From the IMG/VR virus record IMGVR_UViG_3300046000_009640, positions 1 to 27,684 of that record: 27,684 nucleotides of DNA. The stretch is one strand, 5' to 3'. The DNA comes from a virus. Within the stretch, counting starts at the first letter, position 1, and the number at the start of each line of letters is the position of its first letter. A program made the translations under genes and the position numbers. Of this stretch, positions 1 to 27,684 are shown in pieces. Below the pieces are notes generated by a model that was not told the origin of the DNA, did not search any database, and was given only the letters and a program-made list of their open reading frames with translations.

Positions 1-48
1 AGATTGACTCCCTCGACAAGTAGAAATTGTGTTCTATCTGGATAATAA

Positions 49-210
49 TTATAAGTATAGTTTAATTCTTTCCTTCAAAGCCTGTATTTTTAAATGATTA
101 AAATTTATATCATCTTTGTATAGTCTTATAGTGCTTTTATTTTCTAGCTTTTCAATCTCTTCATTGAGATGACGAATGGCTACTACTGGTTCGAGTGAGG
201 ATTTGTACAT
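49..210 (-). CDS. Small helical protein, unknown function (53 aa)
   Basis: Short ORF from ATG at 210 to TAA at 49, 10 bases downstream of the putative lysin gene and in the same direction. The protein is charged and mostly predicted helical (HLNEEIEKLENK near the middle), with no cysteines, membrane segment or recognisable motif. It has no UGA codons. Tight spacing suggests cotranscription with the lysin gene. No function can be assigned. The 48 bases to its left hold no gene I can see. Confidence 0.55.
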   Translation of the reverse strand: MYKSSLEPVVAIRHLNEEIEKLENKSTIRLYKDDINFNHLKIQALKERIKLYL

Positions 211-220
211 AGTTAGTTGT

Positions 221-1198
221 TTAGTAAATAATTGATTTTAATTTGTTCCATTTATCAGTTGCTATTTTTTGACCATCTGGACAACCTATACTTGGATGAT
301 ATTGTATTTCTGAATAGCAGTATCTTGTTTTAGATACTTTTCATAAATCAGGATAGAAGTCTTTTGCACTTTTTACATTTATCCACCATTTATTATACTT
401 CTGAACCCAATTTTCAGATCCTTCATCTAGGCTTGAATATTTCTTTTTTCAACTCTGAATCCCGAAACAATTATTTCTATCAATACAAGCCTTTGAATTT
501 TGTTGATTTCCTGCTTCATTATACATAAGTGTTAGTCATACTAGTATGCAATGTCTAGGATCGTGTGACGACACCTTGCAAGTTGAAATTAGACTAATTG
601 CTGGCTCTTTTCTATATCCGAGATGTTTCACTTGTTCATATATTTCTAATGGAGTCCTCGGCTTCTTTTCTACACTTTTCACAGTAGCAGTATTCGATAA
701 TTGTTCTTTTTCAGAAGCACTCGCTTGTGGTATTAATTGGAATCATAAGGGAGGCACAGTATTGCCTGTGCTATGCGTTCAATATTTATTCTTAAATTCT
801 CTGAAACTATTTTCAGAAGAGTGTCATTCCAATTTATAAGCTGGCTTGTTTTCTAAGTAATCAGTACCAGACATCCAACAAGTAAATTGTTCATTTTCAT
901 TTTTAAATTGTGATAGACAATCAATTTCCCATTGTGAAGGTTCTTTTACTTCGCTTGTTCAACTGTATGATGGGGAATATATTGTTTTGAGTAAATCCTT
1001 GTTGCAATGGCTTGTTGCTTCCAATATTTCGCTCGGTACTTGTTTCATTCGTGCCTTTGACAAGCATTCTTGCAGTATTGCAGTATTCTGTTCTTCAAGT
1101 TGCTGTTCGATAGTTTTGTTGTTCCAAGCATACGAGATACTGAAACCAACAAGGAGTGATAGAGAGATGATAATAAGGTATTGTTTTGCATTTTGCAT
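221..1198 (-). CDS. Signal-anchored putative cell-wall hydrolase (325 aa, 7 UGA-Gly)
   Basis: Residues 7-24 form a hydrophobic signal peptide or anchor after a short basic N-terminus. A linker with several Cys follows. The C-terminal third (about 213-325) resembles lysozyme/glucosaminidase-like peptidoglycan hydrolases: an acidic residue in LMYNEAG (E228, candidate catalytic), then NNCFGIQ at 242-248, similar to the NNLFGIK motif of GH73/FlgJ-type enzymes, then ENWVQKYNKWW. I infer a lysin or virion cell-wall enzyme; the exact family is uncertain. Seven in-frame UGA codons are read as Gly; under the standard code only about the first 80 residues would be seen. ATG at 1198 is preferred over an in-frame TTG at 1222 because the signal peptide then starts correctly. 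The neighbouring membrane protein would fit a lysis role. Confidence 0.72.
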
Positions 1199-1296
1199 AA
1201 TTAAATATTTATTCCTAGTCAATCGGGCTAGTACGATATTTGTTTTTATATTTTGAATAGTAAATCTTTTTTTGAAATGTATTTCATATTAGTAAA

Positions 1297-1476
1297 TTAA
1301 AAACTAAATTCAACTCAATTTCTCTCAGCTTTCTTTTGTTCTCTTGCAAGAGTTCTTTCATCTATTCTAATATTTGATTCGAGTGCAAGAGTGTCAAGAT
1401 ATGGAAAATATTTCTTAAATATGTGTATATTATGTATAACTTGCATATTTCTATTGTATCGTATTGTATCGTTCAT
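1297..1476 (-). CDS. Small basic helical protein, unknown (59 aa)
   Basis: ATG at 1476 lies one base past the TAA of the upstream membrane-protein gene, so the two are translationally linked. The protein is rich in Arg, Asn and Ile, with a helical charged C-terminal half (RTLAREQKKAERN) and one UGA-Gly near the end. No motif is recognisable. A 98-base gap separates it from the putative lysin; nothing structured is evident there. Confidence 0.6.
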
Positions 1477-1477
1477 A

Positions 1478-1726
1478 TTAGTAATTGTTAAGAATAAATT
1501 GTCTCTTCATTCGATTCTGATTCCAGATAAATCTATTTCAACAAACTTTCTTAATATCTGGACTTACTTCTTGAAACCATTGATCCGCAAATTGTTTGTC
1601 GCAATAGGATATATTACTTGCAGATGTATATTGATAAGAAAATAAGAATCAAACAGCACCAAGAGCCAAAAGAAGAAGAAATAGAATCTGTATAGATGTA
1701 GGAGACTGAACTGTTTTTGTTACCAT
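1478..1726 (-). CDS. Single-pass membrane protein (82 aa)
   Basis: Residues about 11-33 form one transmembrane segment (ILFLLLLALGAVGFLF), followed by a polar domain with two Cys (CDKQF..., KKVCGN) that could form a disulfide outside the membrane. Two UGA codons are read as Gly, one inside the membrane helix. It is the first gene downstream of the promoter at 1758-1785 and lies upstream of the putative lysin gene. A holin- or spanin-like lysis role is possible from position and topology only. Confidence 0.65.
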
Positions 1727-1757
1727 ATTTATTTTGGTTAAGTAATAAGGTAGATAC

Positions 1758-1785
1758 ATTCTATCACAACAAATTATAATTGCAA
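1758..1785 (-). promoter_or_regulatory. Promoter, TTGCAA-16-TAGAAT
   Basis: On the minus strand -35 TTGCAA (1785-1780) is followed by a 16-base spacer and -10 TAGAAT (1763-1758). The predicted start is near 1751, 25 bases before the membrane-protein ATG. Its upstream ATACTTGCAATTATA context matches the promoter at 9574-9601. It would drive the putative lysis genes separately from the upstream operon. Confidence 0.7.
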
Positions 1786-1842
1786 GTATTTTATAGCACT
1801 TCGCATTGATTAAGTCTAGTATTGATTTATAAAAGAATACTT

Positions 1843-1959
1843 TTAGTTATCAGAAAGGATATTTCAGCAATCAATACAAGCAAAAGTATATCAAGGATCA
1901 TAAGCATCTCTCGAAAAATGTTCTGATATGTTATTACTTCAACATTTATTACATTTCAT
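1843..1959 (-). CDS. Zinc-ribbon mini-protein (38 aa)
   Basis: Two Cys pairs, CNKC at residues 3-6 and CIDC at about 28-31, form a classic four-Cys zinc ribbon covering almost the whole protein. Three UGA-Gly codons are present, two of them directly after a ribbon Cys (CG), where Gly is the usual residue in zinc knuckles. It follows the HTH gene by one base. Likely a small nucleic-acid or protein-binding adaptor; no specific function is assigned. Confidence 0.7.
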
Positions 1960-1960
1960 A

Positions 1961-2464
1961 TTATTTAATTTTTTCGTATAAAGTCTTACAAGGATTAGTA
2001 CCAATAGAAATTGCATCCTTCATCCAAGAAAGCTCATACTCACTTATTTCAGGAGTTTCCCATCTATCAGTTTTCAATCATTCTTTTTTTTCAGATTTTA
2101 TATTTTCTCTGCTCTTTTTTCCTGTTCTATAGTAGATATAAGGGAGTCATAAATCTGATCTTTTTCAGCATCTTTTTCAAACAGAACTAGAACTAATATG
2201 AAGTTGTGCTCAAATCTCTGCATCACTCATTGTTAATCTGAGTTTATTTGTTTCCTCTACATCAAAATTGATTGAGTATTTCCTTCATCAAAGTTCTTTT
2301 GTTGGGCAAGGTCACATAAGCTCATTGACTGTTTTACGAGATGTACTGTATTTTTTTAAAAAGTCTGTTTCACTCATTGTGAGTCGTTCAGCTTCCATTC
2401 AAGGTCTGAATCGATCAAGAAGTTGTACGAAGTTTAGATATTTTTTACTAGTTGGTGTTTTCAT
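1961..2464 (-). CDS. HTH DNA-binding protein, probable regulator (167 aa)
   Basis: Nine UGA-Gly codons. A helix-turn-helix candidate lies in the central part (MSDAEIGAQLHISSSSVGKR): an initiator helix, a Gly turn at a UGA codon, then a Ser-rich recognition helix. A similar pattern earlier (MSETDFLKKYSTSRKTVNEL) may be a second HTH. The C-terminus has another DAISIG helix. It starts one base after the upstream stop. Likely sequence-specific DNA binding, for example a phage regulator; the target is unknown. Confidence 0.65.
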
Positions 2465-2465
2465 A

Positions 2466-2801
2466 TTAAAATTTATTCATAAATAATCCCCAAGGTCATA
2501 CATACTCTACTGGTTTCATATCTCTAATTTTCTTCTCATATAACCTTGCTACTTTCGTAGTGTTTTCCAATATCTCTAACTTCTTTTTATTTGGTCTTAG
2601 TATTTTACGAAACTTTCTTGCTGTAATTTCCTTTTTTATGTCATCTGGAAGATACCCCAATTGGTTAAATACTGGTCATCGTCAGACTTTGTGCTTTTTC
2701 ATAAAATCAGCAAGTCATATCTCGTAGTATTCCTTGCGGAGTTCTACAATATCGTGTTTATTCCATTGGAACTTTGGATTTCTTGTGAGTGGTTTTGCCA
2801 T
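2466..2801 (-). CDS. Basic phage protein, unknown (111 aa)
   Basis: Strongly basic protein with four UGA-Gly codons and many Lys/Arg, including a KKHKVGRGPVFNQLGYLP stretch that resembles an HTH turn and a helical C-terminal region. Its ATG at 2801 lies inside the end of the upstream gene (44-base overlap in another frame). Nucleic-acid binding is plausible from charge; no family is recognised. Confidence 0.6.
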
Positions 2802-3012
2802 TTGTAAAAAGTTTTATTAGTATTTTAAGTTCTTCAAGTGACTCTGGGTAGGCTTGTTTTATTCCTACATCAAACTCATTATCTTTTTCAAAATACATTA
2901 TGTAGTTAGATGAAGTAAGTCTTAGTATGTAGCGAAAAGTATTCTCAAATCATTTTACTCATTCATATTTAAATCATAGCTTTTCAAGCTCTTGTTTTGT
3001 TGGTGTGTACAT
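2758..3012 (-). CDS. MYTPTK-family small protein, copy 1 (84 aa)
   Basis: The N-terminus MYTPTKQELEKLGF matches that of a second gene at 8199-8432 (MYTPTKTELEELGF), and both C-termini end in a PESLEELKILI-like helix (PRSLDHLKQII in the other). They are therefore paralogues. Three UGA-Gly codons occur in the first 20 residues. TAACCTTT lies 13 bases before ATG, the start context repeated at several genes here. Function unknown. Confidence 0.68.
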
Positions 3013-3237
3013 ATATTAAAGGTTAAATCTTCAACACTAAGAGACAAGAAAACTCAGGCAGAAAAGCAAATCTTCTTATCTCCTAGCAACCGATTGATCC
3101 AGAGTAGCGAATTTATCAGAGGATCAATCTTTACTTATTATGAGTGGGCGAACTAGGTCACAACAAGTAGTTGAAAATTGTATGTGGTAAACCGAGTTAA
3201 TTAACTCGATCCAATCCGTAGACTGGAATCGAAGCAA
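3013..3237 (-). other. Structured non-coding interval downstream of the RusA gene
   Basis: This 225-base gap is GC-richer than the neighbouring genes. Leftward from the RusA stop, the minus-strand RNA could form a 6-bp hairpin capped by a UACG tetraloop (3226-3211), then the perfect 16-base palindrome CGAGTTAATTAACTCG (3208-3193), then a 9-bp stem GATTGATCC/GGATCAATC (3129-3121 with 3100-3092). No promoter of the shared 16-bp type is visible. It could be a processing or stability element, an operator at the palindrome, or a leader for the next gene. Confidence 0.5.
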
Positions 3238-3633
3238 CTAGTCCATAAATATTATTTTGTCTTCATCACTCCACCATTTATCTGCGGATAGTTTCCATAT
3301 CTTGCAATCATCTTTTGACTTATTTGTAGGATCATAGAAAAGAGTATCAGTAAATGCTTTGAAAAGATTATCAATATCTGGAGTATTTTGGTTTGGTTTT
3401 CCTCTCATCTCATCTTGTTTCTTTTTACTCCAAGAAACAGGCATTTTAGAGTCGAATTGTATGTGATATGTACCTTCTATCATCTTTCGTATAATCTCTT
3501 GTCTATGGGGCATCAAGTGAGTTCTGAGAGCATTCATTTTACTATGATAGTCTATAGCGGATTTTGTAAATCTTCCTCACTTTCAATTTACTCTCTTAGC
3601 TGGGAATGGCTTGATTGGGATTATTAGATACAT
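3238..3633 (-). CDS. rusA: RusA-family Holliday junction resolvase (131 aa)
   Basis: RusA resolves four-way DNA junctions during phage recombination and before packaging. Signature features seen: N-terminal IPIKPFPAKR, the MPVSWSKKKQDEM block (64-76), and NTPDIDNLFKA with D86, D88 and K92. These align with catalytic D70, D72 and K76 of E. coli RusA; D108 or D109 is the likely third Asp. The length is normal for the family. Two UGA-Gly codons near residues 17-19 hide the true start under the standard code. It overlaps the upstream HNH gene by 10 bases. With the SSAP at 6017-6694 it forms the recombination set. Confidence 0.93.
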
Positions 3634-3917
3634 AATATTTTTTTAATAAGTTCTTGTTGGTTTCCTGAATTGATAGAATCTAATTTATTATGGCAGTATA
3701 TAGAGCATACCAAAGCGATATTTTTAGAAATAAATTTATACTCTGGATATACTCACTTTGATAGAATATGAGCAAAATTTATTGTATGTGGTTCTGATAT
3801 ATAGTTTCAACATACTTCACAATTATGTATTCTATTGTTCCATATTTCTTGGAATAGTTCTTTCTGTCACTTCTTTTGTCTGTTAGACTTTGGAGTTTTA
3901 AAAGTTTTAGGAAACAT
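3624..3917 (-). CDS. HNH-type nuclease domain protein (97 aa)
   Basis: A basic N-terminus (about 1-20) precedes a zinc-bound HNH fold: CEVC at 33-36, then FAHILSKG with H50, YPEYKF, KNIALVC with N66 and C71, and CH at 75-76. The HILSKG...NIALVC..CH pattern is common in phage HNH/NinG-like proteins. Three UGA-Gly codons, one in the Cys knuckle (CEVCG). ATG overlaps the upstream stop (TAATG) and the 3' end overlaps rusA, so it belongs to the recombination operon rather than being a free-standing homing gene. Substrate unknown. Confidence 0.8.
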
Positions 3918-4216
3918 TATCGTTCTGGATTATAAAGTGGATTCTCTATATGATATGAGCTTCTTGTTATCTTCTTGTGTGGATCGTGATACACGAGAGT
4001 GTCTATTTTATACCCTTCTCTACGAAGGTTCTGTATAGCTTTTCCATATGATCAAAGTAAACGATTTCCATTTACTTTTATCGAGCCAATCTGAGAAAGT
4101 GTAATGGTGTTATTTTCTGCGTGCTGGAAAGCATATAGTAATGCCTCCTTTATGGTACACTCTGAGAAATTCTTGTAAAAAACTAGCTCTGGAATAACTG
4201 AGGTGGATATTTTCAT
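3917..4216 (-). CDS. Unknown protein, possible winged helix (99 aa)
   Basis: The middle (TITLSQIGSIKVNGNRLLGSYGKAI) followed by NLRREGYKIDTLVYHD suggests a helix-turn-helix with a beta wing; this is my reading, not a family match. One UGA-Gly. TAACCTTTTC lies 14 bases before the ATG. The stop overlaps the next ATG (TAATG). Possibly a DNA-binding accessory of the recombination operon. Confidence 0.6.
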
Positions 4217-4227
4217 AAATGAAAAGG

Positions 4228-4566
4228 TTAGATATTACGAGAGATTAAAAATGATTTTACATCAGTAGACCAAACTCAATACTCACTACGTCATTGTCAT
4301 ATCATCAACTCTTCAAAGTCTTTATATTGTTCCTGAGTTAGATTTAATTGAATCCAATTATCAGGAATAATAGAGTTTCACTTGCAAAAATTATGTAATG
4401 GATTATCTGCAATCTCTTGAATTACTCAAAGTTCTATAGCTTCTTTTTTAGATAGTCAGAATCAAAGTACAAATCAATTAGAAGAGGAATTAAATATATT
4501 TAGCTTATTTTTTCCTTCATACGGTGCAAGTAATTTTTGCATCTTTTGTGTAAGTATATATTTCAT
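4228..4566 (-). CDS. Conserved-looking phage protein, unknown (112 aa)
   Basis: Eight UGA-Gly codons, so it is invisible under the standard code. The sequence is a soluble mixed alpha/beta type with LSKKEAIELGVIQEI in the middle and an acidic YKDFEELMIG segment. Start context TAACCTTTTC before ATG at 4566. No domain is recognised. It sits between a coiled-coil protein and a possible winged-helix protein in the same transcription unit. Confidence 0.65.
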
Positions 4567-4580
4567 AAGTGAAAAGGTTA

Positions 4581-4952
4581 TTAAATATCGTACATAATTC
4601 AATCCGAATAGAATCTTATAGCTTCCTCCAACTGTTCACGAGTTAATTCAGTTCTTGAAGTTACATTATATCGCAAATAGAGTAGCTTTTTATTCGATTC
4701 CTCGCTTGTTTTTGTCTTTTGCGTGTATTCCTTCATCACGAGTGCTAATCGTTGTCGTAGCCTCTGTATTTCATCGTTTTTCTCCTGTAATCCTACTACT
4801 TCCAGATCAAGTTGTTTTCATTGATTGTATGAATCGAATATAAACTGTTGCATAGCTTCGGTGTAATCTTGTTTTTTCACTTTAATTGTAAATACAAGAT
4901 TCTGCGAGCTATCTATTTTTGGAGAAAATATCCCTGAATCTTTCAATAGCAT
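4581..4952 (-). CDS. Coiled-coil protein (123 aa)
   Basis: Residues about 45-100 form a long charged helix with heptad-like spacing (LEVVGLQEKNDEIQRLRQRL and following), so a coiled coil is likely. The N-terminal 25 residues look like a beta strand region (LVFTIKVKKQ). Two UGA-Gly codons. Starts 3 bases after the upstream stop. An oligomerising accessory protein is the most that can be said. Confidence 0.65.
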
Positions 4953-4955
4953 ATT

Positions 4956-5201
4956 TTATATTGTTAATGTTGAAATAGGTTTCTTTGCATTTCTTCATCT
5001 TGCAGGATATAGGGTGTATTCAGTATTAGATTTTGCTGTAATAGAGTTTAAAGTTCTAACATATTCAGGTGTTCAGTATTTTATTTTCATTTTAAATTTC
5101 TTTGCATTCTCAATAGTAACTCAATTACTGAAACACCATTCATCTATTTTATCTGCTGTTTGCTTTGCTATTCGTGATGTTATATCATTTATTATATTCA
5201 T
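4956..5201 (-). CDS. Small basic protein, unknown (81 aa)
   Basis: ATG at 5201 to TAA at 4956 with three UGA-Gly codons. The N-terminal half is helical (ITSRIAKQTADKIDEWCF), then KFKMKIKYGTPEYVR and a basic C-terminus. No motif recognised. It is the first gene after the structured gap at 5202-5295. Confidence 0.6.
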
Positions 5202-5295
5202 ATTAAGTTTTTATGGTAGGGCAGGAATAATTTAATATTGAAACTGCCCATATACTCCCGAAGGAGATATCCGTTGACGAGACGGGAGGAAAAAG
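5202..5295 (-). other. Intergenic hairpins downstream of homing endonuclease
   Basis: Two inverted repeats stand in this gap: CTCCCG/CGGGAG (5288-5283 with 5260-5255) and GGGCAG/CTGCCC (5249-5244 with 5224-5219). On the minus strand they follow the stop of the NUMOD4 gene after TAGCTTTTTCC. Neither is followed by a U-run typical of an intrinsic terminator, so processing or attenuation is as likely as termination. Confidence 0.4.
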
Positions 5296-5886
5296 CTATA
5301 AACCGAGTACCTTCTTCTGCTTATCTTTATATTTAAAGATAAATCCACCCGATGTTTTCTGTTTTAATCTGCAACAGTTTGATATATGTGATGAATATAA
5401 TCATAATCATCTTTGTATATCAATCATTGAATCCCATTCTTTGATAAATTCTCAATCCAACGAGTATTGATTTACTTTTTTAGAACTAATACTATCTTTT
5501 CAGAATTTTCATTTACAAGGATGATTTGTATAATAATGATGATTTTTTGTTGCTTTCTTTAATCAAGTATCATATGCGTGTTTAACATTTTCACTATCAG
5601 TTGCCCATTCAAGGTTTTCTACGCGATTATCAGTTTTAATTCAGTTTTTATGATTAACTGTTCTTTTATTTTCTGGATTCTGTATAAAAGCCTGAGCCAC
5701 TAATCTATGTACTTTACAAGTTTTTTTAAATCAATCTATATACAAAAATGTATTTACATATCAATAATTTAATGTTCATATCAATAATTTAATTTTATTA
5801 AAATAAATACTTTTGACTCTACCAATAGAACTCACCTCATATAATCATTCATATCATACCACTGGTTTCCAAATTTCTGTTTCCAT
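5296..5886 (-). CDS. NUMOD4/HNH homing endonuclease (196 aa, 12 UGA-Gly)
   Basis: Domains in order: NUMOD4 at about 5-30 (EIWKPVVGYEGLYEVSSIGRV), HNH core at about 58-105 with HRLVAQAF, NHKNGIKTDN and VENLEWATDSENV (H60, H79, N81, N87), and a C-terminal NUMOD1-like repeat at about 138-186 (VNQYSLDGEFI, ISNCCRLKQKTSGG). This is the standard layout of free-standing phage homing endonucleases that cut intron- or gene-less alleles and promote their own spread. It is expressed from its own promoter (5987-6014) through a pseudoknotted leader, so its translation is probably restrained. Confidence 0.92.
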
Positions 5887-5904
5887 AGCAATAAAAAAGA
5901 CACT

Positions 5905-5980
5905 CTATCGGGGCGGAGAATTGCATTTACAACCCCGATAGAATGCCCATTAATGGCAATCCTCTCTTTAATGTAAATGC
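5905..5980 (-). ncRNA. 5'-terminal H-type pseudoknot leader (element 2)
   Basis: On the minus strand, in order: S1 GCATTTACA (5980-5972); a 30-nt loop that can hold a small GCC/GGC hairpin; S2 CTATCGGGG (5941-5933); one U (5932); S1' TGTAAATGC (5931-5923); a 9-nt loop; S2' CCCCGATAG (5913-5905). Both stems are perfect 9-bp pairs and they interlock as in an H-type pseudoknot. Predicted +1 of the promoter at 5987-6014 is 5980, the first base of S1. It ends 18 bases before the endonuclease ATG and is followed by TTTTTT. The same architecture occurs at 12592-12654. Confidence 0.72.
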
Positions 5981-5986
5981 GTAGCT

Positions 5987-6014
5987 ATTATATACAGATG
6001 TTAAGGAAAATCAA
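5987..6014 (-). promoter_or_regulatory. Promoter, TTGATT-16-TATAAT
   Basis: Minus strand -35 TTGATT (6014-6009), 16-base spacer, -10 TATAAT (5992-5987). Predicted start about 5980. The -35 lies just 2 bases past the stop of the SSAP gene. It drives the pseudoknot leader and the NUMOD4 endonuclease. Confidence 0.75.
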
Positions 6015-6016
6015 TA

Positions 6017-6694
6017 TTATAATCATAATTCTTTTTTTCTTTTATCTTTAATAGATGAGAAATAACTTGATTGTTTTTCGCTAATACATAGTTTCAATCA
6101 TCGAGTATATAGAAGTTTCAAAGACTCTGAGTCTTTTTCCATTGCTATACTTGCTATGTAGTCATCAAGATCAAGACCAAACTCATCTTGTTGTTTTCCA
6201 TATGGTTTTGCTTTTGGAGTATGTGTTATTTTCTTTTCAACTGTATTTCATTCTTCGTCTATAAGTGGGAGATCTTCGCCAGCATATATATTTATACCAA
6301 GTCAGAATATAGCAAGATTTTTAGTAATACATCGCATTATAGCTGTATTTATTTCAAACATTGTAGCCTTCTGTACTGTTTTATCTCAAAACTTTGTACT
6401 ATAATTATAAGGACTATTAGTCATTGCATTATTAGCTCAATCCATTACAAATAGTTGCATCTTCCTAGTGTATCATTCAATAGTTACTGATGTTTCTACA
6501 TAATATCAAAGTGATTCATCGAAAAAGTAAGGTTTTCAATCAAATCGTAATACTTCAAAACTTGTATCATATCTAGATGCTACAGCATTCCAAGCGTGAG
6601 ACCAAGAAAGGTAAGTAAGATCTTTTTTCTTTTCTGTAAATGATGAACAGTCTACACTTGCGAGAGATTTATATATTTCTGTAAAATTAGTCAT
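6017..6694 (-). CDS. DUF1071/Sak-like single-strand annealing protein (225 aa)
   Basis: Rad52-like phage annealing proteins pair complementary single strands during recombination-dependent replication. Family features seen: DLTYLSWSHAWNAV at 25-38, beta-sheet region ending MDGANNAMTNSP (84-95), and MRCITKNLAIFGLGINIYAGEDLP at 120-143, the C-terminal hallmark of DUF1071 proteins. Nine UGA codons are read as Gly, including MDG and FGLG positions, which are normally Gly in the family. Length 225 is typical. It starts 4 bases downstream of a small acidic gene. RusA and an HNH protein in the same arm complete the recombination module. Confidence 0.88.
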
Positions 6695-6698
6695 ATAA

Positions 6699-6881
6699 TT
6701 ATTGGTTATCAAGTAAAAGTTTTGCTATTCTTGCACTACCACTTTCTCCCTGAGACATTATATAGTGATACAAGTAATGCTCCATATCTTCATTGCTGAT
6801 TGATTCAATCCATTCTTCTACATCCTGAGTTATTTCTTTTTCAAAGTGTTTGTCAGTTAGATAGTCTTTTAGGTTTGTCAT
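6699..6881 (-). CDS. Small acidic helical protein (60 aa)
   Basis: ATG at 6881, TAA at 6699, no UGA. Acidic, helical, with ITQDVEEWIESISNEDMEHY and SGSARIAKLLLDNQ at the end. Start context TAACTTTC 13 bases before ATG. It directly precedes the annealing protein (4-base gap) and could be its partner, but no family is recognised. Confidence 0.65.
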   Translation of the reverse strand: MTNLKDYLTDKHFEKEITQDVEEWIESISNEDMEHYLYHYIMSQGESGSARIAKLLLDNQ

Positions 6882-6899
6882 ATTATGAAAGTTATAGAA

Positions 6900-6983
6900 T
6901 TAATCGTTGTCATCACAAGGCGGATCTCGTTCCTCCCACTCTTGCTGTCTCTGATACATTCTTTCTGATTCGTAGAAGTCCAT
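6900..6983 (-). CDS. Mini-protein (27 aa)
   Basis: Very short acidic ORF (DFYESERMYQRQQEWEERD). Supported by a start with TAACTTTTC 14 bases before ATG, the same context as larger neighbours, and by the promoter just upstream (7023-7050, predicted start 7016). No UGA. Size alone keeps confidence moderate. Confidence 0.45.
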   Translation of the reverse strand: MDFYESERMYQRQQEWEERDPPCDDND

Positions 6984-7022
6984 AAATGAAAAGTTAGTTG
7001 CTACCTAATTGGTATGAGACTA

Positions 7023-7050
7023 AGTATATGAATATATATTATGAAGTCAA
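7023..7050 (-). promoter_or_regulatory. Promoter, TTGACT-16-TATACT
   Basis: Minus strand -35 TTGACT (7050-7045), 16-base spacer, -10 TATACT (7028-7023), predicted start 7016. It lies just past the stop of the 56-aa gene and would drive the mini-protein, acidic protein and annealing-protein genes as one unit. A short TACC/GGTA palindrome follows the start. Confidence 0.7.
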
Positions 7051-7055
7051 ATAAA

Positions 7056-7226
7056 TTACTTCGCTTTATGTCTTTTCATTTTAGTTTTTATATTTTGAAT
7101 ATTCTTTCATACTTGTAGTAACCTTCTCTGTAAAGGAAAAAGTAATTCTTTTCATTTTTTAAGATTTTTTCTTAATTCTTTTCGCTCAATTTCAAATTTA
7201 TTGAGTCTTTCATTCAGATTTTCCAT
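7056..7226 (-). CDS. Small basic helical protein (56 aa)
   Basis: Lys/Arg-rich, almost wholly helical (NERLNKFEIERKELRKNLKKG..., ending KTKMKRHKAK), with two UGA-Gly codons. Starts 12 bases past the stop of the NUMOD4 gene. Charge suggests nucleic-acid binding; no family recognised. Confidence 0.6.
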
Positions 7227-7237
7227 TAGTTATTAGG

Positions 7238-7786
7238 TTATTGAACATTTAAATTATACGACCATTTGTATCAACAAGATGTTTTTTGTTTTCATCTACA
7301 ACAATCAGATATATTATTACTGGAAATTTTATAAAGTTCTGCAGCAGATTTTATAGATATAAAATCTCGTATATAAATATTATCTACAGTATATTGGTAA
7401 ACTACTTTTGATAAATAATGTAATTCTCTTTTCTTTCATTTCCAATAACAAGGACTTTTTGTTCTTCATTCATCCCACATTTGTTTTACATTATCCTTAG
7501 ATGTTCCCCATTTTAAATTATATAAAGAATTATTTTTAGTATTATTATCTAAGTGCATTACTATGGGTAGATTTTCAGGATTAGGAATAAAGTATTTAGC
7601 TACAAGTCTATGATGTTTTTCTTGTCTACGATTTCATTTAAAACATAAAGTAGCACACCTATATCATCATTTAGATGATCATCATTTTAGTATTTTTCCT
7701 TTTCAGGTTACTATACTTTTAATTTCTCAATTAGATCATACTTTATATAATCATTCATATCATTCAATGTCGATCCATTCAATCAT
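7238..7786 (-). CDS. NUMOD4/HNH homing endonuclease (182 aa, 14 UGA-Gly)
   Basis: NUMOD4 at 1-25 (EWIDIEGYEGLYKVGSNGEI), HNH core at about 57-102 with KHHRLVAKYF, MHLDNNTKNNSLYNLKW and KDNV (H58/H59, H78, N81/N82, N99), then a C-terminal DNA-binding region with SAAELYKISSNNISDCCRGK (NUMOD1-like). Fourteen UGA codons, including adjacent pairs, are read as Gly; the standard code leaves no ORF here. It shares domain order with the endonuclease at 5296-5886, but the two differ enough to be independent arrivals or old duplicates. It has its own promoter at 7809-7836. Confidence 0.92.
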
Positions 7787-7808
7787 AATAAGTTAGTAAA
7801 GTAACTTC

Positions 7809-7836
7809 ATTATATAAATAATTATATTAATTGCAA
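7809..7836 (-). promoter_or_regulatory. Promoter, TTGCAA-16-TATAAT
   Basis: Minus strand -35 TTGCAA (7836-7831), 16-base spacer, -10 TATAAT (7814-7809), predicted start 7802, giving a 16-base leader before the NUMOD4 gene ATG at 7786. Identical -35 and -10 to the promoters at 9574 and 12120. Confidence 0.75.
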
Positions 7837-7840
7837 TACT

Positions 7841-8032
7841 TTATTCACTTGTTTTTATTTTCTTCATCTTATGTCTTATATTAGTAAGCCTGTTATTTAC
7901 TAGTTTTAACTCCTTTGAGTCTTCTTTTTGTATATAAGAATATAGTTTTTGTCTTTCGTGGATTATATCTCTTTCAATGATTTTTTTATTGTAGAGTTCT
8001 TGGAGTTCTGGGATTGTTGATTTTTTTCGCAT
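7841..8032 (-). CDS. Small basic coiled-coil-like protein (63 aa)
   Basis: ATG at 8032 to TAA at 7841, no UGA. Lys/Arg-rich and helical throughout (IPELQELYNKKIIERDIIHE, NNRLTNIRHKMKK). It starts 2 bases after the upstream stop. No family recognised; possible DNA- or RNA-binding helix. Confidence 0.6.
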   Translation of the reverse strand: MRKKSTIPELQELYNKKIIERDIIHERQKLYSYIQKEDSKELKLVNNRLTNIRHKMKKIKTSE

Positions 8033-8034
8033 AG

Positions 8035-8199
8035 TTAGTTAGTTAATATGTTATTAAATTTATTTCAAACAAAGATCAATACTTCTTTTATCTTGTTTGC
8101 ATCAGATCAATACTTTCATTCAAGATATTCTATTACTTCTTCTTCTGACATATCTTTATAAATTGATATGTCTATGTCATCAAATATATGTTTGTTCAT
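8035..8199 (-). CDS. Small protein, unknown (54 aa)
   Basis: ATG at 8199 overlaps the upstream TAA by one base (TAATG). Acidic N-terminal half (FDDIDISIYKDMSEEEVIEYL), then three UGA-Gly codons and a hydrophobic IFVGNKFNNIL end. No motif recognised. Translational coupling with the MYTPTK-family gene is likely. Confidence 0.6.
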
Positions 8200-8432
8200 T
8201 ATTCAGTAGGGTTAAATGCTAGGATTATTTGTTTTAGGTGGTCGAGAGAGCGAGGGTATATTGGTATTGATTCTCAAAAATTTAATGTTAATTCCATTTT
8301 ACATCATTGTGTATACACAATAGTTCAGCAAGTATCTCATAATTCTTTGTAAATAATATTATCGTTAATTACCAAACCTATATCTTTGGTAAACCCAAGT
8401 TCTTCAAGTTCTGTTTTTGTAGGAGTATACAT
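8199..8432 (-). CDS. MYTPTK-family small protein, copy 2 (77 aa)
   Basis: Begins MYTPTKTELEELGF, nearly identical to the start of the protein at 2758-3012, and ends with a similar YPRSLDHLKQII helix, so the two are paralogues about 5.5 kb apart. Four UGA-Gly codons lie in the central part. The middle contains two Cys (TCGT, GCK). Function unknown. Confidence 0.68.
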
Positions 8433-8437
8433 ATAGG

Positions 8438-8617
8438 TTATTTAGTTGGGTAGTAAATTCAATCCTTCAATTCGTATTCGTAAGAATGTCATATTACAAG
8501 TTCTCATTTTTCATCTATCCATTGTGCATATGCTCAATCAATTTTATTGAAAGTAAGTATTCAATCTCAATGGTTTGTTTTGTCTCATCTTTTTAGGTTG
8601 TAGTATTTTACTATCAT
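8438..8617 (-). CDS. Small protein, unknown (59 aa, 7 UGA-Gly)
   Basis: Every glycine in this short protein is UGA-coded (7 of 59 residues), so it cannot be seen under the standard code. The sequence looks like a small beta-rich domain (NKIDGAYAQWIDEKGELVIGH). Flanked by 5-base gaps on both sides in a tight minus-strand cluster; AATAACCTATATG start context shared with the next gene. No family recognised. Confidence 0.6.
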
Positions 8618-8622
8618 ATAGG

Positions 8623-8718
8623 TTATTTAAAATTAGAAATTTGTATTTCTGTCAATAGTTCAGCTCAAATCATTAGTAATGTAATTATTGCGATAATGAT
8701 ATATTCTAGTTTTGTCAT
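8623..8718 (-). CDS. Single-pass membrane mini-protein (31 aa)
   Basis: Almost entirely a transmembrane helix (YIIIAIITLLMIGAELL) with one UGA-Gly inside it. Overlaps the end of the upstream gene by 13 bases in another frame. Such mini membrane proteins are common in phages; the role is unknown. Confidence 0.5.
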
Positions 8719-8975
8719 AGGTTGTTATGGTTAATACGAGATAATGCTTTTTCTAAAATGTTTCTTTCTATAGAATGACTTGTCATATTCCAGTCTGGTC
8801 TATTATAAGTTTCCTCTATCATATCATTAATCACTTTTTGAGTGTCATAAGTAGGGAGAGAATTGATTATTTCCAATACTCGTTCTGGGCTTATCATTAT
8901 TGGGTCTTCTTTTGATGGAAAATCTTTTATAAGTTTTATAAATGGTTTTTGTACATCTTCAAGTTTTATTACCAT
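8706..8975 (-). CDS. Small soluble protein, unknown (89 aa)
   Basis: ATG at 8975, TAG at 8706. One UGA near the C-terminus is read through as Gly, adding GQN to the protein. Acidic and helical, with a PERVLEIINSLPTYDTQKVI segment. TAACTTTTAA lies 13 bases before ATG, overlapping the upstream stop. No family recognised. Confidence 0.65.
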
Positions 8976-8978
8976 ATA

Positions 8979-9386
8979 TTAAAAGTTACGAAGTATTTTC
9001 TTTACGATAGCGAACCTAGAATTGACTGTGTTCCTGTGATTCTTCGTGTGAATAAAATAGAAGTCTTCAGCGAATCATTCTTCCACCGATGATGCAGAGT
9101 AACTAGAATAGAACTCTTTATTCTTTTCCCATTCCTTTTTGTATTCGTTCCGTTGGCTTTCTGTTAGCTTCTCGAACCATACATAGTGTCACATTTCGTG
9201 GACTAGGATTCTTTCCTTTGCTCTACCTGTATAGTTACTACAGACATACATTACTTTGCTTTCCTGATTATATAGTCAGCCAACATCAGAAAATCATCAG
9301 CATTGTATGTATGCTCCCGGAATAATTCAGTTAATGGGAATCATTACGATCTGAATTTGAGCGAGAATGAGAGAGAGTGATAACAT
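8979..9386 (-). CDS. Secreted or membrane-anchored HExGH zinc metallopeptidase (135 aa)
   Basis: The N-terminal 20 residues are hydrophobic (SLSLILAQIQIVMIPI), a signal peptide or anchor. The zinc-binding helix is RILVHEMGHYVW with H63, E64 and H67; a downstream VEEGFAEDFY supplies E103 or E107 as third ligand, a gluzincin-like arrangement. Six UGA-Gly codons; both the Gly inside HEMGH (G66) and that in EEGFAE (G104) are UGA, so the catalytic region exists only under code 25. It is the first gene after a long structured leader from the promoter at 9574-9601. Substrate unknown; processing of a host envelope or phage protein is conceivable. Confidence 0.83.
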
Positions 9387-9567
9387 ACTAAAAGTTAACA
9401 GGGAGTTATTATAGATAGAATCTAGCAATCAAGAATCGTTTTGGTATTTCACACTCGCTGTCCTTGATCCAGTATTTCGCTGTTGCTAGATACTACCTAC
9501 AATGTGTTTCCAGTATTTCCGATTATTTCTAACTGAGTTAGGCAGGATTGCGTGTATACATTCAACA
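9387..9567 (-). other. Structured ~180-nt leader of the metallopeptidase gene
   Basis: GC-richer than flanking genes. The minus RNA could pair ATGTGTT near its 5' end (9570-9564) with AACACAT (9508-9502), then TCTAGCAA/TTGCTAGA (9490-9483 with 9428-9421) enclosing ATCAAG/CTTGAT (9468-9463 with 9433-9428). The 11-base sequence GAAATACTGGA occurs twice (9519-9509 and 9478-9468) and GAAATACC once more nearby. No protein gene is evident. Likely an mRNA leader with regulatory binding sites; no known riboswitch recognised. Confidence 0.5.
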
Positions 9568-9573
9568 CATACG

Positions 9574-9601
9574 ATTATATGAATTATTACTATAATTGCA
9601 A
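9574..9601 (-). promoter_or_regulatory. Promoter, TTGCAA-16-TATAAT
   Basis: Minus strand -35 TTGCAA (9601-9596), 16-base spacer, -10 TATAAT (9579-9574), predicted start about 9567. The upstream TATACTTGCAATTATA context matches the promoter at 1758-1785. It sits in the gap after the 60-aa gene and drives the metallopeptidase cluster. Confidence 0.75.
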
Positions 9602-9640
9602 GTATAATCGTATACTTTCTTTATAATTAGATTGACGAAT

Positions 9641-9823
9641 TTAAAATTTAATTCAATTGTCTTTCATCTGAGTTGCTATATCCAGTATTCTTGAAAAATA
9701 CTCATCAATCGGTGCATTTTTTAAATGATTAAATTCCTTATCAAGTCATATTCTCCAAGTATCATAATCAATACTTCTTTCATTAGCCCGTTTTGCTTTT
9801 CCTATCATCCAGTTTGATATCAT
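9641..9823 (-). CDS. Small protein, unknown (60 aa)
   Basis: ATG at 9823 to TAA at 9641, two UGA-Gly codons. Amphipathic, with IGKAKRANERSIDYDTW at the start and an acidic helical middle. Last gene before the gap holding the promoter at 9574-9601, so probably the end of the unit that starts near 11100. No family recognised. Confidence 0.58.
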
Positions 9824-9834
9824 ATTTTAAATTG

Positions 9835-9954
9835 TTAATCGTTTAATTGCTTATCATACCACTTACAAGAGCATTCTCTAGAACAAAAAGAAAACTCTCC
9901 ATATGGATCAGATTCAAAGTCCTTGTTACATTCCATACATTGCCATATTGCCAT
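9835..9954 (-). CDS. Zinc-finger mini-protein (39 aa)
   Basis: Four to five Cys in CMEC (6-9) and FCSREC (23-28), the CxxC...CxxxC layout of a small zinc knuckle like those of MYM/FCS fingers, covering nearly the whole protein. No UGA. It follows the 30-aa gene with a 2-base gap. Likely nucleic-acid or protein binding. Confidence 0.6.
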   Translation of the reverse strand: MAIWQCMECNKDFESDPYGEFSFCSRECSCKWYDKQLND

Positions 9955-9956
9955 AC

Positions 9957-10049
9957 TTATATAGTTAATCGTTGTGATAATTCCTTATAACTCGCTAATA
10001 TATTCCTACATCTTCTCAATGCTTCCTGAGTTTCTTTTAGTTCTGTCAT
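9957..10049 (-). CDS. Mini-protein (30 aa)
   Basis: One helix, charged (TELKETQEALRRCRNILASY), no UGA. ATAACTATG start context and 2-base gaps on both sides support it. Too short for any assignment. Confidence 0.42.
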   Translation of the reverse strand: MTELKETQEALRRCRNILASYKELSQRLTI

Positions 10050-10051
10050 AG

Positions 10052-10186
10052 TTATTCATTAATAGATTTAAGTATTTTTGTTGCTTTTAATACTATTGCA
10101 TCTGCTTCTCTAAAATTCATTGTTCAAAGTGTAGACTCCAGCATATCAATTACAGCTCATACTATGAGTTTCTCTTGTTTTTCCAT
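10052..10186 (-). CDS. Small helical protein (44 aa)
   Basis: ATG at 10186, TAA at 10052, two UGA-Gly codons. Two predicted helices (EKLIVGAVIDMLESTL and READAIVLKATKILKSI). Tight spacing with the next gene. No family recognised. Confidence 0.5.
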
Positions 10187-10217
10187 AAGTTATTTAATTA
10201 AATAGTAGGGGAGTTAT

Positions 10218-10394
10218 TTATCCATCCAAGTGTACAAATTCTCTAATAATATCTGGTAATGATAGATAGATATTTTCTTTAATCCACCTTTCTTCTAATT
10301 CGTTCGCATCATCTAAATTCATAATACCATATATTGCTTCAAAGGTATTTGGAAATCTTATTTCTAGTGATTTTCTTTTATATTTATTTTCCAT
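10218..10394 (-). CDS. Small acidic protein (58 aa)
   Basis: No UGA. KYKRKSLEIRFPNTFEAIYG opens a beta-then-helix pattern; the rest is acidic helix. Flanking gaps of about 23-31 bases hold nothing evident. Function unknown. Confidence 0.5.
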   Translation of the reverse strand: MENKYKRKSLEIRFPNTFEAIYGIMNLDDANELEERWIKENIYLSLPDIIREFVHLDG

Positions 10395-10417
10395 AATTAA
10401 TTAGTTATTAGTATAAA

Positions 10418-10555
10418 TTATCTTTTAGGTATTATTCACTTTCTATGATATTTGATAAAATCATCAAATTCTACTTCAACATCTCATCTATCTCGATTTA
10501 GCAATCAGTTATGATACCAGTAAGCAAAATCTAGAACTTCTTTTTTTGTATACAT
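10418..10555 (-). CDS. Small protein, unknown (45 aa)
   Basis: Begins MYTKKEVLDFAYWYHNGLLN, with three UGA-Gly codons, then an acidic strand and a basic end (KYHRKGIIPKR). TAACTTTT lies 14 bases before ATG and overlaps the upstream stop. No family recognised. Confidence 0.52.
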
Positions 10556-10566
10556 ATTTTTAAAAG

Positions 10567-10740
10567 TTATAAATACCGACTCATAATCCTTCTCATCTCT
10601 AGATCTCGTAATGACTCAAAAACATAACTTGTTCGTTGTAACTCAGTTAGTTGACTCATCGCTAATTCTTGTAGCTTTTTCAGTCTCTCGGGTGGTAATG
10701 AGTTGATAGCTTGTGTTATTTTATCTTTTGTATCTTCCAT
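10567..10740 (-). CDS. Small helical protein (57 aa)
   Basis: Highly helical and charged (DKITQAINSLPPERLKKLQEL, then FESLRDLEMRRIMSRYL), no UGA. Three bases past the upstream stop. The SLPPERLKKLQELA pattern resembles short helical regulators, but no family is claimed. Confidence 0.6.
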   Translation of the reverse strand: MEDTKDKITQAINSLPPERLKKLQELAMSQLTELQRTSYVFESLRDLEMRRIMSRYL

Positions 10741-10743
10741 AAT

Positions 10744-11055
10744 TTATAAAACTAATGAATCTATATTTCTATATGAGTTTATATCCTCATTTATTTTATG
10801 ATTTACTAAAAGTTTTAATTGATGAAATTTTCTTCGTAAATCTATATTTTCTTGTACTAAGTCTATATTTATATCCAATATATCCTCATTTATTCAGTAT
10901 ATTCAATCAGGTAACTCGTGAATCATTCAAATATCTATAAGATTTTTAATAGCATTTTTTGCTTTTTGTGGATGTATACCAATTGATCGTAATGATTCAA
11001 TTTTATGGTTGTTAGTTTTTAAGTGAAAAAGTACGACAAATTCAGGAGTTAACAT
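10744..11055 (-). CDS. Winged-helix-like protein (103 aa)
   Basis: Residues about 1-55 (TPEFVVLFHLKTNNHKIES, GIHPQKAKNAIKNLIDIGMI, then DGIYGI) follow a wHTH pattern: first helix, turn, recognition helix, beta wing. The C-terminal half is an acidic helix (DINIDLVQENIDLRRKFHQL) suited to dimerisation. Three UGA-Gly codons. First gene behind the promoter at 11105-11132, so it may regulate this early unit. Confidence 0.62.
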
Positions 11056-11104
11056 AAGTAAAAATTAGTAAATATTATCAAACTCTGGTTCTAGTTCTTC
11101 ATTC

Positions 11105-11132
11105 ATTGTATAGTAATTGTTATATAATGCAA
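11105..11132 (-). promoter_or_regulatory. Promoter, TTGCAT-16-TACAAT
   Basis: Minus strand -35 TTGCAT (11132-11127), 16-base spacer, -10 TACAAT (11110-11105), predicted start about 11098. ATACTTGCAT context as at other early promoters. It lies between the HNH gene and the winged-helix gene and would drive the run of tiny genes 11055-9641. Confidence 0.65.
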
Positions 11133-11166
11133 GTATTTATTTATACTTTCTCTTGACGATTAGATT

Positions 11167-11619
11167 TTATTGTCTTTTTCTTTTCTTATAAGTATATCCA
11201 AGTTTACTAGAAATTAATTGTTCTGTTCATTCTATTGATATTCATTGTTCAGGAGTAGAGTGATATTCTTCGTGGCATTTATTACATAGAATAAATAAGT
11301 GATGTAATGGCTCATATCATACTTTATCATAGCTTCCGTGATGACATATGAGTTTTTCTGTAGATCAACAAGCCTCGCATTTATTACCAACTAATTCTAA
11401 TAAGTTGTTCCGCTTATTCTTCCATTCTTTCGATATGAGATATTCGTGGTACATTACCGCTCTTTGTTCGTATAATTTTTTAATCTGGGAGCTGTGATAT
11501 TTAAGTTTTATTGATATATCAGCAAACTGGCTATTTTCTTTTTTAAGTCAGGAAAGAGTTATATTCGTTGGCATTTTGTACGGATTGAATCAGGTATCGG
11601 AAGGACTGCGAGTATTCAT
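11167..11619 (-). CDS. HNH endonuclease-like protein (150 aa)
   Basis: A helical N-terminal half (SQFADISIKLKYHSSQIKKL, possibly DNA-binding) precedes a zinc-HNH domain: CEAC at 81-84, CHHGSYDKV with H93/H94, LHHLFILCNKCHEEYH with C112, C115, H116 and H120. Six or so UGA-Gly codons, one directly after the first CxxC. The N-terminus is uncertain: ATG at 11574 (MPTNITLSG) is an alternative, since a 47-codon GTG ORF overlaps the first part in another frame. It is the first leftward gene of the early arm. Could be a free-standing homing endonuclease. Confidence 0.82.
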
Positions 11620-11950
11620 AGTTTCTTTTGGTTATAGTTCAAGATCCTGAGATAGGAAGTCACGGGGCATTTCAGATACAATCCACCCTATATCCCTCCT
11701 TAAATAGAAAGATAGGCTTCCGTCCCTTATTGAGGGATTACACACTTTCGTGATCGTACTAGTACCATTTTTATACTCCTTTCCCTACTAAGAAGCGGGT
11801 GGCGGTTGAGAGTTTCCTAGAAGTAAGTTCGAGTCCTTTCGCTTCGTTGGATAATACGGGGGTAGAATTCTTTAGACTCGCTATCTACAATGTTATCTAT
11901 AGCTTGTTATCTTCACTATAGCACCATCCTTGTTACAGGTTCGAGTATAC
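11620..11950 (-). other. GC-rich structured leader before the HNH gene
   Basis: About 330 bases without a confident gene, visibly GC-richer than the rest. On the minus strand it holds a CACGAAAGTG hairpin, TCCCT/AGGGA, and two strong Shine-Dalgarno sequences that are rare elsewhere here: AAAGGAG seven bases before ATG at 11768 (13-codon ORF to 11727) and AAGGAGG eight bases before GTG at 11686 (47-codon ORF to 11543, two UGA). tRNA-like T-loop sequences (GTTCGAGT on the plus strand near 11828 and 11940) do not fold into a tRNA. Transcription probably comes by read-through of the terminator at 11951-11981. Confidence 0.4.
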
Positions 11951-11981
11951 GAAAAAGCACCAGTCATTTCTGATTGGTGCT
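11951..11981 (-). terminator. Rho-independent terminator of the small RNA
   Basis: Minus strand: AGCACCA, one mismatch, TCA, GAAA tetraloop, TGA, TGGTGCT, then TTTTT. A strong 10-bp stem plus U-run, positioned about 75-100 bases after the leftward promoter. Confidence 0.8.
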
Positions 11982-12054
11982 AAGTCGTCACTCTGATTAT
12001 TACGGAGGATTGGCGACTCCGATGCCAATCAGAGTTATTTTGAATACTTTATTC
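11951..12054 (-). ncRNA. ~100-nt structured small RNA with own promoter and terminator
   Basis: Predicted start near 12054 from the promoter at 12061-12088, ending in the terminator at 11981-11952. The body has a perfect 9-bp stem ACTCTGATT/AATCAGAGT (12035-12027 with 11998-11990). Inside it, GATTGGC/GCCAATC and CGGAG/CTCCG offer mutually exclusive hairpins. No ORF is present. Not recognised as tRNA, 6S, tmRNA or a known riboswitch. It may act as a separate sRNA or as an attenuated leader of the HNH unit. Confidence 0.6.
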
Positions 12055-12060
12055 ATAGTC

Positions 12061-12088
12061 ATATTATTCAAGAATGTATTTCTGTCAA
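12061..12088 (-). promoter_or_regulatory. Leftward promoter of small RNA, TTGACA-16-TAATAT
   Basis: Minus strand -35 TTGACA (12088-12083, perfect consensus), 16-base spacer, -10 TAATAT (12066-12061). Divergent from the rightward promoter at 12120-12147, with 31 bases between the two -35 boxes, so one activator or repressor could control both. Confidence 0.65.
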
Positions 12089-12119
12089 GTATTATCTTAT
12101 TATTTATTGATTTATAGTA

Positions 12120-12147
12120 TTGCAAATAATCATAAAATAGATATAAT
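12120..12147 (+). promoter_or_regulatory. Rightward promoter, TTGCAA-16-TATAAT
   Basis: -35 TTGCAA (12120-12125), 16-base spacer, -10 TATAAT (12142-12147), predicted start about 12154, 14 bases before the first rightward ATG. Marks the beginning of the right arm. Confidence 0.78.
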
Positions 12148-12167
12148 TGATCTACTTAAAAACTACT

Positions 12168-12272
12168 ATGTCTATACAAGAACAACAGTCTATATTAAAA
12201 CAGATTCAAGAATTACTTGCTATTTATAATGAATCAGTTGGAGTAGAAGGATATAAAAAACAACTCGTATAA
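12168..12272 (+). CDS. Mini-protein (34 aa)
   Basis: First gene of the right arm. Mostly one helix (SIQEQQSILKQIQELLAIYN). No UGA. Its TAA overlaps the next ATG (TAATG), suggesting coupled translation with the HExxH protein. Function unknown. Confidence 0.55.
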   Translation: MSIQEQQSILKQIQELLAIYNESVGVEGYKKQLV

Positions 12273-12571
12273 TGAAGAAACGAATATATAACGATACATT
12301 CTGATTTGAAGTAGTAATAACAGATAAGAAGAAACACTATCCATATCAAATACCAGATCGAGCAGAAGCAATATGTCATATAGAACCTGATATAGCATAC
12401 TTGTATATTAAAACCAATACTCATAGAGTTCTTGTACACGAATGTATACATATAGCTCAGGGAATACTACACCATAAAGGAATAAAAACTTGATACAATA
12501 ATACTGAGGTACTCGCTTATGTTACAGATTGGATCTATAACGAAATATTAAAAATACTTGAAAATAAATAA
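12272..12571 (+). CDS. Small HExxH metallopeptidase-like protein (99 aa)
   Basis: RVLVHECIHIAQG carries H56, E57 and H60; 19 residues on, NTEVLAYVTDW gives E79 as candidate third zinc ligand, as in gluzincins. No signal peptide, so cytoplasmic. Two UGA-Gly codons (F-G-F at 10-12 and T-G-Y at 73-75). The size is near the minimum for such a fold. Phage proteins of this kind are usually uncharacterised; a role in cleaving a host regulator is only a guess. Confidence 0.72.
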
Positions 12572-12585
12572 TAAATGAATATAAT
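12558..12585 (+). promoter_or_regulatory. Promoter, TTGAAA-16-TATAAT
   Basis: -35 TTGAAA (12558-12563) lies in the end of the HExxH gene; 16-base spacer; -10 TATAAT (12580-12585). Predicted start 12592, the first base of the pseudoknot. Drives the small-gene run and possibly the terminase genes. Confidence 0.72.
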
Positions 12586-12591
12586 ACTCTC

Positions 12592-12654
12592 ACTATAGAC
12601 TTAAATAACTTACTAACAATAAATCCGGGTGTCTATAGTAAGTAGCCCGGATTT
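12592..12654 (+). ncRNA. 5'-terminal H-type pseudoknot leader (element 1)
   Basis: In order: S1 ACTATAGAC (12592-12600), 20-nt loop, S2 AAATCCGGG (12621-12629), one U (12630), S1' GTCTATAGT (12631-12639), 6-nt loop, S2' CCCGGATTT (12646-12654). Two perfect 9-bp stems interlock. S1 starts at the predicted +1 and S2' ends 8 bases before the ATG at 12663, so the folded form would cover the ribosome-loading region. A 7-codon ORF at 12575-12598 overlaps S1 but starts before the predicted transcript. Same architecture as 5905-5980. Confidence 0.75.
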
Positions 12655-12662
12655 TATGTACT

Positions 12663-12965
12663 ATGACAAAAAATGAAATACTATTACAAAGAATAATTAA
12701 ACTAGAAAATAGATTGAATATTGTAGAATCAGATATAGAAAGAAATTGTGAAGTAGCGAACTATAATCAGAAGAACACAGATAAATTATTTAATAAACTT
12801 ATTAAGAAAATATTTTGAAAGAAAAGAAAAGTTGAATATGTAAATTACATTCCTAATAAAAATGAAAATAGTGAATCAGATTTTGAAGAAGCTGAATTTG
12901 GTTCTAAATCTTCAGAATACCAACCTTGCTGATGTCCAAAATGAGTTACTTGCCCTTGATATTAA
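12663..12965 (+). CDS. Coiled-coil protein with Cys tail (100 aa)
   Basis: N-terminal helix with heptad pattern (EILLQRIIKLENRLNIVESD), a basic patch (KKIFGKKRKV), an acidic linker, and a C-terminal C-G-C-P-K-G-V-T-C-P cluster with three Cys where Gly residues are UGA-coded. Four UGA codons in all, three in the last 11 residues. Expressed through the pseudoknot leader; autoregulation by binding that RNA is possible. No family recognised. Confidence 0.65.
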
Positions 12966-12977
12966 AATTTATAAACT

Positions 12978-13142
12978 ATGAAAACATATCCAAAAGTAGA
13001 TTGAAAACAAATTGATAAATACTCCAGAGCAAGAATGGATAAATACGAGAAAATCGTAAAAGATTATCTTGATATGGATTGAGGTAAATATACAACTGAT
13101 GTACTTGCATATAATATCGCTTTTCTTTTACTTGAAATTTAA
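12978..13142 (+). CDS. Small protein, unknown (54 aa)
   Basis: Two UGA-Gly codons. Charged N-terminal two thirds (QIDKYSRARMDKYEKIVKDY), then a hydrophobic VLAYNIAFLLLEI end. AAACTATG start context. No motif recognised. Confidence 0.55.
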
Positions 13143-13146
13143 AAAT

Positions 13147-13266
13147 ATGTCTAATAAATCAAATAACTCATCACTAAAAGCAAGACTCTCACAACCAAAT
13201 AAAACACCAGATAGATATAATCTTGAATGGATAAAGAAAACGGAAAGAATGAAACAAGATATTTAA
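13147..13266 (+). CDS. Basic mini-protein (39 aa)
   Basis: Ser/Asn/Lys-rich, disordered N-terminus, then PDRYNLEWIKKTERMKQDI helix. No UGA. The ATG at 13147 is preferred because it lies 4 bases after the previous stop; in-frame ATGs further upstream fall within the preceding gene. Function unknown. Confidence 0.5.
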   Translation: MSNKSNNSSLKARLSQPNKTPDRYNLEWIKKTERMKQDI

Positions 13267-13275
13267 TAATAATTT

Positions 13276-13416
13276 ATGGCATTTATTTTACCTACTCCAG
13301 ATTGAAAGTTTGAATGCCTTTGCGGTGCTGTCTATGATTACTATACCTGCAGATGCGTATCTTGATGCAAAGAAATAAACTACATTTCAGCTAAATGACA
13401 ACTAATTAAACATTAA
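13276..13416 (+). CDS. Cys-rich zinc-knuckle mini-protein (46 aa)
   Basis: Five Cys in C14-x-C16 and C25-x-C27-x3-C31, spacing suited to one zinc site. Three UGA-Gly codons, one directly before C31. Its stop is one base before the next ATG. No family recognised. Confidence 0.6.
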
Positions 13417-13417
13417 T

Positions 13418-13579
13418 ATGATAGCAACACAAAAAATACTCGACACTATAAGAGACTTTCAAATAGAAATGAGTCACTTAAACATAGATGTTGAAGCACT
13501 AAGGTTATCACAAGGACTAACTCAGGATTTCTGATGAGAAAGAATAGAAATAATAAATTGAATAATGTTAATAAAATAA
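13418..13579 (+). CDS. Small helical protein (53 aa)
   Basis: Helical N-terminal half (QKILDTIRDFQIEMSHLNID) then QDFGGERIEIINGIM with three UGA-Gly, two adjacent. No motif recognised. Confidence 0.55.
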
Positions 13580-13602
13580 AACTTGATTCTAACTAATACC
13601 AT

Positions 13603-13968
13603 ATGAAAGTAAAAATACTTAATCACGAAATCGTCTTCAAAACTCATACAGAAGACTCTGAGTTCAATAAGAAATGAGACATAGTTCCTGTACTAGAAAT
13701 ACAGTGTATTAACTGTGATGGAGAATATCAAACAGTAATCCTGAAAGACATAGAAGATATAAAGACACCAAAACAGTTGCAAAAAGCTATAAAAACAGTA
13801 GAATATGCAATAAATAAAACACATAAAGATAAACTCCAGAAGAAAAAGGAAATGAAGAAAGAGTTTCAACAGTTTAGAGCTATGCAAAAAGCATTAGCAA
13901 ATACCAAGCACGATGAAGAAAGTTTCAATAAGGCTATTAAGGAATATAACGAGAAAAATAATGTCTAG
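13603..13968 (+). CDS. Unknown protein with long C-terminal helix (121 aa)
   Basis: Residues 1-52 look like a small beta domain with CINC at 35-38; residues about 55-121 form a long Lys/Glu-rich helix, probably coiled coil. One UGA-Gly. Its end overlaps the small terminase start by 8 bases. Could be a packaging accessory by position; no family match. Confidence 0.65.
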
Positions 13969-14383
13969 ACCATTCTGAACATACAAGTATACTCCAGAGG
14001 AAATGCTAGAGGAATCAACAGCATATTTTTTAAATTGTGATAAGACTACAATTGATAAATGAATGGGGGCAAAAGTACAGAAACCTAAAACACTATCTTG
14101 ACTGTGTTTATGGCTTTGAGTAGAGAAAGATTACATATCTGAGAAGGCAAAAGATCCAAATTATTCCGAAACTATAAAAGGAATTAGAATGAATGTCGAG
14201 AATGATATAGAAGAATGAATACTAACTTGAATGTATAATGCTACTTCCTGAATATTCAATCTAAAGAATAACTTTAATTGGGTAGATAAAACAGAAGTTG
14301 ATCAAAATATAAAAGCACAAGTAAATAATATGACTGATATGCCTACTGATGAACTTTTACAACTAGCTAATGGCAATAACTAA
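13961..14383 (+). CDS. terS: Terminase small subunit (140 aa)
   Basis: Recognises packaging sites and delivers phage DNA to the large subunit. The PKTLSGLCLWLGV segment (HTH-like), then NVENDIEEGILTGMYNATSGIFNLKNNFNWVDKTE matches the core of P22 gp3-like small terminases, in which ALTG..NxxxxIFxLKNNFGW.DK is conserved. Six UGA-Gly codons sit mostly at Gly positions of that core (GILTG, SG). Located directly upstream of the large subunit with a 14-base overlap. Confidence 0.9.
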
Positions 14384-15830
14384 AGAACAAGCACAGCAAG
14401 AACTTGCAAAAAGAGAGCTATCATTACGATTGCTTTCTTATTTTGTTCCACAGATTGATCCATTCTATTGAAAGCCTTGAAAGGAATACATATTCAAACC
14501 ATTCCATAAGATACTAACTGATGCACTTGAACGAGCATTGAATTGAAAATGTAAAAGAATAATGATCTCAGTTCCTCCACAACATTGAAAATCAACAATC
14601 AGTACACAACGATTTCCACTATTCGCACACTTACAAGATCCAACTCTAAACATAGTATCTGCTTCTTACTCCTGAGATCTTGCAAAGTCTCACTTATGAA
14701 AGATAAGGCAGATTGTAGAAAGCCCACAGTTCAAAGTTCTATGAAAGCCTCTCAACTTCATCAAGAATGATTCTATGGAGTATCAATTAAAAGAATGAGG
14801 CTCTTATTATTCAGTATGAGTATGAGGTTGATTGACTTGACGACCAATAGATATAGGTATTATAGATGATGTTCATAAGGACAGAGCAGAATATGAATCA
14901 GATACAATCCGTAACGGAGTTTGGGATTGGTATTCTTCTGTATTTCAATCTCGTTTACATAAAGACTCTATTATTATCGGAGTAATGACAAGATGGGGAG
15001 AAGATGATCTCTTTTGAAGGATATTAGAAGCTGAATGAGACAAATGGGAAATTATCAATATTCCTGTCTATAACGAGGAAAAAACAGAGACTATATTTCC
15101 TGAGAGATTTCCTTTGGAGTTTATGAAAGATAAAGAAAATGCGATGATGGCTCGTGATTTCCAATCTCTCTATATGTGAGATCCAATAAATGAATGAGGT
15201 TGAGATTTTAAGAGAGAATACTTCCAATACTACCAAGAAGCACCTATATTTGCTCGTAAATACTCTTTTATTGATCCTGCTATTAGTCAAAAGCAAGAAG
15301 CAGACTTTACAGCTATAGTTACAATCTGAGTCACTAATGATAATAAGATATATATTCTGGACATAATTAGAGAGAGATTGCTTCCAGATGAGATAATAAA
15401 CAACGCAATTAGAGTAGCAGAACACTACAATGTAGATGCAATAGGAGTTGAGGTAGTACAATATCAGAAGATGCTCGCAATGGAGCTAAAAAAACAAATG
15501 ATACTACGAAACAAAATGTTTAGAGTATTCGAGATGAATCCTTCCTGAGAAAAGAATGTAAGAATAAAATCTATACTACAAACTCGTTACTCACTAATGA
15601 CTATATATCATAAAAAATATTGAACTAATGTAGATGAACTTGAACTTGAACTCCTCAAATTTCCTAATGCTAAGCACGATGATATGATTGACTCTCTCGC
15701 AAGTGCTGTTAATATAGCAAGTATAGAATATAAACAAGAAGCAGAAATTCCAAAAACAGAAGATGATCCTCTCTGAATACTAAAAGATGAATGGATAGAA
15801 GAAGTAGAAATAGATTTTAGCCCTTTTTAA
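14370..15830 (+). CDS. terL: Terminase large subunit (486 aa, 21 UGA-Gly)
   Basis: ATP-driven packaging motor with a headful-type nuclease. ATPase: Walker A PPQHGKS at 69-75 with the invariant Gly73 encoded by UGA; Walker B IIDD (D166, D167); coupling motif TRW at 207-209. Nuclease: FIDPA with D302, VEVVQ with E361, KHDDMIDS with D437, D438 and D441. The order and spacing fit complete terminases of normal length. Of about 29 Gly residues, 21 are UGA. This is the best single proof of code 25 in the window. Confidence 0.97.
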
Positions 15831-15832
15831 TT

Positions 15833-16024
15833 ATGCGACAACTTTGTTGACCAAGAGAACCGCTAACAAGCAAAACAAGAATAGAATGATTTAATAACTT
15901 TTTTAGAAGTAGAGCTATTCTAGCAATTGAATTATGATCAAAATTTAATTACTTATATATTAAGTGTTGATTATTTTCTATATTACCATTTCTTAGAACT
16001 GGGAAAGAGTGGTGGAAAAAATAA
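15833..16024 (+). CDS. Small protein, unknown (63 aa)
   Basis: Basic N-terminus with RQLCGPREPLTSKTR, then a hydrophobic segment (YLYIKCGLFSILPFL) that could be membrane-associated, ending KEWWKK. Four UGA-Gly codons. Two bases after terL. No family recognised. Confidence 0.5.
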
Positions 16025-16043
16025 TCATCCTTACTAAAAAAAC

Positions 16044-16071
16044 TTGATAATGAGACTAATTCCCATATACT
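16044..16071 (+). promoter_or_regulatory. Virion-module promoter A, TTGATA-16-TATACT
   Basis: -35 TTGATA (16044-16049), 16-base spacer, -10 TATACT (16066-16071), predicted start 16078. The spacer ATGAGACTAATTCCCA is nearly the same as at the promoter 23774-23801 (ATGATACTAATTCTCA), and both are preceded by AACTTGAT and by ATAATCAT further upstream. Probably a late promoter for portal and capsid genes. Confidence 0.78.
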
Positions 16072-16094
16072 TATAATATAACTCAAAAAATTCT

Positions 16095-17909
16095 ATGGAT
16101 GATACAGAAATCCTCGCAAGAATAAGACTACAAAAAGAGCAATGAGAACAGAATGTACAAACTCAAAAGCTCGAAATTGAATCTGATATTAAACTAATAC
16201 GATGAACTAAAAAGAAAGGAAAAGAAAAGCTCATCGGAGATTTTTCTATGTCTTCTAAGGTAAGAAATCTTATCGCTCGTTCTTATTATACAAAAAGTCC
16301 TATCAATATTCGACCAACTAAAAATGGTAGTGAAAGAATAGCAAAGGCACAAAACAAACTCTATAAAGAAGATAGAGATACTCCAGAAATGAAAGCTCTT
16401 CGCTATTACAAAGATAGTGACAAGTATTCTACAGGAGTATCTTGTATTGCAAAAGTAGGTTGGGATGGAAAAACTAAGAGTCCTAAATGGGATAGAGTAA
16501 ATCCTCTATTATGTGTACCTGATCCATTCGGAGACTACTTCACAGGAGACTATCGCTATATTTGATTCTATTCTATTCGTACAAAGGAAGAAATGGACAA
16601 CCTAGGTTGGGACACGAGTTGGTGTAAAGATGCTATAGGAGGAGAAAAAGACCGCAAAAGAACAGAACAATTAAATGCTGGAGTATTACCACAATATGAT
16701 AATACAATATTCGACATTTATATGCACTTCGAGGAAATCGAGGAAGCAAAAGAATGAGACAATGAAAAAATAATGCTATATATTACTGATGGTAATTGCA
16801 AGCATATCCTAGAAAAGAAAGTATTGAGCGAAATGCCTTTCGTATTCTTTTACTGGAGTCCTAACGGAACATTCTTCGGAGATCGACCAGCTAACTATAT
16901 TCGAGATACTCAACTATGGAAAGCTGAAATGAGAAACCTTCAAGCTGACAAGGTAAGACAAGAAGTATATGTGCAATGGCTTTATAATTCTGATTATGTA
17001 AGTGGAAAAGATATAGGATTCTGACTCAATAAGAAAATACCTATCAAATCAGGTCTTGACGGTGCAAATATACCACTTTCAAACATAGTAACACCAATAC
17101 AACACAATACGAGAATAGATGCAAGTAATACATTTATTCAAGAACTTGAACAAGATGTGAATAATGCTCTTGCACTCGGAGAAATAGCACAATGAAGCAC
17201 TCCAGATCGTAGAGAAACAGCAAAAACAAATAGCCTTGTAATGGATGCAACTGATGTGATCCTTTCTCTTAATGAAGAAATGGATTCTATATGAGAACAA
17301 CAGTTTGCAATACTATGGTACTCTGCATACGCAGAACACTTCACAGAAGCAGACAAAAAGATTATTTACGCAGGAAGCTGAACAGGACAATCACCAATTA
17401 TAATAACTCGTAAAGACTTTATTATAGAAGGAAATCTATCACTTGAAATTGAAACTGGTTCTGCAAGAGAAAAAAGACAATCAAAAGAAATAGCTTGGAG
17501 AACACAAACAAGTCCGCTTATTCTGCAAGATCCTGAAATCAATCAATCAAGCAAGAGAATAATCCTTCGCAAGCTCTTACTTGCCTGAGGTGCTGAAATG
17601 GAAGACATAGAAGAAGAAGTACCAATGACAGCACAATACACACTTCAACAGAATGAGAATATTATTCTACAAAATGAATACATAGGTATCAATCATACTG
17701 ATGACGATGATGAACACTTGATTGCAATGGGAAGTATCAATCCTGAAGATATATATATGATAGCTCATCAAGCTGCTCATATTCAATCCAAGATAGATAA
17801 ATCACAAATACAACCAGTAGAACAAGGAAATCAAATGCTCAACGGTGCAATGTCACAGGCAATGAGTCAAGCAGGCTCACAAACAGCAAAATTAAATTCT
17901 AACCAATAA
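16095..17909 (+). CDS. Portal protein (604 aa)
   Basis: Dodecameric vertex protein through which DNA is packaged and ejected. Seen: charged helical N-terminus, IGDFSMSSKVRNLIARSYYTKSP, aromatic-rich core (MPFVFFYWSPNGTFFGDRP), the TPDRRETAKTNSLVMDATD region typical of the long portal helix, and a Gln/Ala-rich C-terminus (IQSKIDKSQIQPVEQGNQML). Length and position after terL fit a P22-like portal. About nine UGA-Gly codons interrupt it under the standard code. It starts 17 bases after the predicted start of promoter A. Confidence 0.86.
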
Positions 17910-17913
17910 AACT

Positions 17914-18492
17914 ATGTCTGATGAAGTTCTTGATATTGAGGTAGAGGAAACTACAAGCTGGATAAAGCAAGTAGAGGCTCTTCCTAAAGAAAATAAAAAA
18001 TCTGCAATAAGAGAATTACTTGAATATCGTGAATCTGATAACTTCAAAGAAGTTCTAGCATACTGTAAATCACAAATAGCTGTAATAAATGCAGAAATCT
18101 ATACAGAAGCATACAATAGAGAAAAGTGTGAAGCTACAAGCTCTATTCTTGATTCATATGTAGTAACAGCTCTTGCAACTAAAGATATGTCTGAGCGAAT
18201 CAACAACGAGCTATTCAAAAACTATCTTATTAAATCTCGAATATCTGCTCTTGACTCCGCTATTATGTTCAAGATTGGTGACCCTTACGGAGTACCTTTC
18301 GACCTTCCTATTCACTCTTCACTTGATATTCAGAAGACAAAAGCAAGTGCTTATAACTCTTTTGAAACTTTCCTCAATAACTGTATATCTCACTACGACG
18401 AGAAAGAAGTAGTAGCAAAGATGGATGAAGAAGTAAAAGAAAAGAAAGAAAAGAAGGAAAAGCCAGAAGAGAACCCAAGTGAGGTTTACTAG
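17914..18492 (+). CDS. Head-module protein, unknown (192 aa)
   Basis: Between portal and scaffold-like genes. Acidic and helical, no UGA codon, few glycines (IGDPYGVP). The last 30 residues are a Lys/Glu repeat (EEVKEKKEKKEKPEENP), a disordered charged tail of the type found in scaffold or assembly proteins. AAACTATG start context. No family recognised; a head assembly role is inferred from place. Confidence 0.75.
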   Translation: MSDEVLDIEVEETTSWIKQVEALPKENKKSAIRELLEYRESDNFKEVLAYCKSQIAVINAEIYTEAYNREKCEATSSILDSYVVTALATKDMSERINNELFKNYLIKSRISALDSAIMFKIGDPYGVPFDLPIHSSLDIQKTKASAYNSFETFLNNCISHYDEKEVVAKMDEEVKEKKEKKEKPEENPSEVY

Positions 18493-18572
18493 AGTTCTGA
18501 ATTGGTGCAATCTACGGATTGTATCATTTAGCACTTTGCTAAGCTCGAAAGAGCATTAACCCACTTTATTCT
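18493..18572 (+). other. Triple-hairpin intergenic RNA
   Basis: Three hairpins in 51 bases: GGTGCAATC/GATTGTATC with UACG tetraloop (18504-18525), TTAGC/GCTAA with a 5-nt loop (18528-18542), and GCTC/GAGC with GAAA tetraloop (18543-18554). UACG closed by C-G and GAAA are unusually stable loops. No U-run follows, so termination is unlikely; an mRNA processing or stability element before the scaffold and capsid genes is more likely. Confidence 0.6.
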
Positions 18573-19100
18573 ATGTCTGAACAAGAAGTAGAAGAGCAAA
18601 TCAGCTCTGAGGAAACTCTAAATGATGAAACAGGGGAAACAACTGAAACTCCTGACAAAGCCTCCCACAACAAGTCCAACTTCAAGAAGCTCTCAGAAGC
18701 TAAGAAGGCACTCGAAAGAGAACTTTCAGAAGCTCGTGAAGAACTAGAATCTTGGAGATCTGAAAATCCAGAACTTGTTGAAAAAGCTCTAACGAAGAAA
18801 TGATCATCTTCGGATATAGAAGAAATCAAAACAGATATATTCTTGACTAAGAATCCAGAAGCCGAAGAGCATATGGATGAAATAAAGGTATTTACTGATA
18901 AATGATTCTCTCTAAAAGATGCGTGGAAGTATGTGAAACCTACTATCGTATCAGAATCTAAGTCTAAAACAGACTTCTCTATTAAAAACAATGCAAAACC
19001 AGTAAAAGTAGACTTAAAGTCTATGACAATGGCAGATGCTTACGCTGAATGAGCCTTAACTAAGGAACAACGAGCAGAGTGGAGAAAGATTCACGGGTAG
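18573..19100 (+). CDS. Scaffold-like protein (175 aa)
   Basis: Directly upstream of the capsid gene, the usual scaffold position. Acidic N-terminus (SEQEVEEQISSEETLNDETG), a coiled-coil stretch (KKALERELSEAREELESW), then a helical C-terminal part ending with a short basic TKEQRAEWRKIHG, as in scaffold proteins that contact coat through a basic C-terminal helix. Three UGA-Gly codons. No direct family match, hence scaffold-like. Confidence 0.72.
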
Positions 19101-19143
19101 TCAGGTAAAGAAGTTATGTTTCAATTAAACTAACTTTAAACTT

Positions 19144-20346
19144 ATGGCTAACACATTTACAGATGTAGTTAAACTGCATTATGCAGAAGCTACACAAGAG
19201 AACCTTGAAAAGTCTCTCACCGCTATGGATCTTGCAGGAATGATCGACATTCCTAATGGAACTACAAAAAACCTTCCTTATGTTCAGATGCGAGCTACTG
19301 GTAACTATACTAAGTACACAAATCAAACAATTCAGGATGTAACAACTGGTAATGATACTATCGTTATCAATACAACTCCAATGGTAAACTTTGCTATGGA
19401 TGTTATTGATGAAGGAGATAATTACATTGATGTTAAATCTGAGGTAATTCAAGATGCTTCATACCAAATTAAGAAACGAATTGACGGAGATTTCTTCAAT
19501 CAAGTTCTTAATGCTAAGTGGAAGTATGATGCAAACGGATTTGGTCGAAATACTGGTACTCTTTCTCCTATTACTCTTACAACTGGTGCTTCACAGAATA
19601 TCTCTACCACTTTTGGTAAAGCTAAAGCTGGACTCACTAATAACGGAGCTAATGGAAATGCACTTGCACTCTGTGTAGATGATTTCATTGCTGCTGATCT
19701 TACTACTCTCGGAATGGAAACTAATGTTTCTGGAGTTGCTGATGTATCATACACTCGTGGATTTCAAGGTAAATTCGGAGGAATGAATACTTATTCAGTA
19801 TCTATGCTTACTGGTACAGCTGTTATGGATCTTGCTACTCAACCAACTGATGGTGATACAGTAACTATTCAAGGTGTAACATTCACATTCAAGACTACTC
19901 TTGGAACAACTGCTGGTAATGTTCTTATTGGTGCTGATGCAAATGCTGCTTCAGTTAATCTTGTTGCACTTATCAACGCACCCGGAACAACTACTGCACA
20001 AGGTGTTGCACTTTCTCAGGATGATCAAGCTACACTCGAAGGTGTATCTGCGGTTGATGGAACAAACCTTCTTACTATTACTAGTAAAAATGGTGCAGTT
20101 AATGCAAGTTCAGTAATGACTGCTGCTGCAAACGACTTCCAAGCACAAGTTCTCAATGCTGGTATTATGGAAAAGGGTGCTATTAAGATGGCACTTCGTG
20201 ATGGAGTTAAGGTTGATACTCGTGATGAACCTCTCAAACTCGTTACAAACTACTTTATCTATGCTCGTTATGGTCTTAAAGTGACTACTCGCAGCAAGGA
20301 GCGAATGGTTGTAATTCCTCTCGTATCTCAGGCAGCTGAGGCGTAG
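19144..20346 (+). CDS. Major capsid protein (400 aa, no UGA)
   Basis: Position after scaffold, N-terminal ANTFTDVVKLHYAEATQENL, and YQIKKRIDGDFFNQVL suggest an HK97-fold coat of the P22-like type. Residues about 224-335 form a Gly/Thr-rich beta domain (TDGDTVTIQGVTFTFK, TAGNVLIGADANAA) seen as an insert in many phage structural proteins; after it the coat resumes with VDTRDEPLKLVTNYFIYARYGLKV. All 35 glycines are GGN and none is UGA, unlike neighbours. TAACTTTA lies 13 bases before ATG. A UUCG hairpin follows the stop. Confidence 0.87.
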   Translation: MANTFTDVVKLHYAEATQENLEKSLTAMDLAGMIDIPNGTTKNLPYVQMRATGNYTKYTNQTIQDVTTGNDTIVINTTPMVNFAMDVIDEGDNYIDVKSEVIQDASYQIKKRIDGDFFNQVLNAKWKYDANGFGRNTGTLSPITLTTGASQNISTTFGKAKAGLTNNGANGNALALCVDDFIAADLTTLGMETNVSGVADVSYTRGFQGKFGGMNTYSVSMLTGTAVMDLATQPTDGDTVTIQGVTFTFKTTLGTTAGNVLIGADANAASVNLVALINAPGTTTAQGVALSQDDQATLEGVSAVDGTNLLTITSKNGAVNASSVMTAAANDFQAQVLNAGIMEKGAIKMALRDGVKVDTRDEPLKLVTNYFIYARYGLKVTTRSKERMVVIPLVSQAAEA

Positions 20347-20353
20347 GCTCTAT

Positions 20354-20377
20354 AAATTCCCACTTCGGTGGGAGTTT
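20354..20377 (+). terminator. UUCG hairpin after the capsid gene
   Basis: AAATTCCCAC, TTCG loop, GTGGGAGTTT: 10 pairs including one G-T, with the very stable UUCG tetraloop. Only a short T-run (TTTATG) follows, so it is likely a partial terminator or a 3'-end stabiliser that sets capsid mRNA above downstream genes. Confidence 0.75.
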
Positions 20378-20402
20378 ATGATTCTATTCTTTACTATAAA
20401 TT

Positions 20403-20570
20403 ATGTTCTATATATATAATCCTATTACAAATACTGAGGAAAAAGTATCTAAAATAGAAAAGCATCATCTTCATAGAAATACAAAACTTCCATTGATTTC
20501 TGAAGAAGAAAGTGTACAATCAGTAGTAGAAACTCCAGTAAAAAAGGCTTGAAAAGCTAAAACTAAATAA
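20403..20570 (+). CDS. Small basic protein (55 aa)
   Basis: Polar protein with Lys-rich ends (VSKIEKHHLHRNTKL, VKKAGKAKTK) and one UGA-Gly near the C-terminus. Two bases before the adaptor gene. Function unknown. Confidence 0.55.
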
Positions 20571-20572
20571 TT

Positions 20573-21322
20573 ATGGCTAATCTTACACTAAATTCCATAT
20601 ATACTCGTATTGTAGCGAGAGAATATCCTGATTCTACCTATACAAGTACATTCTTTCTCGAAGATGCACATATTATCACGCAAGATATATGGTCAGATAT
20701 TATTTATCAACGAAAAGGTAACACTAATTGGGATATTTGGCTTGCTGATACAGTTGCTTTGCAAGATGAATACACTTATCCTGCAAAATCTAGTACACTT
20801 GTATGAGCTGATTGGATTGAATCAGTCTCTATTGCTTTCCAAAGTGATACTTATACAGATACAGGCTCTCTCAAATACACTCCTTGTAAAAAAGCAACAA
20901 TAGAACAAATAAAAGATTGGGATAGACTCTCTCAGGAACTACCAAAAGATACTCCTATTTACTTTGAAAGTGATGGAAGTGTATTTATTGCACCAGATCC
21001 AAGAAGTACGCAAGTAGGAACTAACAGAATACGCATTACAGGGGTTCGTAGCAATGCGAGCGGAGGTTGGACAACTGCTACTACAGAACAAGAAACAAAA
21101 CTTCCTCTATTTCTCTTAGATGTACTCTATTATGGTATAGCTTGGAAGACTCACGAGTTTATGAGACGAGATCCAAACATCGTTCAGTCTAAATATAACT
21201 TCTACTTAGAACAAAAGAGACGAGGTATTATGAAAATGAATACTGAAAGCTCAGAAAGTTATGAGACTACAGATATGAGTGTTTCAGAGGTTGAAAATGA
21301 TGAACTTAATCTAACAGTATAA
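20573..21322 (+). CDS. Head-tail adaptor candidate (249 aa)
   Basis: Third virion gene after the capsid, where tail adaptors lie. Seen: N-terminal helical part with SIYTRIVAREYPD, then YEYP-like strands (DEYTYPAKSSTLVGADWIE), DRLSQELPKDTPIYFESDGSVFIAPDPRS, and a C-terminal helical bundle (LDVLYYGIAWKTHEFMRRDP). The pattern recalls gp4/gp6-type adaptors, but this is weak without alignment. One UGA-Gly. The TAA overlaps the next ATG. Confidence 0.6.
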
Positions 21323-23190
21323 TGGAAAAATCTATAGTAATACAATCATTCCAATGAGGTCTATCAAATACTAAGACAGTTGGGCAAACTGGTTCATTTT
21401 ATGACTCAAAAGCTATTGATTATAGAAAAAATCCAGAGTTTGTTGTATTAAATAGAAAGATAGATGAGCAATCATTTTCTACTACATCAAAACCAAATGT
21501 AATAGCTCTTACTAACTATTCAGGATGAGCAACTGTACTAAGTGAAACGAATCTATTTTGTGAGAATGGCAAGGTTTATAACGCTACAGAGTGAGAAATA
21601 TACTCCTGAGAAGGATGAGCAATCTATAACCTAGCAAATATCAATGGGTATAACTATATGCTTTCTGCAACAAGAATTGAAAGATTTATAAATGCAGTAA
21701 AAGCTCCAATACTAGCTACAAATACCTTCGTGAGTGGTTGGACAGGTACAAACTGGAGTTCAGGAGTTCATACCCCTTGATCCACAGTAGCATACACTCA
21801 ATCATCTCCGCTTGTTGTTGTAACTGGGGAAAGATACCACGTTATAATTCAGGCAGATAGTCAATCAGTTTGAAGCTGTACTATAACAATATGATGAGCA
21901 GTAGCACAGACAATAACAAATTTCTGACTAACAACTGGTAGAAACGATCTATATTTTGTTGCTACAGGAACAACAGGAATTACTATTACTCCCTCAAATG
22001 ATTCTACTATTGTTCTATCGTATATTCGTGTTGATCGTGTATCTACTCTTGCTTCTCCTGATGGATTATGAGTAGATAATTCTTATAAGACTCTTACTAC
22101 AGCAAGTGTTACAAAGCGACCTTTTATAAATTTTTACTGAGACCTTATTTTTGGTAATGGTACAAGTGTTGCTCGTTTAAATAAAGATGAGACACTTATG
22201 GAATATTCAACAAGTGTTGAATATCCTGTTATAGGTGGACTAGATGGAACTGTATATGCAATCACTCAGATTGCCACTAATATATATGTATGGTGTAACA
22301 ACTGATGAGCAACTAATGTATATATTTGGGATTGAGTTAGCACAAGACCATCACAAAAAATAAATGTTGCAGATAGACCAGTAGTAAATGTAGCTATATT
22401 ATCAAATCAACACTACTGGTGGAGTCAAAAAGGTGTACAAAGTCAAAAATTCATACATATTTGAGAGAATATTACAAATCAAACAATTGTAAAATCAGAT
22501 ATTCCTCGTGATCCTACAAGTGCATCAAATTATCCAGAAGATAGACTAGCACTATACTGAGAGTGAACAAATGCTATTGAGACCTTTGGGGATTACATAT
22601 TTCTCCCTTGATACGGAAAGATATTCTCTTTTTGAGGTTACTATCCTTGATTTTCAAAATCTCTTAATAAAGAATTTACATATAATTGATCTGAGTGTAC
22701 TGCTATGCTAACTCCTACGAATTACGCAAGTAACTGAACACAAACAGTTGCAGATTTTTATATGCTTGTTACATACCAAAGAAGTTCAACATACTATCTT
22801 GGTATTATAGATATGCGAGAATGGAATGGCAACTATGCAACTACTGGATATATCGACACAATGGAGTATTCAGAAGGAAATGTATGAGTAACTAAAAACC
22901 TAAAGAAACTAATAGTTCCTGTAATGCTAGGTAATGCAAACTGCTCAATTAAAGTCTATCTAAACATCAATCAAGCCTGATTCGTTTTACTTGATACACT
23001 CGATCAAACAAGAGTATGAACACTTTGATTCAAAGCAGTAGAAGTTCCTACATCATTCGCTTGGAACACTTTACAGGTAAGATATGAACTCATTACAGCA
23101 AGCTCAACATACAGTCCAAAGCTATATGTATGACAGAACATAGTAAACGAAGTAACTGAAACAGGTAAATCAAGAACTTATGGAAATTAA
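21322..23190 (+). CDS. Large tail/DNA-stabilisation protein (622 aa, 28 UGA-Gly)
   Basis: N-terminal SIVIQSFQGGLSNTKTVGQT and DSKAIDYRKNPEFVVLNRK resemble tail proteins that plug the portal (gp10-like beta propellers). Repeated short beta-blade motifs occur through the chain (NLFCENGKVYNATEGEIY, DLIFGNGTSVARL, NVYIWDGVSTRP, DYIFLPGYGKIFSF). Residues about 135-240 look like an inserted jelly-roll/carbohydrate-binding domain (FVSGWTGTNWSSG, VVVTGERYHVII, LSYIRVDRV). 28 UGA codons, the most in the window. It overlaps the next gene by 11 bases. Confidence 0.7.
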
Positions 23191-23752
23191 AGATAGTTTT
23201 GAAACTATAGACATACCTGAAATCAAAACAGCAGATATATCGTATGGATATAATAGTGAAGTTTTGAATTGAGAACAAATAGATACAAAAAGTAATAGAG
23301 ATATTTCAGGTGAGCAGTATTTTGCTATGGATATATTCTCATCATCTTGAAATACCTGAGATTGAACATTTAGAGATTTAAAACTAATAGGGTTTAATTG
23401 AGATAAATGAGTGATTTATACACAGGAAATTATAACAGCATTAGGAAATACAACAGCGAGTATTACAAAAAGCTATACAATAGATACACCAGTAAATAAC
23501 ATTATAAAACTACCAGCTTGAAAAGTATTTAAAATATGTGCATACTTCAATAGTACGACACAGAACTTGAGAATAGCAGATACAGGCTCTCGAAGATACA
23601 TAAGAGCTTGATCAAATCCTCTTGACCTTACATCTACTAATCCTGAATTGATTTTTATAAATAGTTGAACCACTACTAGTAACATAACATTAAAGTTTGC
23701 TACAAGTGCAAGTGACAGACCTATATTTTGATTTTTAATCGAAATCAAGTAG
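23180..23752 (+). CDS. Structural protein, beta-rich (190 aa)
   Basis: Eleven or so UGA-Gly codons. Beta-rich with repeated I-T-x-A and SITKSYTIDTPVNNIIKL strands; last part CAYFNSTTQNLRIADTGSRRYI. No motif recognised; tail or base component by context. Its end is 22 bases before the -35 of promoter B. Confidence 0.65.
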
Positions 23753-23773
23753 CAATAATCATAAATAAATAAC

Positions 23774-23801
23774 TTGATTATGATACTAATTCTCATATAA
23801 T
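23774..23801 (+). promoter_or_regulatory. Virion-module promoter B, TTGATT-16-TATAAT
   Basis: -35 TTGATT (23774-23779), spacer ATGATACTAATTCTCA, -10 TATAAT (23796-23801), predicted start 23808, 17 bases before the next ATG. Spacer conserved with promoter A at 16044-16071, so both may be read by the same factor. Confidence 0.8.
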
Positions 23802-23824
23802 TTAATTACATAACTTTTTTACCT

Positions 23825-24232
23825 ATGTCTAAATCCAATACAACCGAGAATGATGTTCTCAAAGCTATCCTACAAGGTACTGATCCTTCTTGGAGAGCAG
23901 GAGCAAATCTATATCTCGCACTATATACAGCTGATCCGGGAGAAGCAGGTACAGCTACAACAAGTGAAACAGCATATACAAATTATGCTCGTCAAACTAT
24001 CGTTAAGGCTACTGGGTGGACTGATGCTGGTTCATCATTTACTAACTCAGCACTTATTCAATTTCCACAATGTGGAGTAACAGGTGCTACACTTAGATAT
24101 GTTGCAGTAGTTACAACAGATTCTGGAGCTGGACAAATTCTATACTCTGGAGCTCTTAATTCTGATCTTGCAGTAGCTAATCTTATTCAGCCGCAGTTCG
24201 CAATTTGAAGTTTGACAATAAATGAAGATTAG
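23825..24232 (+). CDS. Virion decoration/tail-fibre-type protein (135 aa)
   Basis: Small beta-rich protein: LKAILQGTDPSWRAGANLYLALYTADPGEAG, YTNYARQTI, FTNSALIQFPQCG and TLRYVAVVT match the frequent phage structural family that begins with a helix and LYLAL-T-DPG and has YAR and IxFP blocks. The only UGA is at residue 128, reading into GSLTINED. Driven directly by promoter B with TAACTTTTTT 14 bases before ATG, so probably abundant. Confidence 0.75.
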
Positions 24233-24292
24233 TTAATAATGTAGTTTATATTATTTAATTTTTATTAGAATATTAAAATATAGAATATAAAT

Positions 24293-24526
24293 ATGCAAAC
24301 TCTAAAAAAAGAAAATACGACAGATTTCGAAAAAGAACTTCTTACAATTGAAGAAAAGTACGGAATAAAATTCAATAAAATAATCTTTACGGAATGACTT
24401 ATTGAATGTACCTGCACTTATGATAATTTCAAACAAACAATTATAGTAAATAAAGATAAGCTCGCACAATGAGAACTCGAAGTCGTTTCAGATAATGGAT
24501 TTAATACTAAACAATATAGAATATAA
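24293..24526 (+). CDS. Small acidic protein (77 aa)
   Basis: N-terminal charged helix then beta strands with CTCTYD; two UGA-Gly. TAA overlaps the next ATG (TAATG). The 60-base gap before it is very AT-rich with no clear -35. Function unknown. Confidence 0.6.
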
Positions 24527-24660
24527 TGTACACTTGTTCACAATGTAACAAATGAGTAATTGTACTCAACTGAGAAATAATAAAGGCTTGTCCTTGCGAT
24601 GCATCAGTTATTGCAAATGCTTCTTCTTCTCTTACTTGAATGGGTGGAGTAACTATCTAA
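24526..24660 (+). CDS. Cys-rich mini-protein (44 aa)
   Basis: CSQC at 4-7 and CPC at about 22-24 suggest a small metal knuckle; the first is followed by a UGA-Gly after Lys (CNKG). Three UGA codons. C-terminal Ser/Gly tail. Function unknown. Confidence 0.5.
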
Positions 24661-24662
24661 AT

Positions 24663-24815
24663 ATGGAAATACTTATTTACAGAAACGATGAAGAGGAAAC
24701 TATGGCAAGTGTATTTTCTGATGTAAGACAAGCTCTTGACCATATGAAATTACGAGCCAGTGAAGAAGGAAAGGAATGGTTTGAATATATAATCAAAGCA
24801 AATGACAGTCAATAG
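24663..24815 (+). CDS. Small helical protein (50 aa)
   Basis: Acidic start (YRNDEEETM), then helix VRQALDHMKLRASEEGKEWFEYI. No UGA. Starts 2 bases after the previous stop and overlaps the next gene by 14 bases. Function unknown. Confidence 0.55.
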   Translation: MEILIYRNDEEETMASVFSDVRQALDHMKLRASEEGKEWFEYIIKANDSQ

Positions 24816-25665
24816 TGTACAACAACTCGTAAATGCTGAACTCGAATGAAGAGTTCGTAGGTATCAATGGAGAAAAGTGCCTACTCAGACAACATCTACT
24901 TGATTTTGGTTTGATCTTTCGCTTTCTCCTTGAAATCCAGTACCAAAATATTGGTTTGATGCTACTCCGCTTATAGCAAAATCAATAGCACAGTCTACTG
25001 ATTGATGAATTTGGCATTGACCAAATACAGCACCACAAAAACAGTATCTGAGAATGACGACAGCAATGTGTGGTTCTGCCTCAGGATTACCAATAAATCT
25101 TACTCTCTGCGATTTCCTTCTCTACTATCCTTCGGTTGATGACTCAGTTCTCGATGTTCAAACACTCGATAATACTGTAACACTTCCAAGATACCAAGAT
25201 GGAAAAGGTGTACAAGTTATAGCAGTAACAGTAGCAGGTAGAACTTGATGACAGGATTTTTATTTCACTTATACAAATAGTGATTGAGTATCTGGTAGAA
25301 CCTCACAGACAGTAAGACAAAATACTGTATCTACTATCTGAACGATAACAACATCCTCACAAACAACTTTATGAATGTCAGGTAATCCATTTATAGGATT
25401 ACAATCAGGCGATACAGGAGTACGAAGTATCGAATCAGTTACAATGCTTTGAGTTGATGTATGACTATTTTCTCTTATACTAGTAAAGCCACTTGCTCAA
25501 ACACAAATTCGAGAACAAACAGCACCAGTAGAAAAGGACTATCTACTAGAAACAAGTGATATTCCAGAAATCAAAGATGATGCGTATCTTAATTTCCTAT
25601 CCTGTCCTTGATGAAATCTAAATGGTATTACTCTTTTTTGAGATCTTCAAATTATCTATAACTAA
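24802..25665 (+). CDS. Virion structural protein, paralogue 1 (287 aa)
   Basis: Contains CDFLLYYPSV, LPRYQDGKGVQVIAV and a C-terminal GDTGVRSIESVTML block, shared with the next gene (GFYYVSSV, LPRYTNGAGVQAIIF, GDAGIAEINTIQ). This family is common in phage tail/decoration modules. Nearly 20 UGA-Gly codons, including several TGATGA pairs, spread along the chain. Beta-rich with a probable N-terminal helix. Confidence 0.72.
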
Positions 25666-25676
25666 ACTTTCTCTAT

Positions 25677-26846
25677 ATGGCTTGATTTTCTTCCCAAGAC
25701 TCCATCATAAACGCTCTCAGTAACGGTCAATCATTTCGATATGATTGGAACAAGAGTATGAATCCAACTACTGCTGCAATTGCAGGGGAATTTCATATGA
25801 CCGCTCGATGAAATGGTAACCCTTGACCAGATGCGTTATTCAATACAGGTACAAACTTACTTTTTCAATGAGTAACTGATACTAAAGCAAATGCTTCAAG
25901 TATTCCTCATTGAGGAGATGTACAGCCTACATATTACAAATCTCTTGCTAATATCTCAGCTTTCACAGCAGCAGCAACTACAGCACCTTGCGTGGCTGTT
26001 GTTCTTGATGTAATTGGATTCTACTATGTCTCTTCTGTAACTACAGCAACAGCACAGGCAACAACAAATACTCTCGGGTATGCTGATACTTTCACAGCAG
26101 ATGACACAACAGACGTAATAACTTGGACTTCTACAGCAAATATACCTTCTAATATCCTCACAGGTACACGAGTTCAACTTACTACAACAACAACACTTCC
26201 AGCAGGACTCTCTCTTGCTACGAATTACTATGTTATTAAATTAACTGATTCAACTTGTAAACTCGCAACTTCTTATGCAAATGCAGTAGCAGGAACAGCA
26301 ATCAACATTACAAGTACAGGAACAGGAACACACACAATGAGTCGTTTACTTCCTCGATACACCAATGGTGCAGGAGTACAGGCAATCATATTCAATCCAA
26401 ACTCTGTTGCTCTTGGTGCTGCTACTCCGAATATGTCTCTTGGTTATACGAACTCTGCACAAACAGCTTCTCGTGCAACTCCCGGAGTTCTACCAGTAGG
26501 AAAAACAGCTGCATCTAACTCGCTTATTATATATACTGGAACAGGTGCAGGAAAATATAACTACCAAATGCCTCTTCAATCAGGAGATGCAGGAATTGCA
26601 GAAATCAACACGATTCAAAACTCTGTTTCTTATGTATCAGGTGCATATTGTGTAGCCCTTGTAAAAGAAATTGCAAGAATACCTATCACAACAATTGGAG
26701 TTGCAGCAGAACGAGACCTTGTAAATCAACTTCCTTCACTTCCTAGAATATACGATGGTGCTGCTCTCTATGTGGCTATCGGATCTTCAACTACTACTCC
26801 AGCAGCAGCAAACTTCTCAGGACACATAACTTGTATTTGGAATTAA
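25677..26846 (+). CDS. Virion structural protein, paralogue 2 with inserted domain (389 aa)
   Basis: Same framework as the preceding protein, with about 95 extra residues (125-221) between YYVSSV and LPRY. The insert (YADTFTADDTTDVITW, LPAGLSLATNYYVIKL, STGTGTHTM) is an Ig/beta-type module found in many phage structural proteins. Five UGA-Gly codons all lie in the first 80 residues; the remaining roughly 310 residues have about 26 Gly, all GGN. This split marks recent domain gain or strong codon selection. Confidence 0.75.
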
Positions 26847-26849
26847 GCT

Positions 26850-27684
26850 ATGGCACTACTCTGAAACTACCACATCTTCAATAAGAACCCAATACAAAAT
26901 ACCTGATGAGATAGTCTCTCAGGTATTGTTGGTCTCAGATATAATTGGAATCAATCAGGAATATCTAACGGAAGATTCTACGGAGAAAATTGGATAGTAT
27001 GAGTTTCTAATAAATGCGGAGTACCAAATGGATATTCGGCTCCATATTCTTGGAAACTTCCACCTAAAATATGAGGACTTTGATCTAATGTGGGAGCTAT
27101 ATGAAGTGGATCATTTTCAGGATCAGGTGCACTCGGAATGAATATAGAGTCAACTATTGATTGACTTGGAGAAATAACAAATGCAAATCTCTGACTTATT
27201 CTATCAGCAGTAGCTACACTTTCTGGACTTGGTGGACTATCCGCAGATGTAGTTGGCGCACTTAATGCTGCCGCTACTCTTGCAGGTAATTGAGATATGT
27301 CTGGATCTCTTGGTGCTCTTGCAGGTGCAGTTGCTACCCTCTCAGGAACAGCAACAATGAATAATGATATTACAGCTCTTGCTCATATAAGTGCGGATAT
27401 ATATGTAAATCAATCAGAAGCAAGTGTACAACAGATTGTCGATGGGGTATGGAATGCTCTTGCAGCAAACTACAATACAAGTGGAACAATGTGAGAGGCG
27501 GTTCAGACAGGAGGAGGTGGTGGATCTACAGCAGCTCAAATTTGGAGTTATGGAACAAGAACTCTTACAGAAAGTGCTGGACTATCTACTGAAGAACACG
27601 ATAAGTTATTCTCACTTGAAAACAGCACAGGTGGTGGCGGATTCTCTTCACAGGCTATACAAACAAGTATATATAATCCTTTTT
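26850..27684 (+). CDS. Virion structural protein, cut by window end (>278 aa)
   Basis: Four bases after the previous stop, open to the end. N-terminal LLGNYHIFNKNPIQNTGGDSL, a Gly/Ser region, then repeats of ALxAxATLSG type (SAVATLSGLGGLSADVVGAL, GSLGALAGAVATLSGTATM). Then VVDGVWNAL-like and YNTSGTMGEAV, and WSYGTRTLT, motifs frequent in phage tail and fibre proteins. About 12 UGA-Gly codons. The C-terminus is missing. Confidence 0.72.

Follow-up and report, generated by a model that had tools for sequence, protein, structure and literature searches.

A recurrent class of phage leader RNAs, probably an undescribed RNA switch, with the 5' end complementary to the loop of a terminator-like hairpin

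The window, i.e. the whole stretch of DNA analysed here, is an IMG/VR virus record of 27,684 nt. Its genes are open mainly with TGA read as glycine, the long-ORF coverage being 0.66 with genetic code 25 versus 0.14 with code 11. The left part carries leftward genes and the right part rightward late genes, among them a gp3-like small terminase and a large terminase, as well as portal and capsid genes assigned from position and size only. A structured leader (unit B) is located on the minus strand between the genes of a single-strand annealing protein and a homing-type endonuclease. Promoters and ORF starts are predictions throughout. The features of this locus are:

6017–6712, minus strand: Sak single-strand annealing protein gene, upstream of unit B (SSAP_Sak, 1.7e-37)
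5987–6014, minus strand: promoter TTGATT-16-TATAAT (−35 at 6014–6009, −10 at 5992–5987; predicted +1 at 5980)
5972–5980, minus strand: segment b, GCATTTACA, beginning at the predicted +1
5956–5964, minus strand: segment a, GAGGATTGC, pairing with the 3' half of the hairpin loop, GCAATTCTC (5924–5916), with one G-U pair
5899–5947, minus strand: terminator-like hairpin S2, 15 bp including two G-U pairs, with a 19-nt loop holding b' and a'
5893–5898, minus strand: U-tract TTTTTT, immediately 3' of S2
5296–5886, minus strand: NUMOD4-HNH homing-type endonuclease gene, read in code 25 (NUMOD4 4.6e-11, HNH_3 5.4e-10; also PHROG 59, 3.2e-46)

An earlier note on this DNA had described here a promoter with a 16-bp spacer, a stem segment S1 (segment b) placed exactly at the predicted +1 and one U between S2 and S1'. 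Direct reading of the minus strand and a scan for H-type pseudoknots both find all of these. Segment b pairs 9/9 with the loop part b', TGTAAATGC (5931–5923), which is separated from the 5' arm of S2 by the single U (5932), the remainder of the loop being read as TGTAAATGCAATTCTC followed by CG; loop L3 is AATTCTCCG, 9 nt. The two stems had been given as perfect and of 9 bp each, which is true of S1, whereas S2 comprises 15 bp with two G-U pairs (arms GGCATTCTATCGGGG, 5947–5933, and CCCCGATAGAGTGTC, 5913–5899) around a Watson-Crick core of 10 bp (TCTATCGGGG/CCCCGATAGA); its energy is −23.6 kcal/mol (z −3.3). Thus b:b' and a part of S2 had been recognized, but the full stem, the U-tract and segment a had been overlooked. 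Segment a follows b after the linker TTAAAGA and is separated by CATTAATG from the 5' arm of S2; its partner a' overlaps b' by two bases, and the p-value of this second helix is 0.009. The U-tract is followed by ATTGCT and by the ATG at 5886, 12 nt lying between the end of S2 and the HNH start codon. S2 resembles an intrinsic terminator since TTTTTT and then ATG come after the stem; a simple terminator scan missed it because of the 19-nt loop. Comparison of the unit with GenBank phages at the DNA level gave only a chance-level 33-nt match to Brochothrix phage A9, which was discarded.

The claim that the same plan occurs on the other strand in unrelated sequence also holds, at 12592–12654 (unit A):

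12558–12585, plus strand: promoter TTGAAA-16-TATAAT, predicted +1 at 12592
12592–12600, plus strand: segment b, ACTATAGAC, at the predicted +1, 9/9 complementary to 12631–12639
12608–12615, plus strand: segment a, ACTTACTA, pairing with TAGTAAGT (12636–12643)
12621–12654, plus strand: hairpin AAATCCGGG/CCCGGATTT with a 16-nt loop, followed by TATGTACT
12663–12965, plus strand: ORF of 100 aa (ATG at 12663) behind unit A, at the head of the rightward late genes

In this unit b is followed by the linker TTAAATA, and ACAAT stands between segment a and the hairpin. The loop consists of U, then GTCTATAGTAAGT and AG, and its neighbouring, overlapping halves pair with b and a, as in unit B; the second helix has p = 0.085 and the U-tract is weak (ATTTTATGT). 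No other pseudoknot of the window combines an L2 of 1 nt with 9 or more Watson-Crick pairs in each stem, as units A and B do. Neither a family match in profile searches nor a relative was found for the ORF behind unit A. A T7-like promoter for this unit (TAATACTCTCACTATAG) was rejected, its spacing being one base short; CACTATAG occurs twice in the window, as chance alone predicts, which also counts against such a promoter.

Relatives using code 25 were retrieved with Sak, capsid, terminase and DnaD-like queries; the terminase alignment contained mostly code-11 phages. The set comprises G001 (L023/L033/L034), G003 (L025/L031/L032), L117 with L118, L024 and L026. These genomes are few and several are fragmentary, and overlapping contig pieces were dealt with by hand. 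G001 encodes a tRNA with a UCA anticodon and the discriminator U73 (L033 1342–1417, minus strand), which would fit a phage tRNA-Gly reading UGA. Judging from this tRNA and from the genetic code, the hosts would belong to recoded, code-25 bacteria. No code-25 host genome was located by a tRNA(UCA) pattern scan, where the matches checked were largely tRNA-Ser(UGA) genes, or by a scan of Patescibacteria RNA polymerases, where 20 candidates use code 11; HNH matches within Patescibacteria were uninformative.

The earlier note had advised a two-member covariance model. This was set aside: a pseudoknot lies outside such models and the units share no sequence, so the architecture was scanned for instead. 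Sites combining a hairpin, a T-run and an ORF start were first collected irrespective of pairing and their loops were inspected afterwards, which gave the first four units below; the last two were found later, with the plan already known, among long-leader promoters of the unit type.

G1m, G001 L033 12835–12864, plus strand: before a 145-aa ORF ahead of rightward genes; leader CCGTGAA, loop TTCACGG
G1d, G001 L033 12099–12065, minus strand: before a DnaD-like helicase-loader gene (PHROG 2514, 1.1e-21)
G3d, G003 L032 12760–12727, minus strand: before a homologue of this DnaD-like gene
L117 unit, L117 211–256, plus strand: before a GIY-YIG-type gene (T5orf172 2.8e-11, MUG113 1.4e-16)
G3h, G003 L032, promoter 15432, minus strand: before an HNH gene (HNH_3 2.6e-9), whose start codon is less certain
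G1k, G001 L033, promoter 2166, minus strand: before an apparently non-coding stretch

By eye, the 145-aa ORF behind G1m contains an HExxH-like motif. In G1d the loop is matched 10/10 by the leader segment GCGACCTTGC, located about 75 nt upstream and starting at about +7. In G3d the entire 8-nt loop is complementary to TCGGACAA, which a 12-bp hairpin beginning at +1 carries in its own loop. The L117 unit has the layout GCTTGTAG-TTAAA-TAGATTGC with the loop CTACAAGCAATCTA; together with its GIY-YIG-type gene it is inserted between the small and large terminase genes, and L118, nearly identical at this locus, was not counted separately. In G3h the +1 hairpin ATAAATGTTTGC-atCTCCGACA-GCAAGTGTTTAT has a loop 8/8 complementary to that of AAAAGCTATTAGA-TGTCGGAG-TCTAGTAGTTTTT, and in G1k the loop of the hairpin ACTTC-GTTGCG-GAAGT is 6/6 complementary to CGCAAC of the next, U-tailed hairpin.

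The total is thus eight units from four phages: two in the window, three in G001, two in G003 and one in L117/L118. The lack of further instances in related phages, named beforehand as the outcome that would speak against a leader class, did not occur, and the proposal of a phage 5' leader that keeps its fold rather than its sequence gains from these instances. The predicted position and neighbours are found as well: the units sit at +1 or close to it, and endonuclease or DnaD-like genes follow several of them (HNH in two cases, GIY-YIG in one, DnaD-like in two), the others being followed by function-unassigned ORFs (two) and the non-coding stretch (one). Covariance models of Rfam 15 gave no match up to E = 1 in the window and none apart from tRNAs in the related leaders.

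The rules common to the units are as follows. A TTGnnn-16-TATAMT promoter is present in 8/8. The pairing segment is confined to about the first 25 nt of the transcript; in most units segment b or a 5' hairpin begins at +1 or within about 2 nt of it. In some units the pairing segment is bare, and in others a 5' hairpin presents it in its loop, which kisses the terminator loop. Pairing involves the whole loop or its 3' half in all units, leaving no more than about 3 nt before the 3' arm of the stem (S2'). A, B and L117 possess two pairing segments, with TTAAA(nn) linking b to a; in all three, one U precedes b', and a' is followed by (N)G, the G standing just before S2'. The plan originally proposed for the class (two 9-bp stems and a short third loop) therefore fits a part of it, while the kissing 5' hairpins and the two-segment arrangement of A, B and L117 depart from it. 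The stable stem with a U-tract behind it, placed between promoter and ORF, is the anatomy of an intrinsic terminator or attenuator, the tract being weak in unit A; ATG follows the hairpin in seven units, 7–17 nt on where measured. Primary sequences, loops included, are unrelated between units.

How far the complementarity exceeds chance was estimated in several ways. The own loop gives a complement of 7–10 nt in six units, versus 0–7 nt for swapped loops. Against random genomic leaders, the longest loop-leader complement has p = 0.0006 (B), 0.002 (A), 0.006 (L117), 0.012 (G1m), 0.0016 (G1d) and 0.0003 (G3d); Fisher combination over the four units found without the pairing (L117, G1m, G1d and G3d) gives 8.6e-8. 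The 16-nt spacer itself marks an enriched promoter class, with 38 sites versus 4–18 for each other spacer length. With a unit defined as a T-tailed hairpin of at least 8 bp and a loop-leader complement of at least 7 nt, 6/38 TTGnnn-16-TATAMT sites carry one versus 0.15 expected from random anchors, which are not composition-matched (Poisson p about 1e-8), and 0/107 sites with other spacer lengths do. After removal of the preselected A and B, four units remain versus about 0.14 expected.

These numbers bear on the view that the hairpin is an ordinary terminator of the upstream gene next to an unrelated promoter, the complementarity being due to chance or a by-product of local inverted duplication. 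Short AT-rich leaders do match by chance: dinucleotide shuffles of the own short leader give p of only 0.02 for B and 0.08 for A, and in about 1.2 Mb of other loci, mostly from phages not using code 25, 8/94 hairpin/T-tail/ATG sites reach 7 nt, four of them being HNH leaders (L009, L010, L013 and L016, with L010 and L016 apparent duplicates). Such an origin is nevertheless very improbable in view of eight units in four phages, the confinement of the enrichment to 16-nt-spacer promoters and the common TTAAA linker and loop layout. The decisive evidence is that the plan recurs in relatives.

The neighbourhood of unit B offers a further comparison. The Sak protein of G001 is 72% identical to that of the window, and behind its gene there is only a short hairpin with a T-run, the HNH gene and the unit being both absent. 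Unit B is found where the HNH gene is found (in the window and not in G001), and this single comparison, which is only suggestive, would fit a cassette composed of both. Elsewhere in the window, a second NUMOD4-HNH gene (7238–7786, minus strand) has the same promoter type with a leader of just 16 nt and no unit, so HNH genes can do without the unit leader. One could also regard the inverted repeats as a DNA-level element, i.e. a site of recombination, binding or nuclease insertion, given that some units adjoin mobile nuclease genes (HNH, GIY-YIG) and that the G001 Sak locus is devoid of both unit and nuclease. We consider this extremely improbable: a same-strand promoter, the +1 position, the U-tract and the ATG indicate RNA, and 5/8 units have no adjacent nuclease gene.

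The promoter, the near-+1 position, the complementarity, the U-tail, the ATG spacing and the recurrence in unrelated sequences can all be read directly from the sequence. They suggest, with roughly an even chance of being right, a promoter-proximal conditional terminator (attenuator) governed by pairing of the 5' end with the terminator loop. Transcription would start at the TTGnnn-16-TATAMT promoter, and the early RNA would carry a segment complementary to the loop of the U-tailed hairpin, presumably pairing with the emerging loop before the 3' arm of the hairpin is synthesised. Segment a on the 3' half of the loop would hinder the terminator and lead to read-through, because the a-helix ends 0–3 nt before the S2' arm, a distance too short for spanning; that the a pairing and the S2 stem would exclude each other is argued from this geometry. 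Segment b on the 5' half (in A, B and L117) would favour termination, since its helix is compatible with the hairpin as an H-type pseudoknot (in A and B with an L3 of 6–9 nt) while competing with a. The balance between a and b, set during transcription, would tune the output of the downstream gene and could be shifted through a protein, another RNA or the polymerase speed. By energy, the S2 stem outweighs the leader pairings in most units, so that read-through would need a kinetic origin; G1d alone has the leader pairing as its predicted minimum. In L117/L118 the hairpin stands between the terminase genes, where a terminator acting at all times would shut off the late genes if the unit's own promoter did not replace their transcription, hence either the hairpin is conditional or this promoter drives the late genes.

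Alternatively, the units may produce a compact stable RNA of about 65–145 nt that ends at a leaky constitutive terminator, similarly to type III toxin-antitoxin systems, with the pairing stabilising the RNA or shielding its 5' end and the gene expressed via read-through. Promoter and U-tailed hairpin do flank a compact fold, the 5' end is paired in A and B, and G1k precedes an apparently non-coding stretch. However, 7/8 units directly precede an ORF start, tandem repeats and a toxin gene are absent, and there is no conserved sequence for partner recognition, which makes this explanation unlikely.

The earlier note had favoured translational restraint of a toxic nuclease. In general terms, the fold beside the AUG would hinder the ribosome, or would bring a 5' end devoid of Shine-Dalgarno (SD) sequence near the AUG for near-leaderless initiation. 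The end of the fold is indeed 7–17 nt from the AUG, and many 16-nt-spacer promoters of the window, G001, G003, L117 and L026 have their predicted +1 only 14–24 nt before the ATG. Hairpins masking the ribosome-binding site (RBS) control homing endonuclease genes of T4, a downstream promoter relieving the masking of the SD, and the hairpin of seg43(25) in Aeromonas phage 25, a very stable one, stands directly 5' of the RBS and leaves it unmasked (PMC2988022). An SD signal was seen in 2/119 genes of the same five genomes versus 2.6 expected by shuffling, and upstream of none of the seven ORFs behind units; in line with this, Absconditabacteria are listed as SD-scarce (PMC10783764). Classical RBS masking is therefore unlikely in these phages. 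Moreover, the AUG itself is unpaired, the U-tract would be superfluous for such control, and the leaders also precede DnaD-like genes and a late-side operon. Translational control in either form is thus quite unlikely, and restraint of a nuclease is not the best fit to a U-tailed hairpin.

Returning to conditional termination, the recurrent leaders are probably an undescribed type of RNA gene switch because the same design recurs in unrelated sequences at eight sites in four viruses. Tentatively, and with considerable doubt, one may go further and regard them as a general, protein-independent RNA timing device of code-25 phages, in which the nascent 5' end on the terminator loop would decide whether the polymerase continues, used both at operon heads and in portable cassettes travelling with homing-type nuclease genes.

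Some HNH and DnaD-like leaders of other phages show related loop-leader complementarity. L213, L214 and L216 (other hosts, not code 25) carry a hairpin about 40–150 nt before their DnaD-like genes, ahead of the start codon. Its loop is complementary to a stretch immediately 5' of the ATG, and L213 and L214 have another complement of the loop farther upstream in the leader; the match is kept despite differing sequence (GTGAACC/GGTTCAC, CCCGAAC/GTTCGGG, CTGAACC/GGTTCAG), and these leaders look like a related switch. A possible variant pairing with the start region is the L031 leader at promoter 1162 (minus strand), where the loop of GGTTAGAAAT-GTTAAGG-ATTTCTAGCC is complementary to a downstream CCTTAAC just before the ATG. 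In L009 (395–440, plus strand) the 3' arm of a 12-bp hairpin holds the AGGAGGT Shine-Dalgarno sequence of an HNH gene, which resembles, by analogy, the RBS-masking arrangement of T4 type. Other structured regions were noticed in the same phages. At 11956–12088 (minus strand), in the divergent region of the window, a promoter-like site TTGACA-16-TAATAT is followed by a leader with alternative pairings and a hairpin AGCACCA...TGGTGCTTTTT that resembles a terminator; the hairpin lacks an immediately following start codon, and the product is possibly a small RNA. About 300 nt at 11630–11950 (minus strand), before an HNH-like ORF (11619–11167), are free of long ORFs, rich in short inverted repeats and without Rfam match. 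The divergent region of G001 (L033 12350–12760, plus strand) has two stretches ending in U-tailed hairpins (12528–12556 and 12728–12755); they look like structured non-coding RNAs and have no Rfam match.

Homology and covariance searches cannot see an architecture that is kept through a complete change of sequence, and similar switches may therefore be widespread yet missed. The units offer a simple model of attenuation through terminator-loop pairing and a possible way for inserted nuclease genes to reside within essential operons.

Searches of the open-access literature found no phage leader described as pairing its 5' end with a terminator loop. Small self-cleaving ribozymes (HDV-like, twister, pistol) were set aside on topology, and Rfam gave no match. 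Several known systems are nevertheless similar in part. The hairpins of T4-type homing endonuclease genes (I-TevI, I-TevII, I-TevIII, segB, mobE) also form a structured leader beside the start codon, the likeness extending to free-standing HNH or GIY-YIG endonuclease genes (PMC2988022), whereas in our units there is no SD, the hairpin is U-tailed, its loop pairs with the +1 region and non-nuclease genes are served too. Type III toxin-antitoxin loci (ToxIN, CptIN, AbiQ) have the same order of promoter, pseudoknot RNA, Rho-independent terminator and gene (PMC5086642), but here one of the two pseudoknot stems is the terminator; the tandem RNA repeats of this type are missing from the leaders of A, B and the others read directly, and no ToxN/AbiQ-type endoribonuclease gene lies downstream of the units. 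The LEU element of Actinobacteria likewise is a predicted leader pseudoknot with an alternative fold (PMC1262725); its conserved element, leucine-codon leader peptide and SD pairing are not seen here. Among leader attenuators with a terminator before the gene, ANTAR/EutV dual-hairpin antitermination shares with the units a promoter-proximal U-tailed hairpin before the ORF, an alternative upstream pairing (predicted in the units) and, as in several of them, two leader hairpins (PMC3369931). In contrast to that system, the loop sequences here are not conserved between units, and the upstream element pairs with the loop of the terminator, as a pseudoknot or a kissing complex, rather than with its stem.

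Follow-up and report, generated by a model that had tools for sequence, protein, structure and literature searches.

The immunity RNAs of phages P4 and P1 (CI RNA and c4) are early-operon leaders in which several complementary segments decide on premature termination, and the immunity of P4 needs a processed RNA that acts in trans. To our knowledge, gene regulation is poorly known in phages of hosts of the Absconditabacteria/Gracilibacteria type, in which the genetic code is changed. In the repR leader of pIP501, attenuation is exerted by an antisense RNA, RNAIII, made as a separate counter-transcript (PMC4981023). Gifsy-1 IsrK is a dual small and messenger RNA with a short form and a read-through form (PMC4825925). 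The putL RNA of HK022 is about 70 nt long and is made up of two stem-loops behind PL (PMC9378689). Read as an attenuator, the phage RNA described here matches no known family, and none of these precedents fits it on all features.

The DNA analysed (the window) was the IMG/VR virus record IMGVR_UViG_3300046000_009640, positions 1-27,684 (27,684 bases). Its genes are open only under code 25 (TGA = glycine), and the terminase, portal and tail genes contain up to 28 in-frame TGA codons. Code 25 genes point to a host of the Absconditabacteria/Gracilibacteria type. Relatives were searched for with the terminase, capsid, Sak, portal and metallopeptidase proteins, which gave one close phage of divergent layout (L011) and fragments. 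The same queries had no match in genome contigs, and so gave no host genome or prophage, and GenBank phages gave zero portal or capsid matches. L011 and the window have the divergent layout in common, with terminases 67% identical and Sak proteins 72% identical. A tRNA gene with anticodon UCA is found in L011 at 16249-16324; it was labelled tRNA-SeC by the caller and is presumably a glycine tRNA reading TGA, which fits code 25. A tRNA/tmRNA search of the window found none.

The left arm of the window, on the minus strand, carries HNH genes along with genes for recombination (Sak annealing protein), and the right arm, on the plus strand, carries the terminase, the portal (identified by similarity to relatives), the major head protein and the tail genes. 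The HNH endonuclease genes of the left arm include several that belong to a single family (5296-5886 and 7238-7786). The large terminase (14370-15830) is swapped between relatives sharing portal and head proteins: the window and L011 have one type and L093, L095, L006 and L007 have another. No Shine-Dalgarno sequence precedes any of the well-supported starts of the window phage; their context is ...TATAAACT-ATG, which is rich in A and T, has T at position -1 and frequently reads AACT-ATG. The left arm also contains another strongly structured stretch (3012-3238, minus strand) that is apparently non-coding and has no Rfam match. It contains repeated GATTGATCC/GGATCAATC; a 110-nt stretch at 3026 folds at -38.5 kcal/mol (z -4.3) and a 281-nt stretch at -76.7 kcal/mol. 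The flagged RNA is located between the two arms, at the divergent centre, where the following features were found.

12120-12147, plus strand: divergent rightward promoter TTGCAA-16-TATAAT, preceding the right arm (first ATG at 12168)
12083-12088, minus strand: -35 box TTGACA of the leftward promoter, a perfect sequence match
12061-12066, minus strand: -10 box TAATAT of the leftward promoter (spacer 16 nt; 10/12 matches together with the -35 box)
11952-12056, minus strand: leader RNA (or small RNA) of about 105 nt
12041-12055, minus strand: 5'-terminal hairpin TGAATA-AAG-TATTCA, present in every minimum-energy fold of the series
11990-12035, minus strand: leader hairpin, ACTCTGATT (12035-12027) paired perfectly with AATCAGAGT (11998-11990), inner CGGAG/CTCCG
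12025-12033, minus strand: switch segment TCTGATTGG, with three alternative partner strands
12008-12030, minus strand: early-forming alternative hairpin, GATTGGC (12030-12024) with GCCAATC (12014-12008), of minimum energy for 3' ends 12007-11995
11969-11977, minus strand: antiterminator partner CCAATCAGA in the terminator 5' arm and loop edge, a perfect complement of 12033-12025 (9 bp)
11952-11981, minus strand: intrinsic terminator, stem 11981-11956, GAAA loop and T run 11956-11952 (-11.3 kcal/mol)
11167-11619, minus strand: first clear left-arm gene, HNH endonuclease-like (code 25 ORF, PHROG HNH matches, phage-like start context)

The perfect TTGACA of the original prediction is present (minus strand, 12088-12083), and the promoter spacing would place the transcript start at about 12056. 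Promoter-like sites are not commoner in the contig than in shuffles (80 found versus 73 +/- 9 expected), so the promoter match by itself carries little weight. The leftward promoter is probably an early promoter. Zero promoter-like sites with at least 9/12 matches were found on the minus strand from 12060 to 11030, and the left arm is therefore without another obvious promoter. A solitary TATACT at 11949-11944, without -35 box, could start transcription past the terminator. The HNH gene starting at 11619, about 330 nt past the terminator, is the first with a typical phage start. The stretch in between (11620-11950) has a higher G+C content than its surroundings and contains two Shine-Dalgarno-like sites (AAGGAGG and AAGGAG), the rest of the phage having none; it could be recently acquired DNA.

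The RNA from about 12056 to 11952 folds at -38 kcal/mol (z -6.6, equalled by 0/200 shuffles), and the fold z of -8.2 at this locus is the lowest among 1004 windows of 110 nt from the two strands of the contig. The terminator hairpin, GCACCAATCA-GAAA-TGACTGGTGC, occupies 11980-11957 and is followed by TTTTT at 11956-11952; a T run adjoins the hairpin on the minus strand only. Two further elements that had been predicted, a structured RNA with competing stems and a strong GAAA-loop terminator, were thus recovered, the first as about 105 nt at z -6.6 with three alternative pairings and the second at 11981-11952 on the minus strand. One 12-nt segment (12035-12024) has three downstream partners, with 7 to 9 perfect pairs each, and one of these partners is the terminator's own 5' arm. 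A single 12-nt segment with three partners was obtained in 0/5000 dinucleotide shuffles.

Minimum-energy folds were computed for growing transcripts. The hairpin 12030-12024/12014-12008 appears first and is replaced by the leader hairpin 12035-12027/11998-11990 (-22.1 kcal/mol). For 3' ends 11969-11963 the antiterminator 12033-12025/11977-11969 is the minimum (-24.1 kcal/mol), and finally the terminator is formed together with the leader hairpin (-35.5 kcal/mol). This modelled series is that of an attenuator in its anatomy, one whose two nascent states differ little in energy. The complete terminator state is far more stable (-40 versus -29 kcal/mol), which makes termination the default; a free small RNA would look alike.

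We consider, with a probability of roughly 0.55, that the flagged RNA is a conditional terminator (attenuator) located in the leader that precedes the leftward (replication/recombination) operon. RNA polymerase would start at about 12056. Pairing of 12033-12025 with the leader strand 11998-11990 would leave the terminator free to form, and pairing of the same segment with the terminator 5' arm (11977-11969) would block it. The antiterminator would have the lowest energy only briefly, until the terminator 3' arm is made, and the terminator would win afterwards. Some transcripts would stop at 11952, giving an RNA of about 105 nt, and others would continue into the left arm, in a ratio that may be set by transcription speed or by a factor capturing the 5' segment. 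Transcription speed, a phage or host protein and the terminated RNA acting in trans are candidate controls. The promoter and terminator elements, the alternative pairings, the position of the RNA and the lack of a consensus promoter further down were computed from the DNA, as was the recurrence of the layout described below; read-through, its regulation and a role of its own for the terminated RNA are what we infer.

The original prediction stated that the RNA has no ORF. An 18-codon ORF does exist (ATG 12056 to TAATAA 12002; peptide MNKVFKITLIGIGVANPP), which qualifies this statement; codon usage of this ORF is 0.38, below every phage gene window (0.75 +/- 0.11), and coding is therefore not supported. 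Were the ORF translated as a leaderless peptide, its Pro-Pro-stop end could stall a ribosome over 11998-11990 and free the switch segment for the antiterminator. The stop codon does lie beside the leader hairpin's 3' strand, and with 12016-11988 masked the antiterminator becomes the nascent fold. Among non-start ATGs the start context ranks at the 97th percentile, Shine-Dalgarno sequences not being used by this phage. We nevertheless regard ribosome-dependent attenuation as very improbable: to the low codon usage are added the units of L011 and L109, in which no ATG-started ORF runs across the 5' segment, and the terminator fold that persists under the same mask (12016-11988) once the terminator is completed.

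The RNA was said to match no RNA class, and with Rfam at gathering scores no family reached threshold in the window. When gathering and relaxed thresholds were applied to the window, the L011 centre and the relatives, only tRNAs came above threshold. The best sub-threshold match, GA-cis (RF02987), extends at full length over 12042-11946 with 22.5 bits (cut-off 34.7), a strength expected about once by chance in a window of this size. Identity with GA-cis was rejected, the match being under the gathering score of 34.7 and its inner stem unpaired. A search for DNA look-alikes found none in phage records, in plasmids or, by pattern, in IMG/VR, comparison with the family contigs gave chance-sized matches only, and a covariance model of the flagged RNA alone found no second copy in 204 kb. 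No sequence is common to the centres of L011 and the window. Covariance across relatives had been suggested as a check; no homologue of the RNA was found among the relatives compared, and the switch is consequently without covariation of its own.

The layout recurs where the sequence does not. In the family of phages reading TGA as glycine one meets repeatedly a promoter, then a 5' segment that can pair with a terminator hairpin, and a start codon 12-21 nt further on. Two other units of this plan are present in the window.

12591-12656, plus strand: second unit, in the right arm, behind TTGAAA-16-TATAAT (12558-12585) and before a gene with ATG at 12663
5892-5983, minus strand: third unit, before an HNH endonuclease gene (ATG 5886), with TATAAT and a terminator at 5945-5901

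In the right-arm unit, ACTATAGAC stands at the inferred RNA start and GTCTATAGT in the loop of the terminator (12624-12651); in the unit before the HNH gene at 5886, GCATTTACA and TGTAAATGC hold the same two places. The left unit of L011 has TATACT, GCGACCTTGC at 5481-5490 and a terminator at 5568-5600 with GCAAGGTCGC in its loop, then TTTTT and, 19 nt further, the ATG at 5619 of a gene that we read from its sequence as encoding a replisome-organiser-like protein. No space is left there for a further promoter between terminator and gene. The genome L007/L109 contains an ortholog of this gene (MEGFIQLH...), with a unit upstream that follows the same plan in a different sequence (TATAAT, TCGGACAAAT and a terminator with ATTTGTCCGA). 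Both units have a 10-nt complement between the 5' segment and the terminator loop region and end about 20 nt before the ATG. A stable H-type pseudoknot in L011 was rejected on a geometry argument, by reasoning only, as a 1-nt loop would have to cross a 10-bp helix.

Such a unit also precedes the first HNH gene of L107. An HNH copy between the portal and head genes of L097 (2894-3340) has no leader unit, so the unit before the window HNH gene is not explained simply as a piece of a mobile HNH cassette. L107 has in addition a long intergenic stretch upstream of its early operon (9580-10300), with tRNA-Leu and tRNA-Met genes and some unassigned sequence. The right-arm leaders of L011 and L093 are homologous; CCGTGAA/TTCACGG is kept in both, and both surrounding stems differ in sequence yet remain paired.

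For the statistics, terminator-like hairpins ending at most 30 nt upstream of a same-strand gene were collected and complements were sought within 95 nt upstream. In the family, 5/6 distinct terminators had a perfect complement of 9-10 nt (each p <= 0.04 with the upstream part shuffled), and the sixth, of the L011 right-arm leader, had one of 7 nt. Among controls (79 distant phage loci, 766 kb), 0/22 terminators had a complement of at least 9 nt and one had p <= 0.05; these phages use ordinary codes and differ in composition, and the shuffles correct for composition only. The exact probability of the 5/6 versus 0/22 split is 6e-5, a figure that is partly post hoc because the idea and the test arose after L011 and L107 had been seen. 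The flagged copy is atypical, with its complement in the terminator arm and not in the loop and the next phage-like start about 330 nt away, and is therefore outside the 5/6 count; among the family's other 179 hairpins, five had p <= 0.05 and the flagged RNA was the best of them (9 nt, p 0.01).

All strong units (5/5) have a -10 hexamer, TATAAT or TATACT, 12-26 nt ahead of the 5' segment, versus 3-8% of random 30-nt windows. In 7/8 units, the flagged one included, the nascent minimum-energy fold short of the terminator 3' arm is a long-range helix between the upstream part and the terminator hairpin (in L107 through an adjacent complement, GCGAACTGAG/CTCGGTTCGC); the L011 right-arm leader alone has no such fold. 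The completed terminator displaces the long-range helix in all but the L011 left unit, whose two states are near-equal in energy. A strict kissing-loop descriptor gave 5 matches in 185 kb of the family versus 9 in 766 kb of controls, with a convincing pair in one family locus only, and the claim is thus restricted to segment-to-hairpin complementarity.

These units bear on the claim that the locus is a complete small-RNA gene. As such, transcription would always end at 11952 and the RNA of about 105 nt would have host or phage RNAs as its targets in trans. The RNA does have its own promoter and terminator, no coding and a stable 5' hairpin, the strong terminator is the final minimum-energy state, the next clear gene is about 330 nt away and relatives are without a homologous leader. 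On the other hand, the antiterminator complement to the terminator arm would be without role, the same-layout units of the phage and its relatives have a start codon 12-21 nt past their ends, and no downstream consensus promoter would serve the left arm. A stand-alone gene is in our opinion possible, and we do not favour it. An intrinsic terminator lies between the promoter and the left arm, the next clear gene being 330 nt off, and a mutually exclusive antiterminator helix (12025-12033/11969-11977) is available, both as expected of an attenuator. Because related units end 12-21 nt before an ATG, the fit is better for a conditional terminator than for a free RNA. From the original prediction we thus retain a strongly structured RNA, reaching from promoter to terminator, at the divergent centre; an independent gene is the less likely reading, and of the three functions suggested (a regulator of early/late switching, an antisense decoy or an attenuator) the attenuator is the one favoured. 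The most economical reading looks to be that the flagged RNA is one of a set of promoter-leader-terminator units of this phage family.

The conditional terminator resembles the P4 and P1 RNAs in the complementary segments of an early-operon leader and differs from them in having no Rfam match. With pIP501 it has in common a replication-gene leader in which RNA pairing decides on premature termination; here the complement lies within the same transcript, no promoter for a separate counter-transcript was seen, and kinship in sequence is not expected. Like IsrK it is a phage RNA with alternative structures and a terminated short form versus a read-through form, both forms being predicted here, whereas IsrK acts on translation of a downstream ORF and is unrelated in sequence; any trans action of the flagged RNA is putative.

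A dual RNA is conceivable, in which the terminated form would act in trans, as with IsrK, and the read-through form would be an mRNA leader. The short RNA would here expose a complement to the 5' segment and drive later transcripts to termination, a self-limiting, immunity-like action; we hold this reading to be unlikely. With a segment and its complement in each unit, any terminated RNA could serve as antisense against the nascent leader that follows, and IsrK (PMC4825925) and RNAIII attenuation in pIP501 (PMC4981023) are precedents; against this, intramolecular pairing may hide the complement, and that of the flagged copy is buried in the terminator stem.

A leader of two hairpins could also bind RNA polymerase so that later terminators are ignored. 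The put RNAs prevent later termination in this way and, like the flagged RNA, are short structured RNAs just behind divergent early phage promoters, with two hairpins directly behind the early promoter in HK022 putL (PMC9378689). The second hairpin is here itself an intrinsic terminator with a T run, which causes termination and does not suppress it; put RNAs are alike in sequence (PMC9378689), whereas these leaders share none. Put-like antitermination is therefore judged highly unlikely.

Returning to the conditional terminator, its extension to the family is more speculative. Phages using code 25 may have a class of two-state leaders that is undescribed and evolves fast. In such leaders the transcript's 5' end would be complementary to the terminator hairpin, and each terminated RNA would bind in trans the 5' segment of the nascent transcript made next, giving each operon a self-limiting, sequence-specific switch and possibly superinfection immunity; we put this forward as a tentative idea that is rather doubtful as it stands. 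If the attenuator reading is right, these phages would have a recurring and easily testable RNA switch, defined solely by complementarity between the transcript start and the terminator hairpin. Being without shared sequence, such a switch would be overlooked by sequence-based RNA searches, and it would provide a small, portable conditional terminator.
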